A stretch of DNA of 64,000 bases from Alteromonas stellipolaris (GTDB lineage: Bacteria; Pseudomonadota; Gammaproteobacteria; Enterobacterales; Alteromonadaceae), in the NCBI RefSeq assembly GCF_001562115.1, contig NZ_CP013926.1:310001-374000 (forward strand). Direction: 5' to 3'. This document shows, piece after piece, positions 1 to 64,000 of this stretch (its first letter is position 1; every line of letters starts with the position of its first letter). The notes under the pieces were generated by a model. That model saw nothing but the letters and a program-made list of their open reading frames with translations, was not told the origin of the DNA and did no database searches. A program made the position numbers and the translations under genes.

Positions 1-1
1 T

Positions 2-1885
2 GCTCGGGTAATTGCTGCTGATGGTCAAATTTTCAATATGCAAGACGATGCTATCTCTGAGGTGGCAGCGAATAACGACGATTACCTTGATGATATGAAG
101 CGAATTGAGTTCGCTGTGCCTCAGTTAAAAGTGGGTAATATTATCGAGTACCAAATTAACGAAAAGCAGACCAAAGCGATTATCGATGGTGAATGGTTCA
201 CCGGCATTCGCTTTAACCACGTAAAGTTTTTGCCGCAGAAAAACTGGGTGCGAATCGATCCTATTCTGACCTCGTTAACAATACTCACTATTCCAAATTC
301 CGTTGATTTATATATCGAAAGTCGAAACACTGATTTGTCTCCGCTTGTGACGAAAAGTGGAAGCACAACGCAATACGAGTGGAAAATGGATAAGTTAGAA
401 GGTATTGAAATTGAGTCTGGCATGCCGCCAATCGATGAAACCTTACCCCTCGTTTACGTCTCTACTATGAACAATTGGAAAACAGTAGATGATTGGTACT
501 GGGACTTATTCAAGCCAAGCCTGATGCCAGCAGATAATGTTACCGCGTTAGCGAATGAACTGTTCAGTGGCCAAGATACCCAGACCGGCAAAGTAAAAGC
601 GGTGTTTGATTACATGCAAAAAAATGTTCGTTATATAGGTGCGCATGTTAACCGTGGAGGCTACCAACCTCATACTGCACAAGAAGTGCTACAGAACGCC
701 TACGGCGATTGTAAAGACCAAACCACTCTTATTGTTGCTCTGCTCAACGAAGCCGGTATTAAAGCATCGCCAGCGTTAGTTAATACTTACAACGGAAGTG
801 TTGTATTTGATGATTTACCAGCACTTAACTTTAACCATATGATCACCTACGTGACCACGGATGAAGGTAGTTATTGGCTAGATACTAGTGGTCAAACGGG
901 CACTTTCCCGGGATTGAGCGCCATGCTTGGGGGCAAACGTACATTCGTGATAACTGGCAACGCGGGTCAGCTCGTGGAAGTTCCCCATGTTGACCCTGAA
1001 GAGAATGTGGCAAAAGTGGCGGTTGATTATTCACTGAATGATTCTGCATTAAGCGCATCAGTGAAGATGAGTTTTGACGGTCAAGTGGAAACGAATCTTC
1101 GAAATTATTATCAATTTTCGCCAGAAAAGCGCGCTGTAGTAGAGCAACTTCTGTCGCCATTTGTTCACGATAATCGAGTAACGTCGTTTACAGCAACTGA
1201 TCCTGCAGACTCTGCCACACCTTTTGAAATAGAAGGGAAGTTTGTAGATTTACTTTCTATTACCGAAGACATTTCTCGTTTTCATTACAGCATGAACTAT
1301 GCGCAAATTTTAAAAGTCTTTACCGGTTTTTCTATCATGGAACCTGTATCTGAGCGTGCTCAAGACCTATATATACAAATACCCATTACGGTAGAACTTT
1401 TTATTACTTATCCAGCCCCTTGGTCAGATGCAGAACTAGTGCAAAATGGGCCTGCCAGTAATTATCAAAACCCATTTTTTGAAATTACACATACTGCGCA
1501 GCCTAGTGACAACGAGGTAACAAGTACCTCAAAGTTTGTACTGTATGCGCAAACCATACCGGTTGAAGAATATGCGGCCTTTTTTAATGCTATTGATGCC
1601 TTTCAAAAAGGCAGCGAGAGTATGTTCGTCTATGACAAGGTGATGGCAACATCACCGCAAAGCCACGAAGCGTTATCGATAGAAGAGCAAATAGCGCACT
1701 CGCGAGCCTTACTTGATAGTGGGCGCTTTGACGAGGCGTTGGAATATGTTACCGAACTTGCTAATGGCAACAAAGATAATGGGGAAGTGCAGTTTTTACT
1801 GGGTATTGTGCATGGTTTCAATGGCAAAGACGCGCTGTCTGAAGCGGCGTTCGAGCGTGCTGAATCGCTTGGCTATCAGTATTAG
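2..1885 (+). CDS. DUF3857/transglutaminase-like protein with C-terminal TPR-like repeat (5' partial)
   Basis: The reading frame is open to the left edge of the window, so the true start lies upstream and the first visible ATG at 38 is probably internal. Numbering from that ATG, the N-terminal third resembles a DUF3857 beta domain. A papain/transglutaminase-like core follows, with Cys225 in the motif GDCKDQ, His267 in NFNHMITY and Asp282 in WLDTSG, the expected Cys-His-Asp triad. A beta-rich middle section follows, and the last ~60 residues form a helical TPR-like hairpin pair. The family is usually exported to the periplasm, but the signal peptide would lie outside the window. The substrate is unknown; protease, amidase and cross-linking roles are all possible. 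The gene sits 18 bases upstream of a TPR lipoprotein gene on the same strand, so the two are probably co-transcribed. Confidence 0.85.
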   Translation, partial: ARVIAADGQIFNMQDDAISEVAANNDDYLDDMKRIEFAVPQLKVGNIIEYQINEKQTKAIIDGEWFTGIRFNHVKFLPQKNWVRIDPILTSLTILTIPNSVDLYIESRNTDLSPLVTKSGSTTQYEWKMDKLEGIEIESGMPPIDETLPLVYVSTMNNWKTVDDWYWDLFKPSLMPADNVTALANELFSGQDTQTGKVKAVFDYMQKNVRYIGAHVNRGGYQPHTAQEVLQNAYGDCKDQTTLIVALLNEAGIKASPALVNTYNGSVVFDDLPALNFNHMITYVTTDEGSYWLDTSGQTGTFPGLSAMLGGKRTFVITGNAGQLVEVPHVDPEENVAKVAVDYSLNDSALSASVKMSFDGQVETNLRNYYQFSPEKRAVVEQLLSPFVHDNRVTSFTATDPADSATPFEIEGKFVDLLSITEDISRFHYSMNYAQILKVFTGFSIMEPVSERAQDLYIQIPITVELFITYPAPWSDAELVQNGPASNYQNPFFEITHTAQPSDNEVTSTSKFVLYAQTIPVEEYAAFFNAIDAFQKGSESMFVYDKVMATSPQSHEALSIEEQIAHSRALLDSGRFDEALEYVTELANGNKDNGEVQFLLGIVHGFNGKDALSEAAFERAESLGYQY

Positions 1886-1903
1886 TACATAAAGGATTAT
1901 TAG

Positions 1904-3247
1904 ATGATGTTTTACCGAATTGTACTACTTGCTGGTGCGATATTACTGAGCGGCTGTGAGTCTACTTCAACCCAAAATGTAAATGCCTCGCCTGAACTCG
2001 TTGGTTTAGAGCAGCAGGTTAAGAGTTATCCCAACGATTCGCAGGCATTACGCAATTTAGTTGAGTACCAGCTGAAGGCGTTTGAGCGAGAGCCGGATTA
2101 TGACTTATTGAATAAGCTGCAAAGCAATTTGCAACAAGGCATAAAACAAGCGCCTAACGATCGGTATTTTGCTTTTCACTATTACCGGTTGAATTTGCAA
2201 TTAGCATTTGTAGAGCAAGAGTACGACGAACAAAAGTGGCAAGGTTTTTATAATCAGCACCCGTTCTTGAGTACGTTAGATATTGCACCGCCGGTGTATG
2301 TCTCTTACTTACTCGAGCAACCCCAAGATGAAAAAATGTTAGCGGCGTTAAAACAAACGGTTCGTGACAATCCATTTTTTATGAATGGGGCTTTAGAGTT
2401 AGCTTATTATTATTATAATCAGGATCAGGTTGAATTAGCGTTATACATTGTAGATGCGGCGCGCAAGCGAGATGACAACTACCCAGATCTAAAGTCGGAC
2501 TGGGTGCTTTATCAAACCGAGTACGCACTTAAAAATATGTGTGATACCGGCACTTACAAGCCATTAGACGATATCATTACCGAAAGCCGACTTCTTACGC
2601 AGTCGTTTCCCAATGACCCATTTCAGTTTAATTTGCTCGCCGATTTATTTCGTCTTAGCAATAAAACCACACTGGCCGTGTATACCGCACAAAAAGCGGC
2701 AAAGTTAGATCCTAGTTATCAAAGTTACTTAAATGAAATGTATTTATGGGATACCAAAATCGATAAAGTCATCGACTATGAAATAACTGATGCAGATAGC
2801 AAAGCAGAGGTTTTACTTACCCAAATTTACGCAAATATTGTGGCGGGTAATTGGGATAAGGTAGGCAGTCTTGCTAGTCGTTATAGTCAAGTTGATGAGG
2901 CTAGAATTTATGGGGTACTTTATGGTGCTTATGGCTATAAAATGCAGGGCAATAGCCAAGGACATCGTGAGTTATTAAACTTTGCCTCTGAGCACCTCGA
3001 ACTGGACGATTGGCAAAAAGGGATGCTTAGCTTTGCCAAAGGCAGTATTGATGAAGCGCAATTGATGGCACGGGCGAGTGATCGCTGCGAACAGTCTGAA
3101 GCCCTATTCATTGCAGCGCTAAACCACATAGAAAACGACAACGCTGAACTTGCAGAGACCTACTGGCAGCGTATTTACGAACTTGATATAAGAACGTTTT
3201 TCGAATTCGCAGTAGCGAAGAATAAAATTAAAGCTGCAAAAAAGTAG
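1904..3247 (+). CDS. TPR-containing lipoprotein
   Basis: A protein of 447 residues beginning with a hydrophobic signal sequence that ends in the lipobox LLSGC, with Cys18 as the lipidated residue, so it should be membrane-anchored on the periplasmic side. The rest is almost wholly helical, with repeated alanine/leucine-rich pairs typical of TPR folds (for example around residues 40-110 and 230-290). Two ATG codons lie in tandem at 1904 and 1907; AAGGA lies a few bases upstream, so either could be used. The gene follows the transglutaminase-like gene by 18 bases and probably works with it. No enzymatic motif is visible, and the protein is best described as a scaffold of unknown function. Confidence 0.8.
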   Translation: MMFYRIVLLAGAILLSGCESTSTQNVNASPELVGLEQQVKSYPNDSQALRNLVEYQLKAFEREPDYDLLNKLQSNLQQGIKQAPNDRYFAFHYYRLNLQLAFVEQEYDEQKWQGFYNQHPFLSTLDIAPPVYVSYLLEQPQDEKMLAALKQTVRDNPFFMNGALELAYYYYNQDQVELALYIVDAARKRDDNYPDLKSDWVLYQTEYALKNMCDTGTYKPLDDIITESRLLTQSFPNDPFQFNLLADLFRLSNKTTLAVYTAQKAAKLDPSYQSYLNEMYLWDTKIDKVIDYEITDADSKAEVLLTQIYANIVAGNWDKVGSLASRYSQVDEARIYGVLYGAYGYKMQGNSQGHRELLNFASEHLELDDWQKGMLSFAKGSIDEAQLMARASDRCEQSEALFIAALNHIENDNAELAETYWQRIYELDIRTFFEFAVAKNKIKAAKK

Positions 3248-3273
3248 CAGGGCTAGACCTATTTTAACGTAAC

Positions 3274-3311
3274 GGGGTTCCCGTCAGGGTTCCCCATACA
3301 GCTTTTTTTTC
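3274..3311 (+). terminator. Possible intrinsic terminator between convergent genes
   Basis: GGGG and CCCC arms enclose a TT/TT internal loop and an inner CCC-GTCA-GGG stem at 3274-3295, followed by a run of eight T at 3303-3310. The stem is imperfect, so strength is uncertain. The position downstream of the TPR lipoprotein gene and facing the minus-strand response regulator gene is as expected. Confidence 0.4.
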
Positions 3312-3345
3312 AAATAAAACGGTGAATAATTACCTAAATGTTTGT

Positions 3346-4593
3346 TTAAGCCTTAGGGATATATTTTTCAATTAACCTATCAAACGAGCTTTTTTGCAGG
3401 GGCTTAATAATGTAACCCTTAGCTCCCTTTTGCATCGCTTTAGTCACCGTGGCTTTATGTTTATCCCCCGACAACATAATAATTGGTGTGTCAGCATTTA
3501 GGCTTTGCTCCGAGTTAGCCTGGCCTACAATGTAGATGCCGTTAGTGTCTGGTAAATTCACATCCATCAGCACAAGATCGTACTTTTTGGCGGTCAAAGA
3601 AGCGAAGGCTTGCCTGCCTGTGGTAACGGTATCGCAATGCATCTTATATCTATCAATCAATCGCTTAGTTAATTGAATGCTAATAATGTCATCCTCAACC
3701 ACAAGAATAGAGGGCGCGTCGTTCTTTTTTGCCAGTATTTTTTCAGGGTCGATATCTTGGTTGTATAGTCGGTTAAAGACATAGCCCTTGTCTTTTTCGT
3801 CTGCGCTTGTTTCAGTGCTCGCACCTGTCGTTGCTTCTTCAGCGTTAGTCTTTGACGTTAATTCTGCGGTTTTTAAATCAAGGGTTTTTTCTAATAAGCT
3901 AATTGCCCTTGCTTGCAGTTTAATTAGCTCTGGGCGAATTTGGTCTGACTTTATTTTAGATAGGGTCTCTTGTAACTTGGCAATATCAAGGTCTACGGAC
4001 TGCTCCATTTCTACCCGTGTTACTGCGCGTTCTAATGCGTTTTCAATTTCTACAATAGAGCTTTCAAACTCTAACTGTAATTGATTTTTGTAGTCTAGGC
4101 CTTGTTTTAAAGCCTGCTTCATTTTGTCATCAAAATGGTCGATTTTGCTAAAGTAGGTTTGTTGAGCCAGCATCTCTTTATCTTGAACATGCACCCCTAG
4201 TTCGCTGAATAAATGTTCGCAAATTAATATAATGCGATGTAGTTCATAAACCGGCCGGGCAATCATGTAATCATCGATAATCCCAGCCGCATGGGCTTCA
4301 TAAGCTTCTCTTTCAAACTGACGAGGTATTAAACTAACTATCTTGTGGTTGCATAGATGGTATGATTTTAGTGCTTCCAGTGTGCGGTAATAAGTAAACA
4401 AGCTTTTCTCTAATGAGTCGCCTGTCAGCAAAAGCACTTTGGGCTTAGAATCAATTAATAGCTTGCATAAGTCTCTTAAAGAATCACAGGTAACGTAGTC
4501 ATCAAAGTGCTTCTTAATAACCTCAAGAACGATTTCGTCACTTTGCGGCTCTGTAATGTAGAGTATAATTTGGGCTTCACTGGAGTGAGTCAT
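3346..4593 (-). CDS. Response regulator with N-terminal pseudo-receiver, coiled coil and C-terminal receiver
   Basis: A protein of 415 residues. The C-terminal ~120 residues are a canonical receiver domain: acidic pocket Glu300-Asp301-Asp302, phosphoacceptor Asp344 in LMDVNLPDTNG, Ser375 in MLSGD and Lys397 in GYIIKPL. Residues ~8-125 have the length and alternating pattern of a receiver, but the expected Asp position reads LLLTGDS, so it is probably a non-phosphorylated pseudo-receiver. A helical, probably coiled-coil stretch (~135-250) and an acidic Ser/Thr/Glu linker connect the two. There is no DNA-binding or enzymatic output domain. The gene overlaps the 3' end of the upstream hybrid kinase gene by 17 bases, which implies translational coupling and makes it the likely phosphorelay partner. 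Its output, perhaps through protein contacts, is unknown. Confidence 0.85.
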   Translation of the reverse strand: MTHSSEAQIILYITEPQSDEIVLEVIKKHFDDYVTCDSLRDLCKLLIDSKPKVLLLTGDSLEKSLFTYYRTLEALKSYHLCNHKIVSLIPRQFEREAYEAHAAGIIDDYMIARPVYELHRIILICEHLFSELGVHVQDKEMLAQQTYFSKIDHFDDKMKQALKQGLDYKNQLQLEFESSIVEIENALERAVTRVEMEQSVDLDIAKLQETLSKIKSDQIRPELIKLQARAISLLEKTLDLKTAELTSKTNAEEATTGASTETSADEKDKGYVFNRLYNQDIDPEKILAKKNDAPSILVVEDDIISIQLTKRLIDRYKMHCDTVTTGRQAFASLTAKKYDLVLMDVNLPDTNGIYIVGQANSEQSLNADTPIIMLSGDKHKATVTKAMQKGAKGYIIKPLQKSSFDRLIEKYIPKA

Positions 4594-7252
4594 GATTTTC
4601 CAAATACTTCCTTATATGGGTAATGAGCTCTTCAATAGCGAGTTTCATTTCTTCCCAATCTAACAATATGAGTGGTTCTGCGGGAATTTGACGCCCTATA
4701 TGTTCCACCGTTTCGCACTTCTGGCTTAAATGATAAGCACCAACAATTCTGGCACTACTTTTCAATCTGTGAGCAAACTTCGAGAGGGTTTGCCAGTCTT
4801 CAACATCCACTACATCAAGCATAAGAGGCAAGTCTTTACTCAGGCTTTGTTCAAACCCGCATAAATAGTCGTACTCCTCTTGTGGGCTAATATCGCCAAC
4901 AATTTCGGTGAGTGCTGAAATATCAAAAACACGCGTAGAATCAACCTTACTATTAACCTCACTACTGTCATCAAAAAAGTCCGCTTCAAAGAGGAGATTT
5001 TCCGCATCGTGTTCATCTGTGACGGTTTCCACAGAGGAAGTCAGGGCGGATTGTTCGCTGTTAAGACGGCTAATTAAATCTGCTAGGGTTTGCAAGGTTA
5101 AGGGCTTCATTAAGATTCTATCGACACCCACCTCGTTACAGTGAGCCTGACACTGCTTAGAATTGTCGGCGGTAAGGATTAGCATGGTAGACTTGGGTCG
5201 CTGTTCACTTTCTTCTAAACATCGCAAAATACCAATCAGTTCTCCACCAGTAATGACGGGCATCTGGTAATCGCTAATAACCACATTGAACGGCTGTTGT
5301 TCGAAGAAAATAATCGCTTCTTCAGCAGACATTGCAAAGCTTGCTTTAATGTTCAGCGCATCAAACTGTTTTTTGAGCACGTAAATATTATCTGGGTTGT
5401 CCTCTACTACTAAAATTCGCAATCGGTCGGAAATGTTTTTGGGTGACATACTTGCAGCAGTAGCCGACAAGGAAGGGCAGTGTGGTGCTGCTAGGCTTAA
5501 CAATTCGGCTAACTTGAGTGGAGCGAGATGAATTTGCTTAATAGTTAACTGGGCATGCATATTCACATTATCCACGAGCAGCGCGATTTGATGCACAGGG
5601 ATAGGAGGCCTGTTATCTTGCAATGCCTGTTCAATATTAATCAATTCGGTTTCACAGCCGCTAGATGCATCCAGTAAGTAGAAGTGGTTTGGCAATGCGT
5701 TACTGGGTAAGGCGTCTGTTAAGATGGCCTTAAAGTGGAATCGCTGTGCATAGCGATTGAGGTCGTTAAAAAATACCGCGCTGTTAGTTTCAAAAGTGAA
5801 CGTGTCTAAATTTGCTGGCGCTAGCTCTATTTCCGGCGCAGAACAGGCTTCTAATGGTAGTTGCACCACAAAGGTAGAGCCTTTGCCTAGCTCACTGTCT
5901 ACATAGATACCGCCACCCATTAACTGTACTATTTTCTGACAGATGCTTAACCCAAGCCCGGTGCCACCAAACGTTTTGTGAATATCATCATTAGCTTGGG
6001 TGAAGCGATCAAAAATCGTATGTACTTTAGTACTCTCTATCCCAATCCCATTATCAATAACGTTGAAGTGAATGTAGTTGGTTAAATCATCTTGCAATAC
6101 CTCAAGGCGAAGTGTTGCATTTAGCTTTTGATTAAATTTCAGACCATTGCTAATAAGGTTTGTGAGTACTTGGGTAAGGCGAAGTTCATCTACACTAACA
6201 ATTCGAGATATGACGGGATCGACAAACAACGTAAGTTCCACATTTTGCTGCTTTGCCTGTCCATAGAAGGTGTTAATTAGCTCTTCACACAGTACTCTCA
6301 AATTAACGTCTGACGGCGAGAGCTGTACCATATTGGCATCAAACTTAGTGAAATCTAAAACATCATTGATGAGGCTTAACAGCGAGATAGAGCTTTTAGA
6401 CACTCTTTTTAATAGCTCATTCCCTTTAAACTCTTCTTGATGCTCGCATAAATCTAGCAGACCTATAATGCCATTTAATGGGGTGCGTACCTCATGACTC
6501 ATTGCTGCCATGAAGTTGCTTTTTGCATTGCTAAGTGCGGTGGCTTCATTAAAAGAGATTTCGAGTTGCTCGTTCAGCCCTTTTATTTGTGACTCATTGA
6601 TAATGAGGCCAACACGTCCACCTGTGAAAGTGAGATTATCGCGATACTCATAGAATTGTCCGTCGGGCGCTGTGAACGACAAAGACATCTCTTGCTTACT
6701 ATTAAATTTCCGTCGTAAAAAGCGATAGGTAACAGCCTGTAGATGGCTATCCCCTTGTGCGAAATAGTCACTAAAATCGTTAAGAATGGAATCTAATGGC
6801 ACACCGTTTAAACTTTTGTTCCCGCAAAAAGGGAATATGTTTTGGAATTGCTCATTAACTAGGTCAATCTTTCCGTCACTACAAATTATTGCGGCATCGG
6901 GTATCTTATCGATTGCGGTAACCAAGTTATAGTATCGTTTTGCTAGCGCAGATGGCTTAGAACGAGCAATTTTAACTAGAGTCCTCCCATGTTCCATGGG
7001 CATGGCCGTGCACAGTTTTTCTTCGCCTTCTATCACGCAAAAAGCCAGTTCTTGCTCGCCGTTTAGCAAAGGTACTATGGCATCTATAATAATTGGCAAA
7101 TTGGAAGACAGTGCCTCACTTTCATTCAACTTATTATTTGAAGCCAGAATGTCCAAGTCGTTATTAACCACAAGCACGGGATGATAAAACAGATTTATGA
7201 GACTTTGGGTTTTTTTCAGGTCTCTATTAATTTCAATATCTTTTATAGTCAT
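4577..7252 (-). CDS. Cytoplasmic hybrid sensor histidine kinase (PAS-like, HisKA, HATPase, REC, Hpt)
   Basis: An 891-residue ArcB/BarA-like tripartite kinase. No membrane segment or signal peptide is visible at the N-terminus, so it is predicted to be cytosolic. PAS-like sensing regions span ~15-95 and ~105-220. The H-box MSHEVRTPLNG carries His253; the ATPase has an N-box near 369-374, a G1 box DNGIGI at 400-405 and a G2 box GGTGLGLS at 429-436. After a ~140-residue segment resembling a degenerate receiver, a receiver domain holds Asp661 (VVISDYQMP) and Lys716. An Hpt domain carries His828 in FAHRLKSS. The expected relay is His253 to Asp661 to His828 and then to a separate receiver, for which the overlapping downstream gene is the obvious candidate. 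The signal is unknown. Confidence 0.92.
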   Translation of the reverse strand: MTIKDIEINRDLKKTQSLINLFYHPVLVVNNDLDILASNNKLNESEALSSNLPIIIDAIVPLLNGEQELAFCVIEGEEKLCTAMPMEHGRTLVKIARSKPSALAKRYYNLVTAIDKIPDAAIICSDGKIDLVNEQFQNIFPFCGNKSLNGVPLDSILNDFSDYFAQGDSHLQAVTYRFLRRKFNSKQEMSLSFTAPDGQFYEYRDNLTFTGGRVGLIINESQIKGLNEQLEISFNEATALSNAKSNFMAAMSHEVRTPLNGIIGLLDLCEHQEEFKGNELLKRVSKSSISLLSLINDVLDFTKFDANMVQLSPSDVNLRVLCEELINTFYGQAKQQNVELTLFVDPVISRIVSVDELRLTQVLTNLISNGLKFNQKLNATLRLEVLQDDLTNYIHFNVIDNGIGIESTKVHTIFDRFTQANDDIHKTFGGTGLGLSICQKIVQLMGGGIYVDSELGKGSTFVVQLPLEACSAPEIELAPANLDTFTFETNSAVFFNDLNRYAQRFHFKAILTDALPSNALPNHFYLLDASSGCETELINIEQALQDNRPPIPVHQIALLVDNVNMHAQLTIKQIHLAPLKLAELLSLAAPHCPSLSATAASMSPKNISDRLRILVVEDNPDNIYVLKKQFDALNIKASFAMSAEEAIIFFEQQPFNVVISDYQMPVITGGELIGILRCLEESEQRPKSTMLILTADNSKQCQAHCNEVGVDRILMKPLTLQTLADLISRLNSEQSALTSSVETVTDEHDAENLLFEADFFDDSSEVNSKVDSTRVFDISALTEIVGDISPQEEYDYLCGFEQSLSKDLPLMLDVVDVEDWQTLSKFAHRLKSSARIVGAYHLSQKCETVEHIGRQIPAEPLILLDWEEMKLAIEELITHIRKYLENHDSLQ

Positions 7253-7514
7253 GAAAAGGTGGTCTATTATTGAAGAATCGCCAAACAGTTTTATAAAAGC
7301 CTGTCTTAAATATTTATTACATAAGGTTTTTCTAATTAATTTTGTTCTCGCTTTGTAATAAAGCCAGTTAAAACCGCGACAATTTTAATGTAGATGACAA
7401 TAGCGATAATTGCGAAGATCAGCGTGGTTTAGATAAGGACAATTATTGCTTCCCAATGCATTTTAATTAGAGGCCGATTTTCAGCCGCAGCCTAGTAATC
7501 TTATGGAGTAGCCG

Positions 7515-8747
7515 ATGGTGAAGGATGTGTTAACTGCAAGGCAGCTTGTATTTAACGAAAACCACGAAATCTATGCTTGTGAGTTCTTATGCTTAGATGA
7601 AGGGGCGGAAGATACCTCTTCAAGTGTAAATGTGTGCCCATCAAAAAGGTTTATGACCACAAAGCGATTAGCCAGTGTTTGTGAGAGTATCGCTGAAAGT
7701 GAACGGCATTTAGATGTACCTATTTTTATCAATGTCGATCAAACCTTCTTGAGTGAAACTGATGATATTTATGCGGTAAAACCAAACATAATTTTGGAGA
7801 TATTGGCTTCGGTAGAGCCTACGGAATCAAACCTGAAACGTATTCAGCAATTGCGACGCAAAGGCTTTGATTTTGCGCTAAGCGAATATGCATTAGACCC
7901 ATCTAAAGCTTCTTTTTTTAAATACCTTAAAGTAATAAAAGTTGATGTGCTTAACGTGACCCAGTCACAACTTAGTAAAAGCCTACCAATTTTAAAGAAG
8001 TCGAAGTGCTTAATACTGGCAGAAAAAGTGGAAAGCCAAACGGTATACGAAAATTGTAAAGCGCTAGGGTTTGACCTATTTCAAGGCGACTTCCTTGAAA
8101 ACCCTACCATTATTGGTGGAAAAGAAATAAGCGAAAAACAAAACAGTAGTCTGCAGCTAGTATCTGAATTCAGTAAAAACGACATAGAGGTTGATAAGGT
8201 CGCAGAAATCATTTCATTAGATCCTGTGCTGACTACTAAAATTTTGCTGTTAATTAACTGCCCGCTTTATCAACTGGTTCGAGATGTAAACAGTGTACGG
8301 GAAGCCGTTGTTATCTTAGGGCTAGATGTTGTTAAGCAGTGGGCAATTGTTATGTCGCTAATGTCTGTTTCTACTAGCCCAACTGAATTATTCCGGTCAT
8401 TGTTAGCGCGGGCAAAAACCCTCGAACTTATTGCGTTTAATAATCAGGATGAGGAGGTTTCGCTTGACCCCTTAGAATGTTTTCTAGTGGGATTGCTCTC
8501 AGGTGTAGATGCCATTTTTAAAGTGAACATGGAGACATTAGTCGGCAGTTTGAAACTAGAAGCCCATTTAAAACAAGCGTTACTAACACATGACAATGCG
8601 CTAGGTTCCTTGCTTATTAATGTGATTGGTATTGAGCGATTTGATAGCCAAACGTTCGAGCGCTTATCAAACCAAGATATTTGTCTTTATGGTCGTTGCC
8701 AACAAGACGGCGCGTTATGGGCAGATACCGTAATGAAAAATCTATGA
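7515..8747 (+). CDS. EAL/HDOD (YuxH-family) signalling protein, probably catalytically inactive EAL
   Basis: A 410-residue protein. The N-terminal ~200 residues have the EAL-domain fold pattern: IFINVDQTFL, KPNIILEILAS, DFALSEYAL, LKVIKVDVLNV and FQGDFLENP, the last matching the end motif of EAL domains. The signature ExL site reads EIL, and several metal-binding acidic residues of active phosphodiesterases are not evident, so cyclic-di-GMP hydrolysis is unlikely. Residues ~205-395 form an HDOD domain with the usual DPVLTTKILLLIN start and a REAVVILGLDVVKQW core. A TATGGAG ribosome-binding region precedes the ATG. It is divergent from the hybrid kinase across 262 bases. EAL/HDOD proteins are regulatory adaptors; the partner here is unknown. 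Confidence 0.85.
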   Translation: MVKDVLTARQLVFNENHEIYACEFLCLDEGAEDTSSSVNVCPSKRFMTTKRLASVCESIAESERHLDVPIFINVDQTFLSETDDIYAVKPNIILEILASVEPTESNLKRIQQLRRKGFDFALSEYALDPSKASFFKYLKVIKVDVLNVTQSQLSKSLPILKKSKCLILAEKVESQTVYENCKALGFDLFQGDFLENPTIIGGKEISEKQNSSLQLVSEFSKNDIEVDKVAEIISLDPVLTTKILLLINCPLYQLVRDVNSVREAVVILGLDVVKQWAIVMSLMSVSTSPTELFRSLLARAKTLELIAFNNQDEEVSLDPLECFLVGLLSGVDAIFKVNMETLVGSLKLEAHLKQALLTHDNALGSLLINVIGIERFDSQTFERLSNQDICLYGRCQQDGALWADTVMKNL

Positions 8748-8886
8748 TCAGCTTTTCAAAAGCATAAAATGTTGTTCTAGTTTAGAAGGTAACGACATGT
8801 ATGTGGGCGAATGATAAGTGTATGATTGATGTATAGTAACGTTAATCGCTTAAATACATCGCTTGCCCTTCGCATTAGGAGCCTCC

Positions 8887-9786
8887 ATGTTCACCGGATT
8901 GTGTGCTTTTCCTCTTACGCCCTTTCACCATGAAAAAATTGATTTTCACGCTTTTGAAAAGTTGATTGGTAACCTGAAGCAGGCCAATGTTGAGTCGATT
9001 TGTGCAATGGGGTCTACAGGTTTATATCCCTATTTATCAAGGGATGAGCTAGTTAAGGTGACTGAATCGTCAGTAGGAATAGCTGGCGACACGCCGGTAA
9101 TGGTAGGCATTGGCTCACTGCGTACCTATGATGTATTGAAGAACGCAGAAGCCGCGCAACAAGCGGGTGCGAAAGCGCTGCTGTTAGCACCGGTTTCTTA
9201 TCACCCGCTACACGACGCTGAAGTATTTGGCCTGTACGAGAAGGTTACCGCTGAAATCTCAATTCCCTTATGTATTTATGAGAACCCTGGAGTGACCCAG
9301 TTTAGTTTCAGCGACGAGCTATATCGCCAAGTTACCCAGCTTCCCAACGTTGGCGCGATTAAAATCCCCGGAATGCCTTTTGGTGATAACAATGCTAACG
9401 GGAAAATACGGCTTTCTAGCCTGCGAAATATAGTGCCAGAGCATGTCGCCATTGGGGTAAGTGGTGATAAATTTGGTGCCTTGGGGATGCATGCGGGATG
9501 CGATTTATGGTTATCTGTGCTCGGAGGCTTATTCCCTAATACGGTGAGAACCATGATTGCATCGAGTCAATCAACATCGCCGCAAGCAGCAATAGCACAA
9601 TCTGAACGCTTAACCCCGTTGTGGGATTTATTCGCCCGCAATAAAGGCGGTATGCGCGTAATGGCCACCGCGGCGGCAATACTGGGGTACACAGAAGCAA
9701 ACTGCTTACCACATCCGTTACAGCCCCTTCAGGGCGAAGATAAACAGAAACTCGAAGCGATTTTAACGCAACTATCACTGGATTAA
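8887..9786 (+). CDS. Dihydrodipicolinate synthase/N-acetylneuraminate lyase family protein
   Basis: A class I (Schiff-base) aldolase-superfamily enzyme of 299 residues. The longer frame from a TTG at 8863 was rejected because AGGAG sits 5 bases before the ATG at 8887 and the resulting length is normal for the family. Visible catalytic residues are Tyr131 (IYENPG) and the Schiff-base Lys159 (GAIKIPG). The glycine-rich substrate loop is GSTGLYP rather than the GTTGE of lysine-biosynthetic DapA, and the following YHPLHDAE region also differs, so this is probably a paralogue acting on another 2-oxo acid or sugar acid. It lies 66 bases upstream of an MFS transporter gene on the same strand, suggesting a small uptake and catabolism unit. 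Substrate not assignable from sequence alone. Confidence 0.85.
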   Translation: MFTGLCAFPLTPFHHEKIDFHAFEKLIGNLKQANVESICAMGSTGLYPYLSRDELVKVTESSVGIAGDTPVMVGIGSLRTYDVLKNAEAAQQAGAKALLLAPVSYHPLHDAEVFGLYEKVTAEISIPLCIYENPGVTQFSFSDELYRQVTQLPNVGAIKIPGMPFGDNNANGKIRLSSLRNIVPEHVAIGVSGDKFGALGMHAGCDLWLSVLGGLFPNTVRTMIASSQSTSPQAAIAQSERLTPLWDLFARNKGGMRVMATAAAILGYTEANCLPHPLQPLQGEDKQKLEAILTQLSLD

Positions 9787-9852
9787 GTTATACGTGACCC
9801 AGTTTAAATCTGTTGCTAATGCTAACGTACAGAGCCAAAGAGTAGCCCACCG

Positions 9853-11031
9853 TTGAACAAGGACCATTTCTCACCATTACTCAAATATGTTGTGTCTGCC
9901 ATTATCGCGCGCACAGCAACAGGTGGTGCTATTGTTGCCATCGTATTGCTTGCTAGAAACCTTGAGCTTGATGGCAAAGCGGCAGGCATTTTGGCGGCGT
10001 GTTTAACGCTGCCCCACTTGTTAGGGCCAGTATACGGGCGTTGGTTAGATGGGGTTTCGCAGCCTAAGTATCTTATTAGCGCGGCGGCGCTGAGTTACAC
10101 CGGCTTTTTTCTTTTGGCTATATTCAGTTTTGAGAAGCATTTGGCTTGGTTGTTGGCGTTTTCATTGTTGTTAAGTGGTGTTTGCAGTTCGTTTATAATG
10201 GGGGGATTAGGCACCCAGTTGCCAAGTTTAGTTAGTGCAAGCAATACATCCCTTAGAAAGGCGCAAAGCTGGGATACCATTACCTATGGGGTAGGGCACA
10301 CGTTGGGGCCGTTTATTATTGCTTCCTTGTCGGCGCTGTTCTCGACAAAGGTGGCTGTCAGTGTGCTGGTGTTGACACCTATGTTAGCTGGCATGCTCAT
10401 TTTAACTTTCCCTAAAAAGCATGTACTGCCGAAAAGTGATGCCTCATTAGATATAGGGTTTAAAAGCGTATTTTATGCGTTTAAAGACTCGAGCGCTTTG
10501 GTGCGTACGTTAGTGATGACATCGGGGGCGGCATTCAGTATTGCAGCCTTGCCTGTGTTGGCAGTTTATCTTAGCGAACATTGGCAGCACGCAGAGCATC
10601 ATGGGGCTTATCTGGTCACGGCTTACGGGGTAGGAAATTTAAGTGGTGCGCTATTTCTCATCTTTAGGCCACTCTCGAAAGAGCCCCTAACATTGTTAAA
10701 GCGCTCAGGAAGCTTTTTGTTGGTTGCGTTACTGGTCACAACCCTAAGCCCTTCTTTCGTTCTTGGGGCGGCGGGCTACTGGTTATGTGGTGTTGCCAAT
10801 GCCATTTTTTTTACTTCCAGCCTAGCGGCACGAACTGAGTTTGCCCCAGCGCACAGCGCGGCGCAAACGTACATGTGGGTTGCCGCGGCTAAGGTGGGAG
10901 CAGGCGCAATAGGTGCTTTAGTCGCTGGAACATTGTTAATACAAGGGGTAACCGTTTCGTTGGTAACATCTTGCGCTACCCTCGCACTCATTCTTATCGT
11001 GTGCTTTGCTGTATTCAAAGTACAAAAATAG
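9853..11031 (+). CDS. Major facilitator superfamily transporter
   Basis: A 392-residue, very hydrophobic protein with about twelve predicted membrane segments. An MFS-like loop between helices 2 and 3 reads GPVYGRWLDG, matching the G-x-x-x-D/G-R family motif. The most likely start is the TTG at 9853, which begins MNKDHFSPLLK just before the first helix; no ATG lies near it in frame and no strong ribosome-binding site is visible, so translational coupling to the preceding gene is plausible. It follows the DapA-superfamily gene by 66 bases and probably transports a related substrate or its analogue. The sequence gives no clear substrate; an efflux role is also possible. Confidence 0.8.
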   Translation: MNKDHFSPLLKYVVSAIIARTATGGAIVAIVLLARNLELDGKAAGILAACLTLPHLLGPVYGRWLDGVSQPKYLISAAALSYTGFFLLAIFSFEKHLAWLLAFSLLLSGVCSSFIMGGLGTQLPSLVSASNTSLRKAQSWDTITYGVGHTLGPFIIASLSALFSTKVAVSVLVLTPMLAGMLILTFPKKHVLPKSDASLDIGFKSVFYAFKDSSALVRTLVMTSGAAFSIAALPVLAVYLSEHWQHAEHHGAYLVTAYGVGNLSGALFLIFRPLSKEPLTLLKRSGSFLLVALLVTTLSPSFVLGAAGYWLCGVANAIFFTSSLAARTEFAPAHSAAQTYMWVAAAKVGAGAIGALVAGTLLIQGVTVSLVTSCATLALILIVCFAVFKVQK

Positions 11032-11191
11032 TCTTTGGGTTATACGTTTACATTTTTGCTTTCAAAATTGCCGTTTAAATCTACTAGTCTTATTGATGAC
11101 AATTCATTTAAACAATGGGCTATGCCTTGTTTATTGAGGTTATAGAGGTAATATGAGCTATGCACAATAATTAACATAAATTTAGCAAATT

Positions 11192-12469
11192 ATGAAAACG
11201 TTATCCCTATTATGTACCGCAGCATTATTAGCAGCCACACCGGCATATTCAGCGCAGACGCTTTATCAAGACTATCCTAGTGATATTACGCCTGAACTAA
11301 GTGAAAAAGGTGCCTACCAAGTGGGTGTTAAAACCTTAACCGTTAACTATCCTAAGCCCGTAGTTACCTTACAAGGGCAGGTTGTTGAACGCGCGTTGAA
11401 ATTGGAAGTTTGGTATCCCACCACTGATAGCGGCGCGTCAACAACGTATAAAAACCAAACCCGCAGTGGTAACGAATTTAGCATTCAAGCTGATGCTATT
11501 CGCGACGCCAGTGTGGCTAAAACGCAAGACAGTTACCCTATTGTTGTGTTATCACACGGCTATACGGGTTATCGCACAATAATGTATTACCTTGGTGAGC
11601 ACCTAGCGTCTCATGGTTATATTGTGGCAGGGATAGACCATACCGACTCTACAAACGAAGATGTAGATTTCGCCGATGCTCCTTTTGCAGGTTTCCCTAG
11701 TACCTTATTGAATCGTTCGCGAGATCAAGTGTTAACACTTCAAGCGGTGAGTGAGCATGCGCTGTTCAGCGGTGTTGCCGATACCCAAAACGCTGGGCTT
11801 ATTGGCTATTCTATGGGTGGTTTTGGTGCGGTGAATACCGTTGGCGGTTGTTATAACTTTGGCGCTGAAGCTACCGCAAGCTTTACTGGCGTAACCGATC
11901 CGGCGATTATCAGTGCGTTACAAAATGCACTTAACACCTGTGCTGGTGGTAACGCCGACGCTAAAAGCGTAGATACGCGCTGGAAAGCGGCTATGGCGTT
12001 AGCGCCGTGGGGCGGTCAACACAAAGTGTTTTCAGAAGATGCACTCGGTAATATTAAAGTTCCAATGCTATACGTAGCCGGCGATCATGATGATATATCT
12101 GGTTACCAAGGTATACAGTGGTTATTTGAAAATACGGGTAACAAAAACAGTAAACTGCTTACGTATAAAAATGCCAGACACAATATTGCTCCACATCCCG
12201 CCCCTAAAGAAGCATTTGGTAGCGAGTTTGATATTGGCCACTACTTAGAACCTGCATGGCGCTCAGAAACTATGAATGACATTAATGAGCACTTTGCATT
12301 GGCAATGATGGAATGCCATGTGAAAGGAAAAGCTGATTTTTGTGACTATTTAGATGTTGAAGGCGATAGTGGGCAAGTTGCCGTAGACGGGAAAGTACCA
12401 GAAGTCTGGAAAGGCTTCGACAATCGCTATGCGTTAGGCTTAATAATGGAAGGTAAGTCTAAGAAATAG
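11192..12469 (+). CDS. Secreted alpha/beta hydrolase (PAF-acetylhydrolase/dienelactone hydrolase type)
   Basis: A 425-residue protein with a classical Sec signal peptide (MKTLSLLCTAALLAATPAYS-A), so it should be periplasmic or secreted. Alpha/beta hydrolase motifs are clear: oxyanion-region VVLSHGYTGYRT (~118-129), nucleophile Ser207 in GYSMGG, acidic residues in YVAGDHDD (~294-301) and His330 in NARHN. The arrangement resembles platelet-activating-factor acetylhydrolase-like and dienelactone-hydrolase-like esterases. An internal Cys pair (Cys220 and Cys250) in a cap insertion may form a disulfide. It is transcribed alone and is followed by a strong terminator. No good ribosome-binding site precedes the ATG, but the signal peptide fixes the start. 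Substrate unknown; ester hydrolysis is the likely chemistry. Confidence 0.85.
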   Translation: MKTLSLLCTAALLAATPAYSAQTLYQDYPSDITPELSEKGAYQVGVKTLTVNYPKPVVTLQGQVVERALKLEVWYPTTDSGASTTYKNQTRSGNEFSIQADAIRDASVAKTQDSYPIVVLSHGYTGYRTIMYYLGEHLASHGYIVAGIDHTDSTNEDVDFADAPFAGFPSTLLNRSRDQVLTLQAVSEHALFSGVADTQNAGLIGYSMGGFGAVNTVGGCYNFGAEATASFTGVTDPAIISALQNALNTCAGGNADAKSVDTRWKAAMALAPWGGQHKVFSEDALGNIKVPMLYVAGDHDDISGYQGIQWLFENTGNKNSKLLTYKNARHNIAPHPAPKEAFGSEFDIGHYLEPAWRSETMNDINEHFALAMMECHVKGKADFCDYLDVEGDSGQVAVDGKVPEVWKGFDNRYALGLIMEGKSKK

Positions 12470-12510
12470 GCGTTTACTTTACCATCATTCTACAAAGAAA
12501 AAATACAGTA

Positions 12511-12539
12511 AAGGCCTAACCACATGTTAGGCCTTTTTT
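12511..12539 (+). terminator. Intrinsic terminator after the secreted hydrolase gene
   Basis: Ten-base arms AAGGCCTAAC and GTTAGGCCTT flank a CACAT loop, and a T run follows directly. The stem is perfect, which makes this a confident rho-independent terminator for the hydrolase gene ending at 12469. Confidence 0.92.
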
Positions 12540-12671
12540 GATTTTGCTCTGTATTATTCCCATAAGCGAACAGTTCATTAAGTAAGACATGCTTTGTTAC
12601 TTATTCAATTAGAGAAGTCATTTTAAGCATGCTAATTTACTACCTCACGCTTATTCATTTGAGGCAAAGGA

Positions 12672-13781
12672 ATGTTCCCCCAGCAAAACAACTTAACTGT
12701 TCTCTACCGTTTGTTTCCACGTGCTGTTACCGCGTTAAAGGGAGCACATGTAGCCGTGCTGCTGTGTTTATCATTCTTGGTATCATTTGCTAATGCTAAT
12801 CCACTACCTTCTGACGATGCGTTAGACGCTATGTTTCAAGCGCAGGAATATGAAAATATAGTGAACGTACTTGAACCCATACCGTCGAAAACTCCGAAGC
12901 AATATAACGTGTTAATTTCGGCGTTAATGAATACAGATTTAGATGATGCTGAGGATATGGCGGCTAAATTTGTTGACGATCATAAAGACAATTATCGGGC
13001 CTACCATATGCACGCCAGCGTAATGGGTGCACAAGCGATGGATAGTGTTTTTTCCGCCTTAGGTTATGCCAAAAAAGCCAAAGCGAGCCTACAAAAAGCG
13101 ATTGAAGTAGCACCAGATGAAATTGAAGTTTATCAGGCGCTAATGCAATTTTACATAGTGGCGCCGTCTATCGCTGGTGGCGATATAGACGAAGCCAAAA
13201 TACTTGCCGATAAAATTACACAAATGGATGCACTTGAAGGTAAGTTCGCAACTGCAACAGTATATGCAGCTGACGATAAAGCTGCTGAAGCAAAGACGAT
13301 GTTAAATGGGCTTAGCGAACAGCCTGAGTTCGAAGTTCGCGCACGTTTGGAACTTGGTCGATTGCATATAGATGGTGAAGAATACGATGACGCGATAGCC
13401 GCGCTAACCCCATTATTAAGCACTAACGTAGCTAAAGCCCATAAATCTGATGCACAAGCCTGGGATGTCTATTCAAACCGCAAATTTAGTCAGCTTTATG
13501 GCACCTATCGTATAGGGTGGGTAGCGGTAGAAACCAGTCAATATACTGAGTCGGGAATTGATGCACTTAACTATTACTTGGCTGAATTAGAGGCGACAGA
13601 TATTGATACCCATCAGTTGCCAAGTAAGAACTGGGCTAATTTACGTTTAGCCGAGCTGTTTCTAAATGCTGATGATGTTTCAATGGCATCTAGCACCCTT
13701 GCTAAAGTGACAAAAGACGATGACAAACGTTTGGCAAAAATAATGAAAAGCCTTAAAAAACAAATAAAAAAGCGAACCTAG
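12672..13781 (+). CDS. Periplasmic TPR-repeat protein
   Basis: A 369-residue protein with a long, basic N-region followed by a hydrophobic segment (~25-40) and a probable cleavage site at ANA-NP, consistent with export. The mature part is helical with TPR-like repeats; segments such as AKASLQKAIEVAPDEIEVYQALMQFY and YDDAIAALTPLLSTNVAKAH show the alanine/tyrosine spacing of TPR helices. No catalytic motif is visible. The gene has its own upstream region of ~130 bases after the previous terminator, and its stop codon lies within a terminator hairpin. Function unknown; a protein-interaction role in the cell envelope is the most that can be said. Confidence 0.8.
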   Translation: MFPQQNNLTVLYRLFPRAVTALKGAHVAVLLCLSFLVSFANANPLPSDDALDAMFQAQEYENIVNVLEPIPSKTPKQYNVLISALMNTDLDDAEDMAAKFVDDHKDNYRAYHMHASVMGAQAMDSVFSALGYAKKAKASLQKAIEVAPDEIEVYQALMQFYIVAPSIAGGDIDEAKILADKITQMDALEGKFATATVYAADDKAAEAKTMLNGLSEQPEFEVRARLELGRLHIDGEEYDDAIAALTPLLSTNVAKAHKSDAQAWDVYSNRKFSQLYGTYRIGWVAVETSQYTESGIDALNYYLAELEATDIDTHQLPSKNWANLRLAELFLNADDVSMASSTLAKVTKDDDKRLAKIMKSLKKQIKKRT

Positions 13782-13796
13782 TGGTTCGCTTTTTTT
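13766..13796. terminator. Bidirectional terminator containing the TPR gene stop codon
   Basis: Arms AGCGAACC (13771-13778) and GGTTCGCT (13783-13790) enclose a TAGT loop. The stem is extended by A and T runs on either side, so it can work for both the TPR gene (plus strand) and the alpha-galactosidase gene (minus strand, ending at 13828). The TAG stop codon of the TPR gene (13779-13781) is the loop itself. Confidence 0.88.
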
Positions 13797-13827
13797 GAAG
13801 CTTTATGTCGTGTATCTTTTTATGACA

Positions 13828-15972
13828 CTACACCGCTTTAACAGTATAAATAAGCGCGGTTTGCGGGAATAATACCGGCATTTGCATACCGTACTTCATT
13901 AACGCTTCACCGCTAAATACTTGCCCATCGGTTTGTTGCAAAATAGACGGAGAGTATTCTTTTAAGGTACCCGGCCATACGCGTTCAAGCGTGTATGACT
14001 TATCAGCATCAAGCCCCGCAAAATAGAAGCGAGACGGCATGGTACGGCCAGTTTCTTTTACGCTGTTGTACGCAAATATACCTTCAGATTTATCTTTCGA
14101 TACATAGCCAAATTTCACGTTAAGGCCATCGTCATCCATACGGAATAAATCGCCGCCGTGGGTAATATGGCGGTATTTTTTATATAGCGAAATAGCCGAT
14201 TTTAGGGTCTCTTGCTCATGGTCAGTAAGTTCACGAGGGTCCATCTCAATACCCATGTGGCCAAACATCGATACTGCTGAACGAATCTCAATAGGTAAGT
14301 TACGCCCTGTAATATGGCAATCACGAGGCCCTACGTGTGCACCCATCACTTCAGAAGGGAAGAAGTATGAGAAACCCCGCTGAATGTACAAGCGGTCTAA
14401 TGCATCGTTAGAATCTGACGTCCAAAACCGGTCGGTGTGAGGTAAAATGCCCAAGTCCACACGGCCACCACCAGAACAACAGCTTTCAATTTCAATACCC
14501 GGATGTGCTGCTTTAACACGGTCAATTAGGGTATATAAAGCCGCCATTTGGCCATGCATTGCAGGTTTACCTTTAAGGTTTCCTGGATGATTCACATCGC
14601 GGTTCATGTCCCACTTAATATAGCTAATTTTAGGGTAGGCCCTTAGTACGTCTGTGATGACTTTATAAAGGTACTCAACCACTTCAGGGTTAGTTAAATC
14701 AAGTACATACTGATTTCGAAACGGAACATGAGGGTTATTCTTGGTGTGCAGTGCCCATTCAGGATGTGCGCGGTACAAGTCGCTATCTGGGTTAACCATT
14801 TCTGGTTCAAACCATATTCCGAATTCCATGCCTTTATCGGTAACGTGGTCAATAAGCCCATCTAGCCCTTCCGGGTAAATGGCTTCATCAACAGTCCAGT
14901 CCCCTAAGCCCGCTTTGTCGTTTCTACGGCCTTTAAACCAGCCATCATCTAATACAAAACGTTCAATACCTAGCGGCGCTACTCTATCAGCAAGGGCTTT
15001 AAGTGTGGCTTCATCGTGGTCGAAATAAATACCTTCCCACGTGTTGTAGTGAACAGGGCGGGGCTTGTAATTTGCACTGGTGTTGTCAGCGCTGTGGGTT
15101 AACACATTGCTTCGAATAAAGTTATGAAACTGCTGTGAAAGAGATGAAAAGCCAGCGTCGCCGAACCCTGCATAAAGCACAGGCGATGTATAACTTTCAC
15201 CCGCTTTAAGCGTCACTTCACCTGGAAACAATAGCTCGCCAAATTGAACGTAGCTTCTGCCATCGGCCATCATTTCAGCGCGGAATTTATGGTTAGCTGA
15301 AGCACCTAAATGAAAGCCGAAACACTCGCCGGCAAGCTCACCGGTTCCATTAGCATACGCAATTAAACCTGGGAAAGTATCGTGAGATGTTTTGCCGCGG
15401 CGGTTTTCACGCACATAACTACCGAAGAACAAGTCATGATCGGTAGTTTGAAATTCATTAGACCATCTACCTTCAAAGCTTTTAATTTTGCTCATGGTAG
15501 TTGGCAAGGCAAGACTCGCCGCATTTAAGTAATTTAACTGTAAGGTGCTTTCACCTTGGTTTTCGATACTTGAGGTAAATGTAGCTACTGTCGTTTCAGC
15601 ATCTAGCACTACCCGAGTAATCAATTGCATTTTTCTGTCGGCATCAACCGCTGTAAACGTTACGCTGGTATCGGCTTGCTCAATGTTTGATAAAGTAAAA
15701 CCTGCCGACCATTGATCTGCATCCCCAGAAATTTCAAGGCCAGGTGAGCCCGTCACCCCTTCACCGTGGGTTGGTACCAATGAAATAGGAGGCTCGATAA
15801 CCGGCGCACATTTCGCTTCTTGGCGGGTGTTAAGCAGCGCAAGCATCTCTTGTGTTGTTGCATTGTTCAACTGCTGGCCGTAGTAAATCAGAGTAGGCAT
15901 GCGCCCTTGGCAGTCAAAAATTAAAGTCGTTTTTTCATTGGATAAGCGAGCGAAGGCCGATAATGACGACAT
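13828..15972 (-). CDS. Alpha-galactosidase, glycoside hydrolase family 36
   Basis: A 714-residue enzyme of the usual GH36 length, with an N-terminal beta-sandwich (~1-300) and a catalytic TIM barrel. Signature motifs are FVLDDGWF (340-346), the nucleophile Asp455 in KWDMNRD and the acid/base Asp520 in WTSDSND; CCSGGGR (498-504) is also typical. It hydrolyses terminal alpha-1,6-galactosyl residues such as in melibiose and raffinose. No signal peptide is seen, so cytoplasmic action on imported galactosides is inferred. It follows the symporter gene on the same strand but is separated by a strong terminator and carries its own LacI-type operator at 16078-16091, so it is probably a separate transcription unit under shared control with the receptor gene. 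Confidence 0.93.
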   Translation of the reverse strand: MSSLSAFARLSNEKTTLIFDCQGRMPTLIYYGQQLNNATTQEMLALLNTRQEAKCAPVIEPPISLVPTHGEGVTGSPGLEISGDADQWSAGFTLSNIEQADTSVTFTAVDADRKMQLITRVVLDAETTVATFTSSIENQGESTLQLNYLNAASLALPTTMSKIKSFEGRWSNEFQTTDHDLFFGSYVRENRRGKTSHDTFPGLIAYANGTGELAGECFGFHLGASANHKFRAEMMADGRSYVQFGELLFPGEVTLKAGESYTSPVLYAGFGDAGFSSLSQQFHNFIRSNVLTHSADNTSANYKPRPVHYNTWEGIYFDHDEATLKALADRVAPLGIERFVLDDGWFKGRRNDKAGLGDWTVDEAIYPEGLDGLIDHVTDKGMEFGIWFEPEMVNPDSDLYRAHPEWALHTKNNPHVPFRNQYVLDLTNPEVVEYLYKVITDVLRAYPKISYIKWDMNRDVNHPGNLKGKPAMHGQMAALYTLIDRVKAAHPGIEIESCCSGGGRVDLGILPHTDRFWTSDSNDALDRLYIQRGFSYFFPSEVMGAHVGPRDCHITGRNLPIEIRSAVSMFGHMGIEMDPRELTDHEQETLKSAISLYKKYRHITHGGDLFRMDDDGLNVKFGYVSKDKSEGIFAYNSVKETGRTMPSRFYFAGLDADKSYTLERVWPGTLKEYSPSILQQTDGQVFSGEALMKYGMQMPVLFPQTALIYTVKAV

Positions 15973-16077
15973 GAAAACCTCACAGTTATAAAGTTGTAAA
16001 CAGTGTAGATAGCACTTAGTTTGTTAGCAATTTATAGCACACAAAGTAGTGCAGCTTAAGTCAATTCCATTAGATAG

Positions 16078-16091
16078 GGTAAACGTTTTAC
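16078..16091. promoter_or_regulatory. LacI/GalR-type operator upstream of the alpha-galactosidase gene
   Basis: GGTAAACGTTTTAC lies ~106 bases upstream of the alpha-galactosidase start. It centres on the palindrome AAACGTTT with the central CG typical of LacI-family operators, and shares its first 12 bases with the site upstream of the TonB receptor gene. No LacI-family regulator gene is present in the window, so the binding protein is unidentified. Confidence 0.6.
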
Positions 16092-16165
16092 TATCAATGA
16101 TAACGCGGTTTTGAGGCAATAAGAAATCAGACCAAGAAAAGCCATGCCGTATTGTTATTATTTTG

Positions 16166-16205
16166 TATAAAAACCAGGGAGGGTGTTTGTACAACACCTT
16201 CCCTG
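16166..16205 (-). terminator. Intrinsic terminator after the symporter gene
   Basis: Read on the minus strand, a 13-base-pair stem (16175-16187 with 16193-16205, one G-U pair) is closed by a five-base loop and followed by GGTTTTTATAC. It lies 8 bases beyond the symporter stop and separates the symporter operon from the alpha-galactosidase gene. Confidence 0.85.
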
Positions 16206-16212
16206 TTTAATG

Positions 16213-17676
16213 TTACTTAGCTTCTTCTTCTTTGTACAAAGCCAAACTAAATTCAGCTTTCTGATTGAAGATGACCTTGTTAGATATTAGTGCAAATGAT
16301 ACACAGGCAATCAGAGTGACAAACATTAAGTGAATGTAGTGCAGCCCAAAAGGTGCATACATAGGAGAGAACTCAAAAGACATTGCCGAGTACAAGGCGA
16401 CACCAAAGAGTACCGAACCAATAGCCGCATTCGCATGAACGTTTCTAAACAACAGGCCCACAATGAATACCGATAAGATAGGCATGCTTAACAATCCGTA
16501 AAGCTGTTGAATAAGGTTAATAATGCTATCGGCTTGCTGGTAAACAGGGATTAGCGCTAACGACACTAAACAAAGCAGTACCGTAACGTAACCACTGAGT
16601 TTTGGAACATTTGGTGTCTTGTTAACGTAGCTTTCGTGAATATCACACACATACAAAGCAGTGGCTGAGTTCAAGTTACTATTGAATGTAGTCAGTACTG
16701 CTGCAGCCATTGCCGCTGCGAATACACCCGACAACCAATCTGGTAATACAGTGGCTACAATTTTTCCGTAAGCACTGTCACCAATATCGCCAAACAGTTT
16801 GTAAGATACTATGCCTGGGATCACGATGATTGCTGGCACGATTAGTAAGCGTATACCTGCTGCGGCAAATACACCCTTTTGTGCTTCTTTCAATGATGGC
16901 GCAGCCATAGCACGCTGAGTAATAACCTGGTTGGTTCCCCAGTAAAACATCTGAATGAAGATCATACCGGTGAGTAGTGTATGCCATGGAATTGGTGAGT
17001 CGTTGTCGCCAATCAGTGTTAGTCGCTCTACTGGAATACCATCGAAGTTATAATCGATCGCTTGAAGTGCCAATATAACCACTAACACAGCCATAGTAAG
17101 CAGTAATACGCCTGAGTAAGTATCTGAAACCGCAACGGCTCTAAGACCACCGAAAATAGCGTACAGCGCACCTACAACTACAAAAGTTACTGCGATGTAC
17201 ATAAGAGGTAAATCTACACCGAACATAGACTGCATAAATAATGAGCCAGAGTAGATAACCGCTGGGCAAAAAATTAGCGCACTACCTAAAAAGAACAATG
17301 CACTAATTACTGCTCGAATGTGTTTATCGTGATAGCGCTGTTCTAGCAGCTCTGTGGTCGTGGTGCATTTGAATTTGTAGTAAACCGGTAAGAATACCTT
17401 GGCTAAAACAAATAAACCTACCACAGCGGAAAACTCCCACAACGCAAGAAGCGCCATTTGGTTTCCGTTCATACCTACTAATTGATCGGTACTCAGGTTC
17501 GTTAGCGTGATACTACCGGCTACGAAGTACCAAGCAAGGCCACCACCAGCAAGAAAGTATTCTCGATTTTGGTTTTGCGAACTACGATTTTGGCCGCGAC
17601 AACTTAAATAGGTTAAAAAACCGATTAGGGCAGTCACGAATACAAAAACAGACACTTGGATAGTGCTGGAAAACAT
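16213..17676 (-). CDS. Sodium/solute symporter (SSS/SglT-like), probable galactoside or galactose transporter
   Basis: A 487-residue inner-membrane protein with about 13-14 hydrophobic segments. The N-terminal region (REYFLAGGGLAWYFVAGS, LTNLSTDQLVGMNG) matches the SGLT branch of the sodium/solute symporter family, in which bacterial sodium/galactose transporters are found. GAGGAGC lies 8-10 bases before the ATG. It is the last gene of a tightly spaced minus-strand operon: 21 bases after the SapC-like gene and followed at once by a strong terminator. Together with the neighbouring alpha-galactosidase, it probably imports galactose or an alpha-galactoside with sodium; the exact sugar cannot be read from sequence. 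Confidence 0.88.
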   Translation of the reverse strand: MFSSTIQVSVFVFVTALIGFLTYLSCRGQNRSSQNQNREYFLAGGGLAWYFVAGSITLTNLSTDQLVGMNGNQMALLALWEFSAVVGLFVLAKVFLPVYYKFKCTTTTELLEQRYHDKHIRAVISALFFLGSALIFCPAVIYSGSLFMQSMFGVDLPLMYIAVTFVVVGALYAIFGGLRAVAVSDTYSGVLLLTMAVLVVILALQAIDYNFDGIPVERLTLIGDNDSPIPWHTLLTGMIFIQMFYWGTNQVITQRAMAAPSLKEAQKGVFAAAGIRLLIVPAIIVIPGIVSYKLFGDIGDSAYGKIVATVLPDWLSGVFAAAMAAAVLTTFNSNLNSATALYVCDIHESYVNKTPNVPKLSGYVTVLLCLVSLALIPVYQQADSIINLIQQLYGLLSMPILSVFIVGLLFRNVHANAAIGSVLFGVALYSAMSFEFSPMYAPFGLHYIHLMFVTLIACVSFALISNKVIFNQKAEFSLALYKEEEAK

Positions 17677-17697
17677 TTATAAGCTCCTCGCTAAGGG

Positions 17698-18447
17698 TTA
17701 TGACTTGCTGGTTTCGAATTTAATATTGCTTACAGAGCGGTCAGGGAATTTCGTGTTATGGAATCGAATTAACCTGTTTACTTGAAAGATAGAACCAAGA
17801 ATATTGAAAACGACAGAAAGGACATTTTTTTGATTTAACGTATTTAGCTCTTCAGCGGTGAGAGCTTGAATACGGTGTTCGTTAAGGGTGGCTAAACCGC
17901 CAACCCGCTGTTGTGTGTTATCAGAAAACTCAATGACTAAATCGACAGGTTGAATCAGGCCTAATTCCGCTATTTCATTAAGAATACTTGCCGTTTGCGA
18001 CATGGCTGACACGCGCTCTTTAAGTAATTTTTTCTTGTTGTCAAAATACGCAGTCGGTCGATTGGTCGATAAATAAAGTGCCTCGCCCTCACTGTGAGAA
18101 ACAGCAGGTGAGTGGGTATCAATTAATACTGTAGGCTCTTGCTCAGCCGTTTCAAATTGAAGCGTAAAAGGTAGCGTCTTCAAACTAAGTGGTGTGTAAA
18201 GTGCCTGCCAAGATTGCTTAATTTCAAACACATTTTCACCCGGCGCTAAACCACAAAGAGCAGATAGTGCCCATTGATTAGCATTCGATACTTTACTGAA
18301 AAACAGGGGATATTCACCCGCAGCTTGTATCGCTTCGCCTATTTCAATATTGACCAAATGTGATGTTGAAAACTGGCTAATAAGCTTGCTTTCATCGATA
18401 CGAATTTGGTTATGTTTTTCTGGTGATACAGTTTCAAAGTTCGTCAT
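17698..18447 (-). CDS. SapC-family protein
   Basis: A 249-residue soluble protein. The pattern (HLVNIEIGEAIQAAGEYPLFF near the start, WALSALCGLAPGENVF, then YLSTNRPTAYFDNKKKLL) is that of the SapC family first described from Campylobacter S-layer loci. The biochemical role of the family is not established. In marine proteobacteria such genes repeatedly occur beside TonB-dependent receptors and tryptophan-halogenase-like genes, as they do here: the gene lies 15 bases after the halogenase-like gene and 21 bases before the symporter gene. No signal peptide or membrane segment is visible. It may assist modification or handling of the imported sugar, but that is inference. Confidence 0.82.
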   Translation of the reverse strand: MTNFETVSPEKHNQIRIDESKLISQFSTSHLVNIEIGEAIQAAGEYPLFFSKVSNANQWALSALCGLAPGENVFEIKQSWQALYTPLSLKTLPFTLQFETAEQEPTVLIDTHSPAVSHSEGEALYLSTNRPTAYFDNKKKLLKERVSAMSQTASILNEIAELGLIQPVDLVIEFSDNTQQRVGGLATLNEHRIQALTAEELNTLNQKNVLSVVFNILGSIFQVNRLIRFHNTKFPDRSVSNIKFETSKS

Positions 18448-18462
18448 GCTTTTATCGTTCCA

Positions 18463-19998
18463 TTACCCTTCTAACCATTGCGAAATATAATCGCGATGGT
18501 TAGGAAGGCTACTTAATTTTTGTTGAGTAATGAGCTTATTTTGACTCATTACTTTATCTGCAAGCGCTTGATCTCGATAGAAGTGAGACTGCAAACTAAA
18601 GTCGGGAGAAAAACCCATGCCGTAAAGCACATACTGATAACTTGCAGCAGGAAAAAGCTCTATAGCCGCCGAAAAGTCGGCTATCTGAGGGCCTCTATAT
18701 TTCCATATCTCAAGATCTTCTTTTAATGATTCAGGAATGGAAGATGGGTCTCTATTCGCTACCCAATAAGGCTCGCTTCGCTGGTTGAAAATATAATGCA
18801 GTTTTAGAAAATCGATAATACGTTGCCAGCGATACTGCATTTGCTTATTAAATCGTTGGCTTACAATAGGCATAGCAGCTTGGGGAAGCGGCATTTGCTC
18901 AGCAATATATCGTGCCGATATTTCAATTAACATTAACGCGGTGGCTTCAAGGGGCTCTACAAAACCAGCAGAAAGGCCTACACCAACACAGTTTCCTTTC
19001 CAGATTTGCTTTCTATAACCCGATTCGAACCGGATAACTCTCGCCTTTAACTTAGCGTCAGTGTCGCCCACGTAGTTACGAAGAATAGACTCGGCTTGAT
19101 CGTCAGAGGTGAAGTCCGTAGAGAAAACATGTCCAACGCCGCGTCTTGAAGATAAGCCAATGTCCCAAATCCATCCCGCTTCTTGTGCGGTCGCTTGGGT
19201 GTAAGGCTTTATCTCATAATCGCCATCGTAAGGCACATGTAAGGCAATAGCAGAATTATTGAATAGCACATCATTAGTGGAAACAAGGGGTTCTTTTAAT
19301 GACTCACCAAGTAGCAATGAGCGAAAACCAGAACAATCCACAAACAAGTCTGCATGGTATTGTGAGCCATCATTTAATTGAATTGATTCAATATTGTCAC
19401 TGCCATGAGCTTTTTTGACACTGTCGACGGTAGCGACTTTATGGCTTACCCCTAGCTTGTCTTTGCAAAACTCTTTAAGTAAGTCGGCAAATGCACCGGC
19501 ATCTAAATGATAGGCATAATTTGATTGCGCGCTACTGTATTCCGCTTCGCTTAACGTACGCGGTGCCATGTTTTGTTCGCACACATGCTGCTGGAAATTG
19601 GTCGCATTAGCAAAGTTGGCGATATCATCAAGGTATGGCGCCATTTCAACTCGGCCATAACCTAACGGTACGGTGAAAGGGTGGTAGTAAGCGTCACCTT
19701 GGGGTTTTACCCAGTTAACGAATTTTCCACCTTGCTTAAATGCTGCAGAGCAGCGTCTAAACACTTCTTTTTCCGATAAACCAATATCTTTTAGCGTATT
19801 GCGCATGGTAGGCCAAGTGCCTTCACCCACACCAACGGTTGGAATGTCACTAGATTCTATTAAGGTAATATCGAGCCCACATTCACTAGGCCCACTGTTG
19901 TGTTTGGCTGCAATAATAGCCGCAGACAACCAGCCAGCGGTTCCGCCGCCAACAATGACAATACGTTGCTTAGATGAATGCTGAGAAGACTGTGCCAT
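18463..19998 (-). CDS. Tryptophan 7-halogenase-family flavoprotein
   Basis: A 511-residue flavoprotein. The N-terminal FAD motif is GGGTAGW (17-23), with VGVGEGTWP at 55-63. FKQGGKFVNW (87-96) contains two lysines, one likely matching the catalytic lysine of PrnA/RebH-type halogenases. The halogenase signature WxWxIP is present only as W276-I-W278-D-I-G281, with glycine in place of proline; FVEPLEATA follows at 346-354. FADH2-dependent halogenases of this family chlorinate or brominate aromatic rings, but members in sugar-uptake loci have no settled substrate. Its place between the receptor and SapC-like genes, 15 bases from the latter, argues against indole biosynthesis and for a role linked to glycan uptake. 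A flavin reductase partner is not in the window. Confidence 0.85.
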   Translation of the reverse strand: MAQSSQHSSKQRIVIVGGGTAGWLSAAIIAAKHNSGPSECGLDITLIESSDIPTVGVGEGTWPTMRNTLKDIGLSEKEVFRRCSAAFKQGGKFVNWVKPQGDAYYHPFTVPLGYGRVEMAPYLDDIANFANATNFQQHVCEQNMAPRTLSEAEYSSAQSNYAYHLDAGAFADLLKEFCKDKLGVSHKVATVDSVKKAHGSDNIESIQLNDGSQYHADLFVDCSGFRSLLLGESLKEPLVSTNDVLFNNSAIALHVPYDGDYEIKPYTQATAQEAGWIWDIGLSSRRGVGHVFSTDFTSDDQAESILRNYVGDTDAKLKARVIRFESGYRKQIWKGNCVGVGLSAGFVEPLEATALMLIEISARYIAEQMPLPQAAMPIVSQRFNKQMQYRWQRIIDFLKLHYIFNQRSEPYWVANRDPSSIPESLKEDLEIWKYRGPQIADFSAAIELFPAASYQYVLYGMGFSPDFSLQSHFYRDQALADKVMSQNKLITQQKLSSLPNHRDYISQWLEG

Positions 19999-20067
19999 GA
20001 ACTACCACTAAGTATGCGATTTATTTTATTTATTCATAGATTAACTGAAATAGCCAATTAACCTATG

Positions 20068-20095
20068 AATAAATGGCAGGGTTCTCACCCTGCCA
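20068..20095 (-). terminator. Hairpin in the receptor-halogenase gap, partial terminator or mRNA-stabilising element
   Basis: Perfect 9-base arms TGGCAGGGT and ACCCTGCCA (20074-20082 and 20087-20095) enclose a four-base loop. On the minus strand it is followed by TTTATT, a weak U tract. It starts 9 bases after the receptor stop, so it could raise receptor mRNA above that of the downstream genes without fully stopping transcription. Confidence 0.6.
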
Positions 20096-20103
20096 GTATA
20101 TTC

Positions 20104-22920
20104 TTAGAATGAACCTCGAATACCTACTGCGTAACGAGAGCCGTTATCTTCAATAGAGTATGTTTGGTCAGCAAAGCGACCAACCTGTGAAAGTTCTTCT
20201 TCTGTTACGTTAATGCCTTCAAAGAACACAGTGAAATGCTCGTTGATGTCATAACTTGCACTTACATCCCACTGACCGTAAGTTTCTGTGGTTACTGGCT
20301 CGCCAGTAGCACCGCCTACAGAAGTGTTATCAAGTGCAAACAAGAAGGCTTCACGGTTGTTAAATGCAACACGTGCCTGGAATGCGTCTCTTTCGTAGAA
20401 CATAATCAAGTTCTGAGAATCACCAAGACCTTCAAGTGCAAACGTTTGTGTAACGTCATCAGATACTTCAGCATCACTGTTTACAACAGTCGCGTTAGCA
20501 GTAATACCGAAACCGTTATCCCAAACGTGAGTTAGCGCAACTTCATAACCATTAACCGTTGCAGTTTCACCATTTTGAGGGCGAGTTACTGTGTAAATCT
20601 CGCTTTCGCCATTTAACTCTTCAGTGTCAGCGACTACGTCACGAGTTGGATCCGTAGGGTCAAGTTGAACACCTACTGCACAAGTATCTTCTGCACATCG
20701 GTAACCGTTCGCTGCACTACGATCTGTCATAGAATAAGATTCTTCACCAGATAAGGTAACGATGAAGTTTTCAACTTCTTTACTGAACAATGCAAATGAG
20801 AACACAGAGTCGTCACTGTAGTACCACTCAAATGAGATATCCCAGTTTTCAGCTTCGAAAGGCTTAAGGTTAGGGTTACCACCACTCGCTTGTAAGTTCT
20901 GACGACGAGGTTCACCGAACGTAGTCGCTGGCGACATTTGATCCATAGTAGGACGAGATAATGAGTCGTAACGTGAGAAACGAACAATCATGTCTTCTTG
21001 AACTTCTAACTTCACGTTGATGCTTGGAAGAACATTAGCGTAAGAGCTTGAACCAGTAATATCTTCAGCTGGTGCGAAACGGTTAGCGAACAACGTTAAG
21101 TCGGTGGTTGGAACGATATCAGAGATAAATGCTTGAACCGCAGTAACCGAAACGTTGGTCTCTTCGTAACGAGCTCCAAAGTTCATGGTTAACGGCATAT
21201 CACCGATGTCGTATCCAAACTCAAGCTGTGCGTAAAGCGCAGTAACATCTTCATCGATATTGTAGTAGTTAGGTTGCAGTGTTGGTATTACTGGTGCACC
21301 TTGCGACGCTAGGTAGTCAAGGTATGCATCACCGTCATAAGTGTACCAAGTGTCAATCAAACCGCTGAAGTAGTTGTTTGCTGTAAATGGACGAATGTTT
21401 AGTTCATCGATTGGAGCTTCTGTGCCGTAACCGCAGAATAAACATTCTGAAGCAAACATTTGGTAAACGTATTTTTCACGCTCTGAACGAAGAATACCGA
21501 AATCTGCTTTACGGAACACGTCAGAGTCTGGCAAATATGTAAAATCAGCTTTGTATTCAGTTACTTCGTCATCAGACGCTACCGTGTTTCCTAGGTCGTT
21601 GTAATGAAGGCGGTTTAAAGCAATATCTGGTAGTTGACCGTCTACAAAACCATCATGACGAACGGTTGGAACGCCACCCGTGCCGTCGAACTCATAGTTA
21701 TTGATGATACCAACAACGTTAAAGCGACCTTCGCCAGCGATGTCGTTCTCTGCAGTAGAGTTAGAAACATCAAACGTTGCTGAAAGTGCATCGTTAATTT
21801 GCCAATCAACATTAAGTCCGAAACCTTTACTGGTTACGTCACGAACGTTACGAGTAGAAGATACGAAGTCAGAAGCAGGGTTACCACTACCTTGGTGCAA
21901 ATCAATTTCTTGTGTGAATTGAATTGCGGTGCCTGTTTCTGGGTTGATGGTAGCCGAGCCCACACGATCTGGCTCAAACCATGATGCTAAATCAGTTACT
22001 TGAGAATCAACTTCAAATTTTGATACAAAACCATCAAGAGTAATAGTTACGTCATCAGTAGGTGCGTATTGCGCAACCAAAGATGCGTTAGTACGAGTAC
22101 GCTCTTGCTGATCTACGATTTGATCCCAGTTGCGAGGCAGGTAAACGTTTTCAGCAATTACGCCGTCGTTACGGTTTGAAAGCGTTAAACCTGGACGCCA
22201 GCCCGCGGTTTGAATTCGGTTAATTTGAACTTCACGTTCCTGATGAGAAACGGCGAGCAATAGACCAAGTTTGTCGTCTGCAAAGGTATTGCTTACTAAG
22301 AAAGAGGCTTGAGGAGATACTTCCTCAGACAAACTTTCGTACATACCTTTAACGCTGCCTACTGCTTGGAATCCATCGTAATCGAAAGGACGAGCAGTAG
22401 AAACGTTGATAGTAGAGCCGATGCCACCTGATTGAAGGTTAGCAACGCCACTCTTATAAACATTAGCACCTGTAATTTGGTCTGCGGCTAAAATGTCAAA
22501 GTTAAACGCGCGACCCGCGTCATCAGAAGCTAACTGACGACCATTTACAAGTACAGTATTGAACTGAGGACCGAAACCACGCACAGTAACTTGTTGACCT
22601 TCACCACCACTACGGTCAATTGACACACCCGTAATACGTTGTAGTGATTCAGCAACGTTCAAATCTGGGAATTTACCCAAATCTTCTGCAGCGATACCAT
22701 CAGAAACAGCTAAGTTTTCTTTCTTGTCAGCCATGGCACGCTTCAAGCTGCTTACAATACCGCGTACTTCGATAACCTCAACAGGGGCATCGTTCGCAGA
22801 GCTTGTATTAGCTTCTTGAGATAGTGCAACTGGCGCGTATAGGGCAGAAGCGACAGCAACACCTAAAAGTGAGCGTTTCGCGATAGGACCTATCATTGAT
22901 GTGTTGGTTTTATGTGTCAC
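20104..22920 (-). CDS. TonB-dependent outer-membrane receptor
   Basis: A 938-residue receptor. The longest frame begins 16 codons upstream, but a GTG at 22920 preceded by GGAG at 8-base spacing leads directly into a standard signal peptide (KRSLLGVAVASALYAPVALS-Q) and is preferred. A plug domain follows: VIEVRGIVSSLKRAM, LGKFPDLNVAESLQRITGVSIDRSGGEG and TVRGFGPQFNTVLVNGRQ are typical, and the rest is a beta barrel ending in RGSF with a terminal Phe. This plug sequence is characteristic of the large marine carbohydrate-type receptor group. It is the first gene of the minus-strand galactoside operon, with an 18-base operator-like palindrome ~170 bases upstream. The ligand is inferred to be a galactose-containing oligosaccharide. 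Confidence 0.92.
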   Translation of the reverse strand: MTHKTNTSMIGPIAKRSLLGVAVASALYAPVALSQEANTSSANDAPVEVIEVRGIVSSLKRAMADKKENLAVSDGIAAEDLGKFPDLNVAESLQRITGVSIDRSGGEGQQVTVRGFGPQFNTVLVNGRQLASDDAGRAFNFDILAADQITGANVYKSGVANLQSGGIGSTINVSTARPFDYDGFQAVGSVKGMYESLSEEVSPQASFLVSNTFADDKLGLLLAVSHQEREVQINRIQTAGWRPGLTLSNRNDGVIAENVYLPRNWDQIVDQQERTRTNASLVAQYAPTDDVTITLDGFVSKFEVDSQVTDLASWFEPDRVGSATINPETGTAIQFTQEIDLHQGSGNPASDFVSSTRNVRDVTSKGFGLNVDWQINDALSATFDVSNSTAENDIAGEGRFNVVGIINNYEFDGTGGVPTVRHDGFVDGQLPDIALNRLHYNDLGNTVASDDEVTEYKADFTYLPDSDVFRKADFGILRSEREKYVYQMFASECLFCGYGTEAPIDELNIRPFTANNYFSGLIDTWYTYDGDAYLDYLASQGAPVIPTLQPNYYNIDEDVTALYAQLEFGYDIGDMPLTMNFGARYEETNVSVTAVQAFISDIVPTTDLTLFANRFAPAEDITGSSSYANVLPSINVKLEVQEDMIVRFSRYDSLSRPTMDQMSPATTFGEPRRQNLQASGGNPNLKPFEAENWDISFEWYYSDDSVFSFALFSKEVENFIVTLSGEESYSMTDRSAANGYRCAEDTCAVGVQLDPTDPTRDVVADTEELNGESEIYTVTRPQNGETATVNGYEVALTHVWDNGFGITANATVVNSDAEVSDDVTQTFALEGLGDSQNLIMFYERDAFQARVAFNNREAFLFALDNTSVGGATGEPVTTETYGQWDVSASYDINEHFTVFFEGINVTEEELSQVGRFADQTYSIEDNGSRYAVGIRGSF
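22140..22152. promoter_or_regulatory. Intragenic copy of the galactoside operator 13-mer
   Basis: GGTAAACGTTTTC inside the receptor coding region is identical to bases 23092-23104 of the upstream operator, about 950 bases away. It may be an auxiliary operator like those in other LacI-family systems, or simply coding sequence (it encodes Glu-Asn-Val-Tyr on the minus strand). Confidence 0.3.
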
Positions 22921-23089
22921 TATGTTTTCTCCGTATTTCGGCTGTGTTTTACATATTTTAATTAACATTTAGCTTATATTTGGCATCTTGACCAAGCTAG
23001 TTAACATTTTCTTTACACATTCTTTAACCCAAAGTTCAATTTATTATTATTAACGCTATGAATTTTATAGGGTTTTATTTGTAAGGAAA

Positions 23090-23107
23090 AAGGTAAACGT
23101 TTTCCTT
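23090..23107. promoter_or_regulatory. LacI/GalR-type operator upstream of the TonB receptor gene
   Basis: AAGGTAAACGTTTTCCTT is an 18-base palindrome in which eight of nine symmetric pairs match around a central CG. Its core GGTAAACGTTTT recurs upstream of the alpha-galactosidase gene. The size, symmetry and central CG fit LacI/GalR-family operators. It should control the receptor-halogenase-SapC-symporter operon. Confidence 0.65.
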
Positions 23108-23170
23108 AATTTTTGATAGTAACACAAATTTACATTGTAATGACAATGTTATAAAAATATTTTTTTATAT

Positions 23171-23195
23171 TAAAAGCGCGGTTTATTACCGCGCT
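23171..23195 (-). terminator. Intrinsic terminator after glpK
   Basis: Seven-base arms AGCGCGG and CCGCGCT (23075+100 to 23195 region: 23175-23181 and 23189-23195) flank a seven-base loop. On the minus strand the hairpin is followed by TTTAAT. It lies 18 bases past the glpK stop and separates glpK from the galactoside operon. Confidence 0.75.
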
Positions 23196-23213
23196 GTATA
23201 AGGGAGGGGTAAA

Positions 23214-24698
23214 TTAACTGCAGCGAATGCGAGCAACGGCGTTTTTCCAGCCGTCATAGGCCTTATCGCGCTCTTCTTTTGAAAGTCGAGGTGTGAAAAT
23301 ACTATCGCTTTTCCAGCACTCGGTAAGAGAATCAACAGAGGTAAATACACCAGCTTGAAGGCCAGCAAGGAATGCGGCACCAAGTGCGGTGGTTTCAGTA
23401 ATTTCGGGGCGTTCAACTTCTGCGCCCAATACATCAGACAAGAATCCCATTACCCAATCGTTTCGAGACATCCCGCCATCGACTCTAATGGTCGTTGGCC
23501 TTGCGCCATCACTTTCCATGGCTTTTTGTAAGTCTTTGGTTTGATAACATACCGATTGCAAACCCGCGGCAACAATTTCGCTAATGCCGGTGTCTCGAGT
23601 TAGGCCTAGAATCGCACCTCGGGCGTCGGGATCCCAATAAGGAGCGCCTAATCCGGTAAATGCTGGTACAAGGAATACACCATTATCTTGTCGCGCTCTT
23701 TGTGCCAAGGCTTCGGTTTCGGATGCATCGTCAATAAGCTTCAAGCCATCCCTTAGCCATTGCACAGTAGCGCCGGCCATAAAAATACTGCCCTCTAAGG
23801 CGTATGTGGTTTTACCATTCAGCCTGTAGCCGACGGTAGTTAACAAACGGTTCTTAGATTGAAGCGGCTCATCACCTGTATTTAAAATCATGAAGCAGCC
23901 TGTACCATAGGTACTTTTTGCCATGCCTTTTTCGAAACAAGCTTGGCCAACAAGCGCAGCCTGCTGGTCGCCGGCTACACCTTGAATAGGGATAGTACAG
24001 CCCAAGATATCTTTACTCACAACACCAAATTCATCAGCACAATCCATGACTTCAGGAAGCATTGATTTAGGAATATTAAAGGTGGTGAGTAAACGCTCAT
24101 CCCAACATTGTTTATTAATATCGAACAACATAGTACGGGATGCGTTGGTCGCATCGGTTTTGTGAGATTCGCCGTTGGTCAAACGCCAAATTAAAAAAGT
24201 GTCCACCGTACCGAAAAGAAGATCGCCAGCTTCGGCTTGTTCTCTCGCACCTTCAACGTTGTCTAAGATCCAAGCCAGTTTAGAGGCTGAAAAATAAGGG
24301 TCTAGCAACAAACCTGTGGATTCGGTGATATGCGCAACCAAACTCTCATCGTCATCGAGTTCGCGGCATTGCTGAGCGGTACGTCTGTCTTGCCACACTA
24401 TAGCGGGGTATACAGGCTTTCCTGTGTCTTTGTTCCAAACCAACGTGGTTTCACGTTGGTTGGTGATGCCAACCGTAGCGATATCTTCAGGTGATAACGA
24501 GCACTTATCAAATACCTGTTTCATGGTAGTGGTTACGCTTTCCCAAATTTCTTCAGGATCATGCTCTACCCATCCATCTTGAGGATATTTTTGAGAAAAC
24601 TCTTGTTGCGCAACGGCTACAATGGCGCCATCTGGTGCAAAGATAATGCTACGTGAACTCGTAGTTCCTTGGTCTATGGCAAGAATATATTGGCCCAT
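23214..24698 (-). CDS. glpK: Glycerol kinase
   Basis: Phosphorylates glycerol to sn-glycerol-3-phosphate with ATP in the cytoplasm. The start at 24698 gives 494 residues, beginning [22 protein letters not shown] lies 7 bases upstream, whereas the open frame 18 bases further up has no better signal. FGGY-kinase hallmarks are visible: DQGTTSSR at the start, [21 protein letters not shown], the second-domain phosphate loop [14 protein letters not shown] and [11 protein letters not shown] near the end. It is divergent from glpR across ~157 bases containing GlpR-type half-sites and ends at a terminator. A glycerol facilitator gene (glpF) usually adjoins glpK in enterobacteria but is absent here. 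Confidence 0.96.
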
Positions 24699-24763
24699 GA
24701 CACGTCTCCTGAACATAATTTGCTAAGAGTTTGCACCATTTACACCAGTTTAACAATGCTATA

Positions 24764-24793
24764 TTTTCGAAAACGAACATTTGAGTGTTCGAA
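24764..24793. promoter_or_regulatory. GlpR-type operator between glpK and glpR
   Basis: TTCG-AAAA-CGAA (24766-24777) within ATTTTCGAAAACGAACAT is an inverted repeat like known GlpR operators; a further TGTTCG half-site at 24786-24791 pairs with CGAACA at 24774-24779. It lies ~66 bases upstream of the glpK start and ~63 bases upstream of glpR, suiting control of one or both genes. Confidence 0.6.
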
Positions 24794-24855
24794 TTGCCAT
24801 AGGCAGGCAAAGGTGAACCACGTATAATGGCTAAATCGCCACAAGGAATGACCCA

Positions 24856-25614
24856 ATGAACCAAACGCAAAGACACGAAAAAATTGTTAGCTTTATCAAA
24901 CAAAATGGCTTCATGTCTATTGACGACTTGGTCACTCGCTGTGACGTTACCCCCCAAACTATTCGTCGCGATCTAAACCAGCTTGCTGAGGCTGGTATTG
25001 TTAGTCGATACCATGGTGGCGCTGGGCTTAATCGAAGTTGGGAGAATACCCCTTATCAAGAACGCAAAACACAAAACAGCGAAGTAAAAGAACGAATCGC
25101 TGAGGCCGTGGCTGACATGATCCCCGACGGAGCTTCATTATTTATAAATATTGGCACCACCACCGAAATGATAGCGAGTAAGTTGCTTAATCATAAAAAC
25201 TTGCACGTGGTAACAAATAACATTCATGTCGCGACCATTCTTTCTGCGAAAGAAGACTTTTCAGTGATTATCGCCGCGGGCGAAGTACGCTACCGAGATG
25301 GCGGTATTATTGGGGAAGCCACCTGCGACTTCATTAGTCAATTTCGAATGGATTACGGCATTATAGGCATAAGTGGAATAAGTGCCGACGGTGCCTTGCT
25401 TGATTTTGACTTTAGGGAAGTAAAAGTATCCCAAGCGATACTGGAACACACCCAACACGTTATTCTTGCAGCAGATTACAGTAAGTTTGAGCGCCGAGCC
25501 ATGGTAGAACAAGGGCATATTTCTCAGGTAGATTGCCTAGTGTGCGACCAAACACCGCCTCCTGCTATTCGAAAAATTATCGACGAAAACAATATCAGTT
25601 TCATTAAAGCCTAA
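24856..25614 (+). CDS. glpR: Glycerol-3-phosphate regulon repressor (DeoR family)
   Basis: A 252-residue DeoR-family regulator. The N-terminal winged helix-turn-helix (residues ~5-58) includes MSIDDLVTRCDVTPQTIRRDLNQLAEAG, with the family's characteristic recognition helix QTIRRDL. The C-terminal effector domain shows INIGTTTEMIASKL, LHVVTNNIHVA and YGIIGISGISADGALLDFD, the last matching the GlpR-type pattern. The expected ligand is glycerol-3-phosphate, which releases DNA. AAGGA lies 7-8 bases before the ATG. It is divergent from glpK and 336 bases upstream of glpD; sites with TGTTCG half-repeats occur before both targets, as expected for local control. Confidence 0.93.
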   Translation: MNQTQRHEKIVSFIKQNGFMSIDDLVTRCDVTPQTIRRDLNQLAEAGIVSRYHGGAGLNRSWENTPYQERKTQNSEVKERIAEAVADMIPDGASLFINIGTTTEMIASKLLNHKNLHVVTNNIHVATILSAKEDFSVIIAAGEVRYRDGGIIGEATCDFISQFRMDYGIIGISGISADGALLDFDFREVKVSQAILEHTQHVILAADYSKFERRAMVEQGHISQVDCLVCDQTPPPAIRKIIDENNISFIKA

Positions 25615-25860
25615 GCGGCCAATCTATTACCTTTGTAACAACTTAACAGTGTCATCACTAACTCCAAAAAAACAGCATTGTGATTGGCATTGCTGTAGTA
25701 GCCCAACAGCCTTGTTAGCCACGTATTAACTGCTATGGTTATGTAAGCTAATGGCTATACATAAAGCACGTGGGCATACCTAATCTCCTTAAGAGTTTCT
25801 TTTAAACTGTGAGCCTATGTTTAACCGGCGGTTCAGTCGTGTAGGTTAAAATTGCGCAAG

Positions 25861-25880
25861 AATGTTCGTTAATGTTCGTT
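25861..25880. promoter_or_regulatory. Tandem GlpR-type half-sites upstream of glpD
   Basis: AATGTTCGTT occurs twice in direct tandem repeat, each containing the TGTTCG half-site seen near glpK. The pair ends 5 bases before the candidate -35 box of the glpD promoter, a position suited to repression by GlpR. Confidence 0.6.
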
Positions 25881-25885
25881 TTGTG

Positions 25886-25914
25886 TTGACATGTTTTCTT
25901 TTTGGTTGTCAAAT
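25886..25914 (+). promoter_or_regulatory. Candidate sigma70 promoter of glpD
   Basis: A consensus TTGACA (25886-25891) and TCAAAT (25909-25914, four of six consensus bases) are separated by 17 bases. The promoter overlaps the nominal first codons of the longest open frame, supporting the downstream glpD start at 25951. Confidence 0.55.
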
Positions 25915-25950
25915 AGCCAGCATGCTAGTGAAGCCGAAAGGGGCGAGAAC

Positions 25951-27477
25951 ATGAATCAGAATACAAATAGTACACAAACCGTTGACGTATTAGTGGTTGG
26001 CGGCGGTGTAAATGGTGCCGGAGTAGCATTAGATGCGGCTGGTCGCGGACTTTCGGTAGCACTATGTGAAAAAGGCGATCTTGCAGGTGCAACGTCTTCG
26101 TCTAGCAGCAAGTTAATTCATGGTGGTTTACGTTATTTAGAGCATTATGAGTTCCGCCTTGTAAAAGAAGCACTCGCCGAGCGTGAAGTACTATTAGAAA
26201 AAGCCCCACATATTATGTGGCCTTTACGTTTTCGTTTACCTCATCAAAAGCATCTTCGTCCTGCATGGATGATTCGTATTGGTTTGTTCTTGTACGATTC
26301 ACTAGCCAAACGCAATGTATTACCGCGTTCAAAGAAAATGTCTACGTCACCTACAGGCCCGTTGGTTAACGATATTACAACCTGTTTTGAATACTCAGAT
26401 GGTTGGGTAGATGATGCTCGTTTAGTGGTATTAAATGCACTAGCGGCGCAAGACCAAGGTGCTAGCATCTATACACGTACTGAATGTATTAGTGCTGAAA
26501 AACAAGATAAGTTATGGAAAGTCACTTTAAAAGACGCATTAGGGAAAACGTTTACAATTAATGCTAAGGCTGTTGTCAATGCAGCTGGCCCATGGGCTGT
26601 TTCATTCCTAGATAGACTTGCCGACACCAAAAATCCTAACGCAATGCGTATGGTGAAGGGCAGTCATTTCATTGTGCCTAAACTTTACGACACAGAAGAA
26701 GCTTATATTCTTCAAAATAAAGATGGCCGTATTGTTTTTGTTATTCCTTACGAAGATGATTTTTCACTCGTTGGTACTACCGATGAGAACTATGTTGGTG
26801 AGCCATCGCAAGCCGCTATTTCTGAAGATGAAACTGAATATTTGGTCGAAGTGGTAAATACGTACTTTAAAACGAAAATTGATGAAAGCGATATTGTTCA
26901 TAGCTACAGTGGCGTGCGCCCATTGCTTGAAGAGAAAAATGCGTCTGCTCAAGAGCTAACTCGCGATTATAAAGTGGAACTAAGCGGAACTGAGTCTTCG
27001 CCAATATTGCTTAATATTTTCGGTGGTAAAATTACGACCTATAGAAAACTTGCCGAGCATGCAGTAGATAAGCTAACTAGTTTGTTTCCAAAGGCAGGGA
27101 AAGCCTGGACGAAAGATGTACCACTTCCAGGTGGCGCGTTCACTAATAAAGAAGATTTGATTAAACAGCTTCAACACGACTATCCATGGTTATCTGAGTC
27201 GTTAGGGGTTCGCTATGCGCGTCAATACGGCATGTTATGTATTAAGTTCCTTGAAGGCAAAAACGGACTCGATAGCATGGGTGAGAACTTTGGTGCCGAC
27301 ATGTACAAAGCTGAAGTTGACTACCTTATTGATCACGAATGGGCGATGTCCCTTGAAGACGTAATTTGGCGCCGTACTAAACATGGTTTACGTTTAAACC
27401 AAAGCGAGCAAGCCAACCTAGAAAGCTATATAACGAGTCGCGTTTCAAAAAGTGTCGATATGCAGCAATCTGCGTAG
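25951..27477 (+). CDS. glpD: Aerobic glycerol-3-phosphate dehydrogenase
   Basis: An FAD-dependent, membrane-associated enzyme that oxidises glycerol-3-phosphate to dihydroxyacetone phosphate and passes electrons to quinones. The frame is open from 25891, but the start at 25951 (MNQNTN) is chosen because AAAGGGGCGAG precedes it and a promoter overlaps the upstream codons, giving 508 residues. The FAD-binding motif VVGGGVNGAGVALDAAGRG is near the N-terminus, followed by family motifs SSSSSKLIHGGLRYLEHYEF and GGKITTYRKLAEHAV; the C-terminal domain includes EWAMSLEDVIWRRTK, a typical GlpD ending. It is followed by a strong terminator, and tandem GlpR half-sites precede it. Confidence 0.95.
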   Translation: MNQNTNSTQTVDVLVVGGGVNGAGVALDAAGRGLSVALCEKGDLAGATSSSSSKLIHGGLRYLEHYEFRLVKEALAEREVLLEKAPHIMWPLRFRLPHQKHLRPAWMIRIGLFLYDSLAKRNVLPRSKKMSTSPTGPLVNDITTCFEYSDGWVDDARLVVLNALAAQDQGASIYTRTECISAEKQDKLWKVTLKDALGKTFTINAKAVVNAAGPWAVSFLDRLADTKNPNAMRMVKGSHFIVPKLYDTEEAYILQNKDGRIVFVIPYEDDFSLVGTTDENYVGEPSQAAISEDETEYLVEVVNTYFKTKIDESDIVHSYSGVRPLLEEKNASAQELTRDYKVELSGTESSPILLNIFGGKITTYRKLAEHAVDKLTSLFPKAGKAWTKDVPLPGGAFTNKEDLIKQLQHDYPWLSESLGVRYARQYGMLCIKFLEGKNGLDSMGENFGADMYKAEVDYLIDHEWAMSLEDVIWRRTKHGLRLNQSEQANLESYITSRVSKSVDMQQSA

Positions 27478-27499
27478 ATATTAACTATAAAATCTTAAC

Positions 27500-27537
27500 A
27501 GCCCGCATCTTTACTTCACAAAGTGCGGGCTTTTTTT
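27500..27537 (+). terminator. Intrinsic terminator after glpD
   Basis: Arms GCCCGCA (27501-27507) and TGCGGGC (27524-27530), extended inside by CTTT/AAAG, are followed by seven T. It isolates the glp genes from the downstream phosphatase gene. Confidence 0.92.
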
Positions 27538-27611
27538 ATGTTCAATATACTTAAAAATGACAATATATTTAGCTATCTAGCTTTGATGCTATTAGTAAAA
27601 AGGAGGATAGG

Positions 27612-28160
27612 ATGAAGGAAATAATTCTGATCCGGCACGGGAAGCCACTGTCTGCTCACAATAATAAATTAAGTGCAGGCGAATTTACCAATTGGGTTCG
27701 CCAATACAATCAGTCACCTTTAGACAGTGCCCATTACCCAAATGAAAAGCGCCAGTTTGCCACACACCATATCATCGCTAGCCCGCTAAAAAGAGCACAG
27801 CTTTCAGCGAATTATTATATGGGCGAGCCTGCAACCGATGTTATTCCTGAGCTAAAAGAGATGGATATTCCCTATTACAGGTTGCCACTTAGATTACGAG
27901 CTTGGCATTGGGTTTTATTAAACAGGTTAATGTGGATTTGTGGGAAAGCTGGGCGGTTTGAGTCTTTTATTGAGGCTAAAAATCGCGTTGGTAAAGCTGC
28001 CCATGAACTCGAAAAGAAAGCCGAACAGCACGCTCAAATTGTTGTGTTTGGACACGGTATGAGTAATCGTTACATTCGTGTTTTTCTGGCTAAAAGAGGC
28101 TGGGAAATAACGGAAAAAAATAACGGCTATTGGGGTGTGACTCGTTTAATAAAAAGTTGA
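27612..28160 (+). CDS. Histidine phosphatase family protein
   Basis: A 182-residue member of the phosphoglycerate-mutase-like (histidine phosphatase) superfamily. The catalytic motif is IRHGKP at residues 7-12, with His9 as the phosphorylated residue; ASPLKRAQLSA and a late FGHGMSNRYIR provide the second Arg and His of the active site. Length fits the small branch of the family (SixA/alpha-ribazole phosphatase-like). AAAGGAGG lies 5 bases before the ATG. It sits alone between the glpD terminator and mshI, with ~75 bases to the latter, so it may share a transcript with or merely precede the msh genes. Substrate cannot be named. Confidence 0.85.
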   Translation: MKEIILIRHGKPLSAHNNKLSAGEFTNWVRQYNQSPLDSAHYPNEKRQFATHHIIASPLKRAQLSANYYMGEPATDVIPELKEMDIPYYRLPLRLRAWHWVLLNRLMWICGKAGRFESFIEAKNRVGKAAHELEKKAEQHAQIVVFGHGMSNRYIRVFLAKRGWEITEKNNGYWGVTRLIKS

Positions 28161-28202
28161 AATATTCTTAAAAATAAACAACTTTCGTCTACTGGTGCTA
28201 TT

Positions 28203-28224
28203 GTTATTACTTTGTTGTAATAAC
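28203..28224. repeat. Perfect 8-base inverted repeat upstream of mshI
   Basis: GTTATTAC and GTAATAAC flank a six-base TTTGTT spacer, ending 10 bases before the mshI ATG. No strong ribosome-binding site precedes mshI, so this could be an operator or an mRNA hairpin limiting its translation. Confidence 0.45.
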
Positions 28225-28234
28225 ACAATTATTC

Positions 28235-29218
28235 ATGGTCAAAGATTTTACAATGCACATTGGATGGCGCCAATACCTAAAGCAGAAATTTAGACGTGTT
28301 CCCAAGCACCATGTGCTCGGCGTTTCTGTAGACGCTGAGTCTGTATCCTTCTGCATCGTAAAGCGTGAGCAAGATTCAATAGTTTTAGTTGACGAAGAAA
28401 CGGTAACACCAGAAAAATGGGGTGAAAAGCTTCATACTTGGCTAAAGGAAAAAAACCTTCTTGGTATTTCAACCTGCGTGTGTATGTCTCACAGTTGGTA
28501 CAGCGCGTTACAACTAGACCGCCCAAATGTTGAGAACGATGAAGTTCACGGTGCACTGCAATGGTCTGTTGCTGAAATATTGGGTAGCGACAAAGCCTAT
28601 GTATTTGATTATGTCGATTTGCCCGTGCCCCTTGCAGGCACGAACAAGGTAAATGTGTTCGCGCTACCTCGCTCTGTCATTGCTGATGTTGTCAGCCATA
28701 TCCAATCCGCCGATGTCACTTTAAAAGAAATCACGACTGCTGAATTAGCGCTATGCGAGCTCATGCCGTCAATGGAAAGCGCCACCGTACTGTTAACACA
28801 AGAAGCCGGTGAAGAAGTGGTTTTGAATGTGGTTAAAGATGGAAACCTTTATTCTTCTCGGCGGTTAAAAGGTTTTGAAAATATTGGCTCCTTTTCCCAA
28901 GAAGAATTGGAAATGGGACTGCTTGATAATTTGGGTGTGCAAATTCAACGCTCTATGGATCACTTTGAAAGTCAGTTGCGCCAACCGCCCATCCGTTCGG
29001 TTTTATTTCGGTTAGACTCCCCGCATTCTAGTACGCTTAAGATGCAGCTCAGCCAGTTAATTCCGGCACAAATCGACCAGTTAATTTCGCCTATTCAAGT
29101 CAGCGATGAAATTGATGTTTATCGGCTGAACTTGGTGAGCTTAAGTGCTGCGTTTTGTGCATTGGTTCCACAACCTATAGCACCTCCTACTATGAGTACT
29201 GCAGGAGAGTTAAAATGA
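28235..29218 (+). CDS. mshI: MSHA biogenesis protein MshI (PilM-like)
   Basis: A 327-residue cytosolic, PilM-like actin-fold protein that starts the msh assembly genes. The sequence HHVLGVSVDAESVSFCIVKRE near the start corresponds to the phosphate-1 strand-turn-strand of actin-like ATPases, although the motif is weak. The ATG at 28235 is adopted; an internal ATG at 28253 is possible, and neither has a clear ribosome-binding site. The end overlaps the next gene (PilN-like) by four bases (ATGA), implying coupled translation. By analogy to PilM it should join the PilN/PilO-like proteins and link the pilus machine to the inner membrane. In Vibrio the MshI region covers related functions; here the PilN-like part is a separate gene. 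Confidence 0.85.
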   Translation: MVKDFTMHIGWRQYLKQKFRRVPKHHVLGVSVDAESVSFCIVKREQDSIVLVDEETVTPEKWGEKLHTWLKEKNLLGISTCVCMSHSWYSALQLDRPNVENDEVHGALQWSVAEILGSDKAYVFDYVDLPVPLAGTNKVNVFALPRSVIADVVSHIQSADVTLKEITTAELALCELMPSMESATVLLTQEAGEEVVLNVVKDGNLYSSRRLKGFENIGSFSQEELEMGLLDNLGVQIQRSMDHFESQLRQPPIRSVLFRLDSPHSSTLKMQLSQLIPAQIDQLISPIQVSDEIDVYRLNLVSLSAAFCALVPQPIAPPTMSTAGELK

Positions 29219-29844
29219 GACAGCGGATTAACCTCTATTGGCCAGAGTTTAAACCGGAGTTTCGCTGGTTGAATACAAGCACAATGCTCGTAGTGTGGTT
29301 ACTCACATTACTGATAATTGTGCTAGTTACAATGAGGTTGAGCGCGACGGTTCAAAAACAAAGTGCAGTGTTAAACCAAGCGCAAGAGCGAACTATCCAG
29401 CTTGATGAAGACTTAGCCATGGCGAAATCTCAATTAGCTGAACGAAAGCCATCACAAGTTTTATCTGAAGAGCTCGAAACGTTAAACCTTTCGGTCAGCC
29501 AAAAAACTTTACTTATAGAAGAATTGAGTGGGCAAGAAACCAGAGAGCAGGCGCCATTTTACCAAGCCCTAAATGGTTTTGCCGATATTGCAGATGGTTC
29601 TCTATGGCTAACGCGATTTGTGGTGCACAGTGAGCGATTGTCATTATATGGAAAGGTAAACGACCCAGGTGCATTGCCAGCGTGGTTAAAACGACTAGGA
29701 AACGCTACCTACTTTGAAGAAAAAGAATTTGAAGTCATTAAATTAAGCCGTGATATCAACAAAGATGGCAATCCAAATGGTGTGTTGTCGTTTGAGTTAC
29801 TCAGTGAACCAGCTGATCAAGACGGTGAGGTGGCACCAGAATGA
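29215..29844 (+). CDS. MSHA biogenesis protein, PilN-like (MshI2)
   Basis: A 209-residue bitopic inner-membrane protein. The start is the ATG at 29215, which overlaps the mshI stop and is preceded by GCAGGAGAG; the frame extends upstream but without support. A short cytosolic N-terminus (RINLYWPEF, matching the N-L-x-P/PilN-type segment that binds PilM) is followed by a membrane segment at ~25-45, a coiled coil at ~50-105 and a periplasmic PilN-like domain. It corresponds to the gene named mshI2 in Shewanella-type loci. Its ATGA overlap with mshJ indicates coupled translation. Confidence 0.8.
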   Translation: MRQRINLYWPEFKPEFRWLNTSTMLVVWLLTLLIIVLVTMRLSATVQKQSAVLNQAQERTIQLDEDLAMAKSQLAERKPSQVLSEELETLNLSVSQKTLLIEELSGQETREQAPFYQALNGFADIADGSLWLTRFVVHSERLSLYGKVNDPGALPAWLKRLGNATYFEEKEFEVIKLSRDINKDGNPNGVLSFELLSEPADQDGEVAPE

Positions 29845-30485
29845 GCAAAGATAGCTTGAACAGTAAACTAGCCGCCATGAGCCCCCGAGAACTCATCATG
29901 CTCTTCGTTGCGGGCTTAGTGGTGATTGTCCTTATTGGTTTTACGTTTTTCATCGAGCCACTTTGGAAAAAGTCGCAATCGATGGAAAGAAGGCTTGCGT
30001 CTGAAGCCACGCAAGCCTCTTCATTAAACCAACAATTGCAAATTTATCTCGAAGCGCTAGAAGAGGATCCCGACAAGGCCTTGATATCAAGCATTGCAGA
30101 ATTAGAAGAAAAAGATGCGATATTGGAACAGCGATTTAGAGATGAACTTAAAACCCTAGTCACCCCCGATGAAATGCCAGCTTTGGTTAGTCGTATGTTT
30201 GACGATGCACAACAAGTGCGCTTGGAATCTATGGCAACTATTGCGCCGGTTAATATATTTGCAGGACGTGAAGACTTATCGGAGCTTACGCTTTATCGAC
30301 ATGGCCTAACCCTAATTTTCAGCGGTAGTTATTTTGATATAAGAGACTTTCTTCAACGTGCTCAAAAAGAAAATATAAAGCTTTATTGGGAAGCGATGGA
30401 TTACCAAGTTAGCGATTACCCTAACGGAAAAGTGACAATAGAGTTTTATACCGTTAGCACGCAAAGGACATTTATCCGTGTTTAA
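29841..30485 (+). CDS. mshJ: MSHA biogenesis protein MshJ (PilO-like)
   Basis: A 214-residue bitopic inner-membrane protein: a short cytosolic head, one membrane segment (~17-40), a coiled coil (~45-100) and a periplasmic ferredoxin-like domain ending in TVSTQRTFIRV. The layout matches PilO-type alignment-complex proteins, which pair with the PilN-like protein encoded just upstream. Four-base overlap with the preceding gene and 8-base overlap with mshK point to one coupled mRNA. Name assigned from order and architecture. Confidence 0.82.
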   Translation: MSKDSLNSKLAAMSPRELIMLFVAGLVVIVLIGFTFFIEPLWKKSQSMERRLASEATQASSLNQQLQIYLEALEEDPDKALISSIAELEEKDAILEQRFRDELKTLVTPDEMPALVSRMFDDAQQVRLESMATIAPVNIFAGREDLSELTLYRHGLTLIFSGSYFDIRDFLQRAQKENIKLYWEAMDYQVSDYPNGKVTIEFYTVSTQRTFIRV

Positions 30486-30819
30486 ACTAATACTAACGAT
30501 AGTGCTCACTTTTAGCTCATTTTTGTTGTTTGCACAGCAAGACCCAACTCGCCCTGGAAATACCAAAATGGCAGGCATTGGTGCTACGCAGCAAGGGGAG
30601 TTTTCCTTAAGTGCCATTATGTATTCTGCGCAAAGTAAGCATGCCATTATTAATAATAAAGTGGTCAGGGAAGGGGATGATATTGCCGAGGGTAAAGTAG
30701 AAAGCATAACTAAGAATACCGTGGTAATTTTGAAAACCCGTTATGCCAAGCCCGTACGAACTGTATTGTCTCTAGCGCCAATAACAACAATTAAAAAAAA
30801 TGTATCAGAGGATCTGTAA
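30478..30819 (+). CDS. mshK: MSHA biogenesis protein MshK (PilP-like)
   Basis: A small protein of 113 residues, from a GTG start at 30478 that overlaps mshJ. A signal sequence (FKLILTIVLTFSSFLLFA-QQ) precedes a short segment QQDPTRPG and a compact beta domain with EGDDIAEGKVESITKNTVVILK, the HR-type fold seen in PilP/GspC pilotins and inner-membrane couplers. It likely bridges the inner-membrane PilN/PilO-like complex and the MshL secretin. Assignment rests on position between mshJ and mshL as well as the fold pattern. Confidence 0.8.
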   Translation: MFKLILTIVLTFSSFLLFAQQDPTRPGNTKMAGIGATQQGEFSLSAIMYSAQSKHAIINNKVVREGDDIAEGKVESITKNTVVILKTRYAKPVRTVLSLAPITTIKKNVSEDL

Positions 30820-30820
30820 A

Positions 30821-32491
30821 ATGGGCAAGTTACCCCGTCTGTTTGGAGTATTAAGCATAGCTTTAGCGATGACAGGTTGTCAGAGTACATCAGAGCCTCA
30901 GCAGCTCGTGTCAAAAGTTGAACAAGACTTACAAGAACAAATTGATACAGAAAAAGCGCGTAAATCTTCTCAAGTAAATACCCCAGTGCCCATTCCCTCT
31001 GCGGTATCAGCTGCATTGGCAGCACCTGAAAGTGTGTCTTCAACTAACAGTTTGTTCGGGCCACAGCGTTTCGATGTTAACGCGCAAAGCGTGCCTATAA
31101 GCGCCTTTTTCGCAGGCTTGGTTGAAGGTACGCCTTACAGTGTTGCTATTCATCCGCAAGTAACTGGGTCGGTATCGCTGCAACTCAAGCAAGTCACAAT
31201 AGATGAAGTGATGTCATTACTCAGTGACTTATATGGCTATGACATTGCGCGCTCAGGAACGGTTTTTAAAGTGCGCGCTGCAGGTATGCGTACTGAAACC
31301 TTTGCCGTTAATTACCTCTACATGCAGCGAAGCGGCACAACCCAAACCAGTATTACCTCCGGCGGTGTAACGCAAAATAATAATCAAAATAACAACAATG
31401 GTTCTTCTTCGGGCTCGTACAGTGGCAACTTCAGTAGTTCCGATAGCTATGGAAGTCAGAACAACAGTAATACTAACGGCACAACCATAAACACTCGTAC
31501 TGAAACAGACTTTTGGGCTGACTTAAAAGTGAGTCTTGAAGCTATGGTAGGTAAAGAAAACGGTCGTGCTGTATTTGTTACCCCGCAAGCTAGTTTGGTT
31601 ACGGTGCGGGCCATGCCTGATGAGTTGTCTGACATACGCCGCTTTTTGAAAACATCAGAAGCTAATTTAACCAAGCAAGTTATTTTGGAAGCCCGTATTT
31701 TAGAAGTTGAACTGAATGACGGTTATCAGCAGGGTATTAATTGGAATGAAATACTGGCCAATACAGGAAATACCGACTTCTCACTTTCAACTACGGCGGG
31801 CACCTTAGGTAATGATATCAGCACTACCCTCGGTGGTGTGACAAGCCTCGCATTTTTGAACAAAGATTTCTCTGGGGTATTGTCGTTACTGTCGACGCAA
31901 GGGAATGTACAGGTGCTCTCAAGCCCCCGTGTTACCGCGATTAATAACCAAAAAGCGGTTATTAAAGTGGGTGACGATGAATATTTTGTCACTGATGTGT
32001 CAAGCGACAGCACGGTAACCAGTACGACAACGTCTATTTCACCGGATATTGAGCTTACACCCTTTTTCTCGGGTATTGCGCTAGATGTAACACCACAAAT
32101 TGATGACAAAGGCACGGTACTTTTACATGTTCACCCATCGGTTATTGAAACCGCTGAGCAGCAAAAAGTTGTGACCATGGATGATGAGCAAATTGTATTG
32201 CCATTGGCACAAAGCACCATTCGAGAGTCAGACACCATAATTCGAGCTGGCTCTGGCGAAATTGTGGTGATAGGTGGGTTAATGCAAACCAGTCAAACCG
32301 ATATGGTATCAAAAACGCCATTATTGGGTGACATTCCCTTGTTTGGTGAATTATTTAAGAATCGCCAAGTTAGCGAAACGAAAAAAGAACTTATCATTTT
32401 ACTCAAACCCACTGTTGTAGGACACGACACGTTCGAACAGCAACTAGAAACCAGTCGCCAAAATATGGTGGATTGGTTGTATGTGGATTAA
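30821..32491 (+). CDS. mshL: MSHA outer-membrane secretin MshL
   Basis: A 556-residue secretin. The start at 30821 gives a lipoprotein signal (LSIALAMTGC) and has GAGGA upstream; the frame extends seven codons further, overlapping mshK, without support. After the N-terminal domain (~75-150: FDVNAQSVPISAFFAGLVEG, VTIDEVMSLLSDLYGYDI, a secretin-and-TonB short domain), an Asn/Ser/Gly-rich linker lies around 190-225. The C-terminal secretin domain has LSSPRVTAINNQKAVIKVGDDEYFV and IVVIGGLMQTSQ...KTPLLGDIPLFGELFKN, the family signature. It forms the outer-membrane channel through which the MSHA pilus passes. Confidence 0.93.
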   Translation: MGKLPRLFGVLSIALAMTGCQSTSEPQQLVSKVEQDLQEQIDTEKARKSSQVNTPVPIPSAVSAALAAPESVSSTNSLFGPQRFDVNAQSVPISAFFAGLVEGTPYSVAIHPQVTGSVSLQLKQVTIDEVMSLLSDLYGYDIARSGTVFKVRAAGMRTETFAVNYLYMQRSGTTQTSITSGGVTQNNNQNNNNGSSSGSYSGNFSSSDSYGSQNNSNTNGTTINTRTETDFWADLKVSLEAMVGKENGRAVFVTPQASLVTVRAMPDELSDIRRFLKTSEANLTKQVILEARILEVELNDGYQQGINWNEILANTGNTDFSLSTTAGTLGNDISTTLGGVTSLAFLNKDFSGVLSLLSTQGNVQVLSSPRVTAINNQKAVIKVGDDEYFVTDVSSDSTVTSTTTSISPDIELTPFFSGIALDVTPQIDDKGTVLLHVHPSVIETAEQQKVVTMDDEQIVLPLAQSTIRESDTIIRAGSGEIVVIGGLMQTSQTDMVSKTPLLGDIPLFGELFKNRQVSETKKELIILLKPTVVGHDTFEQQLETSRQNMVDWLYVD

Positions 32492-32493
32492 GT

Positions 32494-33408
32494 ATGTACT
32501 TGTATCATTTTGGCATTAGAGAGCTTCCGTTTACTTTAACGCCAAACACCAGTTTTTTTTACGGTCTACCCAGTCATATTGAAGCCAGTGAGGTGTTACT
32601 CACTGCGCTTAAATCTGGTGAAGGTTTTATTAAAGTAACTGGTGAAGTCGGTACAGGCAAAACCCTTATTTGTCGTAAGTTTCTTAATGAGTTACCCGCG
32701 CATTTTCAATCAGCCTATATTCCAAACCCTCTTTTAAGCCCAGACGAATTGCGCCGTGCAGTGGCAAGCGAGCTAGGAGTAGATATTGGGCAAACCTGCG
32801 ATCAGCAGCGTTTCACCCAATGTATTCAAGAGCGACTTATCGATATTAATGCCCAGCAGCGAAGTGCTGTTTTGGTGATTGATGAAGCGCAAGCGTTACC
32901 GGTTGAAAGTATTGAAGCGCTGCGTTTAATGACTAATTTAGAGACCGAAAGCCGCAAACTATTGCAGGTGGTGTTGTTTGGGCAGCCAGAGCTCAATCAA
33001 AAGCTTTCAATGCCAGAACTGCGACAGCTAAAGCAGCGCATTACATTCAGTTATTCGCTATCGCACATGGATACTGACCAAATATACCATTATGTAAAAC
33101 ATCGCTTAGTAGTAGCAGGGCATCCAGGCGAAGAGGTGTTCGACCTAGCGTGTTGCCGACTGATGTTTATGGCTACGAAAGGTACGCCAAGACTTGTCAA
33201 TGTATTGTGTCATAAGGCCATGATGCTGGCGTACGGCGAAGGTAAGTACAAAGTGGATGTATCACACATTAAATTGGCGATTGCTGATACCGAAGCCACC
33301 ACATTGCCTTGGTACGCTTCTCTTGCTCTATGGCCTTCTTTGGTAGCAGCCGGTGCGGTGGTTTCGGTTACCCTTGCCAGTGTGCTCGAGCTGGGAGGGA
33401 TGGTATGA
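32494..33408 (+). CDS. mshM: MSHA biogenesis AAA ATPase MshM (ExeA-like)
   Basis: A 304-residue ExeA/GspA-type ATPase. The start at 32494, two bases after the mshL stop, gives MYLYHFGIRELPFTLTPN, the typical opening of this family; the longer frame is unsupported. Walker A GEVGTGKT is at 50-57 and Walker B VLVIDEA at 126-132, with a sensor segment QVVLFGQPEL and an arginine-rich RLKQRITFSY. A hydrophobic C-terminal stretch (SLALWPSLVAAGAVVSVTLASV) may anchor it in the inner membrane. ExeA-type proteins help place or assemble the secretin through the cell wall. It overlaps mshN by four bases. Confidence 0.9.
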   Translation: MYLYHFGIRELPFTLTPNTSFFYGLPSHIEASEVLLTALKSGEGFIKVTGEVGTGKTLICRKFLNELPAHFQSAYIPNPLLSPDELRRAVASELGVDIGQTCDQQRFTQCIQERLIDINAQQRSAVLVIDEAQALPVESIEALRLMTNLETESRKLLQVVLFGQPELNQKLSMPELRQLKQRITFSYSLSHMDTDQIYHYVKHRLVVAGHPGEEVFDLACCRLMFMATKGTPRLVNVLCHKAMMLAYGEGKYKVDVSHIKLAIADTEATTLPWYASLALWPSLVAAGAVVSVTLASVLELGGMV

Positions 33409-34679
33409 GTGTTGTGAATAAAATGCTGAAAGATCTTGAAGCTCGCGAGGGCGTTGAACAACCGCAAGCCCGCTATGAGGCCCCACAAAAAAAGCCAGTA
33501 AGTGCGCTTACTGTCGTTGTGGCGTTATTGGTTATCGTGACCATCGCGTTAGTTACGTGGGTGCTACTTAACCCTGCGGCATCGGTTTCATCATCGGTGA
33601 TATCGTCTGAATCTCCCCCGGTATCCCCCACGGTATTGGCCTCTGAATCAAGGTCGATTACAGATATCGACGAAGTTGCATCAAGTGAGCAAAGCTCCGC
33701 TGTCTTGGCTGCCTCTTTGCCCGCCTCCTTGTCCACCCCATCTAATGCAAGCGCTCAACCAAGCACTGAATCTCGCGTTGTGCAAAACGACGACATGGAT
33801 GCGCAGCAGATTTTATCAACAACTGTGCAGACGTCAGCCCCAGTAGCACCGGTTACTTTTTCAGAAACGGCGAAAAACATAGAGGGTAACGAGGGTAAAG
33901 AGGGTGAACCTCAGAAAAGCCCAAGTTCGGTTGCTGCTACTAATGCAAACCCTAACCCTATAACTAGCCCAGATATTAACGCCACTGGCATTGCTGAAGC
34001 GCAGACCACATCGAAGTCGGTAGACAGACTAAAAACAGTCGAGTCGGCACCAGTGCCGAGCTTTTCAAAACAGGTTGATAACACTAGAAGCGCCCCTGCG
34101 ATAGAAGAGCAGGTTCGTTTAGCCCTAGATAATAATGACTACAACACAGCCATTGGGCTAATGCAGCAAAAAGTGCAAAGCCACCCAAGTGATAGTGGCG
34201 CTAAGAAGAAGCTAGCGTCCTTACTCTTTGCCAGCGGGCAAATAGACCAAGCGCAGGCATTGTTACAACGTATGCTTGTGAATACGCCGGATGATCACAG
34301 TGTTCGCCTAATGTTGTCGCGTTTGTATGTGAAGCAAGGGCTAACTAAAATAGCGATACAGAACGCAAGTGAGGCTGTTTCTTCACCCAGCAACCCACTG
34401 ACTATTGAGTTACTCAGTTTTAGAGCGAATTTACTGCAGCAACATAGCGTGTTCGACAAGTCTCTTAATGATTATTTAGCGCTAACTAAGCGGCGACCTT
34501 TAGAGCCCAAGTGGTGGTTAGGTGCTGCGATAAGTGCTGACAGTCTGCAGCATTCGGCACTGGCGTTAAGCGCTTTCTCCCAAGTAATACAGATTGATAC
34601 GCAGCAAACCCTATCACCAGACGTACACCATTATGTGCAAGAGCGCATAGCTAGGCTTCGGGAAGTAGTAAATGAATAA
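33405..34679 (+). CDS. mshN: MSHA biogenesis protein MshN (TPR, bitopic)
   Basis: A 424-residue protein from the ATG at 33405, which overlaps the mshM stop and follows GGGAGGGA; MSVVNKMLKDLEARE is the usual MshN start. One membrane segment lies at ~29-51, followed by a long Ser/Thr/Ala-rich, low-complexity periplasmic linker (~55-255) and a TPR domain (~255-420) containing VRLALDNNDYNTAIGLMQQKV. It probably spans the periplasm and supports the secretin or pilus. The N-terminal low-complexity section is poorly conserved in character. It overlaps mshE by 8 bases. Confidence 0.88.
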   Translation: MSVVNKMLKDLEAREGVEQPQARYEAPQKKPVSALTVVVALLVIVTIALVTWVLLNPAASVSSSVISSESPPVSPTVLASESRSITDIDEVASSEQSSAVLAASLPASLSTPSNASAQPSTESRVVQNDDMDAQQILSTTVQTSAPVAPVTFSETAKNIEGNEGKEGEPQKSPSSVAATNANPNPITSPDINATGIAEAQTTSKSVDRLKTVESAPVPSFSKQVDNTRSAPAIEEQVRLALDNNDYNTAIGLMQQKVQSHPSDSGAKKKLASLLFASGQIDQAQALLQRMLVNTPDDHSVRLMLSRLYVKQGLTKIAIQNASEAVSSPSNPLTIELLSFRANLLQQHSVFDKSLNDYLALTKRRPLEPKWWLGAAISADSLQHSALALSAFSQVIQIDTQQTLSPDVHHYVQERIARLREVVNE

Positions 34680-36426
34680 ACCCAGAATTCGCCTTGGCGA
34701 CCTTCTTGTTCAGCACAATTTGATCAGTGCTGATGAGCTAATGACAGCACTGTCTGAGCAAAAAAGTACAGGCCGTAAGTTAGGTGCCACATTGATTTCA
34801 ATGGGGCTGGTGACTGAACACCAAATGCTTGAATTATTATCGCGGCATTTAAATGTTCCGCTTATCGATATCGATCAATATCGCGTGAATCAACAAGCGG
34901 TGCTGCTTCTACCTGAAATTCAAGCTAGGCGATATCGCGCACTGGTTATTGATGATAAGGGGGACACCCTGCTAGTCGCCATGTCAGATCCGGCAGATTT
35001 AACCGCGGTAGATCATCTTTCAGAAACGTTAAACAGGCAAATTGAACTCGCGGTAGTAAGCGAACAACAGCTGTTTACTGCTTACGATACTTTCTATCGA
35101 AAAACCCAAGAAATTGCGAGCTTTGCCCAAGAGCTGGCAGAAGAATACGATACCGAAGATAACTTCAATATAGAGCTTGGTGGTGCAGGGGATCAAGACA
35201 CAACAGTTGCCCGCTTACTTCAATCTATCTTTGAAGATGCCGTGATAGCAAAAGCGTCTGATATTCATATAGAGCCTGATGAGAATCAGTTGAGAATACG
35301 ACAGCGAGTGGATGGGGTTTTACAAGAAACTGTTATTCCCGAGAAAAGTATAGCGGCGGCATTAGTGCTGCGCTTAAAACTGATGGCGGGGCTAGATATT
35401 TCCGAAAAGCGTCTACCGCAAGATGGCCGCACTCAAATTAAAGTTAAAGGGCACAAAATAGACGTGCGTTTGTCCACCATGCCAGTACAAGGTGGTGAGT
35501 CTGTGGTGATGCGTTTGCTCGACCAGTCAGCAGGGCTACTTACCCTAGAACAAACCGGCATGCCTTCAGCGCAGTTAACCCGCTTTAGAAATTTATTACG
35601 CCGCCCCCATGGAATGATTTTAGTGACCGGGCCTACGGGTTCCGGTAAAACGACCACCTTGTATGGTGCACTAAGCGAATTAAATACGGCAAAGTCGAAA
35701 ATTATCACCGTAGAAGATCCGGTGGAATACCGCTTGCCCCGTATTAATCAGGTTCAAGTAAACCCTAAAATCAACCTGACGTTTTCAAACGTACTTAGAA
35801 CCACACTACGACAAGACCCCGACATTATTATGGTGGGGGAAATGCGAGATCAAGAAACGGTAGAAATTGGACTTCGTGGCGCATTGACCGGTCACTTAGT
35901 ACTCTCAACCTTGCATACCAACGATGCTATCTCCAGTGTAGTGCGCTTATTAGATATGGGCGCGCCAGGTTACTTGGTCGCAAGTTCTCTTCGAGGCATT
36001 ATTGCTCAGCGTTTGGTTCGTCGAATTTGTGATAATTGCACCACCTCCTATACACCAACAGATGATGAAAAGGTGTGGCTAAACGGTATTGATGAAAATG
36101 CCGCAGATGTTGCCTTTAAACAAGGTCGCGGATGTCAGAAGTGTAATCAAACCGGATACAGAGGGCGAATAGGGGTTTTTGAGTTGCTCGAAATGAGTGA
36201 GAACATGATGAATCATTTAAAGGCCAGTGATATTCAAGGGTTTAGCAATGCGGCTACTAAAAGCGCAGGTTATCGCTCTTTACCTCAATCTGCTTTGACT
36301 TACGCAAAAATGGGCGTAACCAGTGTGGAAGAAGTCTTAAAATTGGTTGAGATGGTAGCCCAAGATGCCCCCTCTTCTGAAACCACTGACCACGCCACAT
36401 CACACCACGGCGCAACAGGGCAATGA
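34672..36426 (+). CDS. mshE: MSHA pilus extension ATPase MshE
   Basis: A 584-residue PilB/GspE-type ATPase that powers pilus extension. The N-terminal MshEN domain shows the cyclic-di-GMP motif RLGDLL (7-12) and LGATL (37-41) with conserved Leu/Gln in between, so c-di-GMP binding is expected from family knowledge. Walker A is GPTGSGKT (320-327), the Walker B region is DPDIIMVGEMRD, and the two Cys pairs CDNC and CQKC in the C-terminal domain form the zinc-binding module. The ATG overlaps mshN. Motor gene for pilus retraction (PilT-like) is not in the window. Confidence 0.96.
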   Translation: MNKPRIRLGDLLVQHNLISADELMTALSEQKSTGRKLGATLISMGLVTEHQMLELLSRHLNVPLIDIDQYRVNQQAVLLLPEIQARRYRALVIDDKGDTLLVAMSDPADLTAVDHLSETLNRQIELAVVSEQQLFTAYDTFYRKTQEIASFAQELAEEYDTEDNFNIELGGAGDQDTTVARLLQSIFEDAVIAKASDIHIEPDENQLRIRQRVDGVLQETVIPEKSIAAALVLRLKLMAGLDISEKRLPQDGRTQIKVKGHKIDVRLSTMPVQGGESVVMRLLDQSAGLLTLEQTGMPSAQLTRFRNLLRRPHGMILVTGPTGSGKTTTLYGALSELNTAKSKIITVEDPVEYRLPRINQVQVNPKINLTFSNVLRTTLRQDPDIIMVGEMRDQETVEIGLRGALTGHLVLSTLHTNDAISSVVRLLDMGAPGYLVASSLRGIIAQRLVRRICDNCTTSYTPTDDEKVWLNGIDENAADVAFKQGRGCQKCNQTGYRGRIGVFELLEMSENMMNHLKASDIQGFSNAATKSAGYRSLPQSALTYAKMGVTSVEEVLKLVEMVAQDAPSSETTDHATSHHGATGQ

Positions 36427-36429
36427 TAG

Positions 36430-37656
36430 ATGGCACGGTTTAGCTACAAGGGGCGCGAACGAAATGGCGCCCTTACTGAAGGCGAGTTAGATGCGAACGA
36501 TGCAACAAGTGCAGCGGCAATGTTGCGTGCTCGTAGTGTAACGCCCATTGCTATTGCCCCCCTGAGTGCAAAAAAAGAAAGTGTTGTTTCCGGCTGGCAA
36601 GGCTGGTTTGTACCAGAAGTTACCTTGGACGATTTAGTTATTTTTTGTCGTCAAATGTACTCACTAACCAAAGCGGGTATTCCTTTACTAAAAGCGGTAT
36701 CTGGTTTAGCGGAATCCTGTAATTCTATTCGCCTTAAACTTGCTCTTGAAGATGCTATCGTGAGTTTGGAGCGAGGCAGAACCTTATCTTCTGGCCTAAA
36801 TCAGCACCCTAAAATTTTTAATCAATTGTTTGTGAGCATTATTCATGTTGGCGAGAACACCGGTCAGTTAGAAGATGCCTTCGCTCAATTGGCGGTATAT
36901 TTAGAGCGTGAGCAAGAAACCCGTAAACAAATTAAAGCCGCCACTCGTTATCCTATCTTTGTGCTTATTGCCTTAGCCGGCGCGTTTGTGGTGCTTAATA
37001 TCTTTGTTATTCCGAAGTTCGCCGATATGTTTTCTAAGTTTAATGCTGAGTTGCCTTTAATGACCCGAGCACTTATAGGCACTTCAGATTTCTTGTTGAA
37101 CTATTGGTACATGCTAATTGCTGGCGGGATATTTATTGCCTACATGATTAGGCGTTCATTAAGCACCAACGTTGGGCGTTTGAATTGGGATAGACGCAAG
37201 CTTTCACTGCCCATAGTAGGCAGTATTTTCAATCGTTCTTTACTTAGCCGCTACTGTCGAAGCTTTTCAATGATGTTGCGCGCGGGCGTCCCCTTAACCA
37301 GTGCACTAAACTTAACCTCAGACGCGGTGGGGAATGTGTATATGGGGCAAAAAATTATTGGGATGCGCGAGCGCATTGAAAAGGGCGAGGGGCTAGCACG
37401 AGTGAGTGCAGCAAGCGGACTATTTACACCTTTGGTGATGCAGATGATTCGCGTGGGTGAAGAGACAGGTCGCGTGGATGAATTATTGGTTGAGGCTTCG
37501 GAGTTCTATGAACGTGAAGTTGACTACGATCTTAAAAATCTGACAGCAAAGATAGAGCCTTTTTTGATTGTGGTAGTGGCAGCCATGGTACTGGTACTCG
37601 CACTGGGTATTTTCACCCCCATGTGGGACATGATGAATGCAATAAAAGGCGTATAA
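36430..37656 (+). CDS. mshG: MSHA inner-membrane platform protein MshG
   Basis: A 408-residue PilC/GspF-family protein with two T2SSF domains. The N-terminal segment MARFSYKGRERNGALTEGELDAND is the classic start; the domains include FCRQMYSLTKAGIPLLKAVSGLAES and YCRSFSMMLRAGVPLTSALNLTS, each followed by membrane segments near ~170-190, ~220-240 and ~375-395. It is the inner-membrane platform that MshE acts on. Three bases separate it from mshE. A gap of 83 bases follows before mshF, with a possible extra promoter. Confidence 0.95.
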   Translation: MARFSYKGRERNGALTEGELDANDATSAAAMLRARSVTPIAIAPLSAKKESVVSGWQGWFVPEVTLDDLVIFCRQMYSLTKAGIPLLKAVSGLAESCNSIRLKLALEDAIVSLERGRTLSSGLNQHPKIFNQLFVSIIHVGENTGQLEDAFAQLAVYLEREQETRKQIKAATRYPIFVLIALAGAFVVLNIFVIPKFADMFSKFNAELPLMTRALIGTSDFLLNYWYMLIAGGIFIAYMIRRSLSTNVGRLNWDRRKLSLPIVGSIFNRSLLSRYCRSFSMMLRAGVPLTSALNLTSDAVGNVYMGQKIIGMRERIEKGEGLARVSAASGLFTPLVMQMIRVGEETGRVDELLVEASEFYEREVDYDLKNLTAKIEPFLIVVVAAMVLVLALGIFTPMWDMMNAIKGV

Positions 37657-37673
37657 CTCCCTATCTTAAAGAT

Positions 37674-37683
37674 GTGCTATAAC
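37674..37683 (+). promoter_or_regulatory. Candidate extended -10 promoter upstream of mshF
   Basis: TG-C-TATAAC (five of six -10 bases) lies ~56 bases upstream of mshF, in the 83-base gap between mshG and mshF. No good -35 box is present. It could give the structural half of the msh cluster its own transcript. Confidence 0.35.
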
Positions 37684-37739
37684 AGTATGTTAAGAACAAT
37701 TAATGACTGCTAAAAAGCAATAGCAGCAAGGGTAGTAAC

Positions 37740-38258
37740 ATGGTGACGAAAAGCGAAGCCGCAAAAAATAACAACCGATCCCTATTTATCAATATTATTG
37801 TGATCACGTTGTTTGCTTCATTAATGGCCGTTTTTATAGTGCGACTGAATACCAGCGAAGCTAATTTTGAGGGCCAAATGCTTAGGCAGTTAGCGCTCAA
37901 GTTGGAAGAGTCTGCAGTAACCGCCCATTGGAAGTGGCAGTCAGAAGGGCGGCCAGTTCGCATTCTGCTTACGCACTATGATAGGCAAGGTAATGAAGTT
38001 GGACGTACGCCTGTGCTAATGAGTCATGAAGGATGGCCAGAAGTGTCGCCTTCTGTGCAAGGATGTAAGTCCCTTTGGAACGCGTTGCTAACAGTGCCTA
38101 TGATAGTTAATGGTTTTAATGTACGTGGTGAATATTTCCGTGGTGAGTTAGTCGACGATGAGGCCGTGAATGCGCGTTGCCGATTTTCCTTAAGTGCGGG
38201 GGATTACTTTGACTACTTTGTATTTCGTGGTGATGTGGTTCCAGAAGACGAACAGTAG
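37740..38258 (+). CDS. mshF: MSHA biogenesis protein MshF
   Basis: A 172-residue bitopic protein: a polar N-terminus (KSEAAKNNNR), one membrane segment (~16-36) and a periplasmic domain containing two cysteines (VQGCKSLW and NARCRFSL) that may pair. No enzymatic motif is visible. The name is based on place between mshG and the pilin genes and the bitopic architecture, as in other MSHA loci. AAGGGTAG lies about 6-7 bases upstream of the ATG. Exact function in pilus assembly is not established. Confidence 0.8.
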   Translation: MVTKSEAAKNNNRSLFINIIVITLFASLMAVFIVRLNTSEANFEGQMLRQLALKLEESAVTAHWKWQSEGRPVRILLTHYDRQGNEVGRTPVLMSHEGWPEVSPSVQGCKSLWNALLTVPMIVNGFNVRGEYFRGELVDDEAVNARCRFSLSAGDYFDYFVFRGDVVPEDEQ

Positions 38259-38303
38259 TAAACAAACTGAATTTTAATAATGAGAAAAACTGGGGTGGTC
38301 CAA

Positions 38304-38927
38304 ATGAAAAAACAACGGCATCAAATAGCAGCAAAGCAATTAGGCTTTACGCTAATCGAGCTTGTGATTGTAGTCGTATTACTTGGGCTATTAGCGGCCG
38401 TGGCGATTCCACGCTTTCTTGATATTACTGAACAAGCTGAAGATGCCACAGTTGAGGGCGTTGCAGGTGGTTTCGCCACAGGTGTTGGACTAGTGCGCGC
38501 ACAATGGGAGATAGAAGGTCGCCCGGAAGAGAATGCGTCTACCAATCAAACCTTTGTAACCCTTGATGGCATTAATGTTGCGGTTGATCAGGACACCGGT
38601 TATCCGACAGGCTTGCTAAATGGTGATGGTAACAGTCAAGATACGGCGATTACCGCATTAGACTGCGAAAGTATTTTTAGCTTAATAATGCAAAGTGCGC
38701 CTTCCATCACGTCGAGTTTTTCAGAGTCACCATTTGACGGTTACCGATACTTTGCTACAAATAGTAGTGGCAGCGGCGCAAGTGGTAATGACCTTTGCTA
38801 TTATTACCTTAGCCAGTCTATAAAAAATCTGAACAGTAGCCCTACGAATGATACACAAGGTGATGGGTTTCTGTACGACCCACGGATAGGTCAAGTTATC
38901 GTATTTAGTAATGATTCAAACTCATAA
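38304..38927 (+). CDS. mshB: MSHA minor pilin MshB
   Basis: A 207-residue type IV prepilin. Starting at 38304 (GGGGTGG upstream) the leader reads MKKQRHQIAAKQLG, followed by FTLIELVIVVVLLG: cleavage after Gly with Phe+1 and Glu+5, as needed by the MSHA prepilin peptidase. An open frame eight codons upstream is less well supported. The mature protein has the long N-terminal helix and a globular domain with two Cys (CESIF and CYYYL) that may pair. It lies just upstream of mshA and probably initiates or modifies the pilus. The peptidase gene is not in the window. Confidence 0.88.
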   Translation: MKKQRHQIAAKQLGFTLIELVIVVVLLGLLAAVAIPRFLDITEQAEDATVEGVAGGFATGVGLVRAQWEIEGRPEENASTNQTFVTLDGINVAVDQDTGYPTGLLNGDGNSQDTAITALDCESIFSLIMQSAPSITSSFSESPFDGYRYFATNSSGSGASGNDLCYYYLSQSIKNLNSSPTNDTQGDGFLYDPRIGQVIVFSNDSNS

Positions 38928-39035
38928 TTATGTATCGAGTTGTATACGTAAAGTAGTGATTTTTAAACTAAAGTTTTATATTCAATAACGTCATTTTTGT
39001 AATAATAAACGTAATTGAAACAAAAGGAAATTTTT

Positions 39036-39539
39036 ATGCAGCAACGTGGTTTTACCCTTATTGAGCTAGTCATAGTTATCGTAATTCTTGGTATTTTAGC
39101 GGTGACCGCTGCGCCTCGGTTTGTAGGTTTCCAAACTGACGCTCGTATTGCTACGTTAGAAGGGGTGGAAGGCGCACTGATTAGTGCTACAGAAGCTATC
39201 CATGCAAAAGCAATTATTGCTGGCGCGACTGCATCGTCTAACACAACCATCACTGTGAACGGCACTGACATCAACGTTCGTTATGGTTACCCGTACAGCA
39301 CATATTTCGATGACAACAACAACACAACGACTGTGCAGTTAGATTCGTACATGAACTTAGATATTCGTGCAGTAAACACCACAGCGGACCAAGGCACGAC
39401 AGATTGGTATGTGAGTGCTAACGGTACGTGGGCTCGCATTTACCCTGACGGTTTTGAAGGTGCTAACTGTTTTGTTGAATACAGAAATGCGACAGCGGGT
39501 GGTTCACCGACTATCACATTGACCTCGACTGCTTGCTAA
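39036..39539 (+). CDS. mshA: MSHA major pilin MshA
   Basis: A 167-residue prepilin and the likely major subunit. The start at 39036 follows AAAAGGA at good spacing and gives the very short leader MQQRG before FTLIELVIVIVILG (Phe+1, Glu+5); a TTG seven codons upstream is rejected. The rest is a small globular domain with a C-terminal disulfide pair (ANCFVEY and the terminal TSTAC). A 108-base gap separates it from mshB, AT-rich and able to host its own promoter, as expected for the most abundant subunit. It polymerises into the mannose-sensitive haemagglutinin-type surface pilus used for attachment. Confidence 0.92.
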   Translation: MQQRGFTLIELVIVIVILGILAVTAAPRFVGFQTDARIATLEGVEGALISATEAIHAKAIIAGATASSNTTITVNGTDINVRYGYPYSTYFDDNNNTTTVQLDSYMNLDIRAVNTTADQGTTDWYVSANGTWARIYPDGFEGANCFVEYRNATAGGSPTITLTSTAC

Positions 39540-39553
39540 ACATTACCTAGCAC

Positions 39554-40111
39554 ATGGCCAGGCATTTCGTTCCTGGCCAGCGTCAAGCCCGGGGCGCTGG
39601 CTTTACGCTCCTTGAGCTTATTATTGTCATCGTCGTTATTGGTATTATAGGCGTGGTCGCTTCTGCGCGAATACAAGATGATACCGGCTACACAGAATAC
39701 TCCCTTCAATTTCGTTTTCTCTCTACCTTACGAAATATTCAAGGCAAAGCAATGCAAGATAACCGCGCAGGCTATTGCTATCGAACTATTGTAAGTTCGT
39801 CTGGTGACGGTGCTTACGGCCCTACTGTTGTTAATTACTCCAGTGCAAATCAATCAGCTAGCTGTGGCGCCACTATTGCCACCAATGCGCCCACATTTTT
39901 AGCGGCGCGGGGTGACGAAATAGGCGGTAAAGAAGTATCTGTTGCGTTTTCAGAAGGTGTTGCTTCGCCTTCTTATATTGACTTCGATTACCTTGGTCGG
40001 CCAATAACCTCCAGCGGAAGTTGCGCATCAAATATTTGCAGAGTGACCTTTTCGGGTACAGCTACAGTAGGCGTTTGCGTTGAAAGTCAGGGGCTTATTT
40101 ATGCGTGCTGA
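39554..40111 (+). CDS. mshC: MSHA minor pilin/pseudopilin MshC
   Basis: A 185-residue type IV prepilin-like protein. A 16-residue leader ending in Gly precedes FTLLELIIVIVVIG with Glu at +5, so prepilin processing is expected. Cysteines at the C-terminus (CASNICR, CVESQGLIYAC) suggest disulfides. No strong ribosome-binding site is seen before the ATG. It begins 14 bases after mshA and its 3' end overlaps mshD by 11 bases. Minor pilins prime assembly and shape the tip of the pilus. Confidence 0.86.
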   Translation: MARHFVPGQRQARGAGFTLLELIIVIVVIGIIGVVASARIQDDTGYTEYSLQFRFLSTLRNIQGKAMQDNRAGYCYRTIVSSSGDGAYGPTVVNYSSANQSASCGATIATNAPTFLAARGDEIGGKEVSVAFSEGVASPSYIDFDYLGRPITSSGSCASNICRVTFSGTATVGVCVESQGLIYAC

Positions 40112-40646
40112 GCAAGGTTTTACACTACTTGAGATAGTGATTGGCTTAGTGGTGACGAGCATTGTCATGCTAATTGTAACCGATTTACTTGGCGCGCAAG
40201 CGCAACAAAGCGTGGCACCTGTTACTCAAGCCCGAGCCAATGTGTTAGCTCAAGGACTACAACGAGAAATACTGAGTAAGGCATTTGACGAAAATAGCGG
40301 TGGGCATAATGCTGGTGAACGATGCAGCGACACCATTAGTTGCACAACTAGCGCAAATTTGGGGCCTGATAGTGGAGAAAATCGCAGTACTTTTGATGAT
40401 GTAGATGATTACCACGGCTACAGCGTCATTAGAAACAGTGCGGGCCAAACCATCACGCAAAGTGGGCAAAGTCTATATCAAGGTTACCAGCTTAACGTAG
40501 TGGTGTTTTACGATGATAACCTTGATGGTATTGATGATGCGGCGGGCGTGGGTAGCTATACGGGCAATGCAAAATTGGTACGCGTGTCGGTTCTTACTCC
40601 TAACGATGAAACCATTGTCTTTAGTAGCTATCGGTGGAATTACTGA
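40101..40646 (+). CDS. mshD: MSHA minor pilin MshD
   Basis: A 181-residue prepilin-like protein. The ATG at 40101 follows AGGGG and lies within the mshC 3' end; an upstream TTG at 40080 is less likely. Leader MRAEQG precedes FTLLEIVIGLVVTSIV, with Gly-1, Phe+1 and Glu+5. Two cysteines (ERCSDTISC) could pair. It overlaps mshO at TGATG, so translation is coupled. Confidence 0.87.
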   Translation: MRAEQGFTLLEIVIGLVVTSIVMLIVTDLLGAQAQQSVAPVTQARANVLAQGLQREILSKAFDENSGGHNAGERCSDTISCTTSANLGPDSGENRSTFDDVDDYHGYSVIRNSAGQTITQSGQSLYQGYQLNVVVFYDDNLDGIDDAAGVGSYTGNAKLVRVSVLTPNDETIVFSSYRWNY

Positions 40647-41509
40647 TGGTAAATAGCACACCCATGAACCAGGTTCGAGGCTTTACGCTTGTAGAGCTTG
40701 TTATCGTGCTAGTGGTAATGGGGGTGATTGCCACAGGAATTGCAAAAGTGGTCACCAGTAGCATGTCTGTATTTGTTGGCGTAAGTGAAAGAGAGCAACT
40801 TGTCGCCCAAACGTCTTTTGCAATGAATCGTATGGCTCGTGAATTACAAAGCGCGGTGCCTGCCAGTGTTAGAGTAAGGGGCTCATCGTCTCAGCATTGC
40901 TTGCAGTTCGTGCCTGCTGATGTGGTAACAGGTTACAGCGACATTTCTATTCAACCTGCCGCTGAAAATACTATCGATATCTTATTTCCTGTGGACGCTC
41001 TCGATAACATTCAGCCCTTTTCCACCAGTGCATCTGTGATTGTTGCACCAAGTAGCGTATTAGATGTTTATAACGCCGCTAATGATTACCGCCAACCTAT
41101 TGTAAATTGTACCGATGACGGCGATGGCGATTGTGCAACAAGAGACAGCACAGACGATACCCTCGAGGTTACGGTAAATGATGCTTTTGCTGAAGCATCA
41201 CTCGTAAATCGTGCCTATATTGCTTCAAAAGCGGTGAGCTTTTGCTTAAGAAATTCTGTACTTCATCGGTTTGAGTCTGGGTTTACCACAACACAGCCTT
41301 TGGCTTCGGCAAGTAGCCCAAGGCTTGGAGTGGACTTCATTAACGCTTTATCTGCCTCGCCTGCTAGCGGTACCTTAAACGACGATCCTTTTCAAGTTCG
41401 TAGTGTGAACGGTGGGGTTAACAATATGGTGATGTTACGCCTACGCGCCCAAAAGGGCGATGAAGTTTTAAGTCTGACGACCGAGGTGGCAATTGAAAAT
41501 GCGCCGTAA
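40646..41509 (+). CDS. mshO: MSHA minor pilin MshO
   Basis: A 287-residue prepilin-like protein, from the ATG that forms TGATG with the mshD stop (a GTG four codons upstream is possible). The leader MVNSTPMNQVRG is followed by FTLVELVIVLVVMG with Phe+1 and Glu+5. The large globular C-terminal domain has Cys pairs (HCLQF, CTDDGDGDC, CLRN) and is the expected size for MshO. The Asp-rich loop DDGDGDCATRDSTDD may bind a metal, though that is speculation. It overlaps mshP by 11 bases. Confidence 0.87.
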   Translation: MVNSTPMNQVRGFTLVELVIVLVVMGVIATGIAKVVTSSMSVFVGVSEREQLVAQTSFAMNRMARELQSAVPASVRVRGSSSQHCLQFVPADVVTGYSDISIQPAAENTIDILFPVDALDNIQPFSTSASVIVAPSSVLDVYNAANDYRQPIVNCTDDGDGDCATRDSTDDTLEVTVNDAFAEASLVNRAYIASKAVSFCLRNSVLHRFESGFTTTQPLASASSPRLGVDFINALSASPASGTLNDDPFQVRSVNGGVNNMVMLRLRAQKGDEVLSLTTEVAIENAP

Positions 41510-42041
41510 ACCTTTGCCTCAAGAACACTCAGTGCATAAAGCGCTTTTAAGGCGTAAGAGCAATAGAACTGGGAAAACACTACCTAGTGTGGCAATGCTA
41601 GACGCTTCGTTCTCCACTATCTCGCTAAAACGCCAGCGAGGCAGTATGTTGGTCACGGCACTGTTTATTATGATAGTGCTGGCGCTGTTAGGCTTAACCC
41701 TAGCTTCGTCACTTTCTTCTACTGGTAACAAAGTTGTTGCGGATAACATCGGTTTTCGCGCCCAGTTGGCAGCAAAAGCGGGCCTAGAGCATATAAAGGC
41801 CACGGCAAACCCCGCAGGTGCAACCCCACTATCTTGCAGCGGTACTATTAATAGCCCCACTTCGTTTGGCCAAGTAAGAGGCCTTGAAGGGTGTGCGTAT
41901 CAAGCCAGTTGCCAAACAACCAGTACAACGATTGCAGGCGTAGACTATTATTTCTATCGCTTTTCCTCCAACGCCCAATGCACCGCCAGCGAGTTAATTT
42001 CAACGCATACATTGACCGACTCAATGATGATTGAACAATAA
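41499..42041 (+). CDS. mshP: MSHA biogenesis protein MshP
   Basis: A 180-residue PilX-like protein. The chosen ATG at 41499 overlaps mshO; the TTG at 41493 is an alternative, and an internal ATG just before the hydrophobic part is also possible. The segment RQRGSMLVTALFIMIVLALLG resembles a prepilin N-terminus without the conserved Glu+5, as in PilX/MshP proteins. Four or more cysteines lie in the C-terminal half (LSCSG, EGCAYQASC, AQC). The unusually long N-terminus (~45 residues) is odd for this family. It is the last msh gene; no mshQ follows. Confidence 0.78.
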   Translation: MRRKPLPQEHSVHKALLRRKSNRTGKTLPSVAMLDASFSTISLKRQRGSMLVTALFIMIVLALLGLTLASSLSSTGNKVVADNIGFRAQLAAKAGLEHIKATANPAGATPLSCSGTINSPTSFGQVRGLEGCAYQASCQTTSTTIAGVDYYFYRFSSNAQCTASELISTHTLTDSMMIEQ

Positions 42042-42195
42042 ATATCTGTATTTAAATGAAACTTGTGGTTCAAATGCTTGTCTACTCCACTGGTTTAAAA
42101 ATAGCCGCTTAACAAGAAGTTGGTATGAAGTGAGTACAAGGTGCAGTGGGTTTCCACTTAATCGCAACCTAATCGTTTAAATAATGGTTCTCTGC

Positions 42196-42224
42196 TTGCC
42201 CAAATATGCCCCCATTGTTAAAGT
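42196..42224 (+). promoter_or_regulatory. Candidate promoter of mreB
   Basis: TTGCCC and TAAAGT are spaced by 17 bases, and a TG one base before the -10 adds an extended -10 element. It lies ~88 bases upstream of the mreB start in the 270-base gap after mshP; otherwise I see no features there. Confidence 0.4.
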
Positions 42225-42287
42225 GTGCGGATAAACATCGACTTCACGTTAAAGCGCTGTCATCTCACCCTTGCTAACACGCGATAA

Positions 42288-43355
<1,068 letters not shown>

Positions 43356-43361
43356 ACAGGA

Positions 43362-43389
43362 AAGGCAACCTTAAGGTTGCCTTCTTTGT
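43362..43389 (+). terminator. Hairpin between mreB and mreC, possible attenuator
   Basis: Perfect 9-base arms AAGGCAACC and GGTTGCCTT enclose TTAA, followed by CTTTGT. The short U tract suggests partial termination, reducing mreC/mreD expression relative to mreB. Confidence 0.6.
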
Positions 43390-43392
43390 ATT

Positions 43393-44292
43393 ATGGATAC
43401 TATTTTTACTCGCGGTCCCTCACTGAATAATAGATTAGCGCTGGCAATTGTGTTGTCAGCGTTACTTATTTTTGTGGATCACAAAGTGGAAGGGTTTAAA
43501 TCGACACGGGTCTATTTAAATTCATTCATGAGCCCCCTTCAGTATTTAGCTAACTTACCTCGGTTAATGCTAAGCGAAAGCGCCCAGCGCTTAACCTCCC
43601 ATGAAGATCTTCTCGAAGAAAACGACAAGCTAACGAATCAACTGTTGCTCATGAGCGAGAAGCTCCAGCGGTTTGAAGCCTTATCTCAAGAAAACAAACA
43701 GCTTAGACATTTACTGGATGCGCCTGTACGTAACGACTTACGTAAAATGGTGGCAGAGCTCATGGCGGTTGATAAAAACCCTTACAGCCAGCAGGTGGTT
43801 ATTAACAAGGGTGCCATTGATGGAGTGTATTTATCTCAACCCATCATTGATGAAAAAGGCATTGTGGGGCAGGTTATGGAAGTGGGTAGCACTAACAGCC
43901 GTGTGCTATTGCTTGCCGATGTGACCCACGCTATTCCCGTTCGCTCCCAACGTAATGACATTCGCTTTATTGCGACTGGCAGTGGGGCGCTCAACGAGCT
44001 GTACTTAGAGCATGTTCCTCATAGTGTAGATATTAAAGCAGGAGATGTATTGATTTCCTCCGGCCTAGGAAAAATTTTTCCTGAAGGGTATCCCGTGGGT
44101 ACAGTAAAAGAAGTACGGCGTGATGAAAGTCGCCCATTCTCTATTGTAACCGTAACACCTATGGCGAAATTAGACCGACTAAAGTACTTGTTACTCTTGT
44201 GGGCTGATGAAGGTAAACCTATCGACAGCGATGTGGATAATGAGAGTAAAAGCAACATGATAAGTAATGAGGAGACTGAAGATGATTCGTAA
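43393..44292 (+). CDS. mreC: Rod shape-determining protein MreC
   Basis: A 299-residue bitopic inner-membrane protein. A membrane segment lies at ~13-30 (RLALAIVLSALLIFVDHK), followed by a coiled coil (~62-105, HEDLLEENDKLTNQLLLMSEKLQRFEALSQENKQL written in part) and the two beta-barrel domains of the MreC family with VVINKGAIDGVY and LISSGLGKIFPEGYPVG. It connects MreB and periplasmic wall synthases. The gene overlaps mreD by 11 bases. Starts at an ATG 37 bases after mreB without a strong ribosome-binding site. Confidence 0.95.
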   Translation: MDTIFTRGPSLNNRLALAIVLSALLIFVDHKVEGFKSTRVYLNSFMSPLQYLANLPRLMLSESAQRLTSHEDLLEENDKLTNQLLLMSEKLQRFEALSQENKQLRHLLDAPVRNDLRKMVAELMAVDKNPYSQQVVINKGAIDGVYLSQPIIDEKGIVGQVMEVGSTNSRVLLLADVTHAIPVRSQRNDIRFIATGSGALNELYLEHVPHSVDIKAGDVLISSGLGKIFPEGYPVGTVKEVRRDESRPFSIVTVTPMAKLDRLKYLLLLWADEGKPIDSDVDNESKSNMISNEETEDDS

Positions 44293-44761
44293 GCGTCATT
44301 CGGTTATCGTCACCACGCTATTGATTGCGCTTGTCCTTCAAATCGTGCCATTGCCTATTCAAGTTGATTTATATCGTCCAGATTGGGTTCTAATTGTGCT
44401 TGCGTACTGGAGCATGGCGCTTCCCCATCGCGTGAATGTTGGCGTGGCCTTCTTAACCGGCGTGGCGGTGGATATATTGGTGGGTACTACCTTAGGTATT
44501 CACAGTTTAAGCTTGAGTATCTCAATTTATATTTTGGCAGCGAACTATCAGCGGCTACGAAACTACTCTGTTTGGCAACAAGCTATCGTTATAGGGTTGC
44601 TTTCTTCGCTTTACCACTTGCTCACATTCTGGGTGCAGCACTTACTTACAGATATCTATTTCCAACTGGATTATTTGTGGCCTGTACTTACCTCTATGCT
44701 GTTATGGCCATGGGTATTTTGGCTACTCCGTAAAACCCGTCGCCAGTTTTCCATAAGTTAA
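44282..44761 (+). CDS. mreD: Rod shape-determining protein MreD
   Basis: A 159-residue polytopic membrane protein with about five membrane segments. The ATG at 44282 is preceded by GAGGAGACTGAAG at good spacing; the frame from 44267 is less likely. Segments such as PIQVDLYRPDWVLIVLAYWSMALP are characteristic of MreD. It acts in the elongation complex with MreB and MreC. It overlaps mreC and precedes maf by 17 bases. Confidence 0.92.
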   Translation: MIRKRHSVIVTTLLIALVLQIVPLPIQVDLYRPDWVLIVLAYWSMALPHRVNVGVAFLTGVAVDILVGTTLGIHSLSLSISIYILAANYQRLRNYSVWQQAIVIGLLSSLYHLLTFWVQHLLTDIYFQLDYLWPVLTSMLLWPWVFWLLRKTRRQFSIS

Positions 44762-44778
44762 CGTTTGAGGCTCCTATC

Positions 44779-45369
44779 GTGAATTATTCAGTGGTTTTAG
44801 CCTCTGCTTCCCCTCGTCGCACCATGCTTTTAGATCAGATGGGCATTGCTCACTCAGTAAAGCCCGTAGACATCGATGAATCAGCTCTTGTTAATGAAAC
44901 GCCTGAAGCTCAAGTGGCTCGTCTTGCTGAGCAAAAAGCGAAAACGGCCCTCGTACGGTTAGAGAATGAAGGGGGACTTAGCGAAAGTACGCGGGTGTTA
45001 GCCTCTGATACGCTTATTGCCTTTAACGGTGTTAGTTTGGGTAAACCAGAAGATAAAGAAGACGCTAGACGCATTCTTTCAATGTTGTCGGACAACCAGC
45101 ATGAAGTACTGACGGCCATTAGTGTGGCGTCTACCACCAAGCAAGTCACACAAACTATTACCACCAAGGTAGCTTTTGCCGCATTGACGAACGATGAAAT
45201 TGACGCATACTGGGACACAGGTGAACCTGCTGATAAAGCAGGTAGTTACGCCATTCAAGGTATTGGCGGTCAGTTTGTAAAAGCAATAAACGGCAGTGCT
45301 AGCGCAGTGGTTGGATTGCCTTTGTATGAAACAAGGCAGTTACTTAGAGAATTTGGAGTCGTGTCGTGA
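44779..45369 (+). CDS. maf: Maf-family nucleoside triphosphate pyrophosphatase (YhdE-type)
   Basis: A 196-residue Maf protein that hydrolyses non-canonical or dTTP/UTP-type nucleotides to monophosphates. The start is GTG at 44779 with GAGG upstream. The active site signature SASPRRTMLLDQMG is at residues ~9-22, with SDTLIAFNGVSLGKPEDKEDARRIL (Asp-containing) further on. The neighbourhood (after mreD, before rng) matches E. coli yhdE, whose product acts on dTTP, UTP and modified pyrimidines. Its stop overlaps the rng start by four bases. Confidence 0.93.
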   Translation: MNYSVVLASASPRRTMLLDQMGIAHSVKPVDIDESALVNETPEAQVARLAEQKAKTALVRLENEGGLSESTRVLASDTLIAFNGVSLGKPEDKEDARRILSMLSDNQHEVLTAISVASTTKQVTQTITTKVAFAALTNDEIDAYWDTGEPADKAGSYAIQGIGGQFVKAINGSASAVVGLPLYETRQLLREFGVVS

Positions 45370-46832
45370 GTGCAGAGCTACTAATTAATGTTACACCGTC
45401 AGAGTCTCGTGTGGTTCTCATTGAAAATGGGATATTGCAGGAAATACACGTAGAGCGTCATACTAAGCGTGGCCTGGTGGGCAATATATATCGTGGTAAA
45501 GTTAGTCGAGTACTCCCCGGTATGCAAGCCGCATTCGTAGATATTGGTCTTGAAAAAGCGGCTTTCCTACATGCTTCTGACATTGTTATACATAATGAAA
45601 TAGCTGAGGAAGTCTCAGCCAGTCACATTCAAAAACAAGACATTCGTGAGCTTGTTCGAGATGGCCAAGACATCGTTGTGCAGGTGGTGAAAGACCCTAT
45701 TGGCACCAAGGGCGCTCGCCTTACTACCGACATTACTATTCCAAGTCGCTACTTAGTGTTTATGCCAAGCGTTACTCATGTTGGTGTATCTCAGCGTATT
45801 GAAGAAGAAGCTGAGCGTGAGCGCTTAAAAAACCTTGTGCAAGAATTCTGCGATGAAAACGGCGGCTTTATTTTACGTACCGCTGCTGAAGGGGTAGGCA
45901 AAGCTGAATTACAGCAAGATGCTGCCTTTTTACGCCGATTGTGGGACAAAATTCAATCGCGAATGAAGAAGCGTAAATCTAATGTTTTGTATGAAGATTT
46001 ACCGCTGGCACGCCGCGTACTGCGTGATTTCGTCGGCACCGAGTTAGACAGAATTCGAATAGATTCGAAGCTATCTTTCCAAGAACTGTTCCAGTTCACG
46101 AAAGAATATGTACCTGAAATGAACGGTAAGTTGGAATATTATACGGGCGACAGGCCCATATTCGACTTGCATGATGTCGAAAATGAAACCCAGCGGGCGC
46201 TTGAACGCAGGGTCGATTTGAAATCAGGCGGCTATTTGATTATCGATCAAACCGAAGCCATGACCACCATTGATATTAATACCGGTGCATTTGTTGGGCA
46301 CCGAAACCTAGAAGAAACTATCTTTAATACTAACACCGAGGCGACACAAGCCATTGCTAGGCAGCTTCGGTTACGTAATTTAGGCGGTATGATCTTAATC
46401 GACTTTATCGATATGATTGAACCAGACCACAAAAGACGTGTCTTACATAGTCTAGAAGTGGCGACAAGTAAGGACAGGGCCAAGATTAATATTCACGGGT
46501 TTACGTCGCTAGGGCTCATTGAAATGACCCGCAAGCGAACCCGCGAGAGTATTGAACACATACTGTGTGGCGAATGCCCCGTATGTAAGGGCCGAGGTAC
46601 GGTGAAAACCGTTGAAACCATCTGCTTTGAAATTATGCGTGAAATTGTTCGTGTAAACCGCGCATATGATGCTGATAAATTTGTTGTTTATGCTTCGCCA
46701 AAAGTGGTTGAAGCATTAATGGGCGAAGAATCGCATATGCTTGCAGAGCTGGAAGTGTTTGTATCGAAGCAAATTAAAGTACAAACCGAAACCTTGTACA
46801 ACCAGGATAAGTACGACGTCGTCATGATGTAA
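45366..46832 (+). CDS. rng: Ribonuclease G
   Basis: A 488-residue RNase E/G-family endoribonuclease involved in 16S rRNA 5' maturation and mRNA decay. It begins at GTG overlapping the maf stop. An S1-like RNA-binding domain occupies ~35-120 (GNIYRGKVSRVLPGMQAAFVDIG). The catalytic domain shows MTTIDINTGAFVGHRN and LIDFIDM with the metal-binding Asp pair, and CGECPVCKGRG supplies the CPxC zinc link for dimer formation. Length matches RNase G rather than the longer RNase E. It precedes yhdP by 25 bases. Confidence 0.97.
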   Translation: MSAELLINVTPSESRVVLIENGILQEIHVERHTKRGLVGNIYRGKVSRVLPGMQAAFVDIGLEKAAFLHASDIVIHNEIAEEVSASHIQKQDIRELVRDGQDIVVQVVKDPIGTKGARLTTDITIPSRYLVFMPSVTHVGVSQRIEEEAERERLKNLVQEFCDENGGFILRTAAEGVGKAELQQDAAFLRRLWDKIQSRMKKRKSNVLYEDLPLARRVLRDFVGTELDRIRIDSKLSFQELFQFTKEYVPEMNGKLEYYTGDRPIFDLHDVENETQRALERRVDLKSGGYLIIDQTEAMTTIDINTGAFVGHRNLEETIFNTNTEATQAIARQLRLRNLGGMILIDFIDMIEPDHKRRVLHSLEVATSKDRAKINIHGFTSLGLIEMTRKRTRESIEHILCGECPVCKGRGTVKTVETICFEIMREIVRVNRAYDADKFVVYASPKVVEALMGEESHMLAELEVFVSKQIKVQTETLYNQDKYDVVMM

Positions 46833-46857
46833 TGCATTAACTATACGAAGGCGAAGT

Positions 46858-49800
46858 GTGACAAATTTAACGTCGGTAGCAGCCTATTTAGTTAAAAAAA
46901 TATGGTTGCTGCTTGCCATCCTGCTTGTTCTATTCGCGCTGTTAATCAGCGCCGCTCGCTATGCGCTGCCGCATATTGAACACAACAAGCACCTGCTGGA
47001 AGACTATATCAGCCAGCGCTATGGCGTAAATCTTACTATTAAAAGCGTGCATGCAGTATGGCAACGCTCTGGGCCGAGTATTGTCTTAAATTCGGTCTCA
47101 ATGGCGCAAAATGATGCGTCTCCTGTTGGGCTCAATATTCGTCAAGTCTATGTTGAATTAGATTTTTGGCAGTCTCTGAGACGACAAATGATCTCATCTA
47201 CGCGCTTTGAACTTCGTGGTCTTAAGCTAGATGTTGATGCCGATAGGTTCGAGCGTGCAGGCGATAACAACTTCCCTGTTGTCGATGCATTAAAAAGCTT
47301 ATTTCTAGAACAACTTCAAAGTTTCTCTCTCGAAGAGGGCGAAGTGATCCTCTCTAAAAATAGCCAGCCCCAGTCTTTTATCATCGACCAGTTAACGTGG
47401 AATAACAGCGGAAGACGTCACCAAGGCTTAGGGCAAATGAAGGTGGCCGATGTATCGTCGAATTCCGCTTCTTTCATTATTGATGTGACTGGCAATAAAG
47501 ATGCTTTTGAAGGGGTGTTTTATGCCCGCGCTGAAGAGTTAGATATATCCCCCTGGGTGAGCGATTTGATTAAAACTAAGCGCCCGCTGACTGAAAGCCG
47601 AGCCAATTTTGAAATTTGGGCCGACGTACAAAGCAATGGCATTACGGGTGTTCAAGCCCAGTTTGAAGAAAGCTTATTGGAGTGGGGCGGAGAAGAATAC
47701 TCAACCCTTGTCACGGGTATTCGCGGAGGCAGTATTGAAGCAGCACCCACGCAAGATGGGTGGAGCGTTAGGGTAGATCAATTGGTGATAGACTCTGGCA
47801 ACGAAACCATAGAAGCTGATTTCGTAGGTAAAGTAACAAATGCAGGCGACGCAGTCGTCAGCATTGTAAAACCGGTTCAGATAAATCCATTTCTGATGCT
47901 TCTACCCTTGTTTATGGATGACACCAGCGAAGAGGAAATTCGCGCGTTAAATCCCACAGGGCAACTTGCCACGTTGGAACTTCAATTTAGAAATCGCCGC
48001 CCGGAATTAACCGCAAAAATTCTTGATTTGTCATGGGAGCAGGCTGGAAAAACTCCCGGCCTCACGTCGCTAGATGCCGATGTTTATTGGTATAAAGACG
48101 CTGGCGCTGTTTACCTAAAAAGTGAAAACAGTACCTTATCTGCCGACAATATCATTAAGCAAAATCTCGATATCAATGCCTTTAACGCCAATCTGTATTT
48201 TCACACCCAAGCGATAGGTGATGAAAAACAGTGGGTATTGACGGGTAAAGATCTCTTGTTCGATAGTGAACAGTTAGTGTTAGAGCCAGCATTTCGCGCC
48301 AATCTAACCTCAGGCCACCTAGACATATTTGCCAATATTGAACCCTTGGCATTAAACGCCGTCAGTGACTTCTTTCCTGCATCGTTAATGGGGGTTAACA
48401 CCGATAAATTTCTTACCCGCGCCTTTACGGGCGAAGGTAGCGTAAGCAAAGCGCAAGTGTTGTGGCACGGAAACCCTAAGAACTATCCGTTTAACGACAA
48501 TAGCGGAATTTTTCAAGCTTATGTCGATATTGAAGATAGCGACTTTCTATTTTCATCAAAGTGGCCTGCGTTAAATGAACTCGATTTGTCGGTGCGTTTT
48601 GAAAATGCCGGCTTAGTCATGATTAGTGATAAAGGAACGTTAGCCGGTATAGACGTGTCGGCTATGTCGGCAGAAATCCCGCGTTTACACCCCTCTTCAA
48701 CGTTAACTATTGATGCAGAAGGCTCTGGCACAGGCGAAAAGTTAACATCGTTAATGAAGCAGTCTTCAATTGCCAGCTCGTTAGGGAAAGTGCTTGATAA
48801 AGACGTGCAAGTTTCAGGGCCGTTGTCAGCAAACTTGAAATTAGAGATACCGCTTAAAGGCAATAATGTTCGAGTTCAAGGTGCTGCCCAGTTAAACAAT
48901 AATGACGTATACATCACTAGCACGCGTATGCAGTTTGGTGATGCCAGTGGAACACTTACCTTCGACAATGCAGAAATTGACGCTAATGGGTTAACTGCAA
49001 GCTTGTTAGGTCAGCCCGTGGAAATGTCACTGCAGGGGCGCCATAACGACAACTACGACGTTAATGTTAACTTGAAAGGGTTGTGGCATGTCCATCCGTT
49101 AGTGAAATATGTAAAAACCGACCTTATTGATTATCTAGACGGTGAAACCAATTGGCAGGCCGATGTGAATTTGAGCTTATCTGAAAACGACTTTTCCTAT
49201 AATGCCCAAATTAACGCCGATTTAACGGCAACCCAAAGCTTGCTACCCGCACCGTTTGCGACAGTGCAAGGTACCAGCCTGCCACTTCAAATCAACAGTG
49301 AAGGTAATTTACAAGCCTCCAATGTAGAGGCAAGATTAGGTGACGATATTCATTTCGACGGCGTATTGCCTCATAAAGAAATGCAGTTCTCTCGAGCGCT
49401 CCTTTCCTTAGGCGATGCTGATGTGGGCGATAGAGGCACAGGGTTTAGTATTGCTGCAAACCTAGAGCAAGCGGACATTGTTGAATGGTTTACTACCCTG
49501 CAGACGCTGATCATGCCGAGCAAAATAGATGACGCTAGTACAAGCTTATCCGTTAACACAAGCTCCAGCGTAAATAGCGATACGTTATCGACGGAAGACC
49601 GTGCCCAAAAGAACAATATTTTCGGTGTGCCATCACGCATATTTGTAACCGCAGATACACTAAAGGGGTGGGGACATTCATTGAATAACGTGTCCTTAAC
49701 CGCTCGGGAACAAGACAAAGATTGGCTGCTACAAGTTGATGCGGCGAAAGCGCGAGCAACCATTAGGGTTAACAACGATATTAATAACCAAGGTATTGAT

Positions 49801-50871
49801 ATCAAAGCGGATTACCTAGTGCTGGATAAACCTGCTACTGAGGGGGATGCTATTGAAGGTGGTGCTATTAAAGATGATAGTGATTCAAACGAAACCCAGA
49901 TAGAAGAAATCGAGCTTGCTAGAAAGCAAGCTGATGTAGTGGAAGTTGACCCGCTAGATTTGCCTCCTATCTACTTCTATTGCAGCGTTTGTAGTGTCCA
50001 TGGCCTTGATTTAGGCGAAGTCACCCTTGATGTAGCCAAAACAGACCAAGGTTTACAAATAAGACAATTACTTACGCGCTCTTCCAGTGCAGATGTTACC
50101 GCAACCGGATACTGGCAGCATGAAGACGGCGAAATCAGCACCCGTTTAAGCGGCACACTTTCTTCACCAGACGTAGGGCAAATGCTTAAACAGCGAGGGA
50201 TAACGTCAGGTATTAAAGACTCTGAAGCCAATATTAAATTCGATTTAGGCTGGCCTTCTGCCCCGTTTGATTTCTCGTTAGATAAAGTAAGCGGCGACGT
50301 GGACTGGGCACTCACTGACGGTTACCTCACTGAAGTCAGTGATAAAGGGTCGCGCATATTTACGTTATTCAGCCTAAACTCGCTAGTACGTAAGCTAAGC
50401 CTAGATTTTAGAGATGTATTTGCCACTGGGTTTTTCTACGACAAAATGGGTGGAAGCTTACAAATTGCTGACGGTACTGCCTTTACCGAAGATACCGAAA
50501 TAGATGGCGGTGCAGGTGAAATAGAAATTAAAGGGTATACCAATTTAAATACCGGTGGCCTTAATTACAATATTACCTTCGCCCCTAACGTAACGGGTAA
50601 TTTACCGTTTTTAGTGTATTTTTTAGCTACGCCCCCAACGGCATTGGCAGCACTGGCACTAGATCAAGTGCTGACATCAGCTAAAGTGATATCGAACGTG
50701 AACTACAAGGTTTCTGGCACCATTGCTAATCCACAGTTCGATGAAGTAGAACGACATAGTAAAGATATAAGCTTACCGGCGAATGTGTCGCCAGAAAGCA
50801 CTTCGCCATTAGATCGGCCGCTTACCGAAGATGATTTACGCAGAGTAAAAATGGAGGTTATCGATGGTTAA
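46858..50871 (+). CDS. yhdP: AsmA-like protein YhdP, phospholipid-transport bridge
   Basis: A very long protein, 1337 residues, from a GTG. One N-terminal membrane segment (LVKKIWLLLAILLVLFALLISAAR, first part) is followed by DUF3971/AsmA-like repeats of beta groove; the C-terminus contains the AsmA-2 type segment GGAGEIEIKGYTNLNTGGLNYNITFAPNV and [19 protein letters not shown]. YhdP is known as one of several proteins that bridge the inner and outer membranes for phospholipid flow. E. coli YhdP has a similar length. It lies after rng as in E. coli and overlaps the nitrilase gene by 8 bases. Confidence 0.93.
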   Translation: MTNLTSVAAYLVKKIWLLLAILLVLFALLISAARYALPHIEHNKHLLEDYISQRYGVNLTIKSVHAVWQRSGPSIVLNSVSMAQNDASPVGLNIRQVYVELDFWQSLRRQMISSTRFELRGLKLDVDADRFERAGDNNFPVVDALKSLFLEQLQSFSLEEGEVILSKNSQPQSFIIDQLTWNNSGRRHQGLGQMKVADVSSNSASFIIDVTGNKDAFEGVFYARAEELDISPWVSDLIKTKRPLTESRANFEIWADVQSNGITGVQAQFEESLLEWGGEEYSTLVTGIRGGSIEAAPTQDGWSVRVDQLVIDSGNETIEADFVGKVTNAGDAVVSIVKPVQINPFLMLLPLFMDDTSEEEIRALNPTGQLATLELQFRNRRPELTAKILDLSWEQAGKTPGLTSLDADVYWYKDAGAVYLKSENSTLSADNIIKQNLDINAFNANLYFHTQAIGDEKQWVLTGKDLLFDSEQLVLEPAFRANLTSGHLDIFANIEPLALNAVSDFFPASLMGVNTDKFLTRAFTGEGSVSKAQVLWHGNPKNYPFNDNSGIFQAYVDIEDSDFLFSSKWPALNELDLSVRFENAGLVMISDKGTLAGIDVSAMSAEIPRLHPSSTLTIDAEGSGTGEKLTSLMKQSSIASSLGKVLDKDVQVSGPLSANLKLEIPLKGNNVRVQGAAQLNNNDVYITSTRMQFGDASGTLTFDNAEIDANGLTASLLGQPVEMSLQGRHNDNYDVNVNLKGLWHVHPLVKYVKTDLIDYLDGETNWQADVNLSLSENDFSYNAQINADLTATQSLLPAPFATVQGTSLPLQINSEGNLQASNVEARLGDDIHFDGVLPHKEMQFSRALLSLGDADVGDRGTGFSIAANLEQADIVEWFTTLQTLIMPSKIDDASTSLSVNTSSSVNSDTLSTEDRAQKNNIFGVPSRIFVTADTLKGWGHSLNNVSLTAREQDKDWLLQVDAAKARATIRVNNDINNQGIDIKADYLVLDKPATEGDAIEGGAIKDDSDSNETQIEEIELARKQADVVEVDPLDLPPIYFYCSVCSVHGLDLGEVTLDVAKTDQGLQIRQLLTRSSSADVTATGYWQHEDGEISTRLSGTLSSPDVGQMLKQRGITSGIKDSEANIKFDLGWPSAPFDFSLDKVSGDVDWALTDGYLTEVSDKGSRIFTLFSLNSLVRKLSLDFRDVFATGFFYDKMGGSLQIADGTAFTEDTEIDGGAGEIEIKGYTNLNTGGLNYNITFAPNVTGNLPFLVYFLATPPTALAALALDQVLTSAKVISNVNYKVSGTIANPQFDEVERHSKDISLPANVSPESTSPLDRPLTEDDLRRVKMEVIDG

Positions 50872-51682
50872 TCTAGTTGCAGTTCAAATGACATCTACGC
50901 CCAGTGTAGAAGATAATTTGAATCATGTAGAGCAGGCTATTGCTCAAGAACAGGTTCCAAAAGACAGCTTGGTGGTATTGCCAGAATGCTTTGCCTGTTT
51001 TGGTACCAAAGATGGTGAGCTACTTAATGCCGCCGAAGTTAAAGACGAAGGGCTAATACAGCAACGTTTATCGGCGCTAGCCAAAGCCCATGAGTGCTAT
51101 ATTGTTTCGGGCACATTTCCTATGGCTACCGACGATGCATCAAAGTTTTCAGCGGCGTGCTTATTGTTTGGCCCAGACGGCACAGTATTAGCCGATTACC
51201 GTAAAATTCACCTTTTTGATGTGTCTGTTGATGACAATACGGGCAGCTACAAAGAATCTAAGTTTACAAACCCAGGCAGTGAAGTTGTTACTGTAGAAAC
51301 GCCAATTGGCAACATTGGCCTAGCGGTATGTTATGATGTGCGCTTTCCAGGCTTGTTTACTGCTATGGGCGATATTGATATTTTAGTATTGCCTGCTGCG
51401 TTTACGCAGAAAACGGGCGAAGCACATTGGCACACGCTAGTGAAAGCCCGCGCCATTGAGAAACAATGCTATGTGGTAGCTGCCAACCAAACCGGTGAGC
51501 ACCAAAATGGCCGTGAAACCTTTGGTCATAGCCTTGTCGTTTCGCCGTGGGGTGAAACCTTGAGTGAGCTACCTCAAGACATTGGCGTTATCCAAACCAG
51601 TGTTGATATTGAAGCGCGACAAGCCATTAAACAAAATATGCCGGTTGCCGAACATAACCGATTCAGGAGTCACTTTGTCTAA
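50864..51682 (+). CDS. Nitrilase-superfamily amidohydrolase (Nit1/YbeM-like)
   Basis: A 272-residue carbon-nitrogen hydrolase with the full catalytic triad: Glu41 (LPECFACFG), Lys114 (YRKIHLFDV) and Cys156 ([10 protein letters not shown]). The YRKIHLFDV and [10 protein letters not shown] motifs resemble the Nit1/YbeM group, which hydrolyses deaminated glutathione as a repair enzyme; that activity is inferred, not proven by sequence. The ATG overlaps the yhdP stop, and its end overlaps tldD by 8 bases, so it is embedded in the mre-rng-tldD operon. Cytosolic. Confidence 0.9.
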
Positions 51683-53117
51683 ATCTGTTGAACGCCATTT
51701 ACTGTCTGACTCTGGACTAGATGTAGCGTCGCTAGAAAAAGCCCTTTCGGGTATCCATCGTCACGATACCGATTATGCTGATCTTTATTTTCAGTCGAGC
51801 CAACACGAAAGTTGGGTTCTCGAAGATGGCATTATTAAAGAGGGTAGCTACAACATTGAACGTGGTGTTGGGGTTCGTGCCATTAGCGGTGAAAAAACCG
51901 GTTTCGCCTATTCAGATGAAATCAGTGAAGATGCTTTAGTAAAGGCGTGTAATGCTGCGCGCAGTATTGCCCCTGATGGTGGTTCTCAGAAGGTGTCATC
52001 GTTAGGGCGTAGCGATTATCAACCTCGCTATGGTGAGAAAAACCCTATTTTTGCCATGCAAGATGCTGAGAAAATCTCTCTACTAAAAGCCGTGGACGCG
52101 TACGTTAGACAGCAAGAGCCAACAGCCAATCAGGTTGTGGTTAGCATTAGTGGTGTGTACGAAGAAATTTTGGTGGCTGCCAGTGATGGCACCTTCGCCA
52201 CCGATATCCGTCCCTTAGTTCGCCTAAACTGTTCTGTATTGCTTGAAGACGGTGATCGTCGTGAGCGCGGCAGTGCAGGCGCTGGCGGCAGATACGCGTA
52301 TTCTTTTTTCGAGTCTGATAAAGACGGGCGCCCCTACTATGAGCAGTTAGCCGACGACGCCCTGCATATGGCGCGAGTTAACATGCAAGCGGTAGCATCA
52401 CCAGCGGGTGCTATGCCGGTAGTGTTAGGTAATGGCTGGCCTGGTGTATTGTTACACGAAGCGGTGGGCCATGGCCTTGAAGGCGATTTTAACCGCAAAG
52501 GTGCGTCTACCTTTAGTGGGAAGATTGGTGAACGTGTTGCCGCTAAAGGCGTAACAGTGGTAGACGATGGCACATTAGCTGATCGTCGTGGTTCGTTATC
52601 GGTAGATGACGAAGGTACACCAACCCAGCATAATGTACTTATTGAAGACGGTATTCTAAAAGGCTACATGCAAGATAAGCATAACGCTAAGCTAATGGGT
52701 GTTGCGCCAACCGGAAACGGTCGTCGTGAGTCTTATGCGCATTTACCCATGCCGCGTATGACCAATACCTACATGCTAGAAGGGCAGTACGATCCTAAAG
52801 AGATTATTGCCTCTATTGATAAAGGTATTTACGCGCCTAACTTTGCGGGTGGGCAGGTTGATATCACATCAGGCAAATTCGTATTTTCTAGTGCAGAAGC
52901 ATACCTGATAGAAAACGGAAAAATTACCGCACCAGTCAAAGGCGCTACTTTGATTGGAAATGGCCCTGAAGTCATGCAGAAGATTTCTATGATTGGAAAC
53001 GATGTGGCATTAGACAACGGCGTTGGCGTATGTGGTAAAGACGGTCAAAGCGTACCTGTTGGCGTGGGCCAACCCACACTGAAAATAGATGAGCTTACCG
53101 TGGGCGGAACTGCGTAA
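51675..53117 (+). CDS. tldD: Metalloprotease TldD
   Basis: A 480-residue TldD. The frame is open from 51564 but that part overlaps the nitrilase gene; a TTG at 51675 has AGGAG at 5-base spacing and gives the E. coli-like length, so it is chosen. The zinc-binding HEAVGH motif is at 261-266 ([14 protein letters not shown]); the C-terminal region holds conserved [27 protein letters not shown]. With TldE/PmbA it forms a heterodimeric protease that degrades unfolded peptides and processes modified peptides such as microcins. The gene lies 3.2 kb from pmbA, an unusually short distance relative to E. coli. Confidence 0.96.
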
Positions 53118-53146
53118 ATTACGCGTTAAGCGAGTGTAAGAATTTG

Positions 53147-53173
53147 AAAAAGGCGCCGGTTGGCGCCTTTTTT
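53147..53173. terminator. Intrinsic terminator after tldD
   Basis: AAAAAGGCGCC and GGCGCCTTTTT pair around a GGTT loop and are followed by one more T. The symmetrical A and T runs allow it to serve the minus-strand lipoprotein gene (ending at 53265) as well. Confidence 0.9.
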
Positions 53174-53264
53174 ATTGCAATTTTTATCACTACTTATAGA
53201 CGGTTATTGCAGCATGTCAGCTATATGAGAGCCAGCTATCGTAAGACGGCTAATCAAGAGCCTG

Positions 53265-55691
53265 CTATTCTAAAGTAACCACCATATCAAGACTGGTAGT
53301 AACGCCGCTGGGAGAGGTCACTAGCGCGCTAACAATCGAACTGGTGCTGGCTTCTGACTCATCTAATAGGTTAGTCAGTACGAATGTTAGTTGTCTGTTA
53401 CCTGCCGCGTTGGTAGAAGGTACGGTGGCTTCAAGTGAACCTGAAATCCCTCCTTCAGAGCTTGTAATGCTAATTTCTGTATCTTCCGCTAATGGCTGAT
53501 TGGCGGTATCTGAATACGCTAGCGATAGCAACGCATTGCTTCCTCTTGGGATACTCAATACAGGTGTTAACCCAGGCGGATTAGTATTGTTTGCTAGTTC
53601 ATCGGTACTGCTGTTAAACGTAAGCAATGCCGACGACGATGACATAATAACCACCATAGCGCGCCTAACATGCAGCGCACTATTTCCGCAGCTTGTAGCA
53701 TCGCATTGCGGGCCATCAAATAACCCATTGGCAGCAGTGAAGCTACCTGAACTGTCGTAGTCGAAAAATGGCTCTGTGGCATCATAACTACCGTCTTCGT
53801 TATCGTCCCGCCATGCTTCTGGGTAATCGATAAAACCCGTGGTGTCAGGTAGTAGTATAGAAATACCATTGCCTGTGCTACCGGTAATCGCGCCGCCATC
53901 AGCATCGTCGTATAGGTTATTGCCGTTAGCGTCTATTAAAGTTTCATGGCCTACCGCTGTCACCATTACCGTAATGCGGTGATCGGCTACTCTTGGCTCG
54001 GCACTCGTCCAAGTTACGCTGCAACTGCCGCTTTCAGTGGTGCAGCTTGGTTCAATTAACCCGCCTTCGGTGGTGAAGTTTAGCGTAGTGCCATCAGGCA
54101 CTGGGTTATTAAACGCATCAGCTGCGCTAGCGGTAATGGTTAATTCGTTGCCGTTAATGTTGTGCGCTTCAGGGTTCAAACTCGATGGCGACAAACTAAT
54201 ACTGTTTTGATCAGGCAGGCCAGTGTTCACGCTAAGTAAGTCAGACTGAGACTGAATGCTAGTATCATCAATTTCAGTAACAGCAGTGACTCGAACTGCA
54301 GTAGGCACGCTACCCGCTGTCACAAAGGTGCTGACTTGGCCTTCAGAATTAGTCAGTGCAGTAGCAGGAGACAGCGCCAATCCACCAATATTACTGTTTA
54401 AGTTAAACGCCACTTCTTGTTGGGCAAGAGGGTTACCCAGCGCACTATTTACTTGAAAGGTTACCCGAGATACCGAACTCGCGTCTTGACCGCCGGTTCC
54501 ACTTATCACAATAGATGAAGGAGACGCATCGATAAAAGCAATGCTACCTGCGGTTTCAGGCAAAATTTCTATAGAACGAGACACACTCAGTGTGCTGCTA
54601 TTGATAGTAACCGTTGCACTTATCTCGTCGTCGAAGCCGGTATTTCCCGCGCAGCTATTATCCTGAAAGGTAGAGCGAGCTTGTCCGCTGGCGGTAAATA
54701 CGGTTTCATCAATATCGGCGGTCTCGTTTGCCACACAAACAGAACTAAAGGTAACAGGAATGCTGGTGGCATAAGTTTCGCCTTCAGAATTAACCAGTGC
54801 TACGTTAACACCCAGGGTTGCGCCAGCCGCGATGACAACGTCTTCGTCCGTGGTGTAACCGTCTATTCCTAATAAACCAGCTACAAATTCACCGTTATCA
54901 AACGTACCAATTTGGATAACCTCATCGGTTACCGCAGAAGACTGAATTTCATAGTTGAGCGTGGCTGTTAAGGTTTGCTCATTATAAACGTATGACGCAG
55001 TGGCCGTGCCCGCACCTAGGTCGTTGTCAGTAGGAAGTAATTGGCTATTGGCTAGGCCGCCATTAGTTGTGAGAGCATCGTCTATGCTTACCGAGCCGCG
55101 AGACACTTGGAAGCTAACAATAGCATCTGTAATTGGGGTGTCATCGATATTTACCAGCGAAGCGCTAAGGGTACCGGTTTCATCAGCGGTAATTCTACTG
55201 ACTTGATTACCTGCACTATCGCTTAAGGTGAGTGAAAGGGTAGGTAAAAAGACCGTGTCTGTGTCGGCAATCAAAAACTCAATGTTTGCTTGTGATGATG
55301 TGCTGTCGTAAGTGGCGGTAATTGTGCTGGCACCAGCAATAGCGCTATCTGAGTCTAAATACACAATCGCCTCACCGTTACTATTAGTGAGTTTGTCGCT
55401 AACAGAGAGTGTGCCGATACCGCTTGTAAAACTGACGATTTCTCCGGCTAACACCGTACCATCTTCGGTAATGGTCGCAGTGATACAGGCAGTATCACCA
55501 ATATCGAAACTTGCTTGATTAACCGTATTACAGTTTGCGTCGCCTATTTCAAGTGAGAGTGCTACAACTGGAGAGGTGGTACTATCGTCGCCATCCGCAC
55601 TGCCAAAGGGGTCGTCGCCGTTTGCCCCCGAGGTACCGTTACATCCTGACAATACCCAAACGAAAGCAAATGCCGCTAAAAGCCGCCCCAT
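53265..55691 (-). CDS. Large lipoprotein with Ig-like (Big_1/invasin-type) domains and EF-hand loops
   Basis: An 808-residue protein with a lipobox LSGC and lipidated Cys17. The body is Ser/Thr/Asn/Asp-rich with repeated Ig-like units of ~90-120 residues; each carries motifs such as GxGTLSVSDKLTNSNGEAIVYL, AVSF or VAFNLNSNIGGLALSPATALTNSEGQV, typical of bacterial Big_1 domains. Calcium-type loops lie at 587-596 and, most clearly, at 629-640 (Asp629, Asn631, Asp633, Gly634, Asp637, Glu640), with a third near 644. Several Cys pairs are present. A surface adhesion or matrix role is inferred; export beyond the periplasm is not shown. It is convergent with tldD and lies 18 bases downstream of darP on the same strand, separating tldD from darP-pmbA. 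Confidence 0.85.
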   Translation of the reverse strand: MGRLLAAFAFVWVLSGCNGTSGANGDDPFGSADGDDSTTSPVVALSLEIGDANCNTVNQASFDIGDTACITATITEDGTVLAGEIVSFTSGIGTLSVSDKLTNSNGEAIVYLDSDSAIAGASTITATYDSTSSQANIEFLIADTDTVFLPTLSLTLSDSAGNQVSRITADETGTLSASLVNIDDTPITDAIVSFQVSRGSVSIDDALTTNGGLANSQLLPTDNDLGAGTATASYVYNEQTLTATLNYEIQSSAVTDEVIQIGTFDNGEFVAGLLGIDGYTTDEDVVIAAGATLGVNVALVNSEGETYATSIPVTFSSVCVANETADIDETVFTASGQARSTFQDNSCAGNTGFDDEISATVTINSSTLSVSRSIEILPETAGSIAFIDASPSSIVISGTGGQDASSVSRVTFQVNSALGNPLAQQEVAFNLNSNIGGLALSPATALTNSEGQVSTFVTAGSVPTAVRVTAVTEIDDTSIQSQSDLLSVNTGLPDQNSISLSPSSLNPEAHNINGNELTITASAADAFNNPVPDGTTLNFTTEGGLIEPSCTTESGSCSVTWTSAEPRVADHRITVMVTAVGHETLIDANGNNLYDDADGGAITGSTGNGISILLPDTTGFIDYPEAWRDDNEDGSYDATEPFFDYDSSGSFTAANGLFDGPQCDATSCGNSALHVRRAMVVIMSSSSALLTFNSSTDELANNTNPPGLTPVLSIPRGSNALLSLAYSDTANQPLAEDTEISITSSEGGISGSLEATVPSTNAAGNRQLTFVLTNLLDESEASTSSIVSALVTSPSGVTTSLDMVVTLE

Positions 55692-55709
55692 ATACCTCTC
55701 CTTATGTTG

Positions 55710-56255
55710 CTACTCTTTTTGAGTAACGTCTTTTAAATATTGGAATAACTCCCTGTAAGCTTTAGGAGGAGCATTCTTTTCTTGCTCTTTTTTCACTTGG
55801 CGATGGAACTGCCTTAATTTTTGTCTATCTAGCTCAGGGTATTGTTCAATAAGCCCCTGAATGGCATCGTCACCACGAGTGATCACATCTTCGCGAGCAC
55901 GTTCTAATTCATGGAACGCAGCGTTATTTGCTTGATGTTGATGGGTTATTTTAGCCAAGGCGACTTCAATAGGGGAATTATCCCTTTGTCTAAGTAGCTT
56001 ACCAATGAACTGAAGTTGCCGTCTGTAACCGTCTTTTTTCTTATTGATGACACGTGCAATATCTAGCGCATCTTTCAATTCTTCATCAAGCGGAATGGTG
56101 GCGTAGTGGGCAGGGGTAAGGTTTACTACGGTTTGCCCTAGCTTTTGTAAGTCTTTAGATTGGCGCTTTAGTTCGCTTTTACTAATGAGCTCTTCTTCTG
56201 GCTCGGCGCTTTCTAACTTAGATTGTTGTCGTGATTTAGATTTCTGATCGCTCAT
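55710..56255 (-). CDS. darP: Ribosome biogenesis factor DarP (YjgA, DUF615)
   Basis: A 181-residue, highly charged helical protein matching the DUF615/YjgA family: KSELKRQSKDLQKLGQTVVNL near the N-terminus and AYRELFQYLKDV at the C-terminus. In E. coli, YjgA/DarP associates with the late 50S particle during assembly. It is divergent from pmbA across ~72 bases, as in many gammaproteobacteria, and 18 bases upstream of the Ig-like lipoprotein gene, with which it may be co-transcribed. The cellular site is the cytoplasm. Confidence 0.94.
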   Translation of the reverse strand: MSDQKSKSRQQSKLESAEPEEELISKSELKRQSKDLQKLGQTVVNLTPAHYATIPLDEELKDALDIARVINKKKDGYRRQLQFIGKLLRQRDNSPIEVALAKITHQHQANNAAFHELERAREDVITRGDDAIQGLIEQYPELDRQKLRQFHRQVKKEQEKNAPPKAYRELFQYLKDVTQKE

Positions 56256-56327
56256 TTCAAACTCATAAGTGTTACACTTTAGCTAAATTGTAACTATCAC
56301 AGTCGGATTTAGACAGCGAAACTTACT

Positions 56328-57659
56328 ATGCAAATTGAGCAACAGTTATCAGAAATTCAGAATGTCGTCGATGATGTACTGAAATTAGCCCTAAAAAATG
56401 GGGCAACCCAAGCAGAAGCAAGCATGTCAAAAGTGGAAGGTATTGCGGTATCTTCACGTATGCAAGAAGTTGAAAACGTAGAGTTTACTAACGATGGCGG
56501 CTTGGGCATTAGTGTTTACGTAGGTAAGCGAAAAGGCAGCGCCTCAACGGCTGACTTAAGCAAAGAAGCACTTACTCGTGCCGTGGAAAAAGCCGTAGAT
56601 ATTGCTAAGTACACCAGTGAAGATCCTTGTACTGGTCTTGCTGATGCTGAACTTATGGCCACAGAATTCCCCGATTTAGATTTATATCACCCGCAAGATC
56701 TTGATACAGAGAAAGCCATTGCCACCACAATTGAAGCTGAATCTGCCGCGTTAGATTACGACCCGCGCATTACAAATTCAGACGGTGCATCGTATAACGC
56801 TAATCTTGGTATGCGAGTTTACGGTAATACCCACGGTATTAATGCCGGGTATCCAAGTAGCCGTTACAGCCTTAGTTGTATGGTGATTGGTTCTCAAAAT
56901 GGTGATATGCAGCGCGATTATGCGTACACAGTCGACCGTCAGGCGCCTTTATTGCAATCGGCAGTCTCTATTGGCACCGATGCAGCAAAAGCCACTGTAG
57001 AGCGTTTAGGTGCCCGTAAGATAAATACGGCTCAGGTGCCAATTCTGTTGCACAAAGATATAGCGTCCAGTTTATTTGGCCATTACGTGGGGGCAATCAG
57101 CGGTGGTAGTTTGTATCGTCGTTCATCGTTTTTGTTAGATAGCTTAGGGAAACAAATTTTTCCTGAGTGGCTAAACATTGAAGAACGCCCATTTATAAAG
57201 TCGGGCTTGGCAAGTTCTAGTTTCGACAATGAAGGCGTGGCTTGTAAAGACATGACCATCGTAGAGGGTGGAAAGCTCTCTACTTATCTTTACACCACCT
57301 ATTCTGCGCGTAAGCTAAACACCCAAACTAATGGTCACGCAGGTGGCATTCATAACTGGTTGGTGGGCGACACAGGTCATAGCGACAGCGACTTGCTAAA
57401 AGAAATGGGCACTGGCCTGTACGTTACTGAACTTATGGGGCAGGGCGTTAACACGGTTACCGGCGATTATTCTCGCGGCGCCGCTGGGTTTTGGGTAGAA
57501 AATGGTGTTATTCAATATCCAGTCCACGAAGTGACCATTGCAGGCTGCTTACAAGATATGTTCGCTGGCATCGTGGCAATTGGTAAAGATAAAGATTTGC
57601 GCGGTAGCGTGCATACTGGCTCTATTCTTATTAATCAGATGAAAATAGCAGGAAGCTAG
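56328..57659 (+). CDS. pmbA: Metalloprotease subunit PmbA/TldE
   Basis: A 443-residue TldE/PmbA, the non-zinc partner of TldD. Family motifs are visible: VSSRMQEVENVEFTNDGGLGISVYVGKRKGSAST written in part, KINTAQVPILLHKDIASSLFGHY, RSSFLLDSLGKQIFP and GVNTVTGDYSRGAAGFWVENGVI. No HExxH is present, as expected. Together with TldD it processes peptides such as microcin B17 precursor and may degrade CcdA. Divergent from darP with ~72 bases between. Confidence 0.95.
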   Translation: MQIEQQLSEIQNVVDDVLKLALKNGATQAEASMSKVEGIAVSSRMQEVENVEFTNDGGLGISVYVGKRKGSASTADLSKEALTRAVEKAVDIAKYTSEDPCTGLADAELMATEFPDLDLYHPQDLDTEKAIATTIEAESAALDYDPRITNSDGASYNANLGMRVYGNTHGINAGYPSSRYSLSCMVIGSQNGDMQRDYAYTVDRQAPLLQSAVSIGTDAAKATVERLGARKINTAQVPILLHKDIASSLFGHYVGAISGGSLYRRSSFLLDSLGKQIFPEWLNIEERPFIKSGLASSSFDNEGVACKDMTIVEGGKLSTYLYTTYSARKLNTQTNGHAGGIHNWLVGDTGHSDSDLLKEMGTGLYVTELMGQGVNTVTGDYSRGAAGFWVENGVIQYPVHEVTIAGCLQDMFAGIVAIGKDKDLRGSVHTGSILINQMKIAGS

Positions 57660-57725
57660 AGTCTCTGTTTCGATTTAAGTCGTTCAATCTCATTCGTTAT
57701 ATTTAGCGAGCTTGAACGAACTTGC

Positions 57726-58745
57726 TTAATTTAAAGATTGCCGCTGGCGAAATTCGCTGGGCGGCATGCCTTGTGACTTTTTAAACCGCTTCGAAAACGT
57801 AAATACATTGCTATAGCCCACGTAGTTGGCAATATAAGCAATGGGCCATTGCGTGCTAATCAGTAAATTTTTCGCCCTAAGCATGCGCAAATAAATAACA
57901 TGCTGCATGGGGCTTCGACCGAACTGCGCAAGACATAGCCTGTGTAGGTGAGGGGCCGAGTAATGTACTTTGTCTACCAAGGCGCCTATATCCCAATTGA
58001 ACTGCAATTGCTTTTCTACCGCCGCAAACAGAGCCGACAATCGAACTTGGTGCGTGCTTTTCACCGGGGTGGCAATATGCTGCAAATATTGCTGAATAAT
58101 AGGAATAACCGCCTGTCGGTGCTGGCTGTTGGTTTCTAAATACAGTAACTCCATCGCATGATGTAGCCCTGACAACTCAATGTTGTGCTGTACGGGGTGC
58201 TCGACATCAAAAAAATGCTGCCATCGAGGACAATCAGATAAATTCAGCCAAATGATGTCCCACGGTTTTTGACCTGGACGTGGCGCTCTTTCGAGTTGCG
58301 GGGCTTTCTCGCCGTTAATTTTATTTTGTACTTCACTAGCTTCGTCTAGCACAGCGTTGGCTTTGCCTTGCATCGCATTAATTGCATCTGGCGTTGCGCT
58401 ACTTTCATCAAAATGCGCAATTTGCACTTCAAAACTTTGGTGCGCAGGCAAAATAATCACACTTGAAGCAGGCAATGCATACTCGCCACTCGGTGTGAGT
58501 ATTTTACCGCTACCTGTTAATGAATAAAAAATAGTGTGGTTAGGCGGGGTAACTCGGCCTACTTGATAAGTCCCTGATAAATTTGAGCAACCCGCCAACT
58601 CAATGTCTAGCGCTTTAATTTCTGGCGCATTCGTACTATCTATAAAACGTTCAAGGCAGTGTGGACCAATATTCACAATATCGCGAAAGGTTCGCTGCGC
58701 ATGCGCGTTTTGGGAGCCATTGGAAATAAAGTTGGTAGGTTGCAT
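57726..58745 (-). CDS. AraC-family transcriptional regulator
   Basis: A 339-residue regulator. The N-terminal ~140 residues show a cupin-like sensor pattern (HTIFYSLTGSGKILTPSGEYALPASSVIILPAHQSFEV, written in part), as in AraC-type sugar regulators. The C-terminal ~100 residues form the double helix-turn-helix: SAPHLHRLCLAQFGRSPMQ, then PIAYIANYVGYSNVFTFSKRFKKSQGMPPSEF, with the characteristic second-helix signature. It is divergent from lacZ with 116 bases between, so regulation of lacZ and autoregulation are likely. The inducer is probably galactose or a galactoside; this is inference. Confidence 0.88.
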   Translation of the reverse strand: MQPTNFISNGSQNAHAQRTFRDIVNIGPHCLERFIDSTNAPEIKALDIELAGCSNLSGTYQVGRVTPPNHTIFYSLTGSGKILTPSGEYALPASSVIILPAHQSFEVQIAHFDESSATPDAINAMQGKANAVLDEASEVQNKINGEKAPQLERAPRPGQKPWDIIWLNLSDCPRWQHFFDVEHPVQHNIELSGLHHAMELLYLETNSQHRQAVIPIIQQYLQHIATPVKSTHQVRLSALFAAVEKQLQFNWDIGALVDKVHYSAPHLHRLCLAQFGRSPMQHVIYLRMLRAKNLLISTQWPIAYIANYVGYSNVFTFSKRFKKSQGMPPSEFRQRQSLN

Positions 58746-62038
<3,293 letters not shown>

Positions 62039-62150
62039 AGCAAAGTAAGAGGCCCGAAAGTTCGGGCTGTGATTGTTTGCGCACTGTTAATCGAGAAGCA
62101 TGCACTAGCAGTCTGTCATAGTATGCAGAACTTAGTATAAGCTACACGAA

Positions 62151-62178
62151 AAAAAGCCGCTCTATTGAGCGGCTTTTT
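62151..62178. terminator. Bidirectional terminator between lacZ and arcA
   Basis: Twelve-base arms AAAAAGCCGCTC and GAGCGGCTTTTT enclose a TATT loop. A and T runs on both sides allow termination of both convergent genes. Confidence 0.92.
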
Positions 62179-62238
62179 GGTATTTAATCAGGCTATTACT
62201 TACAACGGGAATACCGTTAGTATCTCTGTTTGGGACAA

Positions 62239-62946
62239 TTAGCCGTCAACAGAGCCGCAGAAGCGGTAACCTTCACCGTGGATGGTCACAATCAACTCTT
62301 CATCAGAAGGATCTGATTCGAAGTGCTTGCGAATACGGCGGATAGTTACATCTACAGTACGGTCGTTAGGGCGAAGCTCACGACCTGTCATTTCCATAAT
62401 TAGCTGCTCACGGGTAAGAATTTTACCTGGGTTGCTAAGGAATAAATGTAATGCACGGAATTCACTGCGTGGTAAACGGAACTCTTTACCTGTTGGTGAA
62501 ATAAGTGAACGGCTGTCGCCATCCAAAATCCAGCCATTGAAGTTTACACGGCTTGGTAAATCATCGTCTTCTGCTGAGTTAGTGGTGCGAGATAACAAGT
62601 TACGCGCACGAATAGTCAGTTCACGAGGATTGAAAGGCTTGGTTAGATAGTCATCTGCGCCAATTTCTAGACCTAAGATACGATCGACATCGTTATCACG
62701 GCCAGTAAGGAAAATAAGACCTACGTTTTTACGGTCGCGTACTTCACGCGCCAAAATTAGGCCATTTTTACCTGGCAGGTTAATATCCATAATAACCAAA
62801 TTAATTGCGTGATTTTCAAAGAAGTCATGCATTTGATCACCATTTTCAGCTTCAAATACATTGTACCCTTCTGCTTCGAATAAACTCTTTAGCGTGGTAC
62901 GTGTGACCACTTCATCTTCAACAATTAACACATTTGGCGTCTGCAT
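62239..62946 (-). CDS. arcA: Aerobic respiration control response regulator ArcA
   Basis: A 235-residue OmpR/PhoB-family response regulator of normal ArcA length. The receiver domain has Glu10-Asp11 in [13 protein letters not shown], phosphoacceptor Asp54 in [12 protein letters not shown], Thr and Lys in FLTGRDN and [11 protein letters not shown]. The C-terminal winged-helix domain includes [29 protein letters not shown] and [15 protein letters not shown], characteristic of ArcA. It regulates respiratory and central metabolism genes with redox state, normally with sensor ArcB, which is not in the window. It is convergent with lacZ. Confidence 0.96.
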
Positions 62947-63101
62947 GGTGTTTTACACTCTTTATAAAATCGGTTTAAGCAATTACTGATTAAATTTTAA
63001 TATTCGTTTACTTATATGCAAGTTACTACCGAATATTATTAAATTCAAGGTATTGGGGTTAGCCAACGAATTTCAAGCAAAGTTCAATAGTTATACAGGT
63101 A

Positions 63102-64000
63102 TTATGACGTTTTCGCACTGGAAACAGGAAAAACAATAACAAATTCTACACCACTACCTACTTCGCTGGTAATCGATATAGAACCATTTAGCGCTTGAGT
63201 GACTAAATTGTACACTAAGTGCATGCCTAATCCAGACCCCCCTTGTCCACGCTTTGTGGTAACGAAAGGGTCGAAAATACGTTTACGAATATCTGATGGG
63301 ATCCCGATACCGTTATCCCGATACACTAACTTTAGCTTGTTCGTTGTAATTAATTCAGCACAGATATCAATCTGGCCTTTTTCTATGTTCTCAAAACCAT
63401 GAATAACCGAATTCATAATAAGGTTAATAATGATTTGATTAATAGGACCAGCCTTCGTTTCAACGCATAAGGTAGGGTCGCAATCTACGTTGATGTTGTG
63501 TTGTAATTTTTTTAAGCGAGGCTGTAACGACAGTAGTATCTCATTAACTAGCTGTGCAAAGCAAAAAGTTCGGCTACTTTCGCTCGATTGATCCACTGCA
63601 ACCTGTTTAAAACTGGAAATAAGCTCGGCAGCGCGGTTTAAATTGCGATAAATGATGTTTAAATTTTCATGACTTTCATCCATGAAGCGTTTCATGGCAC
63701 TGGCTTTTAGGGTTTTATTCTCAAAATCCCTTTCAATAACTGCAAGTCGGTCGAGCATCATAGTAGAAGCGGTAACCCCTAAACCAATGGGGGTATTAAC
63801 TTCATGGGCAACTCCGGCCACCATGTCACCCAACGATGCCATTTTTTCATTTTGTACAATTTGGCGTTGAAACTCATGCAGCTTTTCAAGGGTTTGAATT
63901 AACTCTTGGTTGGCGTCTTTTAGCGCATTAGTTCGTTGGCTTACCATTTCTTCTAAGCTGGCATTCAGCTTTCTGTGCTGCTCTTCGGCCTGTCGCTGTT
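63102..64000 (-). CDS. Sensor histidine kinase, C-terminal part (5' end outside window)
   Basis: The frame remains open to the right edge of the window, so only the C-terminal ~299 residues are seen. A coiled coil (QRTNALKDANQELIQTLEKLHEFQRQ, first part) leads into the H-box GDMVAGVAHEVNTPIG with the phosphorylated His; the ATPase domain has an N-box NLIMNSVIHG, G1 DNGIGI and G2 GGSGLGMHL. The HEVNTPIG form and GFENI segment match the group of kinases with a long sensor followed by HAMP/coiled coil. There is no receiver at the C-terminus. It lies upstream of arcA on the same strand, 155 bases away, but its cognate regulator cannot be told from this fragment. Confidence 0.88.
   Translation of the reverse strand, partial: QRQAEEQHRKLNASLEEMVSQRTNALKDANQELIQTLEKLHEFQRQIVQNEKMASLGDMVAGVAHEVNTPIGLGVTASTMMLDRLAVIERDFENKTLKASAMKRFMDESHENLNIIYRNLNRAAELISSFKQVAVDQSSESSRTFCFAQLVNEILLSLQPRLKKLQHNINVDCDPTLCVETKAGPINQIIINLIMNSVIHGFENIEKGQIDICAELITTNKLKLVYRDNGIGIPSDIRKRIFDPFVTTKRGQGGSGLGMHLVYNLVTQALNGSISITSEVGSGVEFVIVFPVSSAKTS

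What the first reader, a model, noticed from the sequence alone, without database searches (positions are those of the whole stretch)
17698..22920. Halogenase-like flavoprotein and SapC protein inside a sugar-uptake operon
The operon order receptor, halogenase-like, SapC-like, sodium symporter links a putative FADH2 halogenase to glycan uptake. Neither protein has a known role in carbohydrate use, and repeated association in marine bacteria suggests an undescribed step, such as oxidation, halogenation or detoxification of an aromatic-substituted algal glycan or of a periplasmic partner. This is the best candidate here for an uncharacterised system.
Basis: partly seen in the sequence, partly recalled or inferred. 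Interest (0 to 1): 0.7.

Follow-up and report, generated by a model that had tools for sequence, protein, structure and literature searches.

The report
Halogenase companion of sugar receptors
A tryptophan-halogenase-like enzyme, often with a protein of unknown fold (SapC), is encoded together with one class of outer-membrane nutrient receptor in many bacteria, whatever the nutrient, which suggests that it serves the receptor itself in a way that is not yet worked out.

Summary
Confirmed: the minus strand encodes TonB receptor (TIGR01782), flavin-dependent halogenase (PF04820, FDH), SapC (PF07277), sodium symporter and GH36. The association is real but not tied to galactosides. In this genome all six FDH genes (five loci) follow a TIGR01782 receptor, with differing neighbours. 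In the order, 104 of 120 FDHs lie within 6 kb downstream of a receptor, same strand. FDH and SapC co-diverge with their own receptor inside genomes (p=0.0005). Some relatives add an FIH/JMJD5-like Cupin_8 protein and DUF6445, which carries a complete Fe(II)/2-oxoglutarate motif. SapC models at pLDDT 95.9 without a PDB match. Best reading: a receptor-dedicated modification module, target probably the receptor chain; the chemistry is inferred. A candidate residue (W330) lost support after correction for ancestry. The cargo here is probably an alpha-galactosyl-glycerol: glycerol genes flank 12 of 18 such loci, 0 of 138 others. BrvH-like 'orphan' halogenases are nearest to the second FDH group of this companion family (one member tested).

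The parts
20104..22968 (-). TonB-dependent receptor, TIGR01782 subfamily (954 aa from the first ATG; the signal peptide probably starts at M25, read by eye)
   Evidence: TIGR01782 613.6 bits; plug and barrel Pfam domains; AlphaFold2 model pLDDT 83.3 with TonB-receptor matches
18463..19998 (-). Flavin-dependent halogenase-like protein, probably cytoplasmic (511 aa)
   Evidence: PF04820 411.3 bits; nearest solved chains 2pyx, 9ltb, 9lu2; GxGxxG, K88, W276, W278 and E351 each in at least 204 of 205 family members
17698..18447 (-). SapC (PF07277), probably cytoplasmic, no recognised enzyme motif (249 aa)
   Evidence: PF07277 157.9 bits; model pLDDT 95.9; no PDB fold match at E<=0.001
16213..17676 (-). 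Sodium:solute symporter (inner-membrane importer of the locus)
   Evidence: PF00474 137 bits, TIGR00813 201.1 bits
13828..15972 (-). GH36 alpha-galactosidase without evident signal peptide
   Evidence: PF02065 410.7 bits; N-terminal hydropathy
23214..24716 (-). Glycerol kinase GlpK, upstream neighbour; part of the proposed galactosyl-glycerol pathway
   Evidence: TIGR01311 721.5 bits; in 7 of 18 SSF-FDH loci and 0 of 138 other FDH loci
24856..25614 (+). DeoR-family regulator GlpR
   Evidence: PRK10906 345.2 bits, cut-off 331; in 10 of 18 SSF-FDH loci and 0 of 138 others
25891..27477 (+). Glycerol-3-phosphate dehydrogenase GlpD
   Evidence: PRK12266 754.5 bits; in 7 of 18 SSF-FDH loci and 0 of 138 others

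Best explanation
The halogenase, here with SapC, forms a cytoplasmic module dedicated to an individual TonB-dependent receptor, not to a particular sugar. Shown: the genes sit with the receptor across many kinds of neighbour, are inherited with it, keep their catalytic residues, and some relatives add two more oxygenase-type proteins. Inferred: FDH halogenates (or hydroxylates) an aromatic residue of the newly made receptor chain before export, with SapC as adaptor or substrate-holding protein; the modification tunes ligand binding, assembly or stability at the cell surface. In this locus the receptor most likely imports an alpha-galactosyl-glycerol (floridoside-type), which the symporter and GH36 process to galactose and glycerol.
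For: Receptor, not sugar: 6 of 6 FDH genes of this genome; 104 of 120 FDH ORFs of 300 aa or more in the order set and 73 of 87 in the named set have a receptor upstream within 6 kb on the same strand. Five FDHs counted there as misses (L110 two, L142 two, L138) do follow a receptor that my profile did not catch (the L110 and L138 receptors confirmed by Pfam). Genome level: TIGR01782 over cut-off in 33 of 35 FDH-positive genomes but 3 of 80 FDH-negative ones tested, of 113. Co-divergence inside genomes: receptor-FDH r=0.56 against 0.10 shuffled, receptor-SapC r=0.77 against 0.13, both p=0.0005. SapC: 46 of 70 within 3 kb of an FDH. Protein-modifier hints: the Cupin_8 companion's best solved chains are FIH and JMJD5, HxD...H in 47 of 47; DUF6445 HxD...H in 24 of 24, Arg in 23 of 24, and all 11 genomes with DUF6445 among 148 carry an FDH. 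The window FDH's best NCBIfam hit, far under cut-off, is QhpG, which dihydroxylates a Trp inside a protein (PMC7876137, abstract start and passages). BrvH and Xcc4156 act on indoles and not on free Trp, and a peptide substrate was proposed (PMC7336383, passages); they are nearest to the one member of the second FDH group that I tested, L128, which is directly downstream of a receptor. Cargo.
Against: No modified receptor has been seen. The one residue that stood out, W330 (120 of 135 FDH-linked against 16 of 50 unlinked), weakened with more unlinked receptors (114 of 134 against 31 of 69) and lost support on the tree (1.5 pairs for, 0.7 against); 20 linked receptors lack it. At least 85 of the TIGR01782 receptors in the capped list have no FDH or SapC within 10 kb (87 candidates picked by eye). 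SapC is within 3 kb of only 63 of 121 FDHs. Five FDHs of the order set have no receptor that I found. Other FDHs' best NCBIfam hits are not QhpG (CmlS for L128, TIGR02032 for L121; QhpG again for L166). The Cupin_8 companion also matches C2orf60 (3al5), an RNA-modifying enzyme as I recall. Co-divergence can arise from simple inheritance as an operon; the last FDH of multi-FDH loci showed none beyond shuffling (p=0.39). SapC's role is a guess.
Confidence: 0.42

Rival explanations
1. FDH halogenates a diffusible aromatic small molecule (indole-type signal, cofactor or ligand) in the cytoplasm, and the receptor or its signalling uses the product. SapC helps in that pathway.
For: Residues K88 and E351 are intact in 205 of 205; characterised relatives act on indole derivatives (PMC7336383, passages).
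Against: I recognised no aromatic-biosynthesis genes among the recurring neighbour groups, though many neighbours were not identified. Each first FDH co-diverges with its own receptor inside a genome, which a shared small product would not require. Up to 9 FDHs per genome.
Confidence: 0.25
2. The module modifies another envelope component (TonB/ExbBD partner, lipoprotein or surface glycan) that works with this receptor class.
For: Several oxygenase-type proteins plus SapC suggest more than one target.
Against: No such component stood out among the recurring neighbours (many neighbours not identified); FDH and SapC appear cytoplasmic (a crude measure).
Confidence: 0.12
3. One reading: FDH and SapC oxidise, halogenate or detoxify an aromatic-substituted algal glycan.
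For: The window operon pairs them with GH36 and a symporter.
Against: A GH36 like the window's in only 14 of 156 FDH loci; module shared with GH20, alpha-amylase, GH3, GH43 and FecR-type neighbours and with an S9 peptidase in L110; enzymes appear cytoplasmic.
Confidence: 0.05
4. Passenger genes: FDH and SapC are kept near receptors by operon inheritance and joint regulation without acting on them.
For: Co-divergence fits this too; many receptors lack the module.
Against: The order of the genes changes while membership is kept (FDH-SapC, SapC-FDH, FDH-FDH, with or without Cupin_8 and DUF6445); near-perfect conservation of the catalytic residues; three proteobacterial classes.
Confidence: 0.1

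Closest known systems
Flavin-dependent indole halogenases BrvH (6frl) and Xcc4156 (6y1w, code recalled), and the chains 2pyx, 9ltb, 9lu2
   Same: Same Pfam family PF04820. The window FDH is nearest to 2pyx, 9ltb, 9lu2; L128, a member of the second FDH group, is nearest to 9luq, 6frl and 6y1w. Conserved Lys and Glu, WxWxI.
   Different: The native substrates of BrvH and of the Xanthomonas enzymes are unknown (PMC7336383, passages). The window protein has G instead of P in WxWxIP. Activity untested here.
QhpG, flavoprotein that dihydroxylates a Trp residue inside a protein
   Same: Best NCBIfam hit of the window FDH; acts on a protein whose gene is in the same cluster (last point recalled).
   Different: 31 bits against a cut-off of 240: not a member. 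QhpG hydroxylates, does not halogenate.
CUT loci (carbohydrate utilisation loci with a TonB-dependent receptor) of Xanthomonas and Caulobacter
   Same: Receptor, degradative enzyme, inner-membrane transporter and sugar-related regulator together (PMC1790865, passages).
   Different: 'halogenase' and 'SapC' do not occur in that paper's main text; supplements were not seen.
FIH / JMJD5 protein hydroxylases
   Same: The Cupin_8 companion found in relatives is nearest to them among solved chains (70 and 60 bits).
   Different: This companion is not in the window locus; substrate unknown.

Membership tests
Flavin-dependent halogenase (PF04820) | Family profile score | tested here: met
   411.3 bits against 21
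Flavin-dependent halogenase (PF04820) | GxGxxG FAD motif, catalytic Lys (PrnA K79) and Glu (PrnA E346) | tested here: met
   G17, G19, G22, K88, E351 in 205 of 205, G18 in 204; the assignment to PrnA numbering is recalled, not aligned here
Flavin-dependent halogenase (PF04820) | WxWxIP motif | tested here: inconclusive
   W276 and W278 in 205, I280 in 203 of 205, but the P is G in the window protein and in at least 90% of the 19 sequences of A2 (G281)
Flavin-dependent halogenase (PF04820) | Halide incorporation into an aromatic substrate | not testable with these tools
   needs an assay
SapC family (PF07277) | Family profile score | tested here: met
   157.9 bits against 28.9
TIGR01782 receptors (TonB-Xanth-Caul) | Score over curated cut-off | tested here: met
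   613.6 bits against 310
CUT locus | Receptor with carbohydrate enzyme, inner-membrane transporter and sugar-related regulator nearby | tested here: met
   GH36, SSF and the DeoR-family regulator GlpR beyond glpK; induction and transport not tested
QhpG-type protein-Trp monooxygenase | Score over curated NCBIfam cut-off | tested here: not met
   31 bits against 240
Fe(II)/2-oxoglutarate oxygenase (DUF6445 companion of relatives) | HxD...H...R motif | tested here: met
   H113, D115, H206 in 24 of 24, R224 in 23 of 24; no PDB relative by sequence; fold and activity not tested

The most novel reading that the evidence does not exclude
A dedicated set of cytoplasmic oxidative enzymes (flavin halogenase; in some relatives an FIH-like hydroxylase and the DUF6445 2-oxoglutarate oxygenase) with the SapC adaptor modifies specific residues of nascent outer-membrane TonB-dependent receptors before export. 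This would be a so far undescribed post-translational, probably halogenating, modification of nutrient receptors and the native role of the orphan BrvH/Xcc4156-type halogenases.
Probability: 0.33. Interest if true: 0.88.

Novelty: new variant of a known kind. Interest (0 to 1): 0.62.

Why it matters
Several purified and crystallised halogenases of this family have no known natural substrate. Tying the family, by genome context and co-divergence, to one receptor class gives a testable substrate hypothesis and a plain experiment (mass spectrometry of the receptor). If true, bacteria halogenate their own surface receptors, which would change how nutrient uptake in the sea and in soil is understood. 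SapC also looks like an unsolved fold, and DUF6445 gains a predicted enzyme class.

Tried and rejected
W330 as halogenation site: the top-ranked discriminating column in the first comparison, invariant in the 62 rows of A4, and at the end of a long strand (307-330) of the model. Rejected as evidence after adding unlinked receptors and the tree test; on the smaller set the tree gave 3.6 pairs for and 0 against, not significant. Receptors from genomes called FDH-negative: 2 of 8 have W there.

A precursor peptide (RiPP-like system): the window gaps are 105, 15 and 21 bp and the median receptor-FDH gap is 95 bp, so there is little room, but a peptide of about 30 residues would fit and very short ORFs were not searched.

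SapC by sequence or fold: no PDB relative by profile at E<=10, no Foldseek match at E<=0.001 in PDB or viral models. Trp content does not mark linked receptors (1.23% against 1.40%). The signal-peptide measure is crude: it flags only 77 of 163 receptors, against 6 of 208 FDHs and 5 of 140 SapCs.

One FDH hit (L130) was lost to an antisense ORF, and in 7 of 80 named loci no FDH ORF was called, mostly for the same reason as far as I can see. One FDH is in both sets. In one search, 44 of 135 companion-bearing receptors have a single FDH as the whole same-strand run, but in many of these (Sphingomonas-type loci) SapC and Cupin_8 lie on the other strand. L291, at a contig end, was first counted as unlinked and dropped. 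In one search I passed 61 of the 62 linked receptors plus the window's. One search tested 80 of 113 FDH-negative genomes; four of them (G003, G026, G075, G112) had SapC. Window-like loci are related, so 12 of 18 against 0 of 138 is not a count of independent events; flanks differ between the two sets, and only close relatives (over 200 bits) of the seed proteins were counted.

Print: no paper of the library holds halogenase, SapC and TonB together; bioRxiv and most subscription papers are not held, so earlier mention is possible. No paper on a bacterial floridoside locus was read (listing only).
Full report
1. What is there. The minus strand carries receptor (20104-22968), halogenase-like flavoprotein (18463-19998), SapC (17698-18447), sodium symporter (16213-17676) and GH36 alpha-galactosidase (13828-15972), with gaps of 105, 15, 21 and 240 bp. 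Upstream lie glpK (minus strand), glpR and glpD (plus strand).

2. The companion of the receptor, not of the sugar. The genome has six PF04820 genes and two PF07277 genes. All six FDH genes, in five loci, follow a TIGR01782 receptor on the same strand. The neighbours differ: GH1-like in L010, xylose kinase/isomerase and GH3-like in L011, sulfatase-like in L012, GH36 in the window, no sugar gene that I recognised in L009 (names other than GH36 read by eye). Only the window's locus has SapC beside it. In 148 genomes of the order, 35 have PF04820 (E<=1e-30) and 35 have PF07277. I fetched the 107 clusters of the places that I had typed. By strict gene walking 100 of 121 FDH ORFs lead back to a receptor in the same run, 60 directly; by distance 104 of 120 have one within 6 kb upstream. 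Of the 16 others, five have a receptor nearby in another position, one is at a contig edge, five (L110 two, L142 two, L138) follow a receptor my profile missed (those of L110 and L138 confirmed by Pfam), and five have none that I found. L110 comes from G051, a genome without a TIGR01782 match, and has an S9 peptidase in the run. In 80 named loci, mostly Gamma- and Alphaproteobacteria with two of Betaproteobacteria, the count is 73 of 87.

3. Genome level and co-inheritance. TIGR01782 receptors over cut-off occur in 33 of 35 FDH-positive genomes and in 3 of 80 FDH-negative genomes tested, of 113 (one of the three, G112, is a draft with SapC). Inside genomes, receptor distance predicts FDH distance (r=0.56; shuffled 0.10, sd 0.13) and SapC distance (r=0.77; shuffled 0.13, sd 0.25), each p=0.0005 with 2000 shuffles, on 74 and 24 comparisons; for the last FDH of multi-FDH loci there was no signal (8 comparisons, p=0.39). 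Relatedness of lineages is not removed from the genome-level count.

4. The other members. SapC lies within 3 kb of an FDH in 46 of 70 cases, and 63 of 121 FDHs have a SapC that near; the rest of SapC include a separate copy beside mraZ/rsmH-like genes (L013; by eye). Some relatives add Cupin_8 (PF13621) and DUF6445 (PF20043). Cupin_8 keeps HxD...H in 47 of 47 and is nearest to FIH and JMJD5. DUF6445 keeps HxD...H in 24 of 24 and an Arg in 23 of 24; it occurs in 11 of 148 genomes, all FDH-positive, and not in the window's genome. FDH residues K88 and E351 are invariant in 205.

5. Structures. SapC: pLDDT 95.9, pTM 0.90, no Foldseek match with E<=0.001 in PDB or viral models, no sequence relative in PDB. 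A missed fold is possible, since the second aligner was not available and no library of cellular models was at hand. Receptor: pLDDT 83.3, ordinary TonB-receptor fold, best match PirA.

6. Mechanism. FDH, SapC and, in some loci, two further oxygenase-type proteins, probably cytoplasmic (a crude measure), meet beside one constant partner, the receptor. FIH, JMJD5 and QhpG show that such enzymes can act on residues of proteins (FIH and JMJD5 activities recalled beyond their names). I therefore think that the module modifies the receptor chain before export, at about 0.4. I looked for the target residue by comparing receptors with and without companions. W330 stood out, but more data and the tree took the support away. 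The target is open.

7. Cargo. Among 156 FDH loci, 18 have the SSF symporter; 12 of these 18 also have glpK, glpR or glpD, against 0 of the other 138; GH36 is in 14 of 18. Blast groups add galT, galK, galE and a GH2/42-like enzyme (names read by eye). A galactosyl-glycerol would yield just galactose and glycerol. This is an inference; no paper on a floridoside locus was read (one search gave listings only).

8. Known or new. The families are known; CUT loci are known (PMC1790865, passages). An Alteromonas macleodii study lists receptor genes beside alpha-galactosidase and beta-N-acetylhexosaminidase genes without the words halogenase or SapC in its main text (PMC7190382, passages). In the held library no paper joins halogenase, SapC and TonB. 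BrvH and three Xanthomonas enzymes are described as halogenases of unknown native substrate with a suggested peptide substrate (PMC7336383, passages). BrvH and Xcc4156 (6y1w, code recalled) are nearest to L128, the one member of the second FDH group tested, and that group is also receptor-linked. I call it a new variant of a known kind (a CUT-locus component), with a bolder reading in the section on the most novel reading.

Noticed in passing
L110:3941-13312 and L142:2594-12029: Receptor of another subfamily, a conserved 261-aa protein (sulfotransferase-like by eye; no Pfam hit for the L110 copy), two FDHs and, in L110, an S9 prolyl oligopeptidase in one run: an FDH pair with a possible peptide rather than sugar cargo.
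   Followed up: partly
L121:11547-12305 and 23 relatives: DUF6445 carries a complete HxD...H...R motif, so it is probably an uncharacterised Fe(II)/2-oxoglutarate oxygenase.
   Followed up: partly
window:17698-18447: SapC model of very high confidence without a PDB fold match: a candidate new fold.
   Followed up: yes
L013:9004-9783 and similar loci L077, L094, L139, L157, L163: A second SapC type sits beside mraZ/rsmH-like cell-division genes (by eye), without FDH or receptor; possibly a general role.
   Followed up: no
L012:10273-12813: 846-aa protein without Pfam hit, encoded between receptor and FDH in this genome (beside sulfatase-like genes).
   Followed up: no
L206, L208, L209, L216 and others: The FDH-SapC-DUF6445 form of the module goes with sigma-factor-like and FecR-type genes (FecR by Pfam in L206; the rest by similarity), suggesting surface signalling by those receptors.
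   Followed up: partly
window:28235-32491: Looks like MSHA-type pilus/secretion genes ending in a secretin (by eye); ordinary.
   Followed up: no
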